A stretch of DNA of 64,000 nucleotides, taken from NCBI RefSeq assembly GCF_000327285.1, contig NZ_HE998567.1, positions 183,136-247,135 of the forward strand, written 5' to 3'. Origin of the DNA: Holdemania massiliensis AP2. GTDB taxonomy: Bacteria; Bacillota_I; Bacilli_A; Erysipelotrichales; Erysipelotrichaceae. The notes under the pieces are model-generated. The model was not told the DNA's origin and ran no database searches. It worked only from the letters and a program-made list of their open reading frames with translations. A program made the position numbers and the translations under genes. Shown here piece by piece: positions 1 to 64,000 of this stretch. The stretch's first letter is position 1, and the number at the start of each line of letters is the position of its first letter.

Positions 1-549
1 GCAGGAACCGGCAAGACGTATTTAGCCGTAGCCTATGCCGTCAGTATGCTGAAAAAGGGTGAGATTCACAAGATCATTCTGACCCGGCCGGCTGTCGAAG
101 CGGGAGAAAGTCTGGGATTTCTGCCAGGTGATCTGAAGGAAAAGGTGGATCCGTATCTGCGGCCGCTTTATGACGCTCTGCATGATCTTCTTGGCGCGGA
201 AACGACCGAGCGGCTGATCGAAAAGGGCACGATTGAGATTGCGCCGTTAGCTTATATGCGCGGCCGGACGCTGGATGACGCGGTGATTATTCTGGATGAG
301 GCGCAAAACACAACGCCGGCGCAGATGAAGATGTTTTTAACCCGGCTGGGCTTTCAGTCGCGGATGATCATCACCGGCGATCTGACCCAGGTGGATCTGC
401 CGAAGTCTCAGCGCAGCGGACTGATGGATGCCGTAGGATTGTTAAAAGGCATCGAGGAAATCGGCGTCCTGCAGCTCAGCAGTGATGACGTCGTCCGTCA
501 TCCGCTGGTACAGAAAATTATTGACCGCTATGGAGAAAAGGGGGAGTAA
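1..549 (+). CDS. phoH: PhoH family ATPase, 5' end cut by window
   Basis: This is the C-terminal 182 residues of a PhoH-type P-loop ATPase; the reading frame is open to base 1, so the gene starts upstream of the window. The visible part begins exactly at the Walker A loop (AGTGKT, residues 1-6) and contains a Walker B segment, VIILDEAQN. PhoH proteins are about 320 residues, so roughly the first 40 percent is missing. The family is linked to RNA metabolism and is normally encoded next to ybeY. Here phoP follows after 3 bp, so the phosphate two-component genes are probably read from the phoH transcript. Start and promoter are not visible. Confidence 0.93.
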
Positions 550-552
550 GCC

Positions 553-1224
553 ATGCCGCGCATTCTGTTAATTGAAGATGAAGACAGCATCCGTCATTTG
601 ATCAGCTACGATTTAAAAAACGCCGGATATGAGGTTGTTGGCTGTGCTGACGGTGCCAGTGCCAAAGAGAAAGGGCTGAGTCAGAGTTTTGACATCATGA
701 TCATTGACTGGATGCTTCCGGAAATCAGCGGAATCGAACTGGTTCGGCTGTTTCGCGGCAAGGGAATTGACAGCGTCATGATGATGCTGACAGCCCGCGA
801 TGAGGAAGAAGATATTCTGGAAGCCTTTGACGCCGGCGTCGACGATTACATCACCAAACCCTTTTCTCCGCGCGAGCTGCTGGCCCGAATCCAGGCGCAT
901 GTCAAGCGGATCGTCAAAACCAGCCGCAGAGTTTTGGAAATGGGCGGTCTGACGATGGATCTGGGCAGCCGGGAGGTTCGTGTCAACAACCAGCCGGTCA
1001 GCTTAACCAAGAAAGAATTTGAATTGCTGGAGTATATGCTGCGCAATCCGCAGATCGTTCTCTCGCGCGACAATATCCTCAATGAGATCTGGGATTTTGA
1101 CTATGATGGCGATACGCGGATTGTCGACGTTCATATTTTTAAGCTTCGCAGCAAGCTTTCCGGCAGCGGGGTGCGGATTTCCTCACTGCGGGGTGTCGGC
1201 TATAAGCTGGAAGCTGAAGGCTGA
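553..1224 (+). CDS. phoP: Phosphate response regulator, OmpR/PhoB family
   Basis: A 223-residue two-component response regulator. The receiver domain (about residues 1-115) has the acidic pair at the N terminus (IEDED), the phospho-acceptor Asp52 in IIDWMLPE, and the conserved Lys in YITKPF. The C-terminal winged-helix domain (about 125-220) carries LTKKEFELLEYML and ends RGVGYKLE, typical of PhoB/OmpR proteins. The next gene encodes its kinase and the pst operon follows, so its role as the phosphate regulator (PhoP/PhoB) is a context-supported inference. It probably binds the 11 bp-periodic boxes at 2719-2757 and 11691-11729. It starts 3 bp after phoH and has no obvious promoter of its own. 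Confidence 0.9.
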   Translation: MPRILLIEDEDSIRHLISYDLKNAGYEVVGCADGASAKEKGLSQSFDIMIIDWMLPEISGIELVRLFRGKGIDSVMMMLTARDEEEDILEAFDAGVDDYITKPFSPRELLARIQAHVKRIVKTSRRVLEMGGLTMDLGSREVRVNNQPVSLTKKEFELLEYMLRNPQIVLSRDNILNEIWDFDYDGDTRIVDVHIFKLRSKLSGSGVRISSLRGVGYKLEAEG

Positions 1225-1239
1225 GAGGATCGGTAAGGA

Positions 1240-2520
1240 ATGAAAACCTCAGAAATTCTGATCCTGATTCTGACGGTTGCCGGCCTGTCCTTATTCTGCG
1301 CCCAGGGATTATTGGAAGCGTGGAGCGCCTTAGTTTTATTGGGCCTGGTTGCGGCGGCGCTGTTGTGGCACAGCCAGGATCAGCTGCGCGAAAAAATGCG
1401 GACGAAGGAACAATCGTTAAAAACGCAGGTTCGCAGTTCAGCCAAGGATGCGTCATTGAAACAGAAGCAGATTCTGACCATTCTGACCAACATTCCTTCT
1501 CCGCTGGCGATGATGGATTCCTATGGTCATCTGACATTGTATAATGAGGGCTTCAGCCAATTTCTGACAGAGGAAAGCGAAGCAGAAATCAATTACCGCG
1601 ATGAACGGATCGCGGTGGAAGTTCGGCTATTTCTTAAAGAAGCGTATTTAAGCGAAAATGCGATCGTCCGCAACCTGCATCGAAATGGCATTGATTTTCA
1701 GTGCCTGTCCGTGCCGATTCATGAAAATGGCCGGTTTAACGGCTGTCTTCTTGTATTTCAGGACATCACTCAGGCAATGGAAAAGGAGCGGATGCAGAAA
1801 CGCTTCATCGCCGATGCTTCGCATGAGCTGAAAACCCCGATTGCCGCGATCAAGGGCATGATTGAAATCCTCAACCGAGATACCTTTGATGATCCGGAAA
1901 CGATGAAGGATTTTCATCTGCAGATTGAGAAAGAAGCAAAGCGGCTGGAAATGATCGTGGCGGATCTTTTGAAACTGTCGCGGCTGTCGATGAATACACT
2001 GGCGCTCACCCCTTCAGCCTGTGAACTGACGCCGTTATTTGAGAGCTTGATCAAGGAACTCCGTCCGCAGGCTGAACAGCGAGGGGTCAGCATTGAAGCG
2101 GAGAATCTGACGCAGGAGGTTTTCTGGCTGGATGAACAGAAAATTCATCAGGCGCTGGCCAATTTGTTAATGAATGCACTGGTTCACAGCCAGCCGGAAC
2201 ATATTTGGCTGAAAGCGCAAATGCATCATGGCCGGCTGCGGTTGACGGTGCGGGATGACGGCTGCGGGATTGATCCGAAACATCTGGATCGAATCTTTGA
2301 ACGCTTTTACCGCGTTGAGGAATCACGGTCGCGGGCCAGCGGCGGCAGCGGATTGGGATTAGCGATTGTAAAGGCGATTGTGACTGCCCATCAGGGAGAA
2401 ATCGAAGTTGTCAGCGAAGTTGGAAGGGGGACCTGCTTTGAGATCAGCCTGCCCGTTTCGCTGTCAGAGAATCCAGAACATTCATCAAGTGCACCCATTT
2501 CAGTCAATTCATCGAAATAA
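1240..2520 (+). CDS. phoR: Phosphate sensor histidine kinase
   Basis: A 426-residue sensor kinase. Two membrane segments (about residues 5-20 and 28-44) are separated by only a few residues, so there is almost no external sensor loop. A PAS-like domain follows (about 75-180, with LLVFQDITQ at its end). The phosphotransfer helix carries His195 in SHELKTPIAAIKG. The ATPase domain has the N box NLLMNAL, G1 box DDGCGIDP, F box ERFYR and G2 box GGSGLGLAI. All catalytic motifs are intact. The missing periplasmic sensor fits PhoR kinases controlled through the PstB/PhoU complex rather than by direct ligand binding, but that is inference. A terminator follows directly. Confidence 0.9.
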   Translation: MKTSEILILILTVAGLSLFCAQGLLEAWSALVLLGLVAAALLWHSQDQLREKMRTKEQSLKTQVRSSAKDASLKQKQILTILTNIPSPLAMMDSYGHLTLYNEGFSQFLTEESEAEINYRDERIAVEVRLFLKEAYLSENAIVRNLHRNGIDFQCLSVPIHENGRFNGCLLVFQDITQAMEKERMQKRFIADASHELKTPIAAIKGMIEILNRDTFDDPETMKDFHLQIEKEAKRLEMIVADLLKLSRLSMNTLALTPSACELTPLFESLIKELRPQAEQRGVSIEAENLTQEVFWLDEQKIHQALANLLMNALVHSQPEHIWLKAQMHHGRLRLTVRDDGCGIDPKHLDRIFERFYRVEESRSRASGGSGLGLAIVKAIVTAHQGEIEVVSEVGRGTCFEISLPVSLSENPEHSSSAPISVNSSK

Positions 2521-2526
2521 AACAAG

Positions 2527-2557
2527 AGTTCAGGCGTAAGGCGCCTGACTTTTTTTG
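2527..2557 (+). terminator. Intrinsic terminator after phoR
   Basis: The inverted repeat CAGGCG (2531-2536) / CGCCTG (2542-2547) with a 5-base loop is followed by seven T residues. It ends the phoH-phoP-phoR transcript and separates it from pstS. Confidence 0.85.
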
Positions 2558-2718
2558 TGTTCATGCACGGGAGGCAGAAATGAATTTTCATCCTTTTCCA
2601 GCTGGAAATCATCCCTCAGAACTTGAAAGCATCAAAATTAGTAACAGCCCCTTTCAGTCAGAAACTGCGTGATCTTTGATTTTTGGCGATCATGATTTTT
2701 TTTGGATTCTGTTATTTT

Positions 2719-2757
2719 TTAACCATTTCTTAACGCGATCTTCATTTTCTATTAATT
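2719..2757 (+). promoter_or_regulatory. Candidate PhoP box upstream of pstS
   Basis: Four hexamers start at 2719, 2730, 2741 and 2752, an exact 11 bp period: TTAACC, TTAACG, TTCATT, TTAATT. This matches the layout of PhoP/PhoB boxes, which are direct repeats once per helical turn (TTAACA-like in Bacillus). The last hexamer ends 9 bp before TACACT (2767-2772), a plausible -10 element without a normal -35, as expected for a promoter needing an activator. The first two hexamers are strong, the last two degenerate. Confidence 0.65.
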
Positions 2758-2800
2758 GAAGCGCTGTACACTGGAAACTGTTCAAGAAAGGATGAATGAA

Positions 2801-3754
2801 ATGAAGAAATTAACGATTTTCCTGCTTGCAGCGCTGGTTATGCTGGCTGGCTGCAGCACTCCATCAGGTTCTGATACTCCAGGTGACGCGACGGCTACAC
2901 CGTCGGCTTCCGCAGCAACGATTCATGTTTACACACGGGATGCGACTTCCGGTACCCGCGAAGCGTTTGAAAAAGCCGGGGATTTTGCGGAGCAGCTGAC
3001 CTCTTCGGCAATTGAAGTTTCCAGCAATGGCGATATGGCCACCAAAGTGGGGGCTGACGCTAACGGAATCGGTTATGTTTCCCTGTCAACCGACTTTGCA
3101 GCCAATGGTGTTAAACCCCTGAACTTTGAAGGGGTTGAGCCAAGCGAAGCAACTGTCTTGGATGGTTCCTATGGCATGCAGCGGCCATTTATGTTCACAA
3201 CCCGGGCTGCAGGCGACTATGAAAGCACAGAAAAAGAAGAACTGATCGCCGCTTTCCTGGATTTCATGCAGAATTCAACGGAAGGTATGCTGGTGGTGGA
3301 AAAGGCCGGCGGTGTTGTCGATAAGACGAAAGGAACAGCCTGGGCAGAGCTGGCAGCGAAGCATCCGATTGTCAATCAGGACAACTCGTCGATCTCGATT
3401 GCAACCAGCGGGTCCACATCCGTAGAAAAGACGCTGAAAGCTGCTTTGGAAGCCTTCCAGCCGATGGCGGGCAACTTCCAGTTCACAATGAATCAGACGG
3501 GTTCGGGCGATGGCTACAAGCGTGTTCTCGGCTCGGAAAAAGACGGCGCCAACCGTGCGGATATCGGCTTTGCTTCACGGGCATTCAAGAGCGGAGATGA
3601 AGACACTTCGGCGGCGATGGCTTCGGGTCAGTATTGCATCGATGCGGTCGTCACGATTGTCAATCAGGCCAATACAAGCGTATCGGATCTGACACAGCAG
3701 CAGGTTCATGATATCTTCACGGGAACAACAACTTCTTGGGAAGAAGTAAAATAA
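2801..3754 (+). CDS. pstS: Phosphate-binding lipoprotein PstS, permuted domain order
   Basis: A 317-residue phosphate-binding lipoprotein of the Pst ABC importer. The start at 2801 is chosen because AAAGG at 2787-2791 is 9 bp away; an in-frame ATG at 2792 abuts that site. The signal peptide ends in the lipobox LAGC, followed by a Ser/Thr/Pro-rich linker. The order of the two family blocks is swapped: the block with RDATSGTREAFE and GIGYVSL comes first, then the block with SGSTSVEKTL, TGSGDGYK and DIGFASR. The protein stops at IFTGTTTSWEEVK, exactly where a canonical PstS such as that of E. coli would continue into the first block. From memory, streptococcal PstS has the same permuted order, so the form is probably functional. 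Confidence 0.92.
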   Translation: MKKLTIFLLAALVMLAGCSTPSGSDTPGDATATPSASAATIHVYTRDATSGTREAFEKAGDFAEQLTSSAIEVSSNGDMATKVGADANGIGYVSLSTDFAANGVKPLNFEGVEPSEATVLDGSYGMQRPFMFTTRAAGDYESTEKEELIAAFLDFMQNSTEGMLVVEKAGGVVDKTKGTAWAELAAKHPIVNQDNSSISIATSGSTSVEKTLKAALEAFQPMAGNFQFTMNQTGSGDGYKRVLGSEKDGANRADIGFASRAFKSGDEDTSAAMASGQYCIDAVVTIVNQANTSVSDLTQQQVHDIFTGTTTSWEEVK

Positions 3755-3779
3755 GCTGAATTGAACGCATTCTGATGTA

Positions 3780-3826
3780 AGCCGCTTTGTTGGCCGGACG
3801 GGCTGAAGAAAGCGGCTGATTTTTTT
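3780..3826 (+). terminator. Hairpin between pstS and pstC (attenuator)
   Basis: AGCCGCTTT (3780-3788) pairs with AAAGCGGCT (3809-3817), followed by seven T residues at 3820-3826. Its position between pstS and the permease genes suggests partial termination, giving more binding protein than transporter. Confidence 0.8.
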
Positions 3827-3841
3827 AGGAAGGGTGATTTT

Positions 3842-4783
3842 ATGGAAGAAAATCTGCGAGATTGGATCAAACCTGGTCAGGCCATTCGCAAACAGAAAAC
3901 TGACCGCGCCGTGCGGACGCTGTTCTTTCTGGCGGCGCTGATTTCCGGCAGCTGCATCGTTCTGATCACATTCTTTATTTTAATGAAGGGAATCCAGCCG
4001 TTTCTTCCTAACTATGCTTATGGTACGGTGTCGCTGAAGGATTTCCTGTTCGGGACACTGTGGCGGCAGGATCAGGGTGTTTACGGCGTCGGCTTCATCG
4101 TCATCAATACGCTGATCTCTGCGTTTGGCGCGCTGCTGCTGGCATTTCCGATCTCAGTGCTGACGGCGTTGTTCATCGTCAAAATTGCGCCGAAACCGAT
4201 AAAACCATTCATGAAAACGGTAGTTGAGCTGCTGGCCTCGATTCCCAGTGTCGTTTACGGCGTCTTTGCAGCCGGAGTGATTACAACCTTAGTTAAGACC
4301 CTGGCGGCGTATTCCGGCATCAGTACGGCCGGCGGCAGTTCCTTACTGGCGGTCATTCTGCTTTTGGCCATCATGATCTTTCCGACGATCACTTCGCTTT
4401 CGATTACTGCGATTGAAGCCGTTGATCGGGATCTGGAGCTGGGCTCACTGGCCTTAGGGGCAACAGCGACGCAGACCCATTTCAAAGTGGTGCTGACCAG
4501 TGCCAAATCTGGGATCTTTGCCGGTGCGATCTTAGGGATTGGCCGGGCATTTGGGGAAGCAACGGCCGTGGCGATGGTTGCCGGCAACAAGCTTTTCGGA
4601 CCGACCTTCAATCTGTTTGATATCACGCGGACACTGACTTCCACAATGCTGGCAGGCTTAAAGGAAACAACCGGATTGGATTACGATATTCGTTTCTCCG
4701 TTGGCCTGGTGCTGATGGCGGTCATTCTGATTTCCAATCTGGTGCTGAATCTGATTAAAAAGAAAGTGGGGAATATGAATTGA
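3842..4783 (+). CDS. pstC: Phosphate ABC transporter permease PstC
   Basis: A 313-residue integral membrane subunit of the phosphate importer. Six hydrophobic segments can be picked out, the first at about residues 29-50 and the last at about 285-306. The ATPase-contacting loop shows the permease motif around GRAFGEATAVAMVAGN (about residue 240), characteristic of PstC. The length matches the family (about 300). AGGAAGGGTG precedes the ATG. The stop codon overlaps the TTG start of pstA by 4 bp, so translation of the two permease halves is coupled. Confidence 0.95.
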   Translation: MEENLRDWIKPGQAIRKQKTDRAVRTLFFLAALISGSCIVLITFFILMKGIQPFLPNYAYGTVSLKDFLFGTLWRQDQGVYGVGFIVINTLISAFGALLLAFPISVLTALFIVKIAPKPIKPFMKTVVELLASIPSVVYGVFAAGVITTLVKTLAAYSGISTAGGSSLLAVILLLAIMIFPTITSLSITAIEAVDRDLELGSLALGATATQTHFKVVLTSAKSGIFAGAILGIGRAFGEATAVAMVAGNKLFGPTFNLFDITRTLTSTMLAGLKETTGLDYDIRFSVGLVLMAVILISNLVLNLIKKKVGNMN

Positions 4784-6018
4784 AAACCAACCTGATCCGG
4801 CGGAAGCTCAGCGACGGCTTTCTGCAATTTCTCACCCTGTTCAGCAGTCTGCTGGCCGTCGGCGTTTTAACGGCATTGTTCTACTATATTTTTGCCAACG
4901 GCCTGTCCCTGATGAATACGGATCTGCTGCGCAATGATTATTGGTCTGTAAGCAAGATCGTCGCTTTTGATGAAACAGTCAATCAACCTGGCCTTTATCC
5001 GCGGCCGCAGGATCTGGATGAAAGTGTAGCCTGGAGTGAAAAATGGGGGATTGGCTTCGTCGATTATCTCTCCCATGAGAAAAAACAGCTGGTCCTGATC
5101 GAAACGGTTGCGGCTGATTCCCCGCTGCAGAGTGCTTTTGATACCAGTGCCGGAGCAGCACAGGGCAAACCGGTAGCCCTGTCTGCTGGACTGCAGGTTG
5201 AGAAAATTGATTTTTCACAGGCTGCCGGAACGGCGGACTTCACCGGCATGCTGGCATCGGCTACAGCCGCTGAAGTTGCTCAAACGCTGGATCAGCAAGC
5301 TGTGAAGCTGACCTCGATTTTTATCAAGACACCGGGCGGCGGGATCCGCGGTTCGATAATCACGACTGCTTACCTGATTCTTGTATCACTGCTCATCGCT
5401 TTGCCGATCGGCATTGCCAGTGCTGTTTATCTCAGTGAAATGGCTAAAAAAAACCGCATCAACATGCTCATTCGGACTGGGATTGAAACACTGACCGGCG
5501 TGCCGTCGATTGTTTACGGTTTAATGGGAGTCAGTGTCCTCTTTCCGATCACCGCTCTGATGGGCGCTAAGACCACCAATATTCTGCTCGGTGCACTGAC
5601 GATGGCGATCATCCTGCTGCCAACGATTATCCGCTCCACTGAAGAAGCGCTGCTGGTCGTACCGAAGGGACTGCGCGATGCTTCCCTGTCTTTGGGTGCC
5701 AGTCAGACCCAGACGATCTTCAAGATTACGCTGCCCTGTGCGATGCCGGGAATCCTCAGCGGGATCCTGCTCAGTATCGGTCGGGTTGTCGGAGAATCCG
5801 CGGCGCTGATCTATACAATGGGTACCTTTATCAACGATAAGCCGGGTCTTTTGAAGCAGGGAACTTCGCTGGCGGTGCATATTTGGTCTGTGATGTCCGG
5901 CGAGCAGCCTAACTTTGAACTGGCCTGCGCGATATCCATTATGATTTTGATCTTTGTCTTGATTTTAAATATAGCGGTAAAATTTTTGACCCGCCGGCTT
6001 CAGAAAAGCTGGCATTAG
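4780..6018 (+). CDS. pstA: Phosphate ABC transporter permease PstA with extended external loop
   Basis: The second permease half, 412 residues, starting with TTG that overlaps the pstC stop; GTGGGG upstream serves as ribosome binding site. The C-terminal 230 residues are a normal PstA core, with GGGIRGSIITTAYL entering the core and GRVVGESAALIYTMG as the coupling-loop motif. Usual PstA proteins have about 280-300 residues; here about 110 extra lie between the first membrane helix (about 17-37) and the second (about 190). This insert should be outside the cell; it is polar and rich in Ala, Asp and Gln, with no recognised domain. Confidence 0.93.
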   Translation: MKTNLIRRKLSDGFLQFLTLFSSLLAVGVLTALFYYIFANGLSLMNTDLLRNDYWSVSKIVAFDETVNQPGLYPRPQDLDESVAWSEKWGIGFVDYLSHEKKQLVLIETVAADSPLQSAFDTSAGAAQGKPVALSAGLQVEKIDFSQAAGTADFTGMLASATAAEVAQTLDQQAVKLTSIFIKTPGGGIRGSIITTAYLILVSLLIALPIGIASAVYLSEMAKKNRINMLIRTGIETLTGVPSIVYGLMGVSVLFPITALMGAKTTNILLGALTMAIILLPTIIRSTEEALLVVPKGLRDASLSLGASQTQTIFKITLPCAMPGILSGILLSIGRVVGESAALIYTMGTFINDKPGLLKQGTSLAVHIWSVMSGEQPNFELACAISIMILIFVLILNIAVKFLTRRLQKSWH

Positions 6019-6033
6019 AAAGGAAAGGACATT

Positions 6034-6789
6034 ATGGAAACTTGTTTTGAAGTGAAAGACCTGAATCTGTACTATGGGGAGAATCAGGCGCTGAAACATC
6101 TGAACCTGACAATTGGACGGAATCGTGTCATGGCGCTGATCGGTCCTTCCGGCTGCGGAAAGTCCACCTTTCTGCGCTGCCTGAACCGGATGAATGATCT
6201 GATTGAAAACTGCCGCATCACAGGTGAAATTCATCTGTTGGAACAGAATATCTACGATCAAAAAATGAATGTTGTCCAGCTGCGGACAAAGGTAGGGATG
6301 GTGTTTCAGAAACCCAATCCGTTCCCAATGTCAATTTATGACAATATCGCTTATGGACCGCGCTGTCAGGGCGTCAAAGAGAAGAAGCTTTTGAATCAGA
6401 TCGTTGAACGCTCTTTGAAATCGGCGGCGCTTTATGAAGAAGTCAAGGATCGTCTGCATGACTCAGCGATGGCGCTTTCGGGAGGTCAGCAGCAGCGCTT
6501 ATGCATTGCCCGGGCGATTGCCATGGAACCGGAAGTGATTTTGATGGATGAACCGACTTCAGCATTGGATCCGATTGCCACCGCGAAGATCGAAGAACTG
6601 ATCGAACAGCTGAAAAAGACGTACACGATTGTTATCGTCACGCATTCAATGCAGCAGGCTTCGCGTGTATCCGATGATACGGCTTTCTTCTTGCTGGGAG
6701 AAATTGTCGAAACTGATAAGACGCTTACGATTTTTTCCAAACCCAAGGATAAGCGGACGGAAGATTATATCAGCGGACGGTTCGGTTAA
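6034..6789 (+). CDS. pstB: Phosphate ABC transporter ATPase PstB
   Basis: A 251-residue ATPase powering the Pst importer. It has Walker [10 protein letters not shown], the PstB-typical [12 protein letters not shown], the Q-loop [16 protein letters not shown], the signature [14 protein letters not shown], Walker [13 protein letters not shown] and the H-loop VTHSM. Length and motifs are those of PstB throughout. It lies 15 bp after pstA and 17 bp before phoU, in one operon. AGAAAGGAAAGG precedes the ATG. Confidence 0.97.
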
Positions 6790-6806
6790 TTAAGGAGGAA
6801 CAGACA

Positions 6807-7448
6807 ATGAAAATGGATGAATCCCTGGCTTTATTCCAGGCTTTAATCATCGAGATGTACCGCAAAGTCAGACTGATGCATCAGATGGCTCTGGAAGTGA
6901 TCCACACCGGCGATAAGGAAAAAGCGCTGCAGTTAATTCGCATGGATGACTTTGTCAATCATATGGAAGAGGAAGTCAATGATCAAGCTCAGTCTGTCCT
7001 GGCTCTGTTGTCACCAGTAGCAAGTGATCTGCGCAAGGTGATCGCCGGGATCAAAATTGCTTCCGATCTGGAACGAATCGGTGATTATGCGAAAAATGTT
7101 GCGGAGTTCGTCATTAAAAAGGGCCCGGCGGAGCCGACCTTTGTCGCTGAGCAGGCAACCGCCATTGGCGAACGATTTTTAGCCATGCTGGATGATGCGA
7201 TGCGTGCTTACGAGCAGGAAGATGTTCAGCAGGCCTATGAAATTCCGCAGCAGGACGAACAGATCAACGCTCAGTTTGAGCAGCTGACTGGACAGATTGA
7301 ATCTGCACTGCAGGAAGGGATGACTATGAAGCATCTTGTACCGTTGGTTGCGATGCTGCGCAACTTCGAGCGTTCCGGCGATCATACAAAGAATATCTGC
7401 GAGCATTTAATTTATCAGGTTAAAGGTCAGCATATTGATTTTGGCTAA
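6807..7448 (+). CDS. phoU: Phosphate signalling protein PhoU
   Basis: A 213-residue all-helical protein with two PhoU repeats. Each carries the metal-binding type sequence: DLRKVIAGIKIASDLERIGDYAKNV is present as adjacent segments in the first repeat and LVPLVAMLRNFERSGDHTKNI in the second. PhoU links the Pst transporter to the PhoR kinase and holds the regulon off when phosphate is plentiful. It is the last gene of the pst operon, preceded by AAGGAGGAA and followed by a terminator. Confidence 0.96.
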   Translation: MKMDESLALFQALIIEMYRKVRLMHQMALEVIHTGDKEKALQLIRMDDFVNHMEEEVNDQAQSVLALLSPVASDLRKVIAGIKIASDLERIGDYAKNVAEFVIKKGPAEPTFVAEQATAIGERFLAMLDDAMRAYEQEDVQQAYEIPQQDEQINAQFEQLTGQIESALQEGMTMKHLVPLVAMLRNFERSGDHTKNICEHLIYQVKGQHIDFG

Positions 7449-7459
7449 GAAGCGAAAAT

Positions 7460-7490
7460 AGCTTGTTTTCTTGGAAACGAGCTTTTTTTT
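7460..7490 (+). terminator. Terminator of the pst operon
   Basis: AGCTTGTTTTC pairs imperfectly with GAAACGAGCT across a 3-base loop, followed by eight T residues. It lies 12 bp after the phoU stop. Confidence 0.88.
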
Positions 7491-7621
7491 CGGCTCGTGC
7501 AATTTTGGTGTAATTTTGATAGGGCATGAAATGGCAGAGCTGATTTCTCGGTTTGGAAAAGGCATGGGCGGAATTTAGCTTTTCACATGAGCGTCAGATT
7601 CAGAAAATATTCTGCAGAACA

Positions 7622-7651
7622 TTGACATATTTGCCATAGGTTCGTTATACT
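7622..7651 (+). promoter_or_regulatory. Sigma-A promoter for the 7678 gene
   Basis: TTGACA (7622-7627), 18 bp spacer, TATACT (7646-7651). It lies 26 bp before the start codon. The preceding 130 bases after the pst terminator show nothing else. Confidence 0.75.
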
Positions 7652-7677
7652 GAGGGTAAACTCAAGAGGTGGACAAC

Positions 7678-8640
7678 ATGAAAAAACTCTTTCTGCTGGG
7701 ATTGACATTGGTCTTGATTGCGACGATTGAAATATTCCAGTCCAGTGCTCAAAAACAGATGATGGATCAAATGCCGCGGATGCAATGGGCGGTATCCGGA
7801 TATGCTGCGGCCTGTTACGAAGTCAAGTTTACAGAAGGCCAGCAGGCTCAGCAGCGGCAAAGAATGGCGGAGCTGCTTGCTGTCGGACAGGAAAACGATG
7901 ATTCTGAAGAAGATCGTCTGAATGCCCGCAAACTGGCGGTCATGGAAGTGAAATCCAGTGCGGATGGGAATTCAGCCTATTATTATGGCGGAATGAAAAA
8001 TCCGCTGCATGATTTATTTCCGATTTCCGGGACACCTGAAATCAGCTTCAATCAAGCTCAGGCGATGTATTATACAGCCAATCGAAAAGATTCAGCAATG
8101 CCGCAGATGACGATGATCCAAAGCGCAAGGGTTCAGGTGGAACCGTTTTACAACAGTGCTGATCAGCCGGGTACAAAGACGACGCTGTGGTTTTTCGCGG
8201 AACAGCCTTCAGATTGGATTGAGCTGATCTATCAGCTGCGCCAGGAGTTTCCGGAGATGACATGGATCAAACAGCCGATTCAAATTGAAACCGGGATTTC
8301 CGATTCACTGAGCCGGCAGCGTTCGCTGATGATCGGCGGGATTGCCGCAGGAGTTACCTTGGCTGCTCTGGCGTTGACATGGTATGAAGTCAGCCGGAAG
8401 AAAAAGCAGCAGCCGCAGCTTTCCGCTCTGGACAATCTGGGTCAGAGCTGTGGACTGACTGGATTGATTGCCTTTCTGGAGATTCCAGTATTGATCGTGG
8501 TTGTCAATCGTTTGCAGGGGGTGGCCTGGAATTACTATACTAATTTCTTCTATACTGATTTATTCCATCTTTACGGCTGGATCAGTGCAGGTTTGGTGCT
8601 TTGCGCCTTGATCGGTTGGCTCCGGGCGCGTTATCATTAG
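7678..8640 (+). CDS. Unknown membrane protein
   Basis: A 320-residue protein I do not recognise. The start at 7678 is favoured over an in-frame GTG at 7669 because AAGAGGTGG (7664-7672) is then correctly spaced. It has an N-terminal membrane helix (about residues 2-20), a long soluble segment of about 190 residues rich in Gln and Met that should face outward, and three helices in the last third (about 215-235, 260-280 and 300-315). No Cys-based or enzymatic motif stands out. It is monocistronic, with its own promoter and terminator, between the pst operon and the nuclease gene. There is no evidence that it belongs to the phosphate regulon. Confidence 0.8.
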   Translation: MKKLFLLGLTLVLIATIEIFQSSAQKQMMDQMPRMQWAVSGYAAACYEVKFTEGQQAQQRQRMAELLAVGQENDDSEEDRLNARKLAVMEVKSSADGNSAYYYGGMKNPLHDLFPISGTPEISFNQAQAMYYTANRKDSAMPQMTMIQSARVQVEPFYNSADQPGTKTTLWFFAEQPSDWIELIYQLRQEFPEMTWIKQPIQIETGISDSLSRQRSLMIGGIAAGVTLAALALTWYEVSRKKKQQPQLSALDNLGQSCGLTGLIAFLEIPVLIVVVNRLQGVAWNYYTNFFYTDLFHLYGWISAGLVLCALIGWLRARYH

Positions 8641-8661
8641 AGTTATCATTGTTCATTCAAG

Positions 8662-8697
8662 GGTCGGCAGGAAATATTCCGCCGGCTTTTTTTATTT
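8662..8697 (+). terminator. Terminator after the 7678 gene
   Basis: GTCGGC-A-GG pairs with CC-GCCGGC across an AAATATT loop, followed by seven T residues. Confidence 0.85.
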
Positions 8698-8843
8698 CTT
8701 GATGCAGTACAGATCCAGATGAAAATGGATTAATGTAAAAACTTTCAACACGGCGGTCTGTTTTAAGCAAAAAAACAAAAAAATTGACAAAATCAGGAAG
8801 GAATTTCCAGAAAGTCAGCAATATTAAAGGTGAAGGTGATTGT

Positions 8844-9851
8844 ATGCAAAAACAAAAGCTGAAACCTTGTGTTGAATTTGTCAGGCCTCAGAAAACAAAC
8901 CGGCTGTCCCTGACTACGGACTGGGTATTTAAACCTGTGATGGCTCATCCGGATAACCGGCTTGCTTTGCATAGTTGTCTTCAGTCCATGCAGACTGGCT
9001 ATCCCATTCGGGAAGTGAACTTAAATCCCAATGAAGAAGTTGTCGTATTCTCTGCGCAGAAAGCGATTCGTTATGATATTGTGGGGACTATAAACGGAAA
9101 TCGTAATTTTAACCTCGAAATGCAGCAGCGGCGTAAAGCGAAGTCAGAAGAATTGCGTCTGCTTTACTATGCTGCCCGATTGTTCAGTGGTCAGTCGATT
9201 CGCGGCAAGGAAACGGATGATCTGATGTCAGTCTGGAATATCATGATTACGGATTTCAAAGTTTTCGCACAACAGGATATGCATGTCGGTAATCTTTTTG
9301 AGATGAAAGCGAAAACAGGAATAGACTTGACAGATTATTTTCAGCTGAGTATTATGGAGATAGAAGGAGCGCTGCAGCTAAAAGAGAAAGAAGTTTCATT
9401 GTTGCGGCCCGATGAACAATGGATGGCCGTATTCAAATTTGCGGGTGATCCGGCCCAGGAAAAATGGATTCATGCCATAACGAGAATGAATGAAGGGTGC
9501 AGAAAGGCGGTGGAAAGAATGATGGCAATTCCTGCGGAAATGATGGAATACATAGAGGAAACACGGCGGAATATTCAAATGATGGAAATGCAGGAGCAGC
9601 TGAATCAAGCACGGCGCAGCGGGCTGGCTGATGGCAAAGAGGAAGGTTTGCGGGAAGGACGGCAGAAATATTTAGCGAAATTGATTCGGAGTGTACAGAA
9701 GAAAATGCATCAGGGAATGAGCGCGGCAGAAATTGCAGAGGACTGGGATGAGGATATTCATTTGATCCAACAGATTATGTTTACGTTTCAGTTTCATCCG
9801 GAATGGACAATGCCGCAGCGGATTGAGATTTTGACAAAGGAAAAAGTCTGA
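8844..9851 (+). CDS. Rpn family PD-(D/E)XK nuclease/putative transposase
   Basis: A 335-residue member of the Rpn (recombination-promoting nuclease, often labelled PDDEXK_2 or transposase_31) family. The start at 8844 follows AAGGTGAAGGTGAT. The N-terminal part has the family pattern TDWVFKPVM, then NEEVVVFSAQKAIRYDIVG (Asp of the nuclease core) and FNLEMQQRR (the E-x-Q element), followed by YYAARLFSGQ. The C terminus is helical and Gln/Glu-rich with a GLADGKEEGLREGR stretch, common in this family. Such proteins often scatter through genomes and act in RecA-independent recombination. No terminal repeats or target duplication were seen, so mobility is unproven. Confidence 0.85.
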   Translation: MQKQKLKPCVEFVRPQKTNRLSLTTDWVFKPVMAHPDNRLALHSCLQSMQTGYPIREVNLNPNEEVVVFSAQKAIRYDIVGTINGNRNFNLEMQQRRKAKSEELRLLYYAARLFSGQSIRGKETDDLMSVWNIMITDFKVFAQQDMHVGNLFEMKAKTGIDLTDYFQLSIMEIEGALQLKEKEVSLLRPDEQWMAVFKFAGDPAQEKWIHAITRMNEGCRKAVERMMAIPAEMMEYIEETRRNIQMMEMQEQLNQARRSGLADGKEEGLREGRQKYLAKLIRSVQKKMHQGMSAAEIAEDWDEDIHLIQQIMFTFQFHPEWTMPQRIEILTKEKV

Positions 9852-9887
9852 TCCGCTTTGATCATTCTGAATTGTATTTGAAAAAGA

Positions 9888-9939
9888 AAAGAAGCGAATT
9901 CTTTTCGGCAGGGCCGGAAAAATCAGCTTCTTTATTTTT
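9888..9939. terminator. Bidirectional terminator between convergent genes
   Basis: GAAGC and CGGC arms pair with GCCGG and GCTTC arms, giving a long interrupted hairpin. Its outer ends are T-rich on both strands (TTTATTTTTAT on plus, TTTCTTTTC on minus). It serves both the nuclease and the cotransporter. Confidence 0.7.
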
Positions 9940-9940
9940 A

Positions 9941-11632
9941 TCAATGATGTTCAAGGACAGGAGCTTCCTTGCTGGAGGAGGATTCAATTGAGCAGCGGGC
10001 GATGTTGCAGCAATGGTCTGCCATACGTTCGAGATTACCCAAGATATCGCAGTAAACACTGCCGCCGACAGAGGTCGCACATTCGTTGCGGGCCATTCGG
10101 TCAAAGTGTTTCTGCCGGGCTTTGTACTCTAATAAGTCCATATAATTTTCATCTTCCATCAAAGCTGAATATAAGGCATAATCCTCATCGCGATAAATGG
10201 AGATCGAGGTGTTGAGCATATGTTTGAATAATTCAAACATTTCCAGAACATCTTTTTTAGCTCCGTCGCTGAAATCGTTTTTGTCTTCATGCACCATGTC
10301 GAAGAACTCAACGAGGTTGACGGACAGATCACCGATGCGCTCCAGATTCTTGATAACCTGAAGATGAAGATTGAAGTCCTGCATATCCCGATCGTTCAGA
10401 TTTTCCTTGGATACGCTCATCAGATAACTGGTGATCTTGGTGTCAATCGAATTGATTAAATCCTCCGTTTGATTCACGAGTTCTTTTTCATCGGAACCGC
10501 CGCGGGTATTCATAAAATCACGGGCCTTGTCGACGGCCGCGTCAACGACTGTGCTCATTTTCAAAACCGCCTGTTTGGCAATGGCCAGGGCGGCCGTCGG
10601 CATCTGATGCGCAATGCCGGCATCCATATCGTCAAGATTGATTTCGATCCGTTCCGGTTCATTGCCGGGAATCAATTTCTTGATAAAGTTGCACATGACG
10701 TTCAATAACGGCAGATAAACGATAACGCCAACGATCTTAAACAGAATATGTACGACCGCGATCTGCATCATCGGCGGTATGAGGAGTAAATCTGAGATCC
10801 AATTGATAAACTGGATGTAAAACGGCAGAAAAAGCATGCCGATCGTCGCCGCAATGACATTGAACAAGGTATGCAGACCTGCGGTTCGCTTGGCCGCCAA
10901 ACTGCCGCCGATGGCTGCGAATACACCGGTAACCGTCGTTCCGATACAGGCGCCGAAGACAAACGGCATCGCTGCATTCAAGGTCATCGCACCAGATTCA
11001 TATAACTTCTGAACAACGCCGATCGTTGCCGCAGAGCCTTGAATCAAACCTGTCAGAACCGTTCCGGCTAATAATCCCAGTACCGGTTTTTCCGACATCA
11101 CTTTGGCAAATTCGATAAAGGCCGGGAGATCCTTCAGCATTTTTAACGAATCGCCCATGATTTTCAAGCCGTAGAACATCAAACCAAAGCCCAAAATAAT
11201 GTCGCCAATATACCGGGTTTTCTTTCTCTTTCCAAACGAGATGATCATGCCCCCAATGAATACAAAGTACATGGCAAACTGTTCCACTTTTAAACCGATC
11301 AGAAACGCGGTCATCGTTGTTCCAATGTTGGCGCCCACGACGACTCCGGCCGCCTGTTCGAGTTTCATTAAACCTGCGCGGACCAAACCGATGGTAATCG
11401 CTGTCGCCGCCGAAGAAGACTGAACGACAATGGTGACGACAATCCCGACCAGCACCGCCATTAAGGGATTGGAGGTATATTTGTCGATGTATTCACGGAG
11501 CTTATGGCCGGCAACATTTTTTAATCCGTCGCCCATAAACTTGATGCCAAACAAAAACAGCGCAAATCCGCCGAGGATCATGTCCCACGAGATATCTCCC
11601 AGCGTGATCATTTCCGTCGCTACGATATTCAT
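9941..11632 (-). CDS. Na+/phosphate cotransporter with PhoU-like domain
   Basis: A 563-residue secondary phosphate transporter of the Na/Pi cotransporter (NptA/YjbB) family. The start at 11632 (MNIVATEMITLGD) is chosen because AGGAGAGAG lies upstream; the open frame extends further but has no start signal there. The membrane part contains two inverted family repeats marked by VVQSSSAATAITIGLVRAG and LIQGSAATIGVVQ. The last 200 residues form a helical PhoU-like domain with NLERIGDLSVNL and NLERMADHCCNI. It is reversed relative to the pst operon, and a candidate PhoP box lies 60-100 bp upstream, so phosphate starvation control is likely. PhoU-like tails are common in the family. Confidence 0.93.
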   Translation of the reverse strand: MNIVATEMITLGDISWDMILGGFALFLFGIKFMGDGLKNVAGHKLREYIDKYTSNPLMAVLVGIVVTIVVQSSSAATAITIGLVRAGLMKLEQAAGVVVGANIGTTMTAFLIGLKVEQFAMYFVFIGGMIISFGKRKKTRYIGDIILGFGLMFYGLKIMGDSLKMLKDLPAFIEFAKVMSEKPVLGLLAGTVLTGLIQGSAATIGVVQKLYESGAMTLNAAMPFVFGACIGTTVTGVFAAIGGSLAAKRTAGLHTLFNVIAATIGMLFLPFYIQFINWISDLLLIPPMMQIAVVHILFKIVGVIVYLPLLNVMCNFIKKLIPGNEPERIEINLDDMDAGIAHQMPTAALAIAKQAVLKMSTVVDAAVDKARDFMNTRGGSDEKELVNQTEDLINSIDTKITSYLMSVSKENLNDRDMQDFNLHLQVIKNLERIGDLSVNLVEFFDMVHEDKNDFSDGAKKDVLEMFELFKHMLNTSISIYRDEDYALYSALMEDENYMDLLEYKARQKHFDRMARNECATSVGGSVYCDILGNLERMADHCCNIARCSIESSSSKEAPVLEHH

Positions 11633-11690
11633 TTGTTTTTCTCTCTCTCCTGTTTCTTCTCTTTTTCTTTTCTCTTGTTTCATGTTTATT

Positions 11691-11729
11691 TTAACAGAAT
11701 CATTACAAAGTTTTAACACAAATTTAACA
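11691..11729. promoter_or_regulatory. Candidate PhoP box, four hexamers
   Basis: Hexamers begin at 11691, 11702, 11713 and 11724 on the plus strand: TTAACA, ATTACA, TTAACA, TTAACA. The 11 bp period is exact and three of the four match the Bacillus PhoP consensus TTAACA perfectly. The box is 59-97 bp upstream of the reverse-strand cotransporter start and about 100 bp upstream of the ybeY -10. On the minus strand, TAAAAT overlaps the proximal hexamer as a possible -10. Confidence 0.75.
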
Positions 11730-11829
11730 TTTATAGACAAAAACTGACAAACATCGATTTCTCTGCCTGTCCAACTTGTGAAAGAAATCAGGAAAAGCAG
11801 TTTGTTTTCAGTCGAAAAGAGGTAGAATA

Positions 11830-11838
11830 TGCTATAAT
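11830..11838 (+). promoter_or_regulatory. Extended -10 promoter of the ybeY operon
   Basis: TGCTATAAT (11830-11838) is a perfect extended -10 element; no good -35 is seen. It gives the ybeY-dgkA-cdd-era-recO run a promoter independent of phoH. Confidence 0.75.
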
Positions 11839-11867
11839 AGCAATGCAAAAATCAAGAGGTGAAGACG

Positions 11868-12332
11868 ATGATAACCTGTACTTTTGTCAATAAAACGCGG
11901 GAAAAGCAATGGAAAGAATATTATGCGGATTTTGAGAAGATTGCAGCGCATGCGCTGACAGTCTTAGATAAGCCAGGCGACTATACGATTTCAGTGATTC
12001 TGGTCAAATCCAAACGAATCCATCAGATCAATCGCGACTATCGGCAGGTGGATCGGCCGACGGATGTGATTTCGTTTGCGGCCTGCGACAGTCAGGATGA
12101 ATTTGAATTAATCGAGGAAGCCGAAGTGGAGTTAGGCGACATCTTCATCAATGTTGAAGCTGCGCTGGCTCAGGCTGAGGACTATGGTCACTCCCTGCGC
12201 CGAGAAATCTGTTTTCTGTTTACTCATGGCCTTCTGCATTGCTTTGGTTATGATCACATGCAGCCGGATGAGGAAAAAATCATGTTTGAGCTTCAGCATG
12301 AAATTCTTGATCCGCTGGTGCCAAGATCCTAA
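11868..12332 (+). CDS. ybeY: Endoribonuclease/rRNA maturation factor YbeY
   Basis: A 154-residue zinc-dependent protein needed for 16S rRNA 3' maturation and ribosome quality control. The family signature H-G-x-L-H-x-x-G-Y-D-H is present as HGLLHCFGYDH near residue 118, giving the three zinc-binding histidines. RPTDVISFA is also typical. The ATG at 11868 is preferred over a GTG at 11859, which lies inside the ribosome binding site AAGAGGTGA. In most Bacillota phoH lies immediately upstream; here it is 11 kb away. The stop codon overlaps the dgkA start by one base. Confidence 0.96.
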   Translation: MITCTFVNKTREKQWKEYYADFEKIAAHALTVLDKPGDYTISVILVKSKRIHQINRDYRQVDRPTDVISFAACDSQDEFELIEEAEVELGDIFINVEAALAQAEDYGHSLRREICFLFTHGLLHCFGYDHMQPDEEKIMFELQHEILDPLVPRS

Positions 12333-12679
12333 TGCGGACTTTTATCAAAAAATTCAGGCCTGCGATTGAAGGCTTGATCTGTGCCGCACAGGACCGCAGC
12401 ATCGCACTGCAGCTGGGACTGGCCGTGCTCACCGGATTAGCCGGCATTGTTCTGGGCTTTGTGTGGTGGGAATGGGCGTTGGTGATCACGCTGATCGGCT
12501 TGGTGGTGACCGCGGAAATACTGAACACCGCGATTGAAAAACTGTGTGATTTTGTCCAGCCCAATCACGATCCCCGGATCAAAACGATTAAAGATCTGGC
12601 TGCGGCGGCAGTGCTGTTTGCGTCACTTACGGCGCTGATCGTCGGTCTGATGCTGGTTGTCATCCATCTAATAAGATAG
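12332..12679 (+). CDS. dgkA: Diacylglycerol/undecaprenol kinase
   Basis: A 115-residue small integral membrane kinase. It has the family layout of an N-terminal amphipathic helix (FRPAIEGLICAAQ) and three membrane helices. The catalytic pattern is EILNTAIEKLCDF, then KDLAAAAVL. In Gram-positive bacteria this family usually phosphorylates undecaprenol for cell wall lipid recycling rather than diacylglycerol; the substrate cannot be read from the sequence. It lies in the conserved ybeY-dgkA-cdd-era order, 15 bp before cdd. Confidence 0.94.
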   Translation: MRTFIKKFRPAIEGLICAAQDRSIALQLGLAVLTGLAGIVLGFVWWEWALVITLIGLVVTAEILNTAIEKLCDFVQPNHDPRIKTIKDLAAAAVLFASLTALIVGLMLVVIHLIR

Positions 12680-12694
12680 AACAGGAGAAATAAA

Positions 12695-13090
12695 ATGTAC
12701 GAAAATTTAGTTAAAGAAGCTTTTGAGGCGATGAAATCAGCATATGCTCCCTATTCCAACTATCATGTCGGAGCGTGTGTCTTATGCAAGGATGGCCGCA
12801 CCTTTCGCGGCGTGAACATTGAGAATGCTTCCTATGGGGCTACCAACTGTGCTGAACGCAGTGCCGTTTTTGCCGCCTATTCCTATGGATACCGCAAAAA
12901 TGAAATTGAAGCGATCGCGATTGTCAGCGATGGTGCGCGGATCGGCACGCCATGCGGAATTTGCCGTCAGGTGCTCAGCGAGCTGCTGAACAGCGATACC
13001 CCGATCATCCTGTCCAACGGCAAGGAAACCATGACGACAACCATCGCCGAACTGCTGCCGATGAGCTTTGGCATGGAGGATCTGGCATGA
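12695..13090 (+). CDS. cdd: Cytidine deaminase
   Basis: A 131-residue enzyme that deaminates cytidine and deoxycytidine in pyrimidine salvage. Zinc ligands are visible as Cys52 in the NCAERSA motif (catalytic Glu54) and Cys87/Cys90 in PCGICRQ. NIENASYG binds the nucleoside. The length is that of the homotetrameric Bacillus-type enzyme. CAGGAGAAA lies before the ATG, and the stop overlaps the era start as ATGA. Confidence 0.97.
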   Translation: MYENLVKEAFEAMKSAYAPYSNYHVGACVLCKDGRTFRGVNIENASYGATNCAERSAVFAAYSYGYRKNEIEAIAIVSDGARIGTPCGICRQVLSELLNSDTPIILSNGKETMTTTIAELLPMSFGMEDLA

Positions 13091-13983
13091 AGTCCGGCTT
13101 CGTCGCGCTGATCGGCCGGCCCAATGCCGGGAAAAGTACCTTGCTCAACGCTTTGGTTCAGCAGAAGGTGGCGATCATTTCCCCTAAACCTCAGACGACA
13201 CGCAATTCGATCCGGGCCATTCGCACGGATGACGATTCACAGATTATTTTTGTGGATACGCCGGGCATTCATAAACCCAAGCATGAACTAGGGACCCAGA
13301 TGAATAAGGAAGCCTATTCTGCGGCGGCGGGGGTGGATTTGATCTACTATCTGGTCGACGGCTCGGTTCCCTTTGGCAGCGGCGATGAATTTGTGCTGAA
13401 CACGCTTCGGCAGATGCATCTGCCGGTGTACTTGATCCTCAACAAAATTGATCTTTTGGAAAAAGAACAGCTGATCGAGCTGTTGCTTCAATGGCAGAAA
13501 CGGATGGATTTCAAAGAGATCATTCCGATCAGCGCCAAGACGCAGAACAACCTGGATCAGCTGATTGAAGTGACCAAAAATGATCTGACCGACGGCATGC
13601 AGTATTATCCGGCGGATCAGGTCTGTGATTATCCAGAACAGTTCATCATGGCGGAAATCATTCGTGAAAAAGTGCTGATGCTGACAGAAGAAGAAGTTCC
13701 TCATTCCGTAGCCGTGGTGATCGAACGAATTCGCAAGAACCGCGAACATCTGATCATCCATGCGATGATCTTAGTGGAACGAGATTCGCAAAAGGGAATT
13801 ATCATCGGTAAACAAGGCAGAATGATCAAACAGATTGGGATGCTGGCGCGGGAAGAGCTTCAGGGACTGCTGGGGGAACCGATCTTTCTGGAGCTGTTTG
13901 TGCGGGTTGAAAAAGACTGGCGCAACAAGCGTGCAAAACTGCAGCAGTTAGGCTATATCCAAACGGAGCTTGAGGATGAGTGA
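13087..13983 (+). CDS. era: Ribosome assembly GTPase Era
   Basis: A 298-residue GTPase that helps 30S assembly by binding the 3' end of 16S rRNA. The start at 13087 overlaps the cdd stop. The G domain has G1 GRPNAGKST, G3 DTPGIHKPKHELG and G4 NKID. The C-terminal KH domain has the GxxG-type loop in IIIGKQGRMIKQIG. It overlaps recO by 8 bp, a tight translational coupling that also occurs in relatives. Confidence 0.97.
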   Translation: MKSGFVALIGRPNAGKSTLLNALVQQKVAIISPKPQTTRNSIRAIRTDDDSQIIFVDTPGIHKPKHELGTQMNKEAYSAAAGVDLIYYLVDGSVPFGSGDEFVLNTLRQMHLPVYLILNKIDLLEKEQLIELLLQWQKRMDFKEIIPISAKTQNNLDQLIEVTKNDLTDGMQYYPADQVCDYPEQFIMAEIIREKVLMLTEEEVPHSVAVVIERIRKNREHLIIHAMILVERDSQKGIIIGKQGRMIKQIGMLAREELQGLLGEPIFLELFVRVEKDWRNKRAKLQQLGYIQTELEDE

Positions 13984-14728
13984 AGCTAGAATTGAAGCGG
14001 TAATTCTGAAGCAGCAGGACTATCGGGAAAACGATGCGCTGATTACGGTGCTGTCGCGGGAACATGGCAAGCTGGGTTTTGTCTGCCGCGGAATCCGCAA
14101 GATGGCGAGCAAGAATGCTGTATCGTGTATGCCGTTTGTTCTGTCGGAACTGATGTTTGAGTACAAGGAACAGGCGACGCTGTTTTCACTAAAAACCGCG
14201 CGGGTGTTGGCGTCACATCGGTATATTCGCGAAGATTTGGAGAAAATGACAATTGCCCAGGTGATGTGTGAGATCGCGGATAAGCTTTTAGAACAGGGCG
14301 AGAGTGATCTGGATGCGGCGGCGGAGGTCTATGATCTGTTAAGTGCCAGTCTGGATCGGTTGGATCAAGAGGCGGATAGCTATCTGATTCTGGCGCAGTT
14401 TGCCGCCTTAATTCTGAAAGTGGAAGGCATTGAGCCGATCGTCGATGAATGCGTCCTATGCTCGAATACTCAGGTCCAGACGATTTCCGTGGAAGACGGC
14501 GGATTTCTGTGCGCGGAATGCGCAGTGATGGTGCATGCCCGGCCGATGGAGGTCGGGGCGTTAAAACGTTTCCGGCTGATCAACAAGGCGCAGCTTGTCC
14601 ACTTTAAGCAGCTTCAACCCTATGGCCCCTGGACAAAAAAAGATGCGGAATTGCTGGTCGAATTTTTAATGCTACACAGCGGTGTAAAGCTGGAAAGTTG
14701 GCGCTTTCTGGACCGTTTATCCAATTGA
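13976..14728 (+). CDS. recO: DNA repair protein RecO
   Basis: A 250-residue mediator that loads RecA on SSB-coated single-stranded DNA. It has an N-terminal OB fold (ILKQQDYRENDALITVLSREHGKLGF) and a C-terminal helical part with the zinc site CVLC ... CAEC around residues 155-177. ATG at 13976 is chosen because ACGGAG ends 7 bp upstream; an in-frame TTG at 13970 is the alternative. It overlaps the end of era. Confidence 0.93.
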   Translation: MSEARIEAVILKQQDYRENDALITVLSREHGKLGFVCRGIRKMASKNAVSCMPFVLSELMFEYKEQATLFSLKTARVLASHRYIREDLEKMTIAQVMCEIADKLLEQGESDLDAAAEVYDLLSASLDRLDQEADSYLILAQFAALILKVEGIEPIVDECVLCSNTQVQTISVEDGGFLCAECAVMVHARPMEVGALKRFRLINKAQLVHFKQLQPYGPWTKKDAELLVEFLMLHSGVKLESWRFLDRLSN

Positions 14729-14754
14729 CGAAAAGCGCTGATTTGTACTATAAT
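14725..14754 (+). promoter_or_regulatory. Promoter of glyS
   Basis: TTGACG (14725-14730), 18 bp spacer, TATAAT (14749-14754). The -35 overlaps the recO stop. The leader is only about 33 nt, so no T-box is present here. Confidence 0.82.
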
Positions 14755-14793
14755 AAACTTTGTCTATAAAAATAAAGAAATGAGGAATTGATC

Positions 14794-16170
14794 ATGGCAG
14801 TGAAACAGTTTGAGACGATTGTCGCGCACGCAAAAAATTCCGGTTTTGTGTTTCAGGGCTCCGAAATTTACGGTGGCCTGAGCAATACCTGGGATTTCGG
14901 TCCGCTGGGCGTTGAACTCAAAGACAATATTAAACGGGCCTGGTGGAAGAAGTTCATTCAGTCCCATCCGAATAACGTCGGCATCCAGGCGGCGATCTTA
15001 ATGAATCCGAAGGTGTGGGAAGCCAGCGGTCACTTAAAAGGCTTTTCTGATCCTTTGATGGACTGCCGTCACTGCAAGACCCGTCACCGCGCGGATCACC
15101 TGATTGAAGAAGCGACGGAAGGCAAGGTAGTGCCGGAGGGCTGGAGCAACGAAAAAATGATGGATTTCATCAAGGAAAACCACATTGCCTGCCCGAATTG
15201 CGGCAGTCATGACTTTACGGATATCCGTCAGTTCAACCTGATGTTTAAAACCTTCCAGGGCATTTTGGAGGATGCAAAGAATACGATTTATCTGCGTCCG
15301 GAGACCGCCCAGGGCATGTTTGTCAACTTCAAGAATGTCCAGCGCTCAATGCGCCGCAAGATGCCGTTTGGCATCGGTCAGATCGGCAAAAGCTTCCGCA
15401 ACGAAATCACACCGGGCAACTTCATTTTCCGCACCCGTGAATTTGAACAGATGGAAATGGAATTTTTCTGCAAGCCAGGCGAGGATCTCGAATGGTATGA
15501 ATACTGGAAAAATTTCTGCATGAGCTGGCTGACCCGTCTCGGTTTAACAACGGAGAACCTGCGGTTTAGGGAACATACGCCGGAAGAGCTGGCCTTCTAT
15601 TCCAAAGGCACCAGCGATATTGAATATCTGTTCCCTTTTGGCTGGGGTGAACTGTGGGGGATTGCCGATCGGACCGATTATGACCTGAAATGTCACCAGG
15701 AACATTCCGGAGAGTCCTTAGAATATCTCGATCCGCAGACCAATGAAAAATATCTGCCGTACTGCGTGGAACCGGCAGTCGGTGTTGAACGTTTGATGCT
15801 GGCTTTCCTGTGTGATGCTTATGATGAAGAAGTGATCAATGAAAAGGATACCCGCATTGTTCTGCATCTGCATCCGGCCCTGGCTCCAATCAAAGCCTGC
15901 ATTCTTCCGCTGTCCAAACAACTTTCCCAGCAGGCGAAGGATGTTTATGGCCAGCTGGCTGACAGCTTTGTCTGTGAGTATGATGAGGCCGGCAGCATCG
16001 GTAAGCGTTACCGCCGTCAGGATGCAATTGGAACGCCGTTTTGTGTCACAATTGATTTTGAAACGGAAAAGGATGGCTGTGTCACCGTGCGTGAGCGCGA
16101 CAGTATGAATCAGGTGCGTCTGCCGATCAGTGAATTGGAAGCGCACATCCAAGCAGCGCTGAAATTCTGA
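14794..16170 (+). CDS. glyS: Glycyl-tRNA synthetase, homodimeric type
   Basis: A 458-residue class II synthetase charging tRNA-Gly. It is the single-chain alpha2 type rather than the bacterial alpha2-beta2 GlyQ/GlyS form. Motif 2 ([28 protein letters not shown]) is present as adjacent pieces, motif 3 is [10 protein letters not shown], and [15 protein letters not shown] opens the protein. A zinc-ribbon-like CRHCKT ... CPNCGS lies in the insertion. GAGGAATTG precedes the ATG at 14794. The last 100 residues are the anticodon-binding domain. Confidence 0.96.
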
Positions 16171-16205
16171 TTCGGATTGAATGAGCAGAACAGGGGGGGA
16201 TGATG

Positions 16206-17975
16206 ATGCGTCTGAGCGAGGAAGAAATCACCGCGGTCAGAAACAGCGCGGATATCGCGGAAGTCATCGGACACTATCTGCCGTTAGTCAAAAAAGGCCG
16301 TTCGATGGCCTGTGTCTGCCCCTTCCACGACGATCATGATCCGTCGCTGTCGATCTCTCAAGACAAACAGATTTATAAATGTTTCGTCTGCGGCGCCGGC
16401 GGCAACGTCTTTACCTTCGTCCAGAATTATGAAAAAGTAAGCTTTCCTGAAGCCGTTGCCAAGGTTGCAGAGATTAGCGGCTACAAGCTTTCTTTCGATC
16501 CCTCTGCATTGAAAACGCCGGTGGATCCGAAGAAAGACGTATTATATAAGGTACTGGCGGAAACGATTCGCTACACCCATTATCAGCTGGGGGCTCAGGC
16601 GGGAACGCCGGTGCGTCAGTATCTGTCCCAGCGCGGGATCGACGAAGCTACGATTGAAAAGTTTGAGATCGGCTGGAATGGTCCTGGGGATGAACTGCTT
16701 CGTTTTCTTCAGGCCAAGGGCTATAACGAACAGGATATGGTGGCTTCCAATGTCGTAAGACTGAATGAAAGCGGTCTTCACGATGTGTTTTCCAGCCGAA
16801 TCACATTTCCGATTCATGACTCACTCGGCAATCCGATCGGATTTACCGCCCGCAGCATGGATCCGGAAGCGCAAAGCAAGTATATCAACACGACCGAAAC
16901 CGATGTTTACGTCAAAGGTCATACCGTCTTCAACTACCATCGTGCTAAACAGCCCTCCCGTCAGGAAGGGCGGGTGCTTTTATGCGAGGGAGTCACCGAT
17001 GTGCTGGCTTTTTCCCAGGCGGGAATGGACAATGTTGTCGCAACGCTGGGCACAGCCTGCACGTCTGAGCAGCTGCGGCTGCTGCGGCAATGTTCGCTCC
17101 ATCTGACTTTCTGTTACGATGGCGATAAAGCCGGACAGAATGCGACCTACAAGGCGGCGCAGCTGGCCCGCGCGGCCGGCTTTGAGGTGGGCATTGTCAA
17201 CAATCAAACCGGATTGGATCCGGATGAGATTCTGCGTCGGCACGGCGCGGAAGAATTGAAGGCCATGACCCGCAAAGAGCTGACGTGGATGGAATTTGTT
17301 TTCCAGTATTTAGCCAGCCGCTACGATCTGGAAAATTATTCTGAGAAAAAGGAATTCACGTTCAAAGTTGAAGCCGAGATTAAACAGCTCACCGATGAAT
17401 TTGACCGACAGAATTTTGCCCATCAGCTGGAACAGTTAACCGGATTTCATCTGGATCTGGGGGCAGCTCCTGCCTTGAAAACAGAAGATTCCCCGTCCAG
17501 CAGGGTAAAAAGAGTTCCAGTTCGTTTAAATCCGTCGCGAGATGGTAAGACTAATGCAGAACACCTGATTCTGGCGCTAATGCTTACCAGCCGCGATGCT
17601 GTAGAAATGTTCAAAGAAAAACTCGGTTTTCTGCTCAATGAAGAAAATCAGCAGCTGGCGATGATGATCCTGGATTACAGCCGGTCCCATCCTCAGCTGC
17701 AGCTTGCGGATTTCATCAGTACGATTGATGAGGAAGCGCTGAGACAAAAGGTTCTGGATCTTTCAGAATGGGAGTGTCCACAATTTACACCGGAAGTGAT
17801 GGAGGGAGCAGTCCGCCGTCTGCAGCGGTGTATGCTGGAAGAAAGAATAAATGATCTGAAACAACAGATCCTGCGGATCAGCAATCCGGAAAGCCAGGCT
17901 GCCCTTCTCCATGAACGGATGCAGCTGCAAAGAGAATTAAGGGGGTACCTTGATGAAGAAAAACACCAAGACTAA
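16206..17975 (+). CDS. dnaG: DNA primase
   Basis: A 589-residue primase making RNA primers for replication. The CHC2 zinc finger has Cys38, His41, Cys59 and Cys62 ([10 protein letters not shown] ... CFVCG). The TOPRIM core shows [10 protein letters not shown] and CYDGDKAG, giving the metal-binding acidic residues. The C-terminal 150 residues are the helicase-binding region. Three ATG codons in a row lie at 16200, 16203 and 16206; AGGGGGG at 16192-16198 fits the third best. dnaG-rpoD order matches the macromolecular synthesis operon. Confidence 0.96.
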
Positions 17976-17985
17976 GGAGACAAAA

Positions 17986-19179
17986 ATGCCAGTTTACAAA
18001 ACGTTGGATCAATTAAAGGAAGAATTTAAAAAGACCTATCTTGCCGATAAGGTGATTTATCAGAAGGATGTCATGGATGCTCTGGAGCATCTGGATCTGA
18101 CTGATAATGATATGGATGACCTGTACGAATGGTTCGCTGCCGAAGGCATCGATATCAGTGAGGATGACGATATCGAGGAATTGGAAAATATCGATATTCC
18201 TGAAGCCGGAGCGATGACCCAGGATATCGGCGATGATCTGGAGTTTTTAGCGGAAGATGCCGGCGAGGATTTCGATGCGGAAGTTGAAGACGTTGAAGTT
18301 CCAGTCGACCTCAGCGAAACTTACAGCAGTTCTCCTTATGTACGGATCAATGACCCAGTCAAGATGTATCTGAAGGAAATCGGACGGGTACCGCTGCTGA
18401 ATCCGGAAGATGAGCCGGAAATTGCCCGGCGGATTCAGGCCGGTGATGAAGAGGCTAAACGCATTCTGATTTCTTCCAATCTGCGTTTGGTCGTTTCGAT
18501 TGCCAAAAAATATGTCGGCCGCGGCATGTTGTTTCTGGATCTGATTCAGGAAGGCAACATGGGTTTGGTCAAAGCTGTTGAAAAATTTGACTACACCAAG
18601 GGCTTTAAGTTTTCGACCTATGCAACCTGGTGGATCCGTCAGGCGATCACCCGTGCGATTGCCGACCAGGCTCGAACGATCCGAATTCCGGTACATATGG
18701 TAGAAACCATCAACAAATTAACTCGTGTACAGCGCCAGCTTGTTCAGGATCTGGGCCGGGAGCCGACGGCAGAGGAAATTGCCGAAAAGATGGAAAACAT
18801 TACGCCGGATAAGGTACGCGAAATTCAGAAGATTGCCTTAGAACCCGTATCGCTGGAAACCCCGATCGGTGAGGAAGATGATTCCCACCTGGGTGATTTT
18901 ATCGAGGATAAAGACGCGATGTCGCCGGATCAGTATGCCAACAATCAGCTGCTGAAAGATGAGATCAACAATGTTCTGCAGGGCTTGACGGAACGGGAAG
19001 AAAAAGTGCTGCGGCTGCGGTTTGGCCTGTATGACGGCCGGACGCGGACGTTGGAGGAAGTCGGTAAGGAATTCAACGTAACCCGTGAACGTATTCGTCA
19101 GATTGAGGCGAAGGCACTGCGGAAGCTGAAACATCCGACCCGCTCGAAGCGGCTGCGGGATTTCGTCGATAAGAATTAA
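17986..19179 (+). CDS. rpoD: Primary RNA polymerase sigma factor
   Basis: A 397-residue primary sigma factor (SigA). Region 1.1 is short and acidic (about residues 1-105), region 1.2 starts at [16 protein letters not shown], region 2 has [27 protein letters not shown] in segments plus [14 protein letters not shown], region 3 follows, and region 4 has the helix-turn-helix [28 protein letters not shown] at 17986 is chosen because AAGGAGA (17974-17980) precedes it by 5 bp and overlaps the dnaG stop; TTG and ATG codons at 17950/17953 remain possible. Confidence 0.96.
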
Positions 19180-19184
19180 GAACG

Positions 19185-19862
19185 ATGTTAAGCCTGCGAC
19201 TCAAGGCGATTGCCGATTGTGTTCCTGCCGGCGTGATCGTTGCGGATATTGGAACTGACCATGCTTTTTTACCGGTAGAATTGGTGTCTTCCGGACAAAT
19301 CCCGCGAGCCTATGCCTGTGATATCGGAGTCGGGCCGTTGGAGCATGCCCGTGCTACGATTGAAGAAGCAGGGCTGCAGGCACAGATTGCTTTAATTCTG
19401 ACGCCGGGACTGGAAAAAGTGCCGGCCGATGCCGAAGTGGCCGTGATTGCCGGAATGGGGTGGATGACCGCCAAATCAATCCTTGAAAATGATTTTGACC
19501 GGCTTGCCCATTTTCAGCTGATTCTAATGCAGGTGAATCGCGAGGTCGCTTCACTGCGCCGCTGGATTATGGAGCATGGTTTTGAAATTGTAACGGAAAA
19601 GCTTGTGCATGACCGCCACTACTACCAGATTGCCGGTTTTCGTAAAGCGGAAAAACCGGTTTCCTATACTGAAGTTCAGCTGCGCTATGGCCCGCTGCTC
19701 TTAGAAAATCAGGAACCAGTTTTACATGAATATTACCGTTATCGCAGAGAGAAACTGCAGCGAATAGCCGAGCAGATTGAAGATCCGGCAAAGCGGACAG
19801 AAATTCTGTGCCAAATGGAAGAAATTGATCATATCATTTTAAATCGAAAGTCATCTGATTAA
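19185..19862 (+). CDS. trmK: tRNA (adenine22-N1)-methyltransferase
   Basis: A 225-residue SAM-dependent methyltransferase for A22 of tRNA. The Rossmann fold has the SAM motif VADIGTDHAFLPV, then YACDIGVGPLEHA and AVIAGMGWMT. The C-terminal half is helical, as in Bacillus TrmK. It begins 5 bp after rpoD, the usual position in Bacillota, with only a weak ribosome binding site, so translation may depend on rpoD. Confidence 0.92.
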   Translation: MLSLRLKAIADCVPAGVIVADIGTDHAFLPVELVSSGQIPRAYACDIGVGPLEHARATIEEAGLQAQIALILTPGLEKVPADAEVAVIAGMGWMTAKSILENDFDRLAHFQLILMQVNREVASLRRWIMEHGFEIVTEKLVHDRHYYQIAGFRKAEKPVSYTEVQLRYGPLLLENQEPVLHEYYRYRREKLQRIAEQIEDPAKRTEILCQMEEIDHIILNRKSSD

Positions 19863-19863
19863 G

Positions 19864-19890
19864 GGAAAGGGCCTCATGCTCTTTCCTTTT
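19864..19890 (+). terminator. Terminator after trmK
   Basis: GGAAAG (19864-19869) pairs with CTTTCC (19881-19886), followed by four T residues and a T-rich stretch. It ends the glyS-dnaG-rpoD-trmK transcripts. Confidence 0.75.
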
Positions 19891-20060
19891 CATTTTGTCT
19901 TCTTTTCCGTTCTTCCAAAAAACGGATTTGTTACTCCTTAAGAAAACCGGTAGAGAATTGATTTTCGATTATCCTTTCATGGAACCGAACTGCTTCCAAT
20001 TTTGTGAGATAAAAAGAGAATGCTGATAATCACTTCCTCTTTGCAGGCGTTTGACGCAAA

Positions 20061-20089
20061 TGGACAACAAAGACTTTTTGATTTACAAT
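20061..20089 (+). promoter_or_regulatory. Promoter of the AgrC-like gene set
   Basis: TGGACA (20061-20066), 17 bp spacer, TACAAT (20084-20089). The remaining 170 bases upstream contain no gene that I can support. Confidence 0.6.
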
Positions 20090-20160
20090 AAAGTAAACAG
20101 GGGTGCTGCAAAGAAGCTTGAAATAAAAGTTTTTGTTTGTTCAACATGAGGGGGAAAAGC

Positions 20161-20865
20161 ATGAATAGTAAAAAAACAATCTTGTATTTAATCGGATTTT
20201 TCCTGTGCCAGATCGTTTTGGTGGCAGCCGTGTTCGGCGTCCAGAAGGAAATGGCGATCTTTGAGATCTTTGTGATCATTTCGTTTGCGATCGGGATTAC
20301 GCTGGTTGGTGATTTCTGCATCTTTGAAATTATCCGCAGCGTCATGCAGTACAACGAAGCGGAACTCGAATTGAAGCGGATGACAGAACTGAATCAAAAG
20401 AACTATCAGTTTTATCAGTTTGCGGTCATGCAGCAGAAAAACATTCGTTACTTTTATCATGATCTGTCCAATCATTTGATGACATTGCAGATTTTGAAGG
20501 AGCAGGGACAGGAAGCAGAGCTGAAAATTTATGCTGAGAAAATTCTGAGTCAATATCAGACACAGCTGCCGGCTTATCAAACGGGGAATGTCATGCTGGA
20601 TATTTTAATCCAGTATTATCAGCTTCATGAAGATACATGCACGTTGGCAGTAAAAGGTCAGGTTCCCCAACAGATTGATTTTACCGGACTGCTGGAACTT
20701 CTGCATGGACTGGCCGAACCTTATGCTGGGAAGCAAGTGACGATCTGCTTTGATCCGCAGCTGCATCTGGAGGTACCCGCTCCTAAAAATGCGCAAATGC
20801 AGGAATGCTTGCGGTTACTGAGAGCCGCTGTAAATTCAATCGAGATTGACGAGGTGAACTGCTGA
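20161..20865 (+). CDS. AgrC-like membrane protein: acceptor His kept, ATPase degenerate
   Basis: A 234-residue membrane protein related to GHKL-type (AgrC/ComD) sensor kinases. GAGGGGG at 20149-20155 supports the start at 20161. Two membrane helices (about residues 5-26 and 33-55) replace the usual six. The phosphotransfer motif is intact: YHDLSNHL with His100, Asp101 and Asn104, followed by TGNVMLDILIQYYQLHED as expected. The region where the N box should be reads LLELLHGLAEPYAG, without the catalytic Asn, and the protein ends about 65 residues later with no G boxes. It can probably accept but not make phosphate. It overlaps the next gene by one base. Confidence 0.85.
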   Translation: MNSKKTILYLIGFFLCQIVLVAAVFGVQKEMAIFEIFVIISFAIGITLVGDFCIFEIIRSVMQYNEAELELKRMTELNQKNYQFYQFAVMQQKNIRYFYHDLSNHLMTLQILKEQGQEAELKIYAEKILSQYQTQLPAYQTGNVMLDILIQYYQLHEDTCTLAVKGQVPQQIDFTGLLELLHGLAEPYAGKQVTICFDPQLHLEVPAPKNAQMQECLRLLRAAVNSIEIDEVNC

Positions 20866-22112
20866 TGCTGGATCAAACGCTGTATTATCTGAATCACATC
20901 CCCTTGATGATGACTTGGGCTTATTTTTACAATGAATTTCTGCCGGTTCGGAAAAGCTATCGGAAAGATTATGTGATGTTGGCAGCGGCGATCTTAGCTG
21001 CAGTGCTGGTCTTGATCCAGATCTATGAAATTCCCGGCAGCGAGCAGGATAATGCTGTTTTTCGGATGACGGTATCGGCCGCGACGATCGGTGTTGTTGT
21101 TTATCTGGTAAAAGGGGCCGGCTTGAAAGCCACAGTATTTGCCCTGTTTGCCCAGCAGCTGCTTTCCATTACCGCTGAAATGGTAACCATGCTGATCACC
21201 CTGGTCGGGGTGCAGTTCAGCCGCAGCGCCTATGAAGGCACCTTCTATATGAATGTCTATTCGTATGTTCTGCTCGATATCATGAGCCTTTTGTTTTTTA
21301 TGCTGGCTTTAGGAATTGTCAGAAAACGCCAGGGAACAACGGAGGGGGAATATACGACTATCGGCACGTTGCTTTTAATCTGCCAGTTTCTATGGCTTTA
21401 CATCCTTTCTTATAAACTGATCTATATCGTTGAAGCCAGTACGATGCTTTTGGTTCAGTCCTTGCTCTTTTTGCTTCTGACTGATGCTGCAGTTTTTGTC
21501 ATTGCCCGCCGGATTATCCGTCAGAAACGAAAGAAGCAGGAACTCGAAGCGAAACGCCAGATGAATGCGGAGCTGGAAATTCAGCTGCGGAAACTTTCCG
21601 AGAAGCAGGATGTTATCAATGCCGTCTTCAAAGAGATGACAGGACTGGATGATCAGCTTGAAACTCTAAGTACGCTGCAGCATCAAATGAAGCAGATTCG
21701 TGAAGATCTGATCTGTGCTAATCCATACGTTAATGCCTTGCTGAATGCTTATCTTATCGAAGCAAAGGAAAAACAAATTTCAATGCAGTTTGAAATCAAA
21801 GCGGAGCTGTTGAAGGGGATTGACAATTATGATTTGAATACGCTGCTGTCGAATCTGCTGAAAAACGCTGTTGAAGCTTCCGAAAACAGTGAAAATCCGA
21901 TGGTGACGCTGCAGCTTACGGAAAAGGCCGGATTGCTGATGATCCGCTGCTGCAACAGTGTTGCTGAACAGCCCAGTCCGGTTAAGAAAAGAATCCAGGG
22001 ACAGGGGCTCATGATCATGGATGAAATTCTGCAGCGGTATCAGGGAGTGCGAAGCATGAAGCAGGAGCAGAACCTGGCCGTGGCGGAAGTGATGCTGAAG
22101 AAAGAAGGCTGA
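20865..22112 (+). CDS. AgrC-like sensor with ATPase domain but no acceptor His (copy 1)
   Basis: A 415-residue protein with about six membrane helices (residues 1-215), a coiled linker, and a GHKL ATPase domain. The N box is intact (LLSNLLKNAVEA, Asn330 and Asn334) and a G-box remnant reads GQGLMIMDEILQRYQG. At the position of the usual R-H-D-x-x-N-H acceptor motif it has KQDVINAV, with Gln248 in place of His. It is a tandem paralogue of the next gene. It lies in a tight three-gene set; the nearest response regulator is the reverse-strand LytTR gene at 23407. The ligand is unknown. Confidence 0.85.
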   Translation: MLDQTLYYLNHIPLMMTWAYFYNEFLPVRKSYRKDYVMLAAAILAAVLVLIQIYEIPGSEQDNAVFRMTVSAATIGVVVYLVKGAGLKATVFALFAQQLLSITAEMVTMLITLVGVQFSRSAYEGTFYMNVYSYVLLDIMSLLFFMLALGIVRKRQGTTEGEYTTIGTLLLICQFLWLYILSYKLIYIVEASTMLLVQSLLFLLLTDAAVFVIARRIIRQKRKKQELEAKRQMNAELEIQLRKLSEKQDVINAVFKEMTGLDDQLETLSTLQHQMKQIREDLICANPYVNALLNAYLIEAKEKQISMQFEIKAELLKGIDNYDLNTLLSNLLKNAVEASENSENPMVTLQLTEKAGLLMIRCCNSVAEQPSPVKKRIQGQGLMIMDEILQRYQGVRSMKQEQNLAVAEVMLKKEG

Positions 22113-22115
22113 CGT

Positions 22116-23390
22116 ATGCTGAATGACAATCCTTTCTTCTATGTTAACCATCTCATTTTATTTGGAATTTGGACGGCTTTTCATGGGACATTTCTGCATT
22201 CCAAAGAACCTCGGAATGCCTTTTTCCCCAAGCTGTATCTGGCTATCACGATCAATGCCATCATCAACTATATTCTGTTTTTTCTGTTTGCGGATTTCTT
22301 TTCTGTCAATCTGGTACGAACGCTGTTTACCGTAATCATGCTTTATCTAGTCCTGCGGCTGATGATCCAGGATACGCGAATGAATACCCTGTTTGCTGTG
22401 CTTTTTCATGTGCTGTGCCTGGTGATTTCAGAAATGCTGGCGATTTTGATCATGCTGGCCGGCAGCGGCTTCGATCAGCTCGCGTTTGAAGAAGCTTCGT
22501 TTTTTGGAACTGTGGGTTTCGTGGTGATGGATGGAATTCAAGGACTTCTTTTTGGTTTGATCTTGATTCTGAAAAAGAAAGTCTTTCCTAACATTGACTG
22601 GCAGAAACAGGCGCGCTTGGTCCCGCTGCTGGCCATTCATGCCGGCTGGATCTATCTCTTATCTTATAAACTGATCTATGCCTATGAAATGACTGTGAAC
22701 TTAACAGGTTTTCTGATCGTATCCTGGATTTGTGTGCAGGGCGCTTCGTTTTTCTTAATTCGGAGTCTGCTGAAAATGAAAACAGCGAAAGAACGAGCTG
22801 AACTTGAACATCAAAACAATCTTGAAATTCAGGCTCAGCTGATGGAGCTGCATGCAAAGCAAAGCGTCATGAACAAAGTGTGGGCATCCGTTCAGTCCCA
22901 GGCATCCGAATGGAATGTCGATCAGATTCGTGCAGCTTATGATCAGATTGGTTCTATCCGGAATTCCTTATACTGTGATCATCCTTCTGTCAACGCTTTG
23001 CTGGCGTCTTTTCAGCGTCAGTTTGATGCAAAAGATATTGAATTTACGGTGGAGATCAAGGCTTCTTTCGCTTCGGGCTTCGATGATTTTGATCTGAACA
23101 CACTGTTGGCAAATCTATTAAAAAATGCCCTGGAAGCGGCGCAGGACAGTCCGCAGGCTTTTGTTCATTTAACGATTACCCAGCACAAGCAGATGATTTT
23201 AATCCGTTGTGAAAATACCAATGGCAGAATGCATTCCAGTCCGAAGCTGATTCAGGGCAACGGGAAGAAAATTATCACGCAGCTGGCTGAGCGTTACCAT
23301 GGACAGGCTCGGTGGAATAAACAAGCCCGCACTACAACCGCAGAAGTGCTGCTGAACAAAGAAGATTCAAAATTGTGTGAAACAGATTAA
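22116..23390 (+). CDS. AgrC-like sensor with ATPase domain but no acceptor His (copy 2)
   Basis: A 424-residue paralogue of the preceding protein, starting 3 bp after it. Shared features include the helix sequence LLSYKLIYAYE, the N box LLANLLKNALEA (Asn333 and Asn337) and the layout of six membrane helices plus linker. The acceptor position reads AKQSVMNKV, with Gln249 instead of His and Ser instead of Asp. The last glycine box is GNGKKIITQLAERYHG. It looks like a divergent tandem duplicate. It converges on the LytTR regulator with 16 bp between stops, which hold a CCGCGG inverted repeat (23395-23420) able to form a short hairpin. Confidence 0.84.
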   Translation: MLNDNPFFYVNHLILFGIWTAFHGTFLHSKEPRNAFFPKLYLAITINAIINYILFFLFADFFSVNLVRTLFTVIMLYLVLRLMIQDTRMNTLFAVLFHVLCLVISEMLAILIMLAGSGFDQLAFEEASFFGTVGFVVMDGIQGLLFGLILILKKKVFPNIDWQKQARLVPLLAIHAGWIYLLSYKLIYAYEMTVNLTGFLIVSWICVQGASFFLIRSLLKMKTAKERAELEHQNNLEIQAQLMELHAKQSVMNKVWASVQSQASEWNVDQIRAAYDQIGSIRNSLYCDHPSVNALLASFQRQFDAKDIEFTVEIKASFASGFDDFDLNTLLANLLKNALEAAQDSPQAFVHLTITQHKQMILIRCENTNGRMHSSPKLIQGNGKKIITQLAERYHGQARWNKQARTTTAEVLLNKEDSKLCETD

Positions 23391-23406
23391 AAGAACCGCG
23401 GTTTTG

Positions 23407-24180
23407 TTATTCCGCGGACTCGATGTCAAAGAATTGTTTCATAATCGCATTCATCGTTGCTTTTTTATAACTGCGGGAGATCGGGATGAACGCATCATTG
23501 AATAAAATAAGCCCCTTGGTTTCTACGGATTTGACATAGTTCAAATTCGCGATGTAGGAACGATGGGTCTGCACAAAGGACTGCGGCAGCTTTGGCAGAT
23601 AGTCATCAAATACGGCATAGGTGATGATCTGCATCGTGGATTCAAGCGAATCGCTTTTCTGTGAACCCGCTTTGGTCATCCGACAGTTAAAGATGATTTT
23701 GCGGCGGTCTTTCTCCAGGTAAAGGATATCTTGATACAGAATCAGCCGAGGATGTCGGTTAATCATGACCGTTAAGGAATCCTGCCCGATTTGTCTGCCC
23801 TGCAGAACGTTCAGCGCTTTATTCATGGCGAGGGGCAGCCGTCTTTCCAAGTCTTCCTTTAACAGGCAGTAAACATGCTGACAAAGATAGACGTCAGGAA
23901 AATACTGAAGATATCCGGTAATAAAAATAATCTGTAATTCAGGGGCGATTACAGAACACTTCTGAGCCAATTCCAGACTCGTCTGTTTTTCAGCCTCAAA
24001 TCGAATGTCCAGTAAAAGCAGATCAAACTGGCCGTCAAAAATCTGATCCTGAAGCTCCTGCAGGGAAGTCCAGGTTGTAATATAAGCCTCAGTCCTTCTT
24101 TCTTTGAGAATTGCCTGAGCTAACTGCCTGATTTTTTCCAGCTCATAGGGCGCATCATCACAGATGGCAACTCGAATCAC
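23407..24180 (-). CDS. LytTR-type response regulator (AgrA-like)
   Basis: A 257-residue response regulator. The receiver domain has the acidic pair VAICDD and the acceptor Asp in LLLLDIRFE. The C-terminal 110 residues are a LytTR DNA-binding domain (ILYLEKDRRKIIF, FVQTHRSYIANLNYVKSV, IPISRSYKK). I choose the GTG at 24180 because GGGGGGA lies 6 bp upstream; an ATG at 24195 overlaps that site. It faces the three AgrC-like genes and is divergent from the membrane-protein/LytTR operon. It is the likely partner of the degenerate kinases, and the direct repeat at 24379-24408 is a candidate target. Confidence 0.88.
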   Translation of the reverse strand: MIRVAICDDAPYELEKIRQLAQAILKERRTEAYITTWTSLQELQDQIFDGQFDLLLLDIRFEAEKQTSLELAQKCSVIAPELQIIFITGYLQYFPDVYLCQHVYCLLKEDLERRLPLAMNKALNVLQGRQIGQDSLTVMINRHPRLILYQDILYLEKDRRKIIFNCRMTKAGSQKSDSLESTMQIITYAVFDDYLPKLPQSFVQTHRSYIANLNYVKSVETKGLILFNDAFIPISRSYKKATMNAIMKQFFDIESAE

Positions 24181-24378
24181 AATTATTCCCCCCATATCAT
24201 TTCAAAATGAAATTGCTTAACCATAATAGATAATCTTATTTTAACATGAAGCCGCTTCCTATTTCTATTTTATACGAAAAATAAATCGAACGTCTATTCT
24301 GTGAATTTGGAATCTGCAATAATAGAAGTGTTCTTTTCCAGATATTCGAGAAAGAAGTACATTAATTCTTATAGAAAC

Positions 24379-24408
24379 GACCACTTATGTTTCTTTGATG
24401 ACCACTTA
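24379..24408. promoter_or_regulatory. 9 bp direct repeat, candidate LytTR operator
   Basis: GACCACTTA occurs at 24379-24387 and 24400-24408, separated by 12 bp, a 21 bp period. LytTR-domain regulators such as AgrA bind two 9 bp direct repeats with exactly this 12 bp spacing. It ends 11 bp before the -35 of the promoter at 24420. The rest of the 295 bp intergenic region shows nothing further. Confidence 0.68.
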
Positions 24409-24419
24409 CACAGAATTCA

Positions 24420-24448
24420 TAGTCAACGTGTGAGGAGTCAGGTACAAT
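24420..24448 (+). promoter_or_regulatory. Weak-(-35) promoter of the 24476 operon
   Basis: TAGTCA (24420-24425), 17 bp spacer, TACAAT (24443-24448). The -35 matches only 4 of 6 consensus bases, which fits a promoter that needs the adjacent repeat-bound activator. Confidence 0.55.
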
Positions 24449-24475
24449 AATCTCAACTGAAGGGGAGGGATCGAT

Positions 24476-25888
24476 ATGGCCAGAATGGGAATAACAATAC
24501 TGATTACGCTGATCCTATTCGCAGCCGGCTTGTTGTGGATACTGACGTATTCTAAATATCAGCGGCAGGAAATTCAGGGAGCGGAAACAGCGATGAACGG
24601 CAGTCCGCAGTCCATCGTGATGGTGGGCGCCGGATTGGCACTCTTATTGCTGCAATGGGATTCTCCGGTCTCCCCGCTGCAGTGGCTGATGTTTGCGGCG
24701 GCTGCGGTGGGCTTTATTCACTTGACACGGAATCTGCGGCAGGGATTATTTGCCGGGGCCGGCTTATTGTTATTGGCGGGCATGCTGATGAAGCTGGTAT
24801 GGAATGAGGCGTTAGTCCAGCGGATGCTGCCGTTGGTTTTCTTCATGGGATATGAATGTTTGGCAGCCGGTTTTTTTGCCAGTTCGACAGAACCCATCGT
24901 TCGCCGACGCTTCCAAAATTTAATGGTATGGCTGGCTTTGATGTTTGCCGTGGTGCTGCTTGCCCGTGCGAATGCCCAATGGCTGTCTATGCAGTCATTC
25001 TTTCAGCTGATCTGTGCTTATAAAGTCTATTCACGAGCTTTGGATTTCAGGGAACAGTTCTATTTCGTGCAGAAACAGAGTCGAACAGTCCATTGGAAAC
25101 CGGTTCAGGCCGGTTTGCTTTTCGCTGCAGCAGCAATCCTGCTTGCGGCAACGCAGACTGGATTAATCCGCTCAGAAATTAAAAATTCTCAGCCTGCAGT
25201 CTGGGTCTATCGAACAGAAGATGAACACTTGAGCAATGTGATTGTGATCCAAGGCAGACAGGTTAAAATCAATTTGGCCTATCCGGTCAGTGAAACTTAT
25301 CAAGATACTACGGTTTCATTGAAAATCACTGAGAGTGAAACGGGGGAGATCGTCTATGAAACTGAAGAAGCATTGGATGATGGTCAGACGGAGCCCGGCA
25401 GTTATTGGATTCTCAGCGAACACCCGGGCCTCAATTTAGCGGATCGTCAGCCAAAACCCTGGACAATCAGCTGGTCAATCCGCAAAGGAGATCAGGTTTT
25501 GGAAGCGCAGACTTTGAACTGTGAACCCACGATGATCCCAACCTTTGCGGGAGAAGGCCGTTACTTTCAAATTTACAATCTGGCGGCAGGCTATGGTTAT
25601 TTTTCGAGCGCGGAGGTTATCGCCAGGAACACGCTTCAGATCAATCTTCTGCGTTATCGCAATTTAAACTATCGGATCACGATGTTTGATGCGCAGGGAC
25701 AAGCTGTGGTTGAGAGTGCTTCTTCCGGAACGTTGGGATTGGGAGAAACGGTAAGCATGAGCCGTTCCGGCTGGGGTGTTGACTTTACGGATGCGGAAGC
25801 GGTCCGCGGCGAAATCACAGTCTGGGTCAGCGATACGGAAGGAAAGAAGTTCTATGAAGAAACGATAGAGCTGGTGAAGCAGCCATGA
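24476..25888 (+). CDS. Unknown polytopic membrane protein with external C-terminal domain
   Basis: A 470-residue protein without a family that I recognise. GGGGAGGGA precedes the ATG. The first half has about seven hydrophobic segments, the last around residues 205-225. The remaining 240 residues are soluble, rich in Thr, Ser, Glu and Tyr, with alternating patterns suggesting beta structure (VSLKITESETGEIVYETEE), and probably lie outside the cell. It opens a three-gene operon with 4 bp ATGA overlaps, followed by a LytTR regulator and a small membrane protein. It may be the effector or target of that regulatory pair, but no function can be read from the sequence. Confidence 0.82.
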   Translation: MARMGITILITLILFAAGLLWILTYSKYQRQEIQGAETAMNGSPQSIVMVGAGLALLLLQWDSPVSPLQWLMFAAAAVGFIHLTRNLRQGLFAGAGLLLLAGMLMKLVWNEALVQRMLPLVFFMGYECLAAGFFASSTEPIVRRRFQNLMVWLALMFAVVLLARANAQWLSMQSFFQLICAYKVYSRALDFREQFYFVQKQSRTVHWKPVQAGLLFAAAAILLAATQTGLIRSEIKNSQPAVWVYRTEDEHLSNVIVIQGRQVKINLAYPVSETYQDTTVSLKITESETGEIVYETEEALDDGQTEPGSYWILSEHPGLNLADRQPKPWTISWSIRKGDQVLEAQTLNCEPTMIPTFAGEGRYFQIYNLAAGYGYFSSAEVIARNTLQINLLRYRNLNYRITMFDAQGQAVVESASSGTLGLGETVSMSRSGWGVDFTDAEAVRGEITVWVSDTEGKKFYEETIELVKQP

Positions 25889-26409
25889 TCAATCTGATTT
25901 GCCGGCCGGACCATGAGGAACAGCTGCGGCAGCGGCTTCAATCCTTTGAAGCTCTGGATTTAACTTTGGTTGAAAAAGGTGTGGATTATAATTCGATCGG
26001 CATTCAATTTCAAATGGAAGATCTTGATGAATTAATCACTTTTCTCAACGATCATTTTTTGCAAAAGAAGGGCATGACGCTGACTGGACAAAAGGCCGGA
26101 CGTACCTATGTCGTGGATTTATCCGATGTCTTGTATATCGAAGGACTGCAGCGTGAAACCTTTGCTTATACAGATCACTTAGGCCTTCAGCTAAACCGCA
26201 AGCTGTATCAGCTGCAGGAAGAGTTGTATCCGCGGCAGTTCATTCGGATCAGTAAATCTTATCTCGTCAATCTGGCAAAGGTGGAACAGATTGCCCCCAG
26301 TTTTAACGGTAGGCTGACGTTGATCTTGAAAAATGGGACCCAGCTGGAGGTCAGCCGCAGCTATGCCCCGCATTTTCGCAAAGCGATAGGAATGGAGAGA
26401 AAACGATGA
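25885..26409 (+). CDS. Standalone LytTR DNA-binding regulator
   Basis: A 174-residue transcription factor with no receiver domain. An N-terminal domain of about 65 residues (INLICRPDHEEQLRQRL) precedes the LytTR domain, marked by DVLYIEGLQRETFAYT, RQFIRISKSYLVNLAKVEQI and LEVSRSYAPHFRKAIG. The layout matches the regulator of LytTR regulatory systems, in which a membrane protein encoded next door restrains it. It overlaps both neighbours by 4 bp. A likely target is its own operon through the 21 bp-periodic repeat at 24379-24408. Confidence 0.85.
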   Translation: MINLICRPDHEEQLRQRLQSFEALDLTLVEKGVDYNSIGIQFQMEDLDELITFLNDHFLQKKGMTLTGQKAGRTYVVDLSDVLYIEGLQRETFAYTDHLGLQLNRKLYQLQEELYPRQFIRISKSYLVNLAKVEQIAPSFNGRLTLILKNGTQLEVSRSYAPHFRKAIGMERKR

Positions 26410-26771
26410 TTGAACGCTTGATTTATAACGGTATGATCGGCATGGCAATCCCTGTACTGGCGCAGTTTCTTGATTCACGCAGGGCATCGCCGGACTGGCT
26501 TTGGATTGTTTTGGCCGGGGCGGCCTATGCTTTGTTTTTAGAAAGCTATCGAATCTGGATGCAGTCTTTGCAGCGGGGGCAGACAGGCATTACAATCGCA
26601 AGTGTGTTTATCTTAACCGTCGTTGTTTTCAGTCATTTGACGTTTGAAGGTTTGTTTATGCTGATCGCTTTGAGTCTTTCCATGATTTCCTTGGTTCGTT
26701 CAACGAAGAAATATACTCAGGCTTTAGATCACTTTAAACAGCAGCTGCAGGAAGACCATGATGATCAATGA
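26406..26771 (+). CDS. Small membrane protein, probable LytTR inhibitor (DUF3021-like)
   Basis: A 121-residue protein with four hydrophobic segments (about residues 7-22, 29-46, 56-74 and 78-92) and a charged cytoplasmic tail. Size, topology and position directly after a standalone LytTR gene resemble the DUF3021-like membrane inhibitors of LytTR regulatory systems (HdrM and BrsM in Streptococcus mutans). The sequence similarity was judged by eye and is weak. It overlaps the regulator by ATGA, which fits equal production of the two partners. Confidence 0.65.
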   Translation: MIERLIYNGMIGMAIPVLAQFLDSRRASPDWLWIVLAGAAYALFLESYRIWMQSLQRGQTGITIASVFILTVVVFSHLTFEGLFMLIALSLSMISLVRSTKKYTQALDHFKQQLQEDHDDQ

Positions 26772-26801
26772 AGAAATATGAGAAAGAAAGACCGGGGCTA
26801 A

Positions 26802-27265
26802 ACGGCTGGAGAAAAGGGTTTTCTCAGACCGTCGGTTGATAAGGAAGTTTGGCGGCAATAGGGCCAATATGATGTTGATTATCCAGCTTCTGCTTATGCC
26901 CAATTATCCATAATACTTGAAAATCAGCTTAAAAACCAACTGGACGAAGTGATTCAGAAAAAAACGGCCTGCTCGGCTTTAATTTCTGGACTAAGAACAA
27001 TCGTAAGACGGACCGTCAGCGAATGATCAAGACGGGCGGTCAGGTCCGGCTTCTTTCAATGCAGGCCAGTCCTGATCTTCTGCGTCGACGGGCTAAGCTG
27101 ATCGAGGTCCGTGCTGCATTTGAAATTACGAAACCAATTTTAGAAGAAAGAAATTTGCTGAGTTTTGAAGCGCTGGAAGGGGAAGGAGAATTTACCGTGG
27201 AATCGGAAATTCGTCGGGCAATGGCAGTTTGCAGAGAGAATGTTTTAAGAATCATCCACGAATGA
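26802..27265 (+). pseudogene. Decayed gene of unknown family
   Basis: Three coding-like pieces can be read. From 26802 one frame gives TAGEKGFLRPSVDKEVWRQ, a TAG stop at 26859, then GQYDVDYPASAYAQLSIILE and ENQLKNQLDEVIQKK. At the A7 run (26958-26964) one extra A would join this to the frame giving NGLLGFNFWTKNNRKTDRQR. That frame stays open to the stop at 27265 and carries LLRRRAKLIEVRAAFEITKP and ENVLRIIHE. Start codon and N terminus are missing. I do not recognise the family. The coding-like composition on both sides of a single-base lesion suggests a recent pseudogene or a sequencing slip. Confidence 0.5.
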
Positions 27266-27314
27266 GATCAGTCTGGACAGGCTCTTAACTATCTTAATCC
27301 GTGCTAAAAAAGAG

Positions 27315-27345
27315 TATAAAAAAAAGATCCGCAACGGGATCTTTT
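27315..27345 (-). terminator. Terminator of rpsT
   Basis: AAGATCC / GGATCTT arms flank a short loop (27325-27343); on the minus strand they are followed by eight T residues. It lies just past the rpsT stop. Confidence 0.85.
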
Positions 27346-27350
27346 CGTTC

Positions 27351-27611
27351 TTACAGAGAATTGACCGCTTTTGCTAAGCGAGCCTTCTGACGTGCTGTAT
27401 AGTTCTTGTGCTTCAGATGGCTGGTAACGGCTTTATCTAATAAAGAATTTGCAGTGTTGTACGCCGCAACTGCTTTTTCCTTATCCTTCGCTTCAACGGC
27501 AACCAGGACTTCCTTAATTGCTGTTTTCAGCGCGGACTTTTCAGCAGTTTTCGCTGCATTTCTCTTTAAATTAGTAATCGAACGTTTCTTCTGAGACTTG
27601 ATGTTTGGCAT
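27351..27611 (-). CDS. rpsT: 30S ribosomal protein S20
   Basis: An 86-residue basic helical protein of the small ribosomal subunit. It begins MPNIKSQKKRSITNLKRN and has the S20 pattern of Lys/Ala-rich helices, ending KARLAKAVNSL. GGAGGAGGTG lies upstream of the ATG. It is divergent from gpr, as in Bacillus, where rpsT also faces the gpr-spoIIP-lepA-hem region. Confidence 0.97.
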   Translation of the reverse strand: MPNIKSQKKRSITNLKRNAAKTAEKSALKTAIKEVLVAVEAKDKEKAVAAYNTANSLLDKAVTSHLKHKNYTARQKARLAKAVNSL

Positions 27612-27643
27612 TCTGACACCTCCTCCGCATTTATACCTTAAGA

Positions 27644-27672
27644 ATTATAACAAAAGGAAGGTGAAAATGCAA
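27644..27672 (-). promoter_or_regulatory. Promoter of rpsT
   Basis: On the minus strand TATAAT lies at 27649-27644 with a weak TTGCAT 17 bp upstream (27672-27667). The start codon is 33 bp downstream. Confidence 0.6.
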
Positions 27673-27747
27673 ACACTAATGGAAAAAGGTGACAAGAAAC
27701 AAAGGAAGAAGGTGGAGCGAAGCCTATCATTTCGGCATAAATGAACG

Positions 27748-27776
27748 GCATATCTCAAGCAATTCAGGCCATACTA
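27748..27776 (+). promoter_or_regulatory. Candidate sigma-G (forespore) promoter of gpr
   Basis: GCATA (27748-27752), 17 bp spacer, CATACTA (27770-27776). Both elements and the spacing match the Bacillus sigma-G consensus (GHATR, 17-18 bp, CATnHTA). The predicted transcript would start near 27783, inside the GAGGTGA ribosome binding site, which is unusually close and weakens the call. Confidence 0.5.
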
Positions 27777-27792
27777 AGTCTGAGGTGAGCTT

Positions 27793-28662
27793 ATGCGCAA
27801 ACACAGAACGGATCTGGCCTATGAAGAAGTGCTGGATTTGCAGGATAATGAGAATTTTACCCATACTAAAAAAAGTTACCACGGGATTACAACCCATCAT
27901 ATTTCCATTCATCATCCCTGTGAGGAAATTGAGAAGCAGCCAGGTGAGTATATTACCATCGAACTGGATGATCTGAATGATGCAAAACAACGGGAAGAAG
28001 CGATTGCGGTAACCGGCGATTGTCTGAAACAGGTGATCGACGGCTTAAAACTCAGCGGTACCCGCGCTTTAATTGTCGGCTTAGGCAATCAGGAAATTAC
28101 GGCGGACTCGTTAGGGCCTATGGCGGCCAAGCAGGTGATTGTCACAGCCCATCTGCATCGTCTGCAGGAAGAAGAACTCGCGCAGGGGACCAGTGAAGTC
28201 GCGGTGATCGTGCCGGGCGTGATGGGCCAGACCGGTTTAGAAACCGCGGAATTTGTGCAGGCTGTGGCCCGTCAGTTTCGGCCTGATTTTGTCATTGCCA
28301 TTGATGCTTTGGCGACCCGGTCTATTGAACGGATCAACCGCGTTATTCAGATCAGCGATACCGGTATCCAGCCCGGCGGCGGCGTTGGCAATCATCGTAA
28401 AGTGCTTAATGAAGAATTAGTCCAGGCGCCGGTGGTTGCGATCGGTGTGGCGACGGTTGTCAGTATTGAAGCGCTGATCGATCAGGTGCTTTCAACGATT
28501 CAATGTGACGACTATCAGAAAGTCATGGAACATATCCATTATCAGGAATCTTATCAGATGGTCGTAACGCCCAAGGAAATGGATGAGGAAGTCAAGCACT
28601 TGACGGAAGTCATTTCCACTGCGATCAATCAGGTGCTGCATCCCCGTTTTTCCCAGATGTAA
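27793..28662 (+). CDS. gpr: Spore protease GPR
   Basis: A 289-residue germination protease that degrades small acid-soluble spore proteins when spores germinate. It begins RTDLAYEE, the usual N-terminal region containing the propeptide cleavage site. Family blocks include ALIVGLGNQEITADSLGP, VIVPGVMGQTGLET, VIAIDALATRSIERINR and GIQPGGGVGNHR. It is synthesised as an inactive zymogen in the forespore. GAGGTGA precedes the ATG. Its presence with spoIIP indicates a sporulating lineage, though not that this strain still forms spores. Confidence 0.95.
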   Translation: MRKHRTDLAYEEVLDLQDNENFTHTKKSYHGITTHHISIHHPCEEIEKQPGEYITIELDDLNDAKQREEAIAVTGDCLKQVIDGLKLSGTRALIVGLGNQEITADSLGPMAAKQVIVTAHLHRLQEEELAQGTSEVAVIVPGVMGQTGLETAEFVQAVARQFRPDFVIAIDALATRSIERINRVIQISDTGIQPGGGVGNHRKVLNEELVQAPVVAIGVATVVSIEALIDQVLSTIQCDDYQKVMEHIHYQESYQMVVTPKEMDEEVKHLTEVISTAINQVLHPRFSQM

Positions 28663-28668
28663 GTCATG

Positions 28669-28715
28669 ATCCCCCTTTCCTTCGCATAAACTGCGGAAAG
28701 AGAGGGGGATTTTTT
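28669..28715 (+). terminator. Terminator hairpin containing the spoIIP ribosome binding site
   Basis: ATCCCCCTTTCC (28669-28680) pairs with GGAAAGAGAGGGGGAT (28695-28710, two bases bulged), followed by five T residues. GAGGGGG at 28702-28708 in the 3' arm is also the only ribosome binding site for the TTG start at 28717. Confidence 0.85.
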
Positions 28716-28716
28716 C

Positions 28717-29559
28717 TTGAAAACAAAGCTGAAAATCACACTGAAATTATTGCTGATCCTGGCCTTTCTGGCGGTCACTTCATTCTTTACCGGTTTGGGT
28801 GATCTGCTTTCGCAGAATAAGACCTCGGTGCTGGAGTCCATCCTGCATCCGGTGATCGATCTGGACCGTATCTCAATCAAAGAACAGTTGGCGCTGCTGC
28901 CGGACTTTAAACAAGCGGTGGAACGGATTGACGAAGTCGTGATCAACGAACCGTTTGTACCTAAATTTGAAAAAGAAGAAAAACCGGAAAAGAAATCCGT
29001 TTACATCTATAACACGCATCAGTCGGAAACGTACAGCGACGGCACTACAACCTATGAAATTGGGATGGAGCTGGCAAAAATGCTGGAAGAAGAGGGCTAC
29101 TATGTTTATTTTCAAACCGGGAATTTTTTGCGGGAAGCTGAAGAAGAAGGCTTAAAATACAACCAATTATATACAATTTCCCGCCGCCATATTAATGATA
29201 CGTTTGCCGAGCACGGCGGTTTTGATTTGGTCATCGACCTGCATCGGGATTCGGCTCCCCGCTCCGCTTCGGTTTTTGAGAATGATGGCGTGACTTATGC
29301 CAAAATGATGTTTGTGGTCGGAATGAAATCATCCAATGCCGCACACGTTATGGCGCATTCCCGGCAATTAACCGACAAAATCAACCAGGTGATGCCCGGT
29401 ATAATGAGATCAGTCTTTGAACGGCAGTCCGTATACAATCAGGATATGGCGGAAAACATGGTGCTGCTGGAATTGGGAACCGATCAAAACAGCACTGAGG
29501 AAGTCCGCAATTCGCTGCGGATTTTAGTCGAAGCGCTAACGAACGGAGGGATTGAATGA
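28717..29559 (+). CDS. spoIIP: Stage II sporulation protein P
   Basis: A 280-residue membrane-anchored amidase/endopeptidase of the DMP engulfment machine, which cuts septal peptidoglycan. A single N-terminal helix (about residues 8-26) anchors it. Catalytic-domain motifs are IYNTHQSETYS, DLVIDLHRDSAPR and LLELGTDQNSTEEV, giving the His and Glu zinc ligands. It starts with TTG right after a terminator T-run. Its position after gpr matches Bacillus. It overlaps the next small gene by ATGA. Confidence 0.95.
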   Translation: MKTKLKITLKLLLILAFLAVTSFFTGLGDLLSQNKTSVLESILHPVIDLDRISIKEQLALLPDFKQAVERIDEVVINEPFVPKFEKEEKPEKKSVYIYNTHQSETYSDGTTTYEIGMELAKMLEEEGYYVYFQTGNFLREAEEEGLKYNQLYTISRRHINDTFAEHGGFDLVIDLHRDSAPRSASVFENDGVTYAKMMFVVGMKSSNAAHVMAHSRQLTDKINQVMPGIMRSVFERQSVYNQDMAENMVLLELGTDQNSTEEVRNSLRILVEALTNGGIE

Positions 29560-29834
29560 AACGGTTTTTCTTGGATGCCTTTTTGATTTTAATCGTCGTC
29601 AGTATCGGCAGTACGCTGAATCAGCAACAGCCTGAATCCACAATTCAGCAGCGCATCGAGGCCTTTAATCAACAGATTGAGAAGCAGGAGGTCATTGAGC
29701 CGCCGGTTCATCGAGCCTCTATGTATCAGATTCAGGAAAATACGGCGGGTCAGCTGGGTGCGAATATTTCTGAGATGGTGATTCGCGTTGTTGAAGATTC
29801 TGTCCGCATGATCGCTTCGGCTTTTGGACAATGA
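29556..29834 (+). CDS. Small membrane-anchored protein after spoIIP
   Basis: A 92-residue protein with one N-terminal hydrophobic helix (about residues 3-20) and a Gln/Glu-rich, helical remainder. It overlaps spoIIP by 4 bp. In Bacillus the small gene yqxA occupies the same position, but I cannot confirm homology by eye. A role in sporulation is suggested only by the operon. No catalytic motif is visible. Confidence 0.75.
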   Translation: MKRFFLDAFLILIVVSIGSTLNQQQPESTIQQRIEAFNQQIEKQEVIEPPVHRASMYQIQENTAGQLGANISEMVIRVVEDSVRMIASAFGQ

Positions 29835-29857
29835 GCTGCGCAACTTCTCTTGGTTTA

Positions 29858-29866
29858 TGGTATAAT
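29858..29866 (+). promoter_or_regulatory. Extended -10 promoter of fmt
   Basis: TGGTATAAT at 29858-29866 is an extended -10 element, 32 bp before the fmt start; no clear -35 is seen. Confidence 0.65.
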
Positions 29867-29897
29867 CGTTGACGTAACCAGTGAGGAGGGATGCCTC

Positions 29898-30851
29898 TTG
29901 AAAACAAGAGTTTTATTTATGGGCACGCCGGAGTTTGCCTGCGGGATTTTACAGGCCTTAACGCAGCTGCCTTTTGTGGAGCTGGTCGGTGTGGTTTCCC
30001 AGCCGGACAAAAAGGTTGGCCGCCAGCAGAAGCTGCAGATGACCCCGGTGCATGCTTTGGCTGAACAGCTGGGATTGCCTGTGATGCAGCCGCAGAAGAT
30101 TCGGACGGATTATGCGGAAGTCCTGGATCTGCATCCGGAACTGATCGTGACCTGTGCTTACGGCCAGATGGTGCCGGAAGCGGTGCTGAACGCGCCCCAA
30201 CATGGCTGCATTAACGTTCATGCGTCACTGCTGCCGAAATATCGTGGGGGATCGCCCATCCATACCGCGATTATTCAAGGCGATTCAGAAAGCGGCGTCA
30301 CCATTATGCAGATGGTAAAAAAGATGGACGCCGGAGATATGCTGGCTGTCAGAAAAGTTGCAATTGATGAGGCAGATACGACGGAAATGCTCCATGATAA
30401 GCTGCAGGCGGCGGGCGCTGACTTGTTAAAGGAATGTCTTTTGGACTATCTTGAAGGTCGGATTACGCCAATCGCACAGGATGAAACTCAGGTCAGCTTC
30501 GCTTGGAATATTACAAAAGAACAGGAACAGATCGATTTTTCCAAGACGGGCCGGCAGATCTACAATCAGATCCGCGGATTGATTTCCTGGCCGGTCGGTT
30601 ATGGTGTGATTGCTGGACAGAAGATGAAATTCTGGGGCGTGCGCTATCGTGAGGATAAAACCGAGCAGCCCAGCGGAACGATTCTCGGGTTTGACGGGAT
30701 GGGGATGCTGGTGGCGGCTGGCGGGGCGATGATTGTCATCACGGAGCTGCAGATGGAAGGCAAAAAGCGCGTCAGCGCCAAAGATTTCTACAATGGCAAA
30801 GGCAAGCAGCTGATCGGCTGCCGTTTTGAACCTGTCAGTTCAACGAAATAA
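29898..30851 (+). CDS. fmt: Methionyl-tRNA formyltransferase
   Basis: A 317-residue enzyme that formylates initiator Met-tRNA using 10-formyl-THF. The start is TTG at 29898 because GAGGAGGG at 29882-29889 is correctly spaced; the longer frame from 29850 would start inside the promoter. Catalytic motif NVHASLLPKYRGGSPIH carries the Asn and His, and MDAGDML follows. The C-terminal domain from about residue 205 binds the tRNA. No peptide deformylase gene is next to it. Confidence 0.95.
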   Translation: MKTRVLFMGTPEFACGILQALTQLPFVELVGVVSQPDKKVGRQQKLQMTPVHALAEQLGLPVMQPQKIRTDYAEVLDLHPELIVTCAYGQMVPEAVLNAPQHGCINVHASLLPKYRGGSPIHTAIIQGDSESGVTIMQMVKKMDAGDMLAVRKVAIDEADTTEMLHDKLQAAGADLLKECLLDYLEGRITPIAQDETQVSFAWNITKEQEQIDFSKTGRQIYNQIRGLISWPVGYGVIAGQKMKFWGVRYREDKTEQPSGTILGFDGMGMLVAAGGAMIVITELQMEGKKRVSAKDFYNGKGKQLIGCRFEPVSSTK

Positions 30852-31087
30852 GCGAGGATTCCCCCATCTCTGCGGGGGAGGGAGAAACCGCCAAAAACAG
30901 GCTTAACGGCAGGGGCGGGCATCGATCCCCCGCGGACATGAAGTCAAGCCGATCCGGAAATGAGATCCAAGGCAGCAACGCTGCCGCGACATGTTGAGCG
31001 ATATAGGACTCATCATCGGGATTGAAATAAAAGCGGCGCAGGAAATAGAATCAGAATGATGAAACCGGGGATGAAAGCCGGTTTTTC
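30852..31087 (+). ncRNA. Candidate structured RNA of unknown class, between fmt and lepA
   Basis: This 400 bp gap holds no convincing gene but is rich in pairing potential. GCGGGGGA (30872-30879) pairs perfectly with TCCCCCGC (30926-30933), enclosing CCGCC (30888-30892) with GGCGG (30914-30918). The same G-rich strand can instead pair with TCCCCC at 30860-30865. A perfect hairpin GGCAGC-AAC-GCTGCC lies at 30971-30985. The region ends in a terminator, AACCGG/CCGGTT plus T5 (31063-31087). Length and shape suit a stable ncRNA; the raiA RNA and 6S RNA classes are worth testing. It could also be the 3' UTR of fmt. No promoter is evident. Confidence 0.5.
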
Positions 31088-31218
31088 ATTTGAAGAAAAA
31101 CAGACTGATCTTTAGGAAGAAGAATCCAAAATTTCTCAATTTCAGATTCAGAAATAAAGAATTTCACCTCCGTCTAAGGAGGGATGAAAAGGTTCTGCTT
31201 TCTTTTGAGATCGGCTTT

Positions 31219-31227
31219 TGATATAAT
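31219..31227 (+). promoter_or_regulatory. Extended -10 promoter of lepA
   Basis: TGATATAAT at 31219-31227, with no consensus -35 at the right distance. The stretch 31090-31218 before it holds a CCTCC/GGAGG hairpin (31167-31182) and nothing else I can name. Confidence 0.7.
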
Positions 31228-31254
31228 AGGACAGAAGTTTAAGGAGGAATGGCA

Positions 31255-33060
31255 ATGGATCAGTCGAAGATCAGAAACTTTTCGATCATTGCCCATATCG
31301 ACCATGGCAAATCGACCTTAGCGGATCGGATTCTGGAAATGACCGATACCGTTCAGCATCGAGAAATGGTGGATCAGATTCTGGATTCTCTGGATCTGGA
31401 ACGGGAACGCGGCATTACAATTAAGCTGAATGCAGTTCAGCTGAAATATCGGGCGAAGGATGGCGAGGAATATGTTTTCCATCTGATTGACACCCCCGGA
31501 CATGTTGACTTCACCTATGAAGTATCCCGCTCACTGGCGGCCTGCGAAGGGGCGGTGCTGGTTGTGGATGCGGCGCAGGGAATTGAAGCGCAGACCTTGG
31601 CCAATGTCTATCTGGCGTTGGACAATGATCTTGAAATTGTGCCGGTTATCAATAAAATTGATCTGCCGAGTGCGCAGCCGGAGGTCGTTAAAGAAGAAAT
31701 TGAAAATGTTATTGGATTGGATTGCGCGGAGGCTCCGTTAATATCGGCGAAAACCGGATTGAATGTGGAGGATGTACTGGAAGAAATTGTAAAGAAAGTT
31801 CCGGCGCCCTCCGGAGATCCCAACGCTCCGTTAAAAGCGCTGGTCTTTGATTCCATCTATGATTCTTACCGCGGCGTTATTGTTTTCGTCCGGGTTAAAG
31901 AAGGCCGCATTCAGGTTGGCGACAAAATTCGTTTCATGAATAATCAGGCTGAATATGAAGTGCTGGAATGCGGTGTACGCAATCCGAAGGAAGTGAAACT
32001 GGGCGCTTTGGAATGCGGTGAAGTCGGCTGGTTTGCCGCCAGCATCAAATCGGTTCAGGACGTCAGTGTTGGGGCGACGGTCACGCAGGCCAACAATCCG
32101 GCTAAGGAAGCGCTGCCCGGTTATCGCAAAATGAATCCGATGGTTTACTGCGGGCTGTATCCGACGGATTCTGCGAAATACAATGATTTGCGCGAGGCTT
32201 TGGAGAAGCTGAAGCTCAACGATGCCTCCTTGCAGTTTGAGGCGGAAACTTCCCAGGCGCTGGGCTTTGGCTTCCGCTGCGGATTTCTGGGTCTGCTGCA
32301 TATGGATGTCGTTCAGGAACGGCTGGAGCGGGAATACAATCTGTCGTTGATTGCCACAGCGCCCAGCGTTATCTATCATTGTTATATGACGGACGGATCC
32401 ATGATGAAGATTGACAATCCGGCGCATTTGCCGGAGGTTCAGCGGATTGACCGGCTGGAGGAACCGTATGTTAAGGCCGGCATCATGGTGCCGAACGAGT
32501 ATATCGGAGCGGTAATGGAGCTGTGTCAGAACAAACGCGGTATCTATAAGGATATGCATTACATTGATGCCCACCGCAATACGCTGGAATATGAGATTCC
32601 GCTAGGTGAAATTGTTTTTGATTTCTTTGATAAACTGAAAAGCTGTACTAAGGGTTATGCTTCTCTGGACTATGAAATCAGTGAATACAAAAAGAGTGAC
32701 TTGGTGAAGATGGATATTCTGCTTAACGGCGAATTGATCGACGCCTTATCCATCATCGTTCATCGTGATTTCGCGTATGCCCGCGGCAATTCCATTACGG
32801 TGAAACTGAAAGAGCTGATTCCGAAGCAGCAGTTTGAGATTCCGGTGCAGGCCGCTGTTAACGGTAAGATCATTGCCCGCACCAACATCAAGTCATTGCG
32901 TAAAAACGTTTTGGCGAAGTGTTATGGCGGCGATATTTCGCGTAAGAAAAAGCTGTTGGAAAAACAGAAAGAGGGCAAAAAAAGGATGAAGGCAGTCGGC
33001 TCTGTGGAAATTCCGCAGGAAGCCTTTATGGCGGTCTTGTCGATGGATGACGATAAATAA
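31255..33060 (+). CDS. lepA: Elongation factor 4 (LepA)
   Basis: A 601-residue ribosomal GTPase, EF4. The G domain shows [30 protein letters not shown] and NKIDLP. The EF-G-like domains follow, and the LepA-specific C-terminal domain carries [20 protein letters not shown]. Start 31255 is chosen because GGAGG at 31243-31247 lies 7 bp upstream; the ATG at 31249 is too close. It has its own promoter and terminator. Confidence 0.97.
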
Positions 33061-33084
33061 AACAGGCGGAACCGCCTGTTTTCA
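33061..33084 (+). terminator. Terminator of lepA
   Basis: AACAGGCGG pairs with CCGCCTGTT across a 2-3 base loop, followed by T residues, directly after the stop codon. Confidence 0.88.
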
Positions 33085-33192
33085 GTTTGGTTTTTGTTTC
33101 TTTGTCCAGTGTCGCTGGGGGATCAAGCTGACTCAGTCCTCAGACTAAAGCTCAAAATAAAAAGGAAGCCTCAAGGAAAGGAGCGTTGAAGG

Positions 33193-33468
33193 ATGATGAG
33201 TATAATCAAAGAAATACAAGAGCTGCGCAAAGACTGCGGCTGGGATAAAACGGATACGCCCGCGATTTTGGCCAAATCGGTGTTTGCGGAAGCGGGAGAA
33301 TTGTTGGAATGCTTTGTTGAACGGGAGGAAACTCCGGATTGGAATGCAGTGAAAAGTGAGATCGCCGATGTCTTGATGTATGCGATGTCGATCTGTATTG
33401 ATCAGGGATGGGATGTTGACGAAGTGATTCGGGAGAAATTTGCCGATGTGCGCCGCCGCTACCTTTAA
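33193..33468 (+). CDS. MazG-like nucleotide pyrophosphohydrolase
   Basis: A 91-residue all-helical protein of the MazG/dUTPase-like NTP pyrophosphohydrolase superfamily. The metal-binding pattern E-x-x-E plus E-x-x-D is visible as AEAGELLECF and SEIADVLMYA. It is the short, single-domain type, which acts on non-canonical or excess NTPs, but the substrate is unknown. AAAGGAG precedes the two candidate start codons (33193 and 33196). It overlaps hemW by 23 bp. Confidence 0.85.
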   Translation: MMSIIKEIQELRKDCGWDKTDTPAILAKSVFAEAGELLECFVEREETPDWNAVKSEIADVLMYAMSICIDQGWDVDEVIREKFADVRRRYL

Positions 33469-34558
33469 GAATCAGTCGCTGTATGTTCATATTCCCTTTT
33501 GTCAGGGGATTTGCGCATACTGTGATTTTACCCGTGTGCGTTATCATGCCGGGCTTGCGGATCAGTATTTAACGCAGCTAGCCGGCGAGTTGGAGCAGCG
33601 GGTGCCGCGTCAGGCGATGGAAACCGTCTATATCGGCGGCGGAACGCCGACCGCTTTGTCCCTGGGTCAGCTGCGGCGGCTGCTCGATATGCTGAAACCA
33701 TATACGGAAGGCGCCTTGGAAGTGACGATAGAAGCCAATCCGGAGGCGATTAAGCCTGAACTGATTGACATTCTGTTAACCGGAGGCGTCAATCGGATAT
33801 CCCTCGGCCTGCAGTCCTGTGATGATCAAATATTAAAGCAGATTGGCCGGCGCCATACTTTTGATCAGGCACGTCAGGCAATCCGGCTGCTGCAGCAGGC
33901 GGGTCTGACGAATATTTCCTGTGACCTGATTTACAGTCTGCCGGGACAGACGAGAGAACAATGGACGGCGACGCTGCAGGGCGTTTTGTCATTAAATATC
34001 CCGCATTGCTCGCTGTACTCACTGACGATTGAGGAACACAGTGAATTTGGCCGGACAGGCCGGCAGCCGTTGGATGAGGATACTGAAGCGAGTATGTATT
34101 TTGAAGCTGTGCAAGTTCTGAAACAGGCGGGTTATCAGCATTATGAAATCTCGAATTTCGCCTTTGCCGGTTATGCTTCCAGACACAATTTGCATTATTG
34201 GCGGTATGATGATTTCTATGGCGTTGGACTAGGTGCCAGCGGCAAGCTGGGGGCCTTCCGTTATGATAACACCCGTAATTTTCAGGACTATTTCCAAGGC
34301 CGGTGGATCGCAGAGAAGATTGAGCTGACGCGCGAGGATCAGATGTTTGAGATGGTGATGATGAATCTGCGTACGGCTGCCGGTTTGTCTTTAATTGAGT
34401 TTGAGCGGATTTTTCAAACACCAGTGACTTCCGTTTATTCTGAAGCCATCCAAAACGGCCTCCGTCAGGGGTGGCTGCATCTGGACGAGGAACATTTAGC
34501 GGCGACGGACAGCGGAATGGCGTTGTTAAATACAGTGTTGGAGGAGTTTCTGGATTAA
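33446..34558 (+). CDS. hemW: Radical SAM heme chaperone HemW
   Basis: A 370-residue radical SAM protein once annotated as oxygen-independent coproporphyrinogen oxidase HemN. The cluster motif C-x3-C-x2-C is present in YVHIPFCQGICAYCDF, followed by YIGGGTPTAL and NRISLGLQSCDDQILK. The length fits HemW, a heme chaperone, rather than HemN of about 450 residues, and HemN's extra N-terminal Cys motif is absent. ATG at 33446 has GGGAGAA 8 bp upstream and overlaps the MazG-like gene. The hemW-after-lepA order is conserved in Bacillota. Confidence 0.92.
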   Translation: MCAAATFKNQSLYVHIPFCQGICAYCDFTRVRYHAGLADQYLTQLAGELEQRVPRQAMETVYIGGGTPTALSLGQLRRLLDMLKPYTEGALEVTIEANPEAIKPELIDILLTGGVNRISLGLQSCDDQILKQIGRRHTFDQARQAIRLLQQAGLTNISCDLIYSLPGQTREQWTATLQGVLSLNIPHCSLYSLTIEEHSEFGRTGRQPLDEDTEASMYFEAVQVLKQAGYQHYEISNFAFAGYASRHNLHYWRYDDFYGVGLGASGKLGAFRYDNTRNFQDYFQGRWIAEKIELTREDQMFEMVMMNLRTAAGLSLIEFERIFQTPVTSVYSEAIQNGLRQGWLHLDEEHLAATDSGMALLNTVLEEFLD

Positions 34559-34575
34559 GAAATTCCTTTTTTTAT

Positions 34576-34606
34576 TAAAAAAGACCTTCAGCATAGGCCG
34601 AAGGTC
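34576..34606 (-). terminator. Terminator for the 34617 gene
   Basis: GACCTTC (34583-34589) and GAAGGTC (34600-34606) form a hairpin; on the minus strand it is followed by six T residues (34582-34577). It may also stop hemW transcription, as the plus-strand side ends the convergent gene pair. Confidence 0.85.
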
Positions 34607-34616
34607 AACCGGAACC

Positions 34617-35471
34617 TTATTTTGTGTAATGCTTGATGATTGCCTGAGTTCCCAAATCTCCATCTCCCTCGTCCTGCATTTGTTCGTACATGGACAGCAC
34701 AATATCCAGAACCGGCAGCTCAACATGCTGCGCTGCGGCCGCTTCTTTCGCCAATCGCATGTCTTTAATAAAATGCTTGATGAAGAAACCTGGGTTATAA
34801 TCCTGCTGCAGCATTTTAACGCCGTTGTTGCTCATCTGCCAGCTGCCGGCCGCACCTTTGCTGATGGCGCCGAGCAGTTTCTCTGGATCCAGACCGTTGG
34901 CTTTCGCATAGACGATTGCTTCCGCAACAGCGCTGACTGTCCCGGCGATGGCAATTTGATTGGCCATTTTGGTATGCTGTCCGCTGCCGGCAGGCCCCAT
35001 GAGAAGAATTGATTTTCCCATCTTATTGAAATAAGGCAGACAGGCATTGAAATCAGCTTCTTCACCACCGACCATGATCGATAAGGTTCCCGCTGCGGCT
35101 CCGCTGTCACCGCCGGAAACCGGGGCATCCAAAACGCGGATCTGATGCTGCTGTCCCAACGTGTGCAGCTGGACAGCCAGGGATGGGGAGGAGGTCGTCA
35201 TATCGACAGCAAGGGCTCCCGGCTTGGCGGCCTTGAAGATTTCGCTGTAAACTTCCTCTACGTCTTTTGGAAAACCAACGATCGTGAAAATGAAGTCGGC
35301 ATCCTTTACCGCTTCGGCAACAGTCTGGGCCACCCGGGCTCCTTTTTCTCTTAATGCTTCAGCCTTTGCCGCTGTCCGGTTGTAAACCGTCACTTCATCA
35401 CCTTGATTTAATAGATGGGAAACCATGGATTTGCCCATGACTCCCGTTCCGATCCATGCTATTTTACTCAT
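34617..35471 (-). CDS. NAD(P)-dependent beta-hydroxyacid dehydrogenase
   Basis: A 284-residue member of the 3-hydroxyisobutyrate/tartronate-semialdehyde reductase family. The Rossmann motif is GTGVMGKSM near the N terminus, the substrate motif is DAPVSGGDSGAAAGTLSIMVGG, seen as adjacent pieces, and the catalytic Lys lies in GSGQHTKMANQ. Several enzymes of this family (GarR, MmsB, GLYR-type succinic semialdehyde reductases) share these motifs, so the substrate cannot be settled. It is monocistronic and reversed relative to its neighbours. AGAGGTGATAC precedes the ATG. Confidence 0.9.
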   Translation of the reverse strand: MSKIAWIGTGVMGKSMVSHLLNQGDEVTVYNRTAAKAEALREKGARVAQTVAEAVKDADFIFTIVGFPKDVEEVYSEIFKAAKPGALAVDMTTSSPSLAVQLHTLGQQHQIRVLDAPVSGGDSGAAAGTLSIMVGGEEADFNACLPYFNKMGKSILLMGPAGSGQHTKMANQIAIAGTVSAVAEAIVYAKANGLDPEKLLGAISKGAAGSWQMSNNGVKMLQQDYNPGFFIKHFIKDMRLAKEAAAAQHVELPVLDIVLSMYEQMQDEGDGDLGTQAIIKHYTK

Positions 35472-35489
35472 TGTATCACCTCTGGCTTT

Positions 35490-35518
35490 ATTATACGCGT
35501 CCCTGCGGACAGCTTCAA
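35490..35518 (-). promoter_or_regulatory. Promoter of the hydroxyacid dehydrogenase gene
   Basis: On the minus strand, TTGAAG (35518-35513), 17 bp spacer and TATAAT (35495-35490). The remaining bases to 35732 contain no supported gene. Confidence 0.7.
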
Positions 35519-35732
35519 GAAGACAATCATCAGCAAGCGCGCGACTTTACTGAAATGAATGTGAAATTACATGCCGCGAGGTTATCTTGGATTGATTTAA
35601 ATAACCAGCTGTTTTATAATAAAAATAATCTTGAAATCAAGCTGAGGGACTGCGTAAAATCAACAAAGGATGTGATTTGCCATGTTTAACATAGTAAATT
35701 GTATCCTGAAAAAGACGGGGGGAGGCTGAACC

Positions 35733-37565
35733 ATGAAACTGACGCAACGATCAAGCAGTCTGATGCTTTTGGCCAGTTTGCTTTTTGTGGGGACGATCTG
35801 TGGTATTTTTGTTGATCAGCAGCGCCGGCTGCGGCAGGAATTCAATACCCTGATTTTGGAAAATCTTGACTCCTATTCAGCAAGTCAGAGGCGGCAGTTT
35901 CATGGCGTTGTCACAGATGCCGGGCATACTTTAAAAAGCATTGCCGGCGTGCTGAGTGCCGTGGAAGTTTCCGCTGAAGAGCCGTGGCTGGATACCTATT
36001 TGACCGCCATGAATGAAGGCAATCGGTATTATGAAGTTCAATACAGTACAGAAAACGAAATTGATCAATGGATACAGCAGGGAACGGAACCGGCGGCAGC
36101 CTTTTGGCAAGCGGTTCAGACTCAGGATGAAGTGACGCTGGGCTTTTTGCAGATGGAAGACCGACTTTATTTTCTGATCGCCCAGCCAATATCGCGCCAG
36201 GGTTCTCATGAGGGCGTTTTGTGGACACGGCTTGAGGCTTCAACCTTGTCCGCTTTAGCAATGAATAGCCCAGTATTTAAAAAAGTTACGTCTTTGGTTG
36301 TTCGGCCGGAAGGAACAATTCTGTATTCCAGCAATGTTGATTTCCTCTCCACTGGAAATCTTTTGACATCCCTGACTTCACTTTCTCTGCCGGATGATTT
36401 TGTCTGGAAGATGCAGGAATTATTAGGACAGCCTAGGGGGGAAGCTTACTATTTTCAGGCTGAAGGCCGGCAGTTTTTCTATTCGGTTTCGCCGCTGGCG
36501 CAGGATTGGGTACTCATTAATTTTGTCCAGACGCCGGATGTGCTAATTCGTTCCGATCACATGCTCAACATCGTCTTAATTTCCGGGGTTGTTTTGATTG
36601 CGGCAACCTTGCTGCTGTGTCTGAGTTTGGTGAGCGTGCTGTTTCGCAAACGCCGACAGATTGATTTGGATCAGCAGCGTTATACGATGCTGGCTCAGTT
36701 TTTGGATACGATTTTGTTCGAGTATGATCTGAATCAGGATAAGATTGAGTTTACATCCAATGCCAACGTCCAGTTCGGACAGGATAAGCGCATTATCAGA
36801 CAGGCTTCAAAAAATCCGGAAATTAAGGCGTTGATTCATCTTGAAGATTTTCCTCCCCGCAGGCGATATTCGCCGCAGCAGCTTAATGAAATGCAGGAAC
36901 AGATCTTTAGTGCATCTGTGGGGCTACCGATGAAAGACGGGTCGTTCCGTCAGTTTGCCTGTCAATATAAATGGGTATTCAGCGAGGGAGAACTCGTTAA
37001 AATTATTGGTAAATTGACCGATATCACCGGTCAGTACAGTCGGGAGCAACAACTTTTAAAGCAGGCGCAGCGTGATGTTCTGACCCAGCTTTATAATAAG
37101 GCTGGAGAAGAGGCGATCGAAGCTCAGCTGAAGCAAGATCAGCGGGGAATTCTGATCATGGCGGATCTGGATAATTTTAAGGAAATTAACGATCGGTACG
37201 GCCACACCGCGGGTGATCAGGTTCTGAAAGCCTTTGCGGATATTCTGAAGCGCTTGTTTCGGAGTGATGATATTCTGATGCGTACAGGCGGAGATGAGTT
37301 TATCATGTTTATTCATGGTCTTCAGGATGCAGGCTTGGGAAAACAAAAAGCCCGGCAGATATTGGATCAGATTCAGCAGCTGCGCTTTGCGTCGATGCCC
37401 GATCTTCAGCTTACAGCCAGTCTGGGCGTTGCCCGCAGTCCTGAGGCCGGAACAAGCGTCAGAGCGCTGATTGAAAGCGCAGATCAAGCCATGTATGCAT
37501 CTAAAGAAAAAGGAAAAGGAAATGTAACGGATTATGCGGAAATGAATGCAAACCGCGATAAATAA
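35733..37565 (+). CDS. Membrane-bound diguanylate cyclase (GGDEF)
   Basis: A 610-residue protein making the second messenger cyclic di-GMP. It has a membrane helix (about residues 9-27), an external sensor region of about 245 residues resembling a Cache fold in size, a second helix (about 276-302), a PAS-like cytoplasmic domain (about 320-440, ending IIGKLTDITGQY) and a GGDEF domain. The active-site loop GGDEF is intact at 519-523 and the product-inhibition site RSDD lies five residues before it. DVLTQLYNKAG and ADLDNFKEINDRYGH are canonical. The sensed ligand is unknown. No cyclic di-GMP phosphodiesterase lies nearby. Confidence 0.93.
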   Translation: MKLTQRSSSLMLLASLLFVGTICGIFVDQQRRLRQEFNTLILENLDSYSASQRRQFHGVVTDAGHTLKSIAGVLSAVEVSAEEPWLDTYLTAMNEGNRYYEVQYSTENEIDQWIQQGTEPAAAFWQAVQTQDEVTLGFLQMEDRLYFLIAQPISRQGSHEGVLWTRLEASTLSALAMNSPVFKKVTSLVVRPEGTILYSSNVDFLSTGNLLTSLTSLSLPDDFVWKMQELLGQPRGEAYYFQAEGRQFFYSVSPLAQDWVLINFVQTPDVLIRSDHMLNIVLISGVVLIAATLLLCLSLVSVLFRKRRQIDLDQQRYTMLAQFLDTILFEYDLNQDKIEFTSNANVQFGQDKRIIRQASKNPEIKALIHLEDFPPRRRYSPQQLNEMQEQIFSASVGLPMKDGSFRQFACQYKWVFSEGELVKIIGKLTDITGQYSREQQLLKQAQRDVLTQLYNKAGEEAIEAQLKQDQRGILIMADLDNFKEINDRYGHTAGDQVLKAFADILKRLFRSDDILMRTGGDEFIMFIHGLQDAGLGKQKARQILDQIQQLRFASMPDLQLTASLGVARSPEAGTSVRALIESADQAMYASKEKGKGNVTDYAEMNANRDK

Positions 37566-37568
37566 TTC

Positions 37569-37597
37569 TTGAATAAGCCGCTTTGCTGTGCTATGAT
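37569..37597 (+). promoter_or_regulatory. Promoter of rpsO
   Basis: TTGAAT (37569-37574), 17 bp spacer, TATGAT (37592-37597), directly after the cyclase stop codon. Confidence 0.75.
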
Positions 37598-37603
37598 TAA
37601 CAC

Positions 37604-37680
37604 GCTGTTGAACTGGGATGCGCGATGACTCCGTCGGCACACGCGGTTCATCAGGTCTTAACGATATAGGAGGAAAACAC
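37604..37680 (+). promoter_or_regulatory. rpsO 5' leader, possible S15 autoregulatory structure
   Basis: The 75-nt leader can fold with GATGA (37624-37628) pairing to TCATC near 37649-37653, enclosing CCG/CGG. S15 often represses its own mRNA by binding a leader structure that mimics its rRNA site. The fold here was drawn by eye and the family assignment is not established. Confidence 0.35.
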
Positions 37681-37947
37681 ATGTTAAGTAAAGCAGAAAA
37701 GACTGCAATCATCAAAGAATACGCTCGTTTTGAAGGCGATACAGGTTCCGTTGAGGTTCAGGTTGCCGTTCTGACAGCGCAGATCAATCGTCTGACAGAG
37801 CATTTAAAGGAACACAAGAAAGACTACCATTCAACACGGGGTTTGATGATGATGGTCGGCCGCAGAAGAAAGTTCTTAGCTTACCTGCGCGATACGGATA
37901 TCAACCGTTACCGTGAACTGATTCAGCGTTTAGGTTTAAGAAAGTAA
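37681..37947 (+). CDS. rpsO: 30S ribosomal protein S15
   Basis: An 88-residue protein of the small ribosomal subunit that binds 16S rRNA early in assembly. It has the family signature HxxDxxxxRGL region as [20 protein letters not shown] and ends [13 protein letters not shown]. The open frame extends upstream to 37618, but AGGAGG at 37668-37673 fixes the start at 37681. In many bacteria pnp follows rpsO; here pnp is 15 kb away. Confidence 0.97.
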
Positions 37948-37950
37948 TTA

Positions 37951-38017
37951 AAAAAGCTGTAACGAATTTGTGAGTTTCAGAAAATTCTGAACCATGATAA
38001 GCGTTATAGCTTTTTTT
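37951..38017 (+). terminator. Terminator of rpsO
   Basis: The outer arms AAAAAGCTGTAACG and CGTTATAGCTTTTTTT pair, and an inner hairpin TTCAGAA-AA-TTCTGAA fills the loop. Seven T residues follow the outer stem. Confidence 0.8.
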
Positions 38018-38087
38018 ATAGGATGGAAACGATTTAATCTGGAATTTAGGTATATTGAGTATAAAACTGCTGTTGTGATTCAGAAAA

Positions 38088-38630
38088 TCAACGCCGGGAT
38101 GTCGATGTAAAAAAACTGACTTTTTGTTTTATCAAGGGATAATCCAGACGCAGTATACCAATCAGAATCGCAGACAAACTGATGACTTCGCACACAATGC
38201 CCGCGTAAGACTGAACGATGATGTTGAATATCAGCCATCCAGTGCTGGCGGCGAGTGTGATCATTCGCAGTATTCTAGGGTTTTTATTGCCATAGGCCAG
38301 TGTAGAAAGAAATTTTACGAAGATAATCATAATGCTGCTGAAGCCGTCCCATGTGGACAACCCTAAGATAAGAAAAAGGCAGCAAAACACAACGATCGGT
38401 ATTTGAGTCGATTTGTTTTTTTGAACACAGCGGCTGAAAATAAGGTTTCGGAGACAGACGCATAAATTGGCAAGGACGCCGGAATAGATGCCGAGAAAAA
38501 AATACTGTATCGCGAATAGAAATTCGTTAAGCGTACGGTAGAATAAGATTTTCTTATGCGTTTGGCACTGAAACGAAATAATGTTCATTACAATACCGAG
38601 GATTCCTGTGAGCTGAATAAAGACTTCCAT
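38088..38630 (-). CDS. YgjV-like integral membrane protein
   Basis: A 180-residue polytopic protein with about six hydrophobic helices. It resembles the YgjV/Imp family: the opening VFIQLTGILGIVMNIISFQ, the FYRTLNEFLFAIQYFFLG segment, and a conserved VCLRNLIFSR loop. Its function is unknown in the family. GGAGGTC precedes the ATG. It is divergent from the DeoR-type regulator gene, which may control it. Confidence 0.75.
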   Translation of the reverse strand: MEVFIQLTGILGIVMNIISFQCQTHKKILFYRTLNEFLFAIQYFFLGIYSGVLANLCVCLRNLIFSRCVQKNKSTQIPIVVFCCLFLILGLSTWDGFSSIMIIFVKFLSTLAYGNKNPRILRMITLAASTGWLIFNIIVQSYAGIVCEVISLSAILIGILRLDYPLIKQKVSFFTSTSRR

Positions 38631-38755
38631 TTTTGACCTCCGTTTGATAATATTGTTTCTATATGAACATTATCATATCACTGAACAAATTAAACACAAT
38701 AGATGTTTGATTTGTTGAAAAATAAACATTTTTGCGAACAGGAAGGAAGACTGAA

Positions 38756-39490
38756 ATGGAAGAACGGCAGAAACAGATTTTTGATTTAGTTCAGCAGCTT
38801 GGCAAGGTCAGCGTTGATCAATTAGCAAAGACGTTTTATGTTTCACCGATGACGATACGTCGCGATCTTGCCGAGCTGGAACTCATAGGGATGATAAAGC
38901 GGTACCGCGGCGGAGCAGTTTCTAAAATTGAAGACGGTGAACTGCCGATTACGCAGCGCGCACTTCTTGGAGAAGCTGAAAAAAGGGAATTAGGGAAAAA
39001 AGCAGAGTGTTTTTTAAGCAACGGACTTAGCGTTTTTCTGGACAGCTCGTCTACTTGCTCCTATATCATTCCATTTCTGAAAAAATATACAGAAATTCAG
39101 CTGATTACCAACTCAGTTAAATCGCTGCTTTATGCGGCGGAGTATCATATTCCTGCGTTGCTGCTCGGTGGCAATTATAGCGAACAGGATATGTGCTTAA
39201 CGGGTGCGATGACGAACCAGGCGGCTGAAGAAATCAATGTGGATATTGCGTTTTTTTCGACGCAGTCGTTTTCTGATGACGGGGTGATTTCAGACTCCAG
39301 CCAGGCTCAAATCGAGGTGCGAAAATACGTGATGAAAAACGCAAAGAGATCCGTATTTCTTTTTGAGAGCAGTAAGCTGCATAAAAAATCATTGCATACG
39401 CTGTGCTCAGAAGCTGATGTTTTTGCTGTGCTGCTGCCGGATTCTGCAGAAGGGCAAAATAAATCCGAGATTCAGAAGAATACAGCATGA
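38756..39490 (+). CDS. DeoR family transcriptional regulator
   Basis: A 244-residue repressor-type regulator. The N-terminal winged helix has RQKQIFDLVQQLGKVSVDQLAK and the family signature SPMTIRRDLAELE. The C-terminal DeoR sensor domain (about residues 75-235) binds a phosphorylated sugar-type effector in most members and contains VFLDSSSTCSYI and ITNSVKSL. GGAAGGA supports the start at 38756. The divergent 125 bp gap is AT-rich and has TTTGATTTGTT and AATAAACAT elements that could form an operator. No sugar enzyme lies next to it, so the effector is unknown. Confidence 0.88.
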   Translation: MEERQKQIFDLVQQLGKVSVDQLAKTFYVSPMTIRRDLAELELIGMIKRYRGGAVSKIEDGELPITQRALLGEAEKRELGKKAECFLSNGLSVFLDSSSTCSYIIPFLKKYTEIQLITNSVKSLLYAAEYHIPALLLGGNYSEQDMCLTGAMTNQAAEEINVDIAFFSTQSFSDDGVISDSSQAQIEVRKYVMKNAKRSVFLFESSKLHKKSLHTLCSEADVFAVLLPDSAEGQNKSEIQKNTA

Positions 39491-39675
39491 AGAGCAAAGT
39501 CCTTAAAAAGACTGACAAAAGCAGAGCTTGTATTTCTAAATCCTTGCAGCTTTCAAATTTGTCAAGAAATGAACGCTATATTGCCGCCTGATGTTCCCAG
39601 GCAATAAGAAGATCGGCGATGAAACCCGAAAATTTGAATTCTTATTCCGTTAAAGAAGCTTTTGCAAACCATGTA

Positions 39676-39729
39676 AAAAGGAACAACCCGATTAAGCGGT
39701 GAACGCCTCATTCTTAAGTTGTTCCTTTT
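39676..39729. terminator. Long inverted repeat between convergent genes
   Basis: AAAAGGAACAAC pairs with GTTGTTCCTTTT, a perfect 12 bp stem around a 30-base loop, T-rich on both exits. It lies between the DeoR gene and the reverse-strand antiporter and can stop both. The rest of 39491-39799 has a small hairpin with CCTG/CAGG near 39588 and no gene I can support. Confidence 0.7.
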
Positions 39730-39799
39730 GATGTCTATTTTACTGATTAGGAGTAAGAACCGACCTTTTGCGCCGTTGACCTTTACTTTGGTTAGCGAG

Positions 39800-41044
39800 T
39801 CAGGCGGCAGCCTGATGAGAATGTTTGTGATGGGATGAATGCAGATTTTCCCTTGGGATGGATCCGGAAAGAATCAAAGACGTCTTGGCGCACAGCGGAC
39901 CGATGATTTCGTAGAGAATTGCCGTAGACAGAATGACGGTGGATAACAATGTTCCATATTCATCCGGAAGAATCCGCTGGCCTAACGCCGCAAGGCCAAT
40001 CGCAACCCCGGCAGAGGGAACTAACGCTAGGCCAAAATAATTGCGGATCGTAGCTGGGGCCTGAATCAAGGAACAGCCGATCCACGAACCGGCCAGTTTG
40101 CCGACGATGCGGAAGAAGAAGAATCCCAAGCCAATCAAACCGACATAGCGCAGTGCCGGAATGTTCAGATTCATGCCGCTGACGACAAAGAAGATCGTCA
40201 TAATCGGCGGCGTGAAGCTGCTGACCTGATCAAACAGCTGGATATCCTTGGATAAATTCAGATAGGCAGCACCCATCGCCATGCAGCATAATAACGGTGA
40301 AACATCCAAGGCCGTGCACAAAGCGCTCATGATCAGAATCATCGAAACAGCGATGATCAGGCGGTTGTCATCCGAACGTTTTTCTGTAATCATCTTATGC
40401 ATGACGAAGCCGCAGCCGATCCCCATTGCAACCGCCATGCCGTTGGTGATGAGCGGTTCGATAAAGACCATGATATTCATTGCGGAACGCTGCACCAGCG
40501 CCTCAGCAATCGCGGCGCAGACACTGAATGCTAAAATTGAAACAGCATCGTCAAGCGCCACAACCTGCAGAATCAGATTGACGAAATCACCTTTGGCCTG
40601 ATACTGCCGGATTGTCATGATCGTCGAAGCCGGTGCGGTAGCTGAACCGATGGCTCCCAAAAGCAAGGCAAAGGCTAATGGCTGACGGAAGATCACGATC
40701 ATGACGAAGATGATAACCACCGCGGCAATCAGTGCCTCACAGCAGGTCAGAATTAAAATGTTGATGCCGTTGCGCTTCAGTTCATGAAACCGAAAGTAAC
40801 GTCCGACGCCGAAAGCGATAAAGCCCAGGGCAACGTCGGTGACAAAGCCGAGGCTGCTGATGACGGCGGTTGGGATCACCTTGAAACAGAACGGTCCCAA
40901 TAGTACGCCGGTCAAAATATAAGCTGTCACATTGGGCAGCTTCAGCAGCTTGGTGATGCGGGTTAATAAAAACCCGCTCAGTAAGATAATGGCCAGACAC
41001 AATCCCAATTCAGAATTGGGCTGTAAATTGAATGAACTTAACAT
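39800..41044 (-). CDS. Cation/proton antiporter, CPA2-like
   Basis: A 414-residue secondary antiporter with about 12 membrane helices. The paired acidic residues of the ion site are visible as ALDDAVSILAF, and family blocks include LPNVTAYILTGVLLGPF and ATAPASTIMTIRQYQAKG. It most likely exchanges Na+ or K+ for protons across the cytoplasmic membrane; the ion is not readable. The C terminus ends in a His-rich tail (HSSHHKHSHQ) that might bind metal or sense pH. AAGGGGG precedes the ATG. A LysR gene is divergent, with an inverted repeat between them. Confidence 0.88.
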   Translation of the reverse strand: MLSSFNLQPNSELGLCLAIILLSGFLLTRITKLLKLPNVTAYILTGVLLGPFCFKVIPTAVISSLGFVTDVALGFIAFGVGRYFRFHELKRNGINILILTCCEALIAAVVIIFVMIVIFRQPLAFALLLGAIGSATAPASTIMTIRQYQAKGDFVNLILQVVALDDAVSILAFSVCAAIAEALVQRSAMNIMVFIEPLITNGMAVAMGIGCGFVMHKMITEKRSDDNRLIIAVSMILIMSALCTALDVSPLLCCMAMGAAYLNLSKDIQLFDQVSSFTPPIMTIFFVVSGMNLNIPALRYVGLIGLGFFFFRIVGKLAGSWIGCSLIQAPATIRNYFGLALVPSAGVAIGLAALGQRILPDEYGTLLSTVILSTAILYEIIGPLCAKTSLILSGSIPRENLHSSHHKHSHQAAA

Positions 41045-41111
41045 CGTTTGATTTCCCCCTTGTCATTTTCTACTTGATTATATGGACCAGAGAGAATAAA
41101 ATCAAATTATG

Positions 41112-41137
41112 AATATTTTGCGTATTATAAAAATATT
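41112..41137. promoter_or_regulatory. Inverted repeat, candidate LysR operator
   Basis: AATATTTT (41112-41119) and AAAATATT (41130-41137) are perfect inverted 8-mers spaced by 10 bp, in the 114 bp gap between the antiporter and the LysR gene. LysR regulators typically bind such AT-rich dyads and control the divergent gene. Confidence 0.5.
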
Positions 41138-41158
41138 TAATAATAGGAGGATGCCCTG

Positions 41159-42052
41159 ATGATTGATCCCAAGATTAGAACGCTTTTAGCCCTGGTGGAA
41201 TGCGGCAATTATACCAAAACTGCAAAACAGCTGTCGCTGACGCAGCCGGCGATTACCCACCATATTAAACTGCTGGAGGAGGAGTTCGGCATTAAAATCT
41301 TTTATAAAAACCGCCGTCAGCTCGTGCCGACTCCGGAAGGGGAGGTGCTGATTAAATATGCACGGCGGGCTTACGCGCTTTCAGAGAATCTGCGGCAGGC
41401 GCTAAGCGATGTCCGCAGTCAGGTAAAAAGCCTGACGCTGGCCATCACGCCAACCGCCCAGAACAATATCGTGCCGCTTTTGTTCGCCAAATACTGCAAT
41501 GAACATCCGAATGTGCATATCAATATTATTACGGATAACATAAATAATATTTATAGTAAGCTCAAGATGTACGAAGCGGATCTGGCCATTATCGAGGGCA
41601 ATATCACGGCCCCGCACTTTACTTCGATTCTGCTGGATACCGATTCGTTGTGCGCTGCGGTGTCCGTGAACCATCCGCTGGCGAAGAAGCAGAGCGTGTC
41701 GCTGCGTGAACTGCAGCACGAAAACTTTATTCTCCGTTCGCAAAGTGCCGGTACCCGCAGTTTATTTGAAAGTCATTTGATCTCACAGAATTTAAGTATT
41801 CATGATTTCAATGTGATCATGGAAATTGACAGTGTCGTGGTGATTAAAGAACTGGTTGCTTCCAATATGGGAGTTACGATTATCTCGAAAAATGCCTGCC
41901 GCAGCGAGGTGCAGAAGAAAAAGCTGGTGACTCTGCCGATTGAAAACATGATGATGGTGAGGGAAATCAACATGGTGTATTATCGGGAATTCCGGCATCC
42001 GGAAATTCTGCGCGACATTCAGGCCATCTATACCTCAACTTTGGAATCCTGA
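41159..42052 (+). CDS. LysR family regulator, divergent from the antiporter
   Basis: A 297-residue LysR-type regulator. The N-terminal helix-turn-helix reads YTKTAKQLSLTQPAITHHIKLLEEEFG, seen in overlapping parts, followed by the linker helix and a two-lobed effector domain (about residues 90-295). TAGGAGGA lies 8 bp before the ATG. Its position suggests it controls the divergent cation/proton antiporter. Its last 25 bases overlap the 3' end of a convergent LysR gene. Confidence 0.92.
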   Translation: MIDPKIRTLLALVECGNYTKTAKQLSLTQPAITHHIKLLEEEFGIKIFYKNRRQLVPTPEGEVLIKYARRAYALSENLRQALSDVRSQVKSLTLAITPTAQNNIVPLLFAKYCNEHPNVHINIITDNINNIYSKLKMYEADLAIIEGNITAPHFTSILLDTDSLCAAVSVNHPLAKKQSVSLRELQHENFILRSQSAGTRSLFESHLISQNLSIHDFNVIMEIDSVVVIKELVASNMGVTIISKNACRSEVQKKKLVTLPIENMMMVREINMVYYREFRHPEILRDIQAIYTSTLES

Positions 42053-42909
42053 GTCAGAAAATCAATCAAGAGCGCGGTGGGTGCGGAGAGCGGCCGTTTT
42101 TTGGGCCAGATCAGACAAGTCTGAGTCACTAAGCGGGGGCAGTCCAGCGGTTTGACATGCATTGTTGACAGATCGATAAAACCGGCGGCGGAGTAGGGAA
42201 CGATGGCCAGACCGAGGCCGGCCTGCGCCCATTGAATCGAGGTTCGGGCATCATCATTCAGACAGAGCGGGGAAGGCAGAAAGCCTTCCTTTTCGCATTC
42301 TTCACCGAGCAGCGCGGCAAAGCGGCGGTAATAGATCAGAGGCTGATCTTTCAGCTGACGAATGGATATTTGATCTTGGGGGAAACAATCCAGCTCGCTT
42401 CGCATGACCACGGCCAGCGGATCGGCGTCCAGCTTTAGCACATGGACTGAGGGATCATGAAACGGCGTGCGCACGATTGCCGCTTCCACCAATCCGGCTG
42501 CCAGGTTGTTCAGCTGTTCAAAGGTATTGCCTTCGTCGATCTGATAGCGTATTTTCGGATGCTGGGCGGCGAAACGAAACAGCCGCGGGTATAATAGGGA
42601 GGCTGCTGAAGAGGATACCGCCCCCAAGCGCAGGACGCCGGCCTGCCCTTGGGCGTAAGCGCTGATTTCCCGGCGGGTATCCTCACTCAGCGCCAGAATG
42701 TCCTGGGCCCGCTGGTAAAAACGTTCGCCGGCCGCGGTCAGCTGAATTCGCCGCGGCCCGCGGTAAAACAGAGGTGTGCCCAGCTCCTGTTCCAGCTGCT
42801 TCATAGCTACGCTTAAAGGCGGCTGGGATAAATTCAGCGTGTTTGCGGCCTGCAGAATGCTGCCCTGTTGCACGACGGTGACAAAGTATTCAAGCTGACG
42901 CAGTTCCAT
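42028..42909 (-). CDS. LysR family regulator, divergent from the ABC exporter
   Basis: A 293-residue LysR-type regulator, only distantly similar to its neighbour. The helix-turn-helix is SILQAANTLNLSQPPLSVAMKQLEQELG in overlapping parts, and RRIQLTAAGERFYQRA follows. The effector domain spans about residues 90-290. AGGAGGATAAAC precedes the ATG. It is 105 bp from the divergent heterodimeric ABC exporter and is its likely regulator; the gap holds a TATAG...CTATA dyad near 42943-42970. The overlap with the other LysR gene means their 3' ends are antisense to each other. Confidence 0.92.
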   Translation of the reverse strand: MELRQLEYFVTVVQQGSILQAANTLNLSQPPLSVAMKQLEQELGTPLFYRGPRRIQLTAAGERFYQRAQDILALSEDTRREISAYAQGQAGVLRLGAVSSSAASLLYPRLFRFAAQHPKIRYQIDEGNTFEQLNNLAAGLVEAAIVRTPFHDPSVHVLKLDADPLAVVMRSELDCFPQDQISIRQLKDQPLIYYRRFAALLGEECEKEGFLPSPLCLNDDARTSIQWAQAGLGLAIVPYSAAGFIDLSTMHVKPLDCPRLVTQTCLIWPKKRPLSAPTALLIDFLTQDSKVEV

Positions 42910-42978
42910 GTTTATCCTCCTATATGTTTTATGTATATTTAATATAGTAAAACAATATTTTTTCTATATCAAGAGCGC

Positions 42979-42987
42979 TGGTATAAT
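42979..42987 (+). promoter_or_regulatory. Extended -10 promoter of the ABC exporter
   Basis: TGGTATAAT at 42979-42987, 28 bp before the start codon; the -35 region is only T-rich. Confidence 0.65.
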
Positions 42988-43014
42988 AATCAAGTCTGAA
43001 AGGGAGAAAAATTT

Positions 43015-44733
43015 ATGAAAACGATCGTTTCCTATTTTCGATATTTTAAGAAAGAACTGGTTTTCGGTCCGTTATTTAAACTGGCAGAAGCCATCTTTGA
43101 GCTGCTCGTCCCCTTGGTCATGGCGCAGATCATTGACATCGGCATGGCCCAGAAGGATTGGACTTATATACTGCAGCGGGGCGGCGTTATCGTGATCTTT
43201 GCGGTAGTCGGGATTGTCTGTTCCGCGACGTGTCAGTATTATGCTGCGCGCTGTTCGCAGGGGATGGGAACGGTCCTGCGCAAAAGCGTCTATCACAAGA
43301 TCAATCAACTCTCATCCCAACAAGTCAGCCAATTTTCCTCCTCTTCGCTGATCACCCGGCTGACTAATGACGTCAATCAAGTCCAGCAGGCTGTTGCGAT
43401 GTTGATTCGTCTGGCCATCCGCGCGCCGTTTTTGGTCATCGGATCTTTGACCATGGCGATGATGATTGACCGTCAACTGGCACTGGTTTTCCTCGCCGCC
43501 ATTCTTGTGATCGCCATGGTTTTAGGCGTGCTGATGACCTGTTCTTCCTATTTCTTTAAGGCTGTGCAGCGTCAGCTGGACCGCGTTTCACAAATCAGCC
43601 AGGAAAATCTGGAAGGTCAGCGCGTCATCCGCGCCTTTTCCCGCCAGCAGCTGGAAACAGAGCGGTTTGATCAGGCAGCGCAGGCAAGTTATAAAGCTTC
43701 GATGCGGGTTGGCTGGATCAGCGGTCTGTTCAATCCGGCCACGCAGATCGTAATCAATTTGGGGATTGTCGTCTTGTTGTACTGCGGCAGCTTTCAGATC
43801 AACAGCGGGGTGCTCAGCCCAGGCAGTCTGATCGCTTTGGTCAACTACATGACGCAGATGTTTCTGGCCTTAGTCGTGCTGGCCAATTTATTTGTGATCT
43901 TCACCAAAGCCGCTGCCTCTGCCGGCCGGATTGAAGCTGTATTAAAAACAGAAGCTCAAATCGTCGGCGGAACCTCTGTCTGCACGCCGACGGAAGATCC
44001 GCTGTTGGAAATGGAGGAGGTCAGCTTTGGCTACAATGAAGGTGAAAGTGCTGTCGAAGGGATCAGCTTCACAATTCACACCGGTCAAACAATCGGGCTG
44101 ATCGGGGGAACGGGCTGTGGTAAGAGTACGATTGTGCAGCTGCTGCCGCGGTTAATCAATCCCACCTCGGGCATCATCCGTTTCTGCGGAAAACCGCTTC
44201 AGGTGTATTCATTAGCGGATTTGCGGAAGCAGATCCGGATCGTACCGCAGAAAGCAGTGCTGTTTTCCGGAACGATCCGTGAGAATCTGCGCTGGGGTAA
44301 TGAAACCGCCGGGGATGAGCAGCTGTGGCAGGCGCTGGAACTCGCTCAGGCCAAAACTTTTGTGGAAGCGATGGAGCAGGGGTTAGATACAATGCTGGTC
44401 CAGGGCGGTAAAAATTGTTCCGGCGGTCAGCGGCAGCGTTTATGCATCGCGCGGGCTTTAGTCGGCCATCCGCAGCTGTTGGTGCTGGATGACAGCACCA
44501 GCGCGCTGGACTATCAAACCGACGCCCGGCTGCGGAGCGCTTTAAAAACCTTATCCCCAGCCCAGGCGGTTCTGATTGTTTCCCAGCGGATCGCGTCCAT
44601 CCGGCATGCGGACTGCATTCTCGTCATGGATCAAGGCCGGCTGGTGGGCCAGGGTATGCATGAAGAATTGCTCGAAACCTGCAAGTTCTATCAGGAAATT
44701 GTTCGTTCACAGACAAGGGAGGATCAGCGATGA
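43015..44733 (+). CDS. ABC exporter half with degenerate ATP site
   Basis: A 572-residue ABC exporter subunit with six N-terminal membrane helices and a nucleotide-binding domain. It has Walker A GGTGCGKST and signature [15 protein letters not shown]. Walker B is LLVLDDSTSALD, where Asp493 replaces the catalytic Glu. In heterodimeric exporters such as TM287/288 and BmrCD one subunit has this change, so this is the non-catalytic half, acting with the next gene. The H-loop region reads VSQRIASI, with Gln in place of the usual His, a second degenerate feature. GGGAGAAAAA precedes the ATG. Substrate unknown; multidrug export is the common family role. Confidence 0.92.
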   Translation: MKTIVSYFRYFKKELVFGPLFKLAEAIFELLVPLVMAQIIDIGMAQKDWTYILQRGGVIVIFAVVGIVCSATCQYYAARCSQGMGTVLRKSVYHKINQLSSQQVSQFSSSSLITRLTNDVNQVQQAVAMLIRLAIRAPFLVIGSLTMAMMIDRQLALVFLAAILVIAMVLGVLMTCSSYFFKAVQRQLDRVSQISQENLEGQRVIRAFSRQQLETERFDQAAQASYKASMRVGWISGLFNPATQIVINLGIVVLLYCGSFQINSGVLSPGSLIALVNYMTQMFLALVVLANLFVIFTKAAASAGRIEAVLKTEAQIVGGTSVCTPTEDPLLEMEEVSFGYNEGESAVEGISFTIHTGQTIGLIGGTGCGKSTIVQLLPRLINPTSGIIRFCGKPLQVYSLADLRKQIRIVPQKAVLFSGTIRENLRWGNETAGDEQLWQALELAQAKTFVEAMEQGLDTMLVQGGKNCSGGQRQRLCIARALVGHPQLLVLDDSTSALDYQTDARLRSALKTLSPAQAVLIVSQRIASIRHADCILVMDQGRLVGQGMHEELLETCKFYQEIVRSQTREDQR

Positions 44734-46463
44734 AACAGACAGACTTACTGCGGCGTTTACTGCATTACGTCCGGTCTTACGGACTGCTTTTGGCAGGGGC
44801 GTTAGGCTTCGCGTTGCTTCAGGTCGCAATGACCTTAAGTGCTCCGGTGCTGATCGGTCAGGCTGTCGACGCGATGGTGGCCGCCGGTCAGGTAGATTTT
44901 ATGCAGGTCGGGCAGATTCTGTTTCGGTTAGTTCTCATTTTCATTCTCGCGGCGGTCTTTCAGTGGCTGATGACGCTGTGCACCAATGCCTGCTGCTATC
45001 GGACGGTTCGGGATCTGCGCGTACAATGCTTCCGGCAATTTCACGCGCTGCCGCTGGCGACTCTGGACGGCACGCAGCAGGGAGATTTTATGAATACGCT
45101 GGTCAATGACATCGATGTGATTTCCGATGGTCTGCTGCAGGGATTTACCCAGCTGTTTACCGGGGTAATCACCATCGTGGGGACGCTGGGTTTTATGCTT
45201 TCCATCCATCCTATGATTACGCTGGCGGTTGTTCTGATCACGCCGCTGTCGCTGGGGGTGGCGTCCTTGATCGCTTCCCGCAGTTCCCGGTTGTTTAAGC
45301 AGCAGGCAAGAATTAAGGGAGAACTGTCCGGATTTGCGCAGGAGCGGATTGGTGGCCAGAGCCTGGTTGCCGCCTATAATCAGCAGGCTGCCTCGGAAGC
45401 CGCGTTTGATGAAATCAATGAGCGCCTTAATCACGTGGGAACGCGGGTTCAGTTTATTTCCTCCCTGACCAATCCCTGCACCCGTTTTGTCAATAATTTG
45501 GCCTATGCGGCAGTTGGGATCATCGGGGCACTGACAGCACTTGAAGGTGGGATGAGCGTTGGTCAGCTGACTTCATTTCTGAGCTATGCTTCGCAATACA
45601 CCAAACCGTTTAATGAAATCAGCGGGGTCGTCACCGAGCTGCAAGCTTCCTTAAGCAGCTGCGAGCGGGTCTTTCGGCTCCTTGATCTGCCGCAGGAAAA
45701 GGATCAGGCAGATCGGGGCAGGCTGCAGTCATGCCGGGGCGAACTGAAACTGGAGCATGTCGCTTTCCGTTATCATGACAGCAAACCGCTGATTGAAGAT
45801 TTCAATCTGACCGTCAAACCGGGGCAGAAAATTGCGATTGTTGGGCCAACCGGCTGCGGCAAGACGACATTGATCAATCTGCTGATGCGTTTTTATGAAA
45901 TCCGCAGCGGATCCATTTGGCTTGATGATTGGGATATCCGAACGCTCAGCCGCAGTGAACTGCGCCGCAATTTCGGCATGGTGCTGCAGGATTCCTGGAT
46001 TTTTTGCGGAACGATTCGGGAAAATATTGCTTACGGCAATCCGGACGCGCCGTTGGAAGCGGTTGAAGAAGCCGCGCGCAAAGCCCATCTGGATTATTTT
46101 ATCCGGCAGCTGCCGCAGGGTTATGATACGCTGCTGGATGAAACCGTCTCACTTTCGCAGGGGCAAAAACAGTTGTTATGTATCGCCCGGGTGCTGGTCA
46201 GCGACCCTAAAATTCTGATTTTGGATGAAGCTACCAGTTCTATTGATACGCGGACGGAGTTGTTGGTTCAGTCGGCATTTGATCAGATGATGAAAGACCG
46301 GACAAGCTTTGTCGTCGCTCACCGGCTGTCAACCATTGAACAGGCAGATCAAATTCTTGTGATGAATCAAGGTCAAATTGTTGAACAAGGCACCCATCGT
46401 GAGCTGTTAAACTACAATGGTTTTTATGCTCAGCTTTATAACAGTCAGTTTGCGGGAGAATAA
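44730..46463 (+). CDS. ABC exporter half with competent ATP-hydrolysis motifs
   Basis: A 577-residue partner of the preceding subunit, overlapping it by 4 bp. Six membrane helices precede the ATPase domain, with Walker A GPTGCGKTT, signature LSQGQKQLLCIARV, Walker B ILILDEATSSID with the catalytic Glu, and H-loop VAHRLSTI. The signature is LSQGQ rather than LSGGQ, also usual in this half of heterodimers. Together the two proteins should form one inward/outward-switching exporter. Confidence 0.93.
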   Translation: MKQTDLLRRLLHYVRSYGLLLAGALGFALLQVAMTLSAPVLIGQAVDAMVAAGQVDFMQVGQILFRLVLIFILAAVFQWLMTLCTNACCYRTVRDLRVQCFRQFHALPLATLDGTQQGDFMNTLVNDIDVISDGLLQGFTQLFTGVITIVGTLGFMLSIHPMITLAVVLITPLSLGVASLIASRSSRLFKQQARIKGELSGFAQERIGGQSLVAAYNQQAASEAAFDEINERLNHVGTRVQFISSLTNPCTRFVNNLAYAAVGIIGALTALEGGMSVGQLTSFLSYASQYTKPFNEISGVVTELQASLSSCERVFRLLDLPQEKDQADRGRLQSCRGELKLEHVAFRYHDSKPLIEDFNLTVKPGQKIAIVGPTGCGKTTLINLLMRFYEIRSGSIWLDDWDIRTLSRSELRRNFGMVLQDSWIFCGTIRENIAYGNPDAPLEAVEEAARKAHLDYFIRQLPQGYDTLLDETVSLSQGQKQLLCIARVLVSDPKILILDEATSSIDTRTELLVQSAFDQMMKDRTSFVVAHRLSTIEQADQILVMNQGQIVEQGTHRELLNYNGFYAQLYNSQFAGE

Positions 46464-46508
46464 CCGGATGGGCTTCAATCAGCATCAGAAAAAGTCAAAT
46501 TGTAAGTA

Positions 46509-46547
46509 AAAGGGGTGCCGCTAAACATGGATGGCGTCACCTTTTTT
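46509..46547 (+). terminator. Terminator of the ABC exporter operon
   Basis: GGTGCCGC pairs with GCGTCACC (one mismatch) across an 11-base loop, followed by six T residues. The following 165 bases to the tetR-type promoter contain no gene that I can support. Confidence 0.75.
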
Positions 46548-46715
46548 GGCCTGAATGAACCTGTCACGATACGGAAAGCGTGATCTGATCTCACTTATAA
46601 GGGCAGCGCCAGATGCAGTGCATCATATGAAACTTCATGCAAAAAGTCTGCGCTCTTACGCCGAACCGTCTATAATCGTTTAGACAAGGTAGGGGATCTG
46701 TCTATTTTCAAACGA

Positions 46716-46744
46716 TTGACAAAATCAGTGAACGACCGTATATT
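46716..46744 (+). promoter_or_regulatory. Promoter of the TetR-ABC operon
   Basis: TTGACA (46716-46721), 17 bp spacer, TATATT (46739-46744). Imperfect repeats GAACGACC and GAACGGAGG flank the -10 and could include the repressor's operator. Confidence 0.75.
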
Positions 46745-46777
46745 ATTAATAAGTAAAATAATGAACGGAGGTTTACT

Positions 46778-47410
46778 ATGGCGCAGGTACTAAAAGAAGC
46801 CCAGCGGGATAAAATATTGGAAGCCGCCAAACTGGAGCTGCTGCACTATGGCTACAAAGAGGCTTCGATGCGTCGGATCGCGGCCCAGGCGGAAATGACG
46901 GTCGGCAATTTATACCGTTATTTTAAAGGGAAGGATCAGCTTATTCAAGCGATTACCCTGCCTGCGCTGATGCAGCTGGATCAGCTGGTCCGGCGGCTGA
47001 CGGATGATCGAATTTCTTTGAATCAGCCGCATTCCCGCGTCGGTTTGCCGATGAGTGAGCTGCGGCAGAAAACAGATCAGCTAGCGATGGATCTGACAGA
47101 ATTATCTGTTCAGATGCCGCAGGAGATGCGGATTTTAATGCTGCACAGTGACTTGAGCGAACAGATATCCGGATGGCTGCTGTCTTTGATGGAGGTGCTG
47201 GCAAAGGAATGGGCGCTGTTTCCGCAGCATCGGGAAGCTGAGTTCAGCGCCTTGTGCCGAATGTTTTCGGCGTCCTTGTTTCAAGGGGTGCGCGAAGTTT
47301 TTTCCGACGCCGTACAGCTGGATCAAAACCAGCTCTGCGCCGTACTGCGGATTTATTTTGATTTGTTTTTAAGCATGTTTAAGCCTGCTGTGAAAGGAGA
47401 TCAGGAATGA
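46778..47410 (+). CDS. TetR family regulator
   Basis: A 210-residue TetR-type repressor. The DNA-binding part is at residues 1-60, with RDKILEAAKLELLHYGYKEA, MRRIAAQAEMTVGNLYRYFKGKDQL as adjacent pieces. The C-terminal helical ligand domain is not assignable. It overlaps the ATPase gene by 4 bp and so is the first gene of the transporter operon, which it probably represses until a substrate binds. ACGGAGG precedes the ATG. Confidence 0.92.
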   Translation: MAQVLKEAQRDKILEAAKLELLHYGYKEASMRRIAAQAEMTVGNLYRYFKGKDQLIQAITLPALMQLDQLVRRLTDDRISLNQPHSRVGLPMSELRQKTDQLAMDLTELSVQMPQEMRILMLHSDLSEQISGWLLSLMEVLAKEWALFPQHREAEFSALCRMFSASLFQGVREVFSDAVQLDQNQLCAVLRIYFDLFLSMFKPAVKGDQE

Positions 47411-48111
47411 GTGAATTTATTGAGTTCCGGGATGTGCGGAAAGTATATAAGATGGGTGAAGTTGAAATTCCGGCGTTGGACGGCGTTAGTTTTCAGATCA
47501 AAAAAGGTGAATTTGTCGTGATTGCCGGCGCTTCCGGCGCAGGCAAGAGTACGATTTTGAATATTCTAGGCGGCATGGATACCTGCACCAGCGGTGAAAT
47601 CATGGTTGATGGAGAAGAGGTGTCCAAGATGGATGCCCGCCAGCTGACGACCTACCGGCGCTACGATATCGGCTTTGTCTTCCAGTTTTACAATTTGGTG
47701 CAGAATCTGACAGCCCGTGAAAACGTTGAATTGGCCGTTCAGATTTGTAAAAATCCGCTGGATGTTGATCAGACGATTGAAGCGGTGGGACTGCGGGAGC
47801 GCCGCAATAATTTTCCTTCCCAGCTTTCAGGCGGGGAACAACAGCGGGTCGCGATCGCGCGGGCGCTGGCCAAAAATCCCAAGCTGTTATTGTGTGATGA
47901 GCCGACCGGAGCCCTGGATTATCAAACGGGCAAGTCCATTTTGAAGCTGCTGCAGGATACCTGCCGTCAGCAGCAGATGACGGTGATCGTGATCACGCAC
48001 AATTTGGCCCTGACACCGATGGGAGATAAAGTGATTCGCGTCAAGAGCGGGAAGATCCGCTCCATAGAGGTCAACGAGCATCCGAAACCCGTTGAACAGA
48101 TCGAGTGGTAA
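47407..48111 (+). CDS. ABC transporter ATPase, MacB/LolD-like
   Basis: A 234-residue ATPase of the type-VII (MacB/LolD/FtsE-like) group. Motifs are Walker [11 protein letters not shown]-loop [19 protein letters not shown], signature [15 protein letters not shown], Walker [13 protein letters not shown] and H-loop ITHNL. It works with the large permease that follows directly. AAAGGAG precedes the ATG, which overlaps the TetR stop. Confidence 0.95.
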
Positions 48112-48113
48112 AG

Positions 48114-51100
48114 ATGCGCAGTCCATTATTCAAGGATACGCTGCGGGAGATTCGGAAAACCAAGGGCCGGTTTTTCTCGATCTTCGGCATTGTGGCGATC
48201 GGCGTGGCTTTTTTTGCCGGAATCCTGGCTTCTGCGCCGGATATGAAATATTCGGCTGACCGCTACTTTGATGATTACAATCTGATGGATTACCGCGTGG
48301 TTTCCAATTTTGGGATCACAGAGGAGGATGTACGGCAGCTGCGCCAGGTTGAAGGGATCGAAGGGGTTCAGGCGAGCTATACAAAAGATGTGATCACCCG
48401 CATCGGCTCCAGAGAACTGGTCTTAAAAGTGCATGCCTTGGATTTGAATCATAAGGATCCGCAGGATCCGAATTATATCAATCAGCTGGTTGTCACCGCC
48501 GGCCGGCTGCCAGAAAAAAGTGGTGAATGTGTTATTGAAGACGGCAAAATTGTTGTTTCCGGGATGAAGATCGGGGATACGATCCGAATTGAAAGCGGAA
48601 TGTCGGATGCTTTGACGGACAGCTTCAGCCGCGATACGTTTACCATCGTCGGTACGGTCAATACGCCGTACTATCTCTCTTATGAAAAAGGCACAAGTTC
48701 GATCGGCTCCGGCAGTGTGGATACGTATGTTTATGTTCCTCAAAGCGATTTCAAGATGGAAGTTTACACTGATGTCTATCTGACGGCCCGCGGTGCCAAG
48801 CCCTTCAATAGTTACCAACAGGCTTATTTTGATTATTTGGAACCGCTGAGTGAAACGCTGACGACGCTGGGCGGGGAGCGTGCAGAGCTGCGGCGGCAGG
48901 CGATTGTTGATGAGGCGATGCAGGAATATACGGAGGGCCAAGCGGAATACGAGGAAGCGTTGGCCACATTCAATGCGGAAATTGAAAAAGCGGAAAAGAA
49001 GCTGCAGGATGGCAAAGATGAGCTGATCATCGGGCAGGCCACACTGACTTCCAGCAAGGCGATGGCTGAGGCGCAGCTGAAACAGGGTGAAGCCCAGATC
49101 GAGATGATTCAAAAGCAGATCGATGCTCTGGTCACGACATATGAGGAGAAGAAAAAAGAATATGAAACTGCCAACGCGCAGGCGCTGACTCAAAAAGCAG
49201 AGCTGGAAGGGCAAATTGCTGAAAAACAGAAAACGCTGGCGGAAAAGCAAGCCGAGCTGGCTCCGCTGCAGCAGGAATTAGACGAACAGACGCAGAAACA
49301 GCTGGATCTGACAACGCGGCAGATCGAGCTGGAAACCAAAAAAGCACTCAATCAAACCGATCCCGATCAATATCCGCCGCTCAATGATGAGGAAGCGGCA
49401 GAACTCGAAAAAATCCCTGGTGAATTGATTCTGATCAATGCCCGAATTGGCGAACTGCAGGCACAGCTGGCGGTACTGACACAGTTAGAAGCCGAAATTG
49501 CCGCGGCGCAGGCGCAGTTGGATCTGATCAATCAGGGACTTGAAGTATCTGCTACGGTACTCAAAACGATTGATGAACAGATTGCTTCGGCCAATACGCA
49601 GATCGAGCAGCAGCGCCAAACTTTGATCCAGGCCAAAGCCGATGCGGATAAGCAGATCGCCGAGGGAGAAGCTAAGCTCAAACAAGGTCAGAAGGAAGCT
49701 GCTCAGGGTGAAATTGACCTCGCTTTGAACAAAGCCGAAGGTGAGGCCAAGCTGGAGGATGCCCGTGAGGAGCTGGTGCTGGCTAAAAATAAAATTGAAC
49801 AGATCGAACAGGGCAAGTGGTATATCCTTGATCGTCAATCCCATTACAGCTATATGGATTATAAAGGCGCTGCTGACCGCATGGCTGCGATCGCGCAGGT
49901 TTTCCCGGTTTTCTTCTTTTTGGTTGCGGCGTTAGTCTGCCTGACGACGATGACCCGCATGGTAGACGAACAGCGTTCGCAGATCGGAACGATGAAAGCC
50001 CTGGGCTACACAACCAGCCAGATCGCATTCAAGTATGTGTTCTATGCCGCTTTTGCCAGTCTAACCGGAAGTCTGGTTGGTCTGGCTGTAGGACTGTTTG
50101 CATTCCCGGCGATTATTTATACGGCTTGGTTGATGATGTACGTGCTGCCGCCGGTCAGCTTCACGCCGCAGCTGCCGTTAATGATCGGCTCAACCGCGGC
50201 TTCGGTGCTGGTGACAACCTTGGCAGCGTTTGCGGCCTGTTATAAGGAACTGATTGAAACACCGGCGCTATTGATGCGTCCGAAGGCGCCGAAGCTGGGT
50301 AAAAAAATCTTGATCGAACGGATGACTTTTTTATGGAAACGTTTTTCCTTTACCTCCAAGGTTACCGCCCGCAATCTGTTTCGCTACAAGAAGCGTTTCT
50401 TCATGACCGTCTTAGGCATTTCCGGCTGCACTGCATTGTTGGTTGCGGGGTTTGGCATTAAGGATTCGATCAGTCGGATCGTCAATTCGCAGTTCGGTGA
50501 TATTTTTAAGTATCAGGGTATTGCATCGCTGCAGAAGGATCTCGATGAAAACCAGAAGCAGGCGGTTCTGGATGAGATTGACAGTTTGGAAACGATCAGT
50601 GAAGCCCTGGACGTCTATCAGTCCAACGCTGTGGTCTATCAGGGAAGCGACAGTACCGAAGTGACGTTGGTCGTGACTTCAGATTCGGAACGTTTCCGCG
50701 ATTTTGTTTCCCTGCATCCTCGGACGGCGCCGGATGAGGAACTAAGACTGAAGGACAGCGGCGTCGTGGTCAGTGAAAAGATGGCGAATGATATGAATCT
50801 GCATATCGGCGATACGATTGAGCTGGAAAACGAGAAGCAGCTGCGCCGCAATGTCGAGATTACCGGAATTGCTGAGAATTATCTCAATCATTATGTGTAT
50901 ATGAATGCTAATGCATACAAGGAAACCTATGATCTGCGTGCTCAGAGCAATGCGGTTTTTCTGAAGCTGAACGAGGCAGCGGCGAATGCGGAACAGCTCA
51001 GCGGACAGCAGCTGTTAAAGAATGAAGATATCAGTTCACTGTCGTTTTACACCGGAATTAAGGATAACTTCAACAATATGATCCGCAGCTTGAATTATAT

Positions 51101-51491
51101 CGTACTGGTGCTGATCATCTCCGCCGGGATGCTGGCCTTTGTCGTGCTTTACAATCTGACCAATGTCAATATCAGCGAGCGGTTAAGGGAGATCGCAACG
51201 CTGAAAGTTTTGGGCTTTTACAACAAGGAAGTCAACACGTACGTTTATAAAGAAAATATTATCCTGACGCTGCTGGGTTCTCTGTTGGGCTTGGCTTTGG
51301 GCAAGGTGCTGCATTTGACGATCATGGTCGTTGTGGAACTGGATAACATCATGTTCGGCCGGATCGTACTGCCGCAAAGTTATGTGATTTCTGTGGTGAT
51401 CACAATGTTGTTCGCGGTGATTGTCAACCAGGTGATGAAGCGGAAGCTGCGTGCGATTCCGATGGTGGAATCGCTGAAATCGGTGGAATGA
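48114..51491 (+). CDS. FtsX-like ABC permease with long extracellular coiled coil
   Basis: An 1125-residue permease. It starts with a membrane helix (about residues 18-40), then a MacB-type periplasmic domain, then a Gln/Glu/Ala/Lys-rich heptad region of about 300 residues (about 270-575) predicted as coiled coil, then the first FtsX core (three helices about 595-720) and a second FtsX unit with its own external domain and three C-terminal helices. ATG at 48114 follows GAGTGG. Mechanotransmission rather than transport is usual for this permease type. The coil is long enough to cross the cell wall. It overlaps the GIY-YIG gene by ATGA. Confidence 0.9.
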   Translation: MRSPLFKDTLREIRKTKGRFFSIFGIVAIGVAFFAGILASAPDMKYSADRYFDDYNLMDYRVVSNFGITEEDVRQLRQVEGIEGVQASYTKDVITRIGSRELVLKVHALDLNHKDPQDPNYINQLVVTAGRLPEKSGECVIEDGKIVVSGMKIGDTIRIESGMSDALTDSFSRDTFTIVGTVNTPYYLSYEKGTSSIGSGSVDTYVYVPQSDFKMEVYTDVYLTARGAKPFNSYQQAYFDYLEPLSETLTTLGGERAELRRQAIVDEAMQEYTEGQAEYEEALATFNAEIEKAEKKLQDGKDELIIGQATLTSSKAMAEAQLKQGEAQIEMIQKQIDALVTTYEEKKKEYETANAQALTQKAELEGQIAEKQKTLAEKQAELAPLQQELDEQTQKQLDLTTRQIELETKKALNQTDPDQYPPLNDEEAAELEKIPGELILINARIGELQAQLAVLTQLEAEIAAAQAQLDLINQGLEVSATVLKTIDEQIASANTQIEQQRQTLIQAKADADKQIAEGEAKLKQGQKEAAQGEIDLALNKAEGEAKLEDAREELVLAKNKIEQIEQGKWYILDRQSHYSYMDYKGAADRMAAIAQVFPVFFFLVAALVCLTTMTRMVDEQRSQIGTMKALGYTTSQIAFKYVFYAAFASLTGSLVGLAVGLFAFPAIIYTAWLMMYVLPPVSFTPQLPLMIGSTAASVLVTTLAAFAACYKELIETPALLMRPKAPKLGKKILIERMTFLWKRFSFTSKVTARNLFRYKKRFFMTVLGISGCTALLVAGFGIKDSISRIVNSQFGDIFKYQGIASLQKDLDENQKQAVLDEIDSLETISEALDVYQSNAVVYQGSDSTEVTLVVTSDSERFRDFVSLHPRTAPDEELRLKDSGVVVSEKMANDMNLHIGDTIELENEKQLRRNVEITGIAENYLNHYVYMNANAYKETYDLRAQSNAVFLKLNEAAANAEQLSGQQLLKNEDISSLSFYTGIKDNFNNMIRSLNYIVLVLIISAGMLAFVVLYNLTNVNISERLREIATLKVLGFYNKEVNTYVYKENIILTLLGSLLGLALGKVLHLTIMVVVELDNIMFGRIVLPQSYVISVVITMLFAVIVNQVMKRKLRAIPMVESLKSVE

Positions 51492-51778
51492 TGAAAGCTT
51501 GGGTGTATATTCTGGAATGTCAAGACGGCAGCTATTATACCGGCTGGACGTGGAATGTTCAAAAACGCTTTGCAGCCCACTGCGCTGGCCGAGGAGCGAA
51601 ATATACGCGCTCCCATCCGCCGCTTAGAATCGCGTATGCAAAGGTTTTTGAGGATAAATCGACGGCGTTAAAGCAGGAAGCGGCGATTAAAAAGCTGACG
51701 CATGCGCAGAAGACGCTGCTGATTGCTCAAACAAAACTTGATCTTTTTGAGTCTGATCATCCCGGCGCGCAAAATTAA
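51488..51778 (+). CDS. GIY-YIG domain protein (UPF0213/YhbQ-like)
   Basis: A 96-residue single-domain GIY-YIG nuclease-fold protein. It has WVYILECQDGSYYTGWT (the VYIL and YTG elements), then RFAAHCAGRGAKYTR and the catalytic Glu region KQEAAIKKLT. The UPF0213 family has been linked to DNA repair, but no role is established here. It overlaps the permease stop by 4 bp, probably a chance operon ending. The end of the gene forms the 5' arm of its terminator. Confidence 0.9.
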   Translation: MMKAWVYILECQDGSYYTGWTWNVQKRFAAHCAGRGAKYTRSHPPLRIAYAKVFEDKSTALKQEAAIKKLTHAQKTLLIAQTKLDLFESDHPGAQN

Positions 51779-51793
51779 TGCGTCGGGATTTTT
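51759..51793 (+). terminator. Terminator overlapping the GIY-YIG gene end
   Basis: ATCCCGGCGC (51759-51768) pairs with GCGTCGGGAT (51780-51789, one mismatch), followed by four T residues. The 5' arm is within the coding sequence. Confidence 0.82.
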
Positions 51794-51907
51794 CTGACTT
51801 AAGTTCAGTTCTTTTTCTGAATGGGAGAATCTTTTGACATATTTTGTGAATTGTTTATCAAATCCGATGGAAAACCCCTGAAAAAGGATTATAATGAAGA
51901 CAGAAAG

Positions 51908-51930
51908 AAGATCTTGCTTGAGCAGATCTT
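51908..51930 (+). promoter_or_regulatory. Leader hairpin before the 51946 gene
   Basis: AAGATCT (51908-51914) and AGATCTT (51924-51930) are perfect inverted repeats between a TATAAT (51890-51895) and the ribosome binding site AAAGGAGGAG. It could be an operator or a 5' mRNA hairpin. Confidence 0.45.
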
Positions 51931-51945
51931 AAAGGAGGAGTTTCT

Positions 51946-52509
51946 ATGAAGCAGGTTATGTATGGCATTAAAATCGCGGATGTTAACGATTTCGGCGGCT
52001 GGATCGGTTACGAGCCTGTCAGAAAAGAAATGGCAGAGGTTCTTAATCATCATCTGTACCTGTTTTTCCAGAATGAATATCATATCCGCCAGTTTGCGGA
52101 AGGCCGGAAATTTGTCATCAATGTCAAGGATGAGGATTTTCAGAAAGTAATCGGCAGCGCTAAAATTTTAAAAGCGATTGTGGAAATTGGCACGCCGCTC
52201 AGCATGAACGGCTATGCAGTCAGCGCTCCGGCTTATGCCCGCAACGTTGTAAAACCGCTGAGCCGGCTTACGCATTTTGTTCCGGAAGAAAAGATCTATA
52301 GCTTTGCGGACGAGGAATACAAGTCACAGAAAACAGATTTCAATTATATCACTGATCTGATGCGGCGGACTTCGATTGAGCAGGTGAATCAGCTGATCGG
52401 TGGGATTTCCTTTGTCAATCAGAATCTGCTTTACCATTATCCGCACTATTTCATCCTGGGGGAGGACCAAATTCAGATTCAGGATGAGGACTATCAAATC
52501 GCGGCTTAA
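51946..52509 (+). CDS. Protein of unknown function
   Basis: A 187-residue soluble protein that I do not recognise. It has no signal peptide, membrane helix or catalytic motif that I can name. It is rich in aromatic residues (Tyr, Phe) and has an acidic C terminus (DEDYQIAA). The strong AAAGGAGGAG site, a TATAAT at 51890 and the leader hairpin indicate a real, well-expressed gene. It is monocistronic. After it, 52510-52724 holds an open frame of 51 codons without a start signal (52551-52706) and nothing else. Confidence 0.75.
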   Translation: MKQVMYGIKIADVNDFGGWIGYEPVRKEMAEVLNHHLYLFFQNEYHIRQFAEGRKFVINVKDEDFQKVIGSAKILKAIVEIGTPLSMNGYAVSAPAYARNVVKPLSRLTHFVPEEKIYSFADEEYKSQKTDFNYITDLMRRTSIEQVNQLIGGISFVNQNLLYHYPHYFILGEDQIQIQDEDYQIAA

Positions 52510-52724
52510 CCCAGAACAGGGATCGTTTTTTGATCATCCTTGGTTTATGAACGCTGACGGAATGCCTGCAGTCCGCTTATTTTAATCGCTTCGCAGGACT
52601 TGAACTTGCAGACAGATGGTTTTTGAAAGGCCGGAAAAAGCGTGAACGGAAACAAGCGTTTGCTTTGATTTCGATCCTAAAAAAAGCGGGAATCATCCGC
52701 CGCTAAAAATTGTGAGCATATTCG

Positions 52725-52753
52725 TTGCAGGTTCTCAATTTCCTTAGTACAAT
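52725..52753 (+). promoter_or_regulatory. Promoter of the superoxide reductase gene
   Basis: TTGCAG (52725-52730), 17 bp spacer, TACAAT (52748-52753), 33 bp before the start codon. Confidence 0.7.
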
Positions 52754-52785
52754 AGGCTCATCAAGTCAAAAGGAGGACTGTTGAA

Positions 52786-53157
52786 ATGAAAATTTTACGA
52801 TGCAACCACTGCGGAAATATGACCTATGTTCTGCACGATTCATCTGTCCCGATGATCTGCTGCGGCGAAGCAATGCAGGAGTTAGTCGCGAATGCGACCG
52901 AAGCGGCGCTGGAGAAACATCTGCCGGCGGTAACGACTCAAGGTGGCAAGATTGAAGTCGTTGTCGGCAGCGTTGAACATCCGATGACCGAAGCGCATTA
53001 TATTGAATGGATTCTGCTGGAAACAGACAAAGGGGTTCAGGTTCGCCATCTGACGCCATCCGATGCGCCGAAGGCTGTGTTTGAGGTTGGGGAAGGCAAA
53101 CCGCTGGCGGTTTACGAATACTGCAATCTGCATGGTCTGTGGAAGACAGAACTGTAA
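52786..53157 (+). CDS. dfx: Desulfoferrodoxin (2Fe superoxide reductase)
   Basis: A 123-residue enzyme that reduces superoxide to hydrogen peroxide without making oxygen, typical of anaerobes. The desulforedoxin centre I has Cys6, Cys9, Cys25 and Cys26 (CNHCG ... CCGE). The catalytic centre II has His45 (EKHLPAV, with Glu43 and Lys44), His65 and His71 (EHPMTEAHYIEW), and Cys113 with His116 (YCNLHGLWK). All ligands are present. AAAGGAGG precedes the ATG. It is monocistronic with its own promoter and terminator. Confidence 0.96.
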   Translation: MKILRCNHCGNMTYVLHDSSVPMICCGEAMQELVANATEAALEKHLPAVTTQGGKIEVVVGSVEHPMTEAHYIEWILLETDKGVQVRHLTPSDAPKAVFEVGEGKPLAVYEYCNLHGLWKTEL

Positions 53158-53172
53158 AATTCAAATGAAACG

Positions 53173-53195
53173 GCTCCTTCATGGAGCTTTTCTTT
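53173..53195 (+). terminator. Terminator of the superoxide reductase gene
   Basis: GCTCC-TTCAT-GGAGC followed by TTTTCTTTT. Confidence 0.8.
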
Positions 53196-53289
53196 TGGTT
53201 TGATCGAAGTGAAAGGTTCCAGCGGCTGGGAAAACCTCAAAAAATGACGGCTTTTGTCTTAAACTATTCTATGATTTACGCAGAAACTG

Positions 53290-53298
53290 TGATAAAAT
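53290..53298 (+). promoter_or_regulatory. Extended -10 promoter of pnp
   Basis: TGATAAAAT at 53290-53298, with no good -35, 32 bp before the start codon. Confidence 0.55.
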
Positions 53299-53329
53299 TG
53301 TAAAGGTTAACATTTAATGAGGTGAACAA

Positions 53330-55525
53330 ATGGCGAAAGAGGTATTTACATTCGACTTCTGCGGCCGCAATCTAACGATTGAAACCGGAGAAATCGCAAA
53401 ACAGGCAGGTGGAGCTGTCGTAGTCCGTTACCAAGATACAGTAGTGCTTTCAACCGCTACTGCCAACCATACTCCGAAAGACTCAGACTTTTTCCCGCTG
53501 ACTGTCAGCTTTGAAGAAAAGCTGTATTCTGTCGGTAAGATTCCAGGCGGCTTTTTACGGCGTGAAGGCCGGCCGAGCGAACATGCGACGCTGACTGCGC
53601 GGATGATCGACCGTCCGATCCGTCCGCTGTTTGCGGAAGGTTTCCGCAACGAGGTCCAGGTCGTCAATACCGTTCTGTCCGTAGATCAGGATTGTTCAGC
53701 GGAAATGGCGGCGATGTTCGGAGCTTCCTGCGCGCTGTGCATTTCGGATATTCCGTTTAACGGTCCAATTGCCGGTGTGATTGTCGGCCGTGTTGACGGC
53801 AAGTTTATCATCAACCCTTCAGTGGAGGATGCCGAGAAATCCGATATTCATCTGACCGTTGCCGGAACGAAGGATGCGATCAACATGGTCGAAGCCGGAG
53901 CGAAGGAAGTCAGTGAAGAAGAAATGATCGATGCGCTGATGTTTGGACATGATCACATCAAAATGCTGTGTGAATTCCAGGAACAGATCATCGCGAAGTG
54001 CGCGAAGCCGAAAATGGAGATCAAGCTGGACGTTGTTCCAGATGAAATCAAGGCTGAGATTGATGAAAAAGCAAAGGCCCGTCTGATTGAAGCGGTTTCG
54101 ATCAAGCTGAAGCTGGAACGCTATGGCAAAATCGATGAGATTACCGATGAGATGGCGGCGCTGTTTGAGGCTCGCGAATATCCAACTGAAAAAATCAAGG
54201 ATAAGACGGTGAAGCAGGTTCGTGCTTACTGCACTGAAATCGTGGCGAATGAAGTCCGCCGCTTAATCTCCGAAGAAAAGATCAGACCGGACGGCCGGGC
54301 TGTGGATGAGCTGCGTCCGCTGAATTCCCAAGTCGATCTGCTACCGCGCGTTCATGGCTCCGCGATGTTTACGCGTGGGGAAACTCAGGTGCTTTCGGCT
54401 TGTACCTTAGGCGCACTGGGCGACAATCAGATCATTGATGATCTGACGGAAATTGAAACTAAGCGCTTTATGCATCACTATAACTTCCCGCCGTATTCCG
54501 TTGGAGAAACCGGCCGGATGGGTTCGCCGGGACGGCGTGAAATTGGTCATGGCGCACTGGGCGAACGAGCCTTGTCGGCGGTGATCCCGAGCGAAGAAGA
54601 ATTCCCATATACGATTCGTCTGGTCGCGGAAGTACTGGAATCCAATGGTTCCTCTTCTCAGGCCTCAATCTGTGCCGGAACGATGTCGCTGATGTCTGCC
54701 GGTGTTCCGATCAAGGCTCCGGTAGCCGGCGTTGCCATGGGGTTGATCAAGACCAGTGATGAGCACTATACTGTTCTGACGGACATTCAGGGTATGGAAG
54801 ATCACTATGGTGATATGGACTTCAAGGTTGCCGGAACGCCGAAGGGCATCACGGCGCTGCAGATGGACATCAAGATCGACGGGATCAACCGCGCGATCCT
54901 GGAAGAGGCGCTGGCTCAGGCGAAAAAAGGCCGCGCCGAAATCATGGCGAACATGATGGCCGCGATCAGCGAACCGCGTGCAGAAGTCAGTCCGTATGCG
55001 CCGAAGATGTACCGCATGATGATTCCGGTCGATAAGATCCGCGAAGTCATCGGCACCGGCGGCAAGATGATCAACCAGATCATTGCGGATTGCGACAATG
55101 TGAAGATTGATATCGAAGATGACGGCTCGGTTGTCATTTATCACAGCGATAAAAACGCGATCATGAAGGCTGCGGAAACGATCAACCAGATCATTCGCGA
55201 AGCCAAGGTCGGCGAGATTTATGACGGCAAAGTTGTGCGGTTAGAAAAGTTCGGCGCCTTTGTCGAACTGTTCCCGGGGACTGACGGCCTGCTGCATGTT
55301 TCCAAGATTGATTACAAGCGGGTTGAAAAGCCGGAAGATGTTCTGAAACTGGGCGATGTCATTCAGGTCATCGTTACGGAGATTGATGAAAAAGGCCGCG
55401 TCAACGTTTCCCATCGGGATCTGATGGAAAAGCCGGAAGGCTGGGACGAAGAACAGCGTGCGAAGCGGGCCGCGCGGGATCGCCGGGATGGCGAGAAACG
55501 CGTGTTCCGGAAACGAGAACAATAA
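53330..55525 (+). CDS. pnp: Polyribonucleotide nucleotidyltransferase
   Basis: A 731-residue exoribonuclease that degrades mRNA 3' to 5' using phosphate. Two RNase PH domains flank a helical domain; the second, catalytic core has [29 protein letters not shown] (partly shown) and [20 protein letters not shown] in adjacent pieces. The KH domain shows [15 protein letters not shown] and the S1 domain [25 protein letters not shown] precedes the ATG. Unlike in many bacteria, it does not follow rpsO. Confidence 0.98.
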
Positions 55526-55530
55526 GCTGA

Positions 55531-55558
55531 CAGCGGGTCAAATCTGATCCGCTGTTTT
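55531..55558 (+). terminator. Terminator of pnp
   Basis: CAGCGG (55531-55536) pairs with CCGCTG (55549-55554), followed by four T residues, 6 bp after the stop. Confidence 0.82.
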
Positions 55559-55579
55559 ATTCCAAAGGAGGATCTGAGA

Positions 55580-56221
55580 ATGAGAATGCGTAAAAAAGCT
55601 TGGGCAGAACCTTTTTTAAAGGAAAATGCTGACTTTGTTATAGAAAAACCCGAAATCTGGGCAGGGCATTGGCGGGAGAAATTGGCTTGTCAGCGGCTGC
55701 GGATTGAAATCGGCAGCGGCAAAGGCGATTATTTCACCAAAATGGCAGCGATGAACCCGGATGAGGGCTGGATTGGAATTGAAAAAGAACACAATGTAGC
55801 GGCGGTGGCGGCTAAAAAAGCGCTGGCTCAACCGCATGAACACATGGCGTTGATCGCTCAGGATGCCGATCAGCTCAGCAGCTGGTTTGCAAAAGGGGAA
55901 TTGGATGTCATTCATCTGAACTTTTCCGATCCCTGGCCGAAAAGCGGTTATGCCAAACGGCGTTTATCCCATGCCCGTTTTCTAAAGCAATATGAAGCGC
56001 TGCTGAATCAGCAGGGGCAGGTCATTATGAAAACAGACAATCCCAAACTGTTTGAATTTTCACTGACAGAATTTTCCAGAGAAAACTGGCAGCTGCGCGA
56101 GGTCAGCGTTGATTTTCGCCGCCAGCCCCATCCGGAAGACGCAATTACCGAGTATGAACAGAAATTCATGGATCTCGGACAACCGATTTACCGCGCCGTT
56201 TGGCAGAAGAAAGCCATTTAA
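55580..56221 (+). CDS. trmB: tRNA (guanine46-N7)-methyltransferase
   Basis: A 213-residue SAM-dependent methyltransferase forming m7G46 in the tRNA variable loop. It has the SAM site IEIGSGKGDYF, the family motif NFSDPWPKSGYAKRRL and TDNPKLFEFS. AAAGGAGG precedes the ATG at 55580; a second ATG two codons later is also possible. It leads a loose run with the lipoprotein, the disordered protein and murC, separated by 48, 50 and 13 bp. Confidence 0.95.
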   Translation: MRMRKKAWAEPFLKENADFVIEKPEIWAGHWREKLACQRLRIEIGSGKGDYFTKMAAMNPDEGWIGIEKEHNVAAVAAKKALAQPHEHMALIAQDADQLSSWFAKGELDVIHLNFSDPWPKSGYAKRRLSHARFLKQYEALLNQQGQVIMKTDNPKLFEFSLTEFSRENWQLREVSVDFRRQPHPEDAITEYEQKFMDLGQPIYRAVWQKKAI

Positions 56222-56269
56222 AAAACACAGGAAACATGATAGAATAAACAAAACGAAGGGAGGTCTTTC

Positions 56270-57031
56270 ATGCGCAAATTTACCTTGCTTTTGTTTGGCC
56301 TGTGTTTATGCGGCTGTTCCGCGCAGGCAGGATTGGACAGTCGGCTTCAGGCAGCCTGTACGCAGGCCAGTGAACTGGCGATCAATGTCCGCGCGGATAA
56401 CGTGAAGGATTTGTATAGTTATTACATCGAGCCGGGGATTGGCCGGCGAAGCTCGACGGCTTCCTCGAATATCTTTGTCATGGATAATCAGGAATTCATT
56501 ATGAATTTGAATATCGCAGAGATTGTTAACGTCAAGCTCTATGATCAGACCCAAAGCGTGGCGCTGCCGCAGGGCGAAGCGTGGATGAGCGTTGCGGAAG
56601 GCGAATTCACGGATGTTCAAAAGCGGATGCAGAAGTATGCGGCCGGTGTTTTGCCAACAGGGAAGGATCAGCTGCTGGTGATGGTCAAAACCCCTTATTT
56701 TACCTTTACGGGACTAAGCAATGAAACCGCGGCGCCGCTGCTGGCGCAGGAAATGATTAAGATTGCACGGACGGCTGAGGTGGATGAAGAGGCTGTGCTG
56801 AAGGCTTATTCAACACGAACGAAAATCAGCTATGTCAAAGAAAATTTGAATCTGTTTGAAGATGAAATTCCAGAAAACGGGCGTCTGGAAGAAATGATGC
56901 CCAATAAACCGGCGCATACCGGCGGGGATATTGATCAAAGCGGTGAAACCTTTGATGACGGCACCAATGCTGACGATTTGCCGCTGAATGAGAATGATGG
57001 CGATTTGCAGACGTCGCCGGAGAGTGAATAG
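56270..57031 (+). CDS. Lipoprotein of unknown function
   Basis: A 253-residue exported lipoprotein. The signal peptide (about residues 1-15) ends in the lipobox LCGC, with the lipidated Cys at about 16. The mature domain to about residue 195 resembles the DUF4358-type lipoproteins in size and in segments such as NIFVMDNQEFIMNL and TGKDQLLVMVKTPYF; I am not certain of the family. The last 50 residues are acidic and disordered. AAGGGAGG precedes the ATG. Confidence 0.8.
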   Translation: MRKFTLLLFGLCLCGCSAQAGLDSRLQAACTQASELAINVRADNVKDLYSYYIEPGIGRRSSTASSNIFVMDNQEFIMNLNIAEIVNVKLYDQTQSVALPQGEAWMSVAEGEFTDVQKRMQKYAAGVLPTGKDQLLVMVKTPYFTFTGLSNETAAPLLAQEMIKIARTAEVDEEAVLKAYSTRTKISYVKENLNLFEDEIPENGRLEEMMPNKPAHTGGDIDQSGETFDDGTNADDLPLNENDGDLQTSPESE

Positions 57032-57081
57032 GCAACAATGTTCACAATGATGAATACAATGAAAAGGCAGGATGATTCCCT

Positions 57082-57726
57082 ATGATGAAAAAATTAATGT
57101 CGCTCATTTTTGAAGAAGAAGTAGTCGATGAAGTTGAGGAAGAACCAGTACCGGTTCGCCGTGCTAATCCAGCCAAACCGTCAGTTCAGTCTGAGGTGAA
57201 GCCGTCTGTGCCGCTGCCTCAGGAAGTAAAAGCCGTGTATCTGGATACGAAAAAAGAGAAGGAAAAAGAACCGGCGGCGAAGAAGGAGCCTTCCAGCAAG
57301 CTGGGAAAAATGACGATTGCGGAAGAAAAGCCCGTCAAGAAAAAGCCGGTACGTGTGGAACCCAAGGAAGATTATGAATTCTCACCTGTAATTTCACCGA
57401 TTTTTGGTGTGCTTGGAGAAAAGAGCCAGCCAGCCAAAACGCCGGCGGTGAAGAAAGTCAGCCCAGTCAAAAGTTCACTGGGAACGGTGATCTCCCCGAT
57501 CTACGGCATGGATAAACCGCAGGAGGACAAGGTAGAAGAAATTTCAGAGCGTTTGGACAAACCGGCGGCTGTTGTTAAAGAAGAGCCGCTGATCAATGTG
57601 TCGCTGGATGAATTGCTGCAGAAGCCGCAGGAATCGGAAATCAGCGGCAAATCTGAGGAGGAAGGCGCAGACAAGACGGTGGTTTCCCAGAATCTCAGCT
57701 TGTTTGACGACGATCTGAATTCATAG
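57082..57726 (+). CDS. Disordered protein with repeated VISPI(F/Y)G motif
   Basis: A 214-residue charged protein rich in Lys, Glu, Pro and Val, with almost no predicted fold. Two copies of a short motif stand out: EFSPVISPIFGVLG (about residues 97-110) and GTVISPIYGMD (about 134-144). The N terminus, KKLMSLIFEEE, is amphipathic and could touch the membrane. Another hydrophobic island, LINVSLDELL, lies near residue 175. Conserved islands in a disordered chain suggest docking peptides for a partner, perhaps in the cell envelope or division, since murC follows after 13 bp. I do not recognise the family. Confidence 0.8.
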   Translation: MMKKLMSLIFEEEVVDEVEEEPVPVRRANPAKPSVQSEVKPSVPLPQEVKAVYLDTKKEKEKEPAAKKEPSSKLGKMTIAEEKPVKKKPVRVEPKEDYEFSPVISPIFGVLGEKSQPAKTPAVKKVSPVKSSLGTVISPIYGMDKPQEDKVEEISERLDKPAAVVKEEPLINVSLDELLQKPQESEISGKSEEEGADKTVVSQNLSLFDDDLNS

Positions 57727-57739
57727 AAAGGGTGTTGTT

Positions 57740-59047
57740 ATGGTCTTTTTTATCGGCATCAAGGGAACGGGCATGGCGGCGCTGGCCTGTATTCTCAACG
57801 ATTTAGGCATGGAAGTTTCCGGTTCAGATCTTTCAAAGCATTTTTTTACCGAAGAACCGCTGGTGGCTCGGCAGATTCCCATTCTGCCGTTTGATCCGAA
57901 GAATATTCAAGACGGAATGACGGTCATCATCGGCAATGCCTTCAAAGAAGACTTCCCGGAGGTTATCGCAGCCCGCCGCAATCCGACCGTTACGTGTTAT
58001 CGGTATCATGAATATTTAGGTGCTCTGATGAAAGACTATACAAGTCTGTGTGTAGCGGGCAGTCATGGCAAGACAACGACGACCGGCATGCTGGCGGCGA
58101 TGATGGATCCGATTGCACCGACGGGGCATTTGATCGGCGACGGTTCCGGCGAAATTCATCCTGACAGTCAGTATCTGGCGGTGGAGGCCTGCGAATACCG
58201 GCGTCATTTTCTGGCGTATCATCCGGACTATGCAATCATTACCAACGCGGATCTGGATCATGTCGATTACTTTAAAACGGAAGAAGATTATGCAAAAGCG
58301 TATGAAGAATTTGCTTGTCAGGTAAAAAAAGGACTGGTTCTTTTTGGCGACGATCCGAAAGTCAGAGCGCTGCGGATCGATCCGGCGGTGACGCATTATT
58401 ATTACGGTGTTGAGGACGGCAATGATTTTCAGGCGGTCAACATCGTAGAAACCAGCGAAGACATGCATTTCGACGTGTTGTTTCGGGGCAAGCTTCAGGG
58501 ACATTTCGACCTGCCGTTTGTCGGCCGGCATTTGTTGTGGAACAGCCTGGGCGTCATTGCGCTGGGTTTGCTGGAAGGCTATACGGCTGGACAGATTGAG
58601 CCGGGACTGGCTTCTTTTAAAGGAACAAAGCGGCGTTTTGCGATCGAAAAGCATGGCGAGAATGTCTTTGTCGATGACTACGCCCATCATCCGACGGAGG
58701 TGTCGATCACGATTGACGCAGCCCGCAAACGCTTCCCGGGCAAAAAGCTGATCGCGATCTTTAAGCCGCACCGTGTATCCCGCGTCTTTCATTTCGCCGA
58801 TGATTTCGCCGCGGCTTTGAAAAAAGCGGATGAGGTTTACCTGTGCGATTTTACCAGTATTGACGACAAGGAAGACGGGATCGATATCGACATCACGTAT
58901 CTTCAAGAACGCATTCCAGGCTCTAAGATCTTAAGCGAGGATGAACAGGGGGCAGCGGAGCTGGCAACACTGGCACCGGCGGTGTATCTGTTTATGTCGA
59001 GTAAGGATATCTATGGCCTGAGCGACCTGGTCAAACAGAAGCTGTAA
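57740..59047 (+). CDS. murC: UDP-N-acetylmuramate--L-alanine ligase
   Basis: A 435-residue Mur ligase that adds L-Ala to UDP-MurNAc, the first peptide step of cell wall synthesis. The N-terminal Rossmann domain has GIKGTGMAALA, the ATP loop is GSHGKTTTTGML, and the C-terminal domain has VDDYAHHPTEV. NADLDHVDYF and RHLLWNSLGVIAL are family blocks. It is slightly shorter than many MurC proteins (about 450). Within Mur ligases, the GIKGTGMA opening fits MurC or the related Mpl; sequence length and the Gram-positive context favour MurC. Confidence 0.93.
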   Translation: MVFFIGIKGTGMAALACILNDLGMEVSGSDLSKHFFTEEPLVARQIPILPFDPKNIQDGMTVIIGNAFKEDFPEVIAARRNPTVTCYRYHEYLGALMKDYTSLCVAGSHGKTTTTGMLAAMMDPIAPTGHLIGDGSGEIHPDSQYLAVEACEYRRHFLAYHPDYAIITNADLDHVDYFKTEEDYAKAYEEFACQVKKGLVLFGDDPKVRALRIDPAVTHYYYGVEDGNDFQAVNIVETSEDMHFDVLFRGKLQGHFDLPFVGRHLLWNSLGVIALGLLEGYTAGQIEPGLASFKGTKRRFAIEKHGENVFVDDYAHHPTEVSITIDAARKRFPGKKLIAIFKPHRVSRVFHFADDFAAALKKADEVYLCDFTSIDDKEDGIDIDITYLQERIPGSKILSEDEQGAAELATLAPAVYLFMSSKDIYGLSDLVKQKL

Positions 59048-59065
59048 TCAATTACAATAATGTAC

Positions 59066-59115
59066 AAAAAAGCTGAATCTGACGTTTTCAAAACACAGGA
59101 TTCAGCTTTTTCTAT
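59066..59115. terminator. Terminator between murC and the hipA remnant
   Basis: AAAAAGCTGAATC pairs with GATTCAGCTTTTT around a 17-base loop. Both exits are T-rich on their strand, so it can act in both directions. Confidence 0.85.
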
Positions 59116-59127
59116 TGCAGTCTGGGA

Positions 59128-59508
59128 TTACAGTTTTAGGGAGAACGCAGGACGCATCATTTCAATCGCACTTCGGCCCAGACCTGCATGTTCTGCCCAA
59201 TAAATCCAATTCCTTTGAACTGTATCGCAAATTGTTTCAGCATACTTCTCAGCGGCTTTACGGGTTAAGTCAAATTGCGGTGCTGCCTCAAATGCCAGCG
59301 TAGGATCAAGGGCATTGTCATATTCAGTGATATTTAAGGAAAGACAGTCCACGTAAGGAACAGGATTGACGTCAAACAAAGGTGATAACCGCCAGCCTTT
59401 ATTTGTTAAGCTGAAATCATGATTACGTAGAGGGTCGCCGGTATTGGATACTGCCGTATTAAACATGATTTTGACAGTTGTTCGATTTTGCCTAAAATCA
59501 GGACACAT
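59128..59508 (-). pseudogene. HipA-like kinase, C-terminal remnant
   Basis: A 126-residue open frame matching only the C-terminal part of HipA-type serine/threonine kinases (toxins of about 300-440 residues). Recognisable pieces are MFNTAVSNTGDPLRNHDFSL and LSPLFDVNPVPY. The usual catalytic-loop pattern NTDDHLRNH is altered to NTGDPLRNH, losing one Asp and a His. The open frame runs a few codons above the ATG without a start signal, and no HipB antitoxin or N-terminal part lies upstream, where oleate hydratase begins. It is therefore a broken toxin gene. Confidence 0.8.
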
Positions 59509-59622
59509 ATTTCTGCTTGTCGGAATTTTATACAGCTCTGTTTCTGTGTCTATAGAGGGGAAAGTCTTAAAGACGTATGCTTATAACGGTTAGAAAAAAG
59601 AACAATAGGAGGAATAAAGATT

Positions 59623-61392
59623 ATGTATTACAGCAATGGCAACTACGAAGCATTCGCTCATCCGCGCAAGCCGGAAGGCGTCGACAACAAATCCGCATAT
59701 TTAGTCGGATCTGGATTAGCAGCGTTGTCCGCGGCGTGTTTCTTGGTTCGCGATGGGCAGATGAAGGGAGAACATATTCATATTCTGGAGGAAGGCAAGC
59801 TTCCCGGCGGAGCCTGCGACGGCATTAAGGATCCGCAGAAGGGCTTCATTATCCGCGGCGGCCGTGAGATGGAAAATCACTTTGAATGTCTGTGGGATCT
59901 GTTCCGGTCCATTCCATCTATAGAAACTGAAGGCGTTTCTGTGCTCGATGAATACTACTGGCTGAACAAAGATGATCCAAACTATTCGCTGATGCGTGCA
60001 ACGATCAACCGCGGCGAGGATGCTCACACGGATGGAAAATTCAACTTAAGCGACAAAGCTGCGATGGAAATCATGAAGCTGTTCTTCACTAAAGATGAAG
60101 ATCTTTATGATAAGAAGATTACCGATGTCTTTGATAATGAATTTTTTTCCAGCAACTTCTGGCTGTATTGGCGCACCATGTTCGCGTTTGAGGACTGGCA
60201 TTCAGCCTTGGAAATGAAGCTGTATATTCAGCGCTTTATCCATCATGTCGGGGGTCTTCCGGATTTCTCCGCCCTGAAATTCACGAAGTATAACCAATAT
60301 GAATCGCTGATTTTGCCAATGGTGAAATATCTGGAAGAACATCACGTACAATTTGAATATGATACGTGTGTCACCAATGTTGAATTCGAGTTTGCAAAAG
60401 ATAAAAAAGTTGCCCGACGGATCGTCTGCGTCCGGGAAGGGAAAGAAACAGCAATCGACTTAACAGAAAACGATCTTGTATTCGTTACTAACGGCAGCTG
60501 TACAGAAAATTCCAGCCTGGGTGATAACGATCATGCCCCGCAGTTTAATACGGAGAAGGGGGGCTGTTGGCAGCTGTGGCGCAATATCGCGGCGCAGGAT
60601 CCTGCCTTTGGTCACCCGGATAAATTCTGCACGCATACGGATAAGACGTATTGGGAATCCGCAACCGTCACCACGCTGGACGGCCGCATTCCGCCGTATA
60701 TTCAGAAGATCTGCAAGCGTGATCCTTTCAGCGGCAAGGTTGTTACCGGCGGGATCATCACGGTCAAGGATTCCAACTGGCTGATGAGCTATACATTGAA
60801 TCGCCAGCCGCATTTTAAAGATCAGCCGAAGGATCAGCTCGTCGTTTGGGTTTATGGTTTGTTTGGCGATGTGCCGGGCAACTATATTAAGAAGCCGATG
60901 CGCGAATGCACAGGGACGGAAATCACAGAGGAATGGCTGTATCATTTAGGTGTTCCGGAGGAAGAAATCCATGATATGGCGGTCAATTCCGCCCGCTGCA
61001 TTCCTTGCATGATGCCGTATATTACGGCCTTCTTCATGCCGCGCACCGCTGGGGACCGGCCGAAGGTCGTACCGGAAGGCTGTGTTAACTTTGCCTTTAT
61101 CGGCCAGTTTGCCGATACCGTGCGCGATACCGTGTTTACAACAGAATATTCTGTTCGGACAGGCATGGAAGCGGTCTATACACTCTTAGACGTCGACCGC
61201 GGTGTCCCGGAGGTCTTCAACTCTGTCTATGATGTCCGCGTCCTGATGGATTCAACGTACAAGATGCTGGATGGACGTAAGCTGGAAGACATCAAAGTAC
61301 CATGGCTGGTTCACTGGATTGAGAAGAAGGGCCTCAAAAAAATCCAGGGCACAGTGATTGAAGAACTGCTTCAGGAATATCATCTGATTTGA
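59623..61392 (+). CDS. ohyA: Oleate hydratase (MCRA family)
   Basis: A 589-residue FAD-dependent enzyme that adds water to the cis-9 double bond of oleic or linoleic acid, giving 10-hydroxy acids; it helps gut bacteria detoxify unsaturated fatty acids. The FAD-binding region has [20 protein letters not shown] and [12 protein letters not shown], and [16 protein letters not shown] is a strong family signature. [16 protein letters not shown] lies in the C-terminal half. The length matches the family. ATAGGAGGAATAAAG precedes the ATG. It is monocistronic; TATAAC at 59582-59587 is a weak -10 candidate. Confidence 0.96.
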
Positions 61393-61403
61393 AAACAAGC
61401 TTG

Positions 61404-61439
61404 AAAGATCCTGATCTTACGGATTCGGGATCTTTTTTT
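61404..61439 (+). terminator. Terminator of ohyA
   Basis: AAAGATCC pairs with GGGATCTTT across a 14-base loop, with seven T residues. The following 190 bases to the next promoter are AT-rich and contain no gene that I can support. Confidence 0.85.
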
Positions 61440-61626
61440 CATGGGATCGCGGCAGAACTGTAAAAAGTAAACAAAATGCTGAAAAAAGCAGACATGGAAG
61501 AAGTTTCGCCGAATTTTCACATTTTCCTTTTTCCCCAGAAGGGTAGAAAAAGCCTTTTATCTCCAGCTTTTTTGAAAGACCGTAAAGTTTTATAAATAAA
61601 CAGCCGGTTAAGCGCTATCAAATTTA

Positions 61627-61655
61627 TTGAAAATCTTTTCATAATTGAGTATAAT
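61627..61655 (+). promoter_or_regulatory. Promoter of the 61674 operon
   Basis: TTGAAA (61627-61632), 17 bp spacer, TATAAT (61650-61655), 18 bp before the start codon. Confidence 0.8.
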
Positions 61656-61673
61656 ACAATCGAGGTGATTTTG

Positions 61674-62102
61674 ATGGACGAATTGTTGGCGGCCATGTAT
61701 AAAGTTTCAGTACAGTTGGTTCCAATTCTGGGAGTCGCTGCACTTTGTTTTCTAATTTATTTACTGCGCCATTGCGTCACATTTATTAAGGAATTAACGG
61801 TCATGGTTCAGAAAGCCGGATCCGCGATGGAGGGGGTAGATAAAAGCATTGACAAGCTTCAAGCGCCCTTGGATACAGTGGTCAGGTTATCTGGAACGAT
61901 TGATCAAGTTCAGGAAAGTGCTGTGGGAGCTGTCAAAAATATGGCTGGTTTTATGGCCGGGAATCTCGACAGTGCCAAGGAGGCAGCCGCGGCGCGCTCA
62001 GCGAAGAAGAAGCCGGCGCCGCAGCCGGAACCTGTGGCGGTAACCCCAGCGGAAAGCGAAGAACCCAAAACTCAGAGTGAAGGAGGAACAGAACATGAGT
62101 GA
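61674..62102 (+). CDS. DUF948-like membrane protein
   Basis: A 142-residue protein with one N-terminal membrane helix (about residues 10-33), an amphipathic helical segment (VQKAGSAMEGVDKSIDKLQ) and a disordered Ala/Pro/Glu-rich tail. Length, topology and helix pattern resemble the DUF948 (YtxG-type) proteins found next to YtxH-type proteins in Bacillota. GAGGTGATT precedes the ATG; an in-frame GTG at 61665 is inside that site. It overlaps the next gene by 8 bp. Confidence 0.7.
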   Translation: MDELLAAMYKVSVQLVPILGVAALCFLIYLLRHCVTFIKELTVMVQKAGSAMEGVDKSIDKLQAPLDTVVRLSGTIDQVQESAVGAVKNMAGFMAGNLDSAKEAAAARSAKKKPAPQPEPVAVTPAESEEPKTQSEGGTEHE

Positions 62103-62790
62103 TGAAAACAAAAGAGTGGACGAAGAAGTTGAAAAAACGGTGGAAGATCTGAAAAAACAGATCGAAGAGATCAACCGCGAGGCTGAAGATGCTGGATGCG
62201 AACAGTCGTCGGAGGTGAAGGAAAAGATTGAAGCGGCCGCGAAAAAAGCGATTGAAATTCTGAATCAGGGCATCGATCAGCTGAAATTGTTGACAGCTCA
62301 GGTTCAGGATAGCGACTCATATCGGAAAACGATGAGTCAGGTAAAGACCATGACGGATAAAGCGGTTGCGGAATCTCAGCGAATGTTTAACGAGATCAAG
62401 ACGGATCCGAAGCTGAACAAGGCCGTAGAGGACATTAAAAAATCCGTCAGCGACGTCAGTGAGAAAGTATCCGATTGTGTTAAAAGCGGATTGGATGAGC
62501 TGAAAAGCAATGAAGACCTGATGGAAAAGGTGGATCAGATTAAAGAAGGAACCGCTTCTTTGGTAGAGAAGGGTCAGCGTGCTGTAAAGGACTTTACAAG
62601 CAAGCCGGAAGTCCACCAGAATATTGAAAAAGCCAAGGATGTGACGATCGACGTTGCGGAAAAGACGGTCGACGCGCTGAAAAACTGGTTAAGACCACAG
62701 CCGGCAGCGGAAGCAGAACCAGAAGCCGCACCGGAAAACAAGGAAGAAAAGGAGAACAGTGCAGAGCATGAAGAGAGTAACAATCTATGA
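62095..62790 (+). CDS. Soluble coiled-coil, stress-type protein
   Basis: A 231-residue highly charged protein built of amphipathic helices with repeated patterns such as VEDIKKSVSDVSEKVSDCVK. It resembles the apolipoprotein/LEA/YtxH-like repeats that occur with DUF948 proteins, but it lacks a membrane helix. The C terminus is Ala/Pro/Glu-rich. AGGAGGAA supports the start at 62095. It overlaps both neighbours, so the three genes are translationally linked. A role in envelope or stress response is a family-based guess. Confidence 0.75.
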   Translation: MSDENKRVDEEVEKTVEDLKKQIEEINREAEDAGCEQSSEVKEKIEAAAKKAIEILNQGIDQLKLLTAQVQDSDSYRKTMSQVKTMTDKAVAESQRMFNEIKTDPKLNKAVEDIKKSVSDVSEKVSDCVKSGLDELKSNEDLMEKVDQIKEGTASLVEKGQRAVKDFTSKPEVHQNIEKAKDVTIDVAEKTVDALKNWLRPQPAAEAEPEAAPENKEEKENSAEHEESNNL

Positions 62791-63760
62791 TGTAGCCAAT
62801 GAAGCCGGCGTTTCCCTGGCAACCGTATCCCGTGTTATTAACGGAAGCAACGTGGTAAAAGGCGGAACCAAGCAAAAGGTCGAGGAAGCCATTGAGAAAC
62901 TCGGCTATAAACCGAATGCGATAGCACAGGGGCTGGCTCTGCAGAAAACGACGACGATTGCACTGGTCATCCCGGAAGCCAGCTTTACCTATACCGGACA
63001 GATTATCAACGGTCTGCTTGATGTGGCGAAGATTTATAAGTACAACATCATGCTTCACACGACGACCGAAGGCATCAACGAGATCAACGATATCATTGAG
63101 AATATTATTAAGTCCCGCGTCGATGGGGTTGTGATTTACAATGATAAGCTGATGCGGGAAGAATTGAATACCCTGACCAAATACAACGTACCGATCGTCA
63201 TTATCGGCAACAAGGTATCCGATTCCAAGATCAGCTCAGTCTATGTTGACATTGAAAATGCTGTGTATGAGCTGGTGATGAAATACTTAGAGGGCGGCAA
63301 GCGCGATATCGCGATTATTCAGGATAGGAAGAACGGTTATTCCATTGATCAGATGATCAATGGGGCAAAGAAAGCCTATGCGACCAAAGGCCTGGAATTC
63401 AACGGATATCTGGAGATTCCAGGACAATACCGCACATCCTATGATTTCATGAAGGATTATCTGCAGGATCATAAGCATGATCTGATTATCGCGAACCGGG
63501 ATTCCCAAGCGATTGCGGTTGTCAATGCGGCTAAGGAAAACGGCATCGACATTCCGAAGGAAATGGAAATTGTCTGTGTCATCGATACGAAGTACAATTC
63601 GATGATGCGGCCGCAGATCTCCAGCTTTGCGATTCCGTCCTATGACCTAGGTGCGGTTTCAATGCGTGTGATGACGAAGATGCTGCAGGAAAATACCGAC
63701 GATATTGATAAAGAAATTGAATTGAGCTATCTGTTTACACCGCGGCAGTCGACTTTGTGA
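62768..63760 (+). CDS. LacI family regulator (CcpA-like)
   Basis: A 330-residue LacI/GalR regulator. The DNA-binding domain opens MKRVTIYDVANEAGVSLATVSRVINGS and NVVKGGTKQKVEEAI, with the minor-groove hinge around PNAIAQGL. The periplasmic-binding-like effector domain covers the rest. The order after DUF948/YtxH-type genes resembles the ytxG-ytxH-ccpA neighbourhood of Bacillus, which favours a CcpA-like protein, although CcpA key residues for HPr-Ser-P contact were not checked. Start ATG 62768 is conventional; GTG at 62759 is an alternative closer to AAGGAG. It overlaps the preceding gene by 23 bp. Confidence 0.88.
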   Translation: MKRVTIYDVANEAGVSLATVSRVINGSNVVKGGTKQKVEEAIEKLGYKPNAIAQGLALQKTTTIALVIPEASFTYTGQIINGLLDVAKIYKYNIMLHTTTEGINEINDIIENIIKSRVDGVVIYNDKLMREELNTLTKYNVPIVIIGNKVSDSKISSVYVDIENAVYELVMKYLEGGKRDIAIIQDRKNGYSIDQMINGAKKAYATKGLEFNGYLEIPGQYRTSYDFMKDYLQDHKHDLIIANRDSQAIAVVNAAKENGIDIPKEMEIVCVIDTKYNSMMRPQISSFAIPSYDLGAVSMRVMTKMLQENTDDIDKEIELSYLFTPRQSTL

Positions 63761-63790
63761 TTGACATCTTCACTGGTCTGCGGCTATAAT
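63761..63790 (+). promoter_or_regulatory. Promoter of the T-box leader
   Basis: TTGACA (63761-63766), 18 bp spacer, TATAAT (63785-63790): consensus at both elements, starting right after the LacI stop. Confidence 0.85.
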
Positions 63791-63796
63791 AGCTCT

Positions 63797-64000
63797 GACA
63801 GGCTGGGAAGAGAAAGAGTAGCCTTGGAATGCTGAAAGAGAGCCTTTGGTGGGTGTGAAAAGGCAGCAGGAAAAGGGGAATACACCTCGGAGCCTCCTAT
63901 GGTAAAGATAGGACGCGGACTTCGGCGTTATGAAGAAGAGCATATCCTATGAAATAGGGGATATGAATTAAGGTGGTACCGCGCAAAGACGTCCTTGACT
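63797..64000 (+). promoter_or_regulatory. T-box riboswitch leader, cut by window end
   Basis: The hallmark T-box sequence AAGGTGGTACCGCG lies at 63970-63983, followed by CGTCCTT that can close the antiterminator. An AGTA box (near 63819) and a stem I with a long 3' side are present. The likely specifier stretch reads GAATACACC (63880-63888), so the codon is probably TAC (Tyr), which would predict tyrS downstream. That choice rests on the usual GAA-codon-ACC context and is uncertain. The terminator and the regulated gene lie beyond the window. Confidence 0.9.

Follow-up and report, generated by a model that had tools for sequence, protein, structure and literature searches.

A putative split AgrC-type histidine kinase in Holdemania, with acceptor histidine and ATPase domain encoded by adjacent genes

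The 64,000-nucleotide stretch of the Holdemania massiliensis AP2 genome that we analysed (contig NZ_HE998567.1, hereafter the window) contains three consecutive membrane protein genes, P1, P2 and P3, which lie in this order on the forward strand, 3' of rpoD and a methyltransferase-like gene (Table 1). P1 starts with the ATG at 20161, the start codon of P2 overlaps the stop codon of P1 (TGATG), and P2 and P3 are separated by 3 bases. P3 is a paralogue of P2 (29% identity). The initial annotation of this DNA had described three AgrC-like membrane proteins in a row that were degenerate in complementary ways. The open reading frames at these positions and a domain scan confirm the row and its complementarity, but the membrane part of P1 consists of two transmembrane (TM) helices and is not AgrC-like.

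Table 1. Features of the cassette and its surroundings in the window, and reverse-layout cassettes in other genomes.
Feature	Location	Strand	Description
rpoD	17950-19179		upstream of cassette
P1	20161..20865	+	234-aa 2-TM putative acceptor subunit; DHp with HDLSN; truncated ATPase remnant
P1 His100 codon	20458..20460	+	proposed phospho-acceptor; HDLSN invariant in four species
P2	20865..22112	+	415-aa 6-7 TM sensor; GHKL ATPase; no acceptor His
P2 acceptor-register Gln (KQDVINAV)	21606..21608	+	Q or E in relatives
P2 N box (NLLKNA)	21852..21869	+	
P3	22116..23390	+	424-aa 6-7 TM sensor; GHKL ATPase; no acceptor His
P3 acceptor-register Gln (AKQSVMNKV)	22860..22862	+	Q in all relatives
P3 N box (NLLKNA)	23112..23129	+	
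REC-LytTR response regulator	23407..24195	-	convergent to cassette; likely target, putative partner
Reverse cassette L054	G101		one receptor
Reverse cassette L098	G110		two receptors
Reverse cassette L102	G052		three receptors
Reverse cassette L112	G077		three receptors
Reverse cassette L117	G045		three receptors
Reverse cassette L099	G095		four receptors, one ATPase

In P1, H100 lies within FYHDLSNHL. The stretch that aligns with the N box reads DFTGLLELLHGLAEPY, in which both N-box Asn residues are gone, and the C-terminus precedes any G box. A Pfam scan of P1 matched neither a GHKL domain nor a kinase domain. These features confirm the earlier claim that P1 keeps the acceptor histidine and lacks the N-box Asn and the G boxes. 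The structural model of P1 (low confidence, pLDDT 57) predicts two TM helices, a long helix bearing His100, a hairpin and a broken-off alpha/beta remnant; its best fold match is AgrC, followed by Spo0B, neither being significant, and a search of solved structures with the P1 profile returned chance matches only. The structure models were built from 2 and 4 sequences and have a mean pLDDT of about 57.

P2 and P3 each match PF14501 in the Pfam scan (E 2e-11 and 1e-8), with N-box contexts SNLLKNAVEA and ANLLKNALEA, and both have a G2 box (QGQGL in P2, QGNGK in P3). The N box is thus kept as had been proposed, and Gln occupies the acceptor position, a placement made by register because the conventional-kinase profile aligns poorly over that part. 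We also considered an alternative acceptor elsewhere in these two chains. Comparison of two species shows no conserved cytoplasmic histidine in P2 or P3, the sole invariant one being H11, close to the N-terminus, and we rejected this candidate on that ground. Of the features that define an AgrC-type kinase, a PF14501 GHKL domain with N and G2 boxes is present in P2 and P3 and absent from P1, and neither P2 nor P3 carries histidine and ATPase on one chain. Given the Gln at the acceptor register and the lack of a conserved cytoplasmic His, we class P2 and P3 only as AgrC-derived, not as AgrC kinases. The P2 model is reliable solely in its ATPase part (pLDDT 70-85), and its best match is the AgrC kinase module 6e95 (E 9.5e-11). 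A profile of the ATPase chains likewise ranks AgrC first among solved structures, whereas profiles of the Holdemania P2 and P3 alone gave no match there.

The P1-P2-P3 cassette is not peculiar to this genome. A Holdemania record has the same cassette (P1 51% identity), and the three genes are adjacent in 4/4 genomes of the genus (the window genome, G001, G002 and G003). As protein identity among the three divergent Holdemania lineages is only 38-65%, the arrangement is unlikely to be due to chance. The acceptor motif of P1 is HDLSN in all four genomes, and His never occurs at the corresponding register of P2 (KQD, KQA, KEA) or P3 (KQS, KQD, KQE), so that the complementarity, which the initial annotation had named as a point to check in relatives, holds throughout the genus. 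Across the four species, 33/40 of P1 residues 81-120 are invariant, compared with 1/34 of its last 34 residues, the truncated ATPase-domain remnant. In P2 and P3 conservation is highest around the N box, and in both proteins 14/20 positions of the block 321-340 that contains it are invariant. Each chain is therefore most conserved in the part that it should supply. Between G002 and G003, the closest pair, dN/dS is 0.08 for P1, 0.10 for P2 and 0.16 for P3; the cassette genes are under purifying selection.

The regulator gene beside the cassette encodes a LytTR domain and a weak REC match with an intact phospho-Asp (LLLLDIRF). It had been put forward as the recipient of the phosphate. However, a REC-LytTR gene adjoins the cassette only in the window and in G001, and none lies beside it in G002 or G003. 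As the neighbour is not conserved in these two genomes, we assign it only as the probable final recipient.

Further LytTR genes were observed in these genomes. In G001 two REC-LytTR genes adjoin the cassette; in the first (L051 6639-7400) the phospho-Asp is replaced by Asn (LLLNLKQ), and the second is intact. The best regulator matches in G002 and G003 are orphans with the Asp intact (L129 2579-3295, YILDIRMPE, and L130 6105-6821, YILDIRMPG, respectively), and the syntenic orphan in the window genome (L131 6519-7235, G000 C3:333527) has Glu in its place (YLLEIKMPD). On the basis of two lineages, this pattern suggests that the partner regulator may have changed. At 25885-26771 of the window, a LytTR protein without REC overlaps a small 4-TM protein; the pair is kept in G002 and G003 and resembles LytTR regulator/membrane-inhibitor pairs.

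The same layout occurs in another genus of the family (G309, L148). Here a 129-aa His protein with two hydrophobic helices, the motif HDYNN and the C-terminus KIHHDYNNHISTIIGLLHSGKEEEAKSFLGDVIKKINHSNE sits between a REC-LytTR gene and a gene for a 427-aa 7-TM GHKL protein. The 427-aa protein has ERISRLN at the acceptor register and no His, and in the His chain not even a remnant of the ATPase domain is left.

Elsewhere in the order the division is reversed. A 2-TM, His-less GHKL ATPase of about 250-300 aa has as neighbours between one and four receptors with 6-7 TM helices, each about 250-295 aa long and stopping 10-45 residues past HDxxN; in several cassettes the receptor stops 10-20 residues past the His, without a second DHp helix. 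Requiring the ATPase gene to adjoin the His gene directly, we found this layout in 17 genomes from 12 genera of both main families, in most cases with a REC-LytTR gene as neighbour. Scores in an order-wide profile search were largely bimodal: 17 places reached at least 267 bits and two fell at 206-221, all of split type, and the next scores, at most 163 bits, came mainly from conventional kinases with a few short or split-type members. In a class-level sample outside the order, no profile score was of split-type size. Judging from their sequences, the reverse-layout cassettes are most likely split kinases in which the ATPase chain would phosphorylate the His chain in trans.

We left four places out of the split count (L143 in G027, L156 in G041, L154 on contig C15 of G110, and L138 in G053) because a frameshift, decay or a contig end could mimic a split. 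At L143 3204-5100, a 7TMR-DISM-like receptor ends after RHNVLHHF, and next come an ATPase fragment of 150 aa and a LytTR regulator; the locus is either another kind of split or the result of a frameshift. At L138 3409-8071, a stop interrupts the ATPase frame upstream of four intact His receptors, through either an assembly error or decay in progress. A different arrangement was seen in G106 (L065 2393-5970), where a complete 249-aa GHKL kinase (RHDISKH) precedes two or more almost identical 7-TM proteins. Neither the His nor the N box survives in the DHp and ATPase parts of these proteins, which makes them pseudokinase receptors beside one kinase.

To ask which residues the two kinds of chain retain, we aligned 28 of the short acceptor receptors, chosen by position rather than by motif and only 10-20% identical to the first sequence. 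Their sole invariant residues are Met1 and the H, D and N of HDxxN. In an alignment of 22 His-less ATPase chains, which takes in the Holdemania P2 and P3, the invariant residues are both Asn of the N box, a third Asn and three ATP-site Gly. Conventional GHKL kinases from these genomes have His in the acceptor column in 52/52 cases (profile alignment). This pattern matches the prediction of one enzyme divided between chains.

Three reverse-type ATPases depart from it, with an HD or HE located in the acceptor register or close to it (HEIKN in G114, HDVIE in G126, HDMEH in G262). His partners do accompany those of G114 and G126, which weakens strict complementarity in the reverse-type group; Holdemania is unaffected. 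The G262 protein (L137 5332-6162) is the only split-type ATPase examined without an adjoining His partner, as would be expected if one chain or the other must supply the His; its close relatives, which have partners, carry Q or K before the D at this register. We discarded the p-value of an automated table of His against neighbour (raw counts 25/3 vs 5/54) because rows were misfiled: by eye, L036, L085 and L127 have the His and L072, L073 and L015 lack it. The loci in that table were also sampled non-randomly, and the homologues are not independent.

In a tree of the GHKL domain, the Holdemania P2 and P3 form their own clade (support 100/99) and the reverse-type ATPases fall into several supported clades, in an alignment of few columns with an unresolved backbone; the row L017_420, labelled 'full', is P2 of G003. 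The swap in which partner is polytopic suggests at least two origins of these split kinases.

Many histidine kinases phosphorylate across the dimer. We consider it likely that P1, P2 and P3 make up a hetero-oligomeric AgrC-type kinase whose catalytic residues are split between chains, with phosphorylation in trans and transfer of the phosphate to a REC-LytTR regulator. From the anatomy described above we infer the complex, the direction of phosphotransfer, the regulator and the signals as follows. P2 and P3 would serve as alternative sensors, each with 6-7 TM helices and a GHKL domain for ATP binding, and within mixed oligomers would phosphorylate His100 of the shared 2-TM P1. Phosphorylated P1 would then hand the phosphate to the REC-LytTR regulator, most plausibly the convergent neighbour, and P1, in which HDxxN is kept, would probably double as the phosphatase. 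The original proposal, that P2 and P3 provide the ATPase and P1 the histidine, agrees with the complementarity in four genomes, with G309 and with the reverse layout; the adjacency of the regulator is the part that does not hold throughout.

One alternative is that P1 is a Spo0B-TM-like membrane phosphotransferase between response regulators and that P2 and P3 are not its kinases. Spo0B is an acceptor-His bundle with a degenerate ATPase remnant, in Paenibacillus with two TM helices (PMC12826061), and Spo0B structures come after AgrC among the non-significant fold matches of P1. We nevertheless regard this explanation as improbable: translation of P1 and P2 is coupled, and P1 is in every case accompanied by P2-P3, which would be left without an acceptor; the His chains of G309 and of the reverse cassettes stop shortly beyond the acceptor helix, in contrast to Spo0B; and no REC-only partner protein lies beside P1. 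We give equally little credence to a scheme in which P2 and P3 are pseudokinase sensors, acting as allosteric or phosphatase partners of a P1 that is fed by another kinase. Kinase-like proteins without chemistry do exist, and G106 shows regulatory pseudo-receptors in this very order, but a scaffold need not keep both the N-box Asn residues and the G2 Gly, which P2 and P3 retain in four species under above-average constraint. That the three genes are a functionless, decaying kinase array is very improbable: although each has lost a kinase part and the end of P1 is unconserved, the open frames in four species, the conservation at motif level, the low dN/dS of the closest pair (0.08-0.16) and the equal division of labour in other lineages contradict pseudogene decay.

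If P1, P2 and P3 do constitute a split kinase, a class of membrane receptors joins the handful of known split kinases, recurring in two mirror-image topologies, and many genes of gut Bacillota whose annotation is hypothetical protein or orphan kinase could be read as pairs. The most surprising property of the split cassettes would be the use of one subunit by several sensors. We are evenly divided on a broader reading, that this order has hub-and-spoke membrane kinases in which several sensors share one partner holding the missing catalytic half, so that a mixed oligomer, and not a set of parallel pathways, would integrate the signals. In Holdemania two ATPase sensors would converge on one acceptor subunit, and in the reverse layout up to four acceptor receptors (in G095) would share one ATPase subunit; sharing a subunit would allow a single regulator to combine several signals. 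Such cassettes are natural material for asking why kinases split, and the receptors without a second DHp helix raise the question of how such a chain and its partner would complete the four-helix bundle.

The initial annotation knew of no described system with this layout. Split kinases as such are known, among them Rv0600c/Rv0601c/TcrA of M. tuberculosis. Others are CheA3/CheA4 of Rhodobacter sphaeroides, in which the acceptor chain is also a phosphatase (PMC3591291), and Hik36/Hik43 of Synechocystis (PMC7656254). Where the kinase and the phosphatase activity sit on separate chains, theory leads one to expect ultrasensitivity and bistability (PMC3591291). Our literature search found no AgrC-type or LytTR-linked split kinase, most subscription papers lying outside its reach, and the AgrC-type, LytTR-linked, multi-receptor form, widespread in this order, seems to have gone undescribed so far.

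The cassette resembles the AgrC-type (HPK10, GHKL) quorum-sensing kinases in its 6-7 TM sensors, PF14501 domain, HDxxN type of acceptor and, in the window and G001, an adjoining REC-LytTR regulator, and among solved structures those of S. aureus AgrC (4bxi, 6e52, 6e95) are the best matches of the P2 model and the ATPase profile. It differs from AgrC in having acceptor and ATPase on separate chains, and on inspection by eye we noticed no agrB or agrD beside it. With CheA3/CheA4, whose chains are inactive alone, it shares the complementary placement of His on one chain and ATPase on the other; CheA3/CheA4, however, is a cytoplasmic chemotaxis kinase built of P1/P4 domains rather than a membrane receptor with a DHp, has no LytTR regulator and is not shared by several sensors. 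Hik36/Hik43 is a CheA homologue in two genes whose products interact with one regulator, but these are soluble HPt and CheA parts encoded far apart. Spo0B and Spo0B-TM, which the P1 protein matches in outline, have a DHp with acceptor His and an ATPase remnant, with two TM helices in Paenibacillus (PMC12826061), whereas Spo0B is a phosphorelay step between Spo0F and Spo0A without an adjacent His-less kinase. Finally, the 'HisKA, no HATPase' proteins catalogued in archaea (PMC5847659) and in SMART counts (PMC3591291) keep the acceptor His and lack the ATPase domain, as P1 does; they are described as isolated proteins without an identified partner, whereas in the Holdemania cassette the putative ATPase partner is encoded by the adjacent gene.
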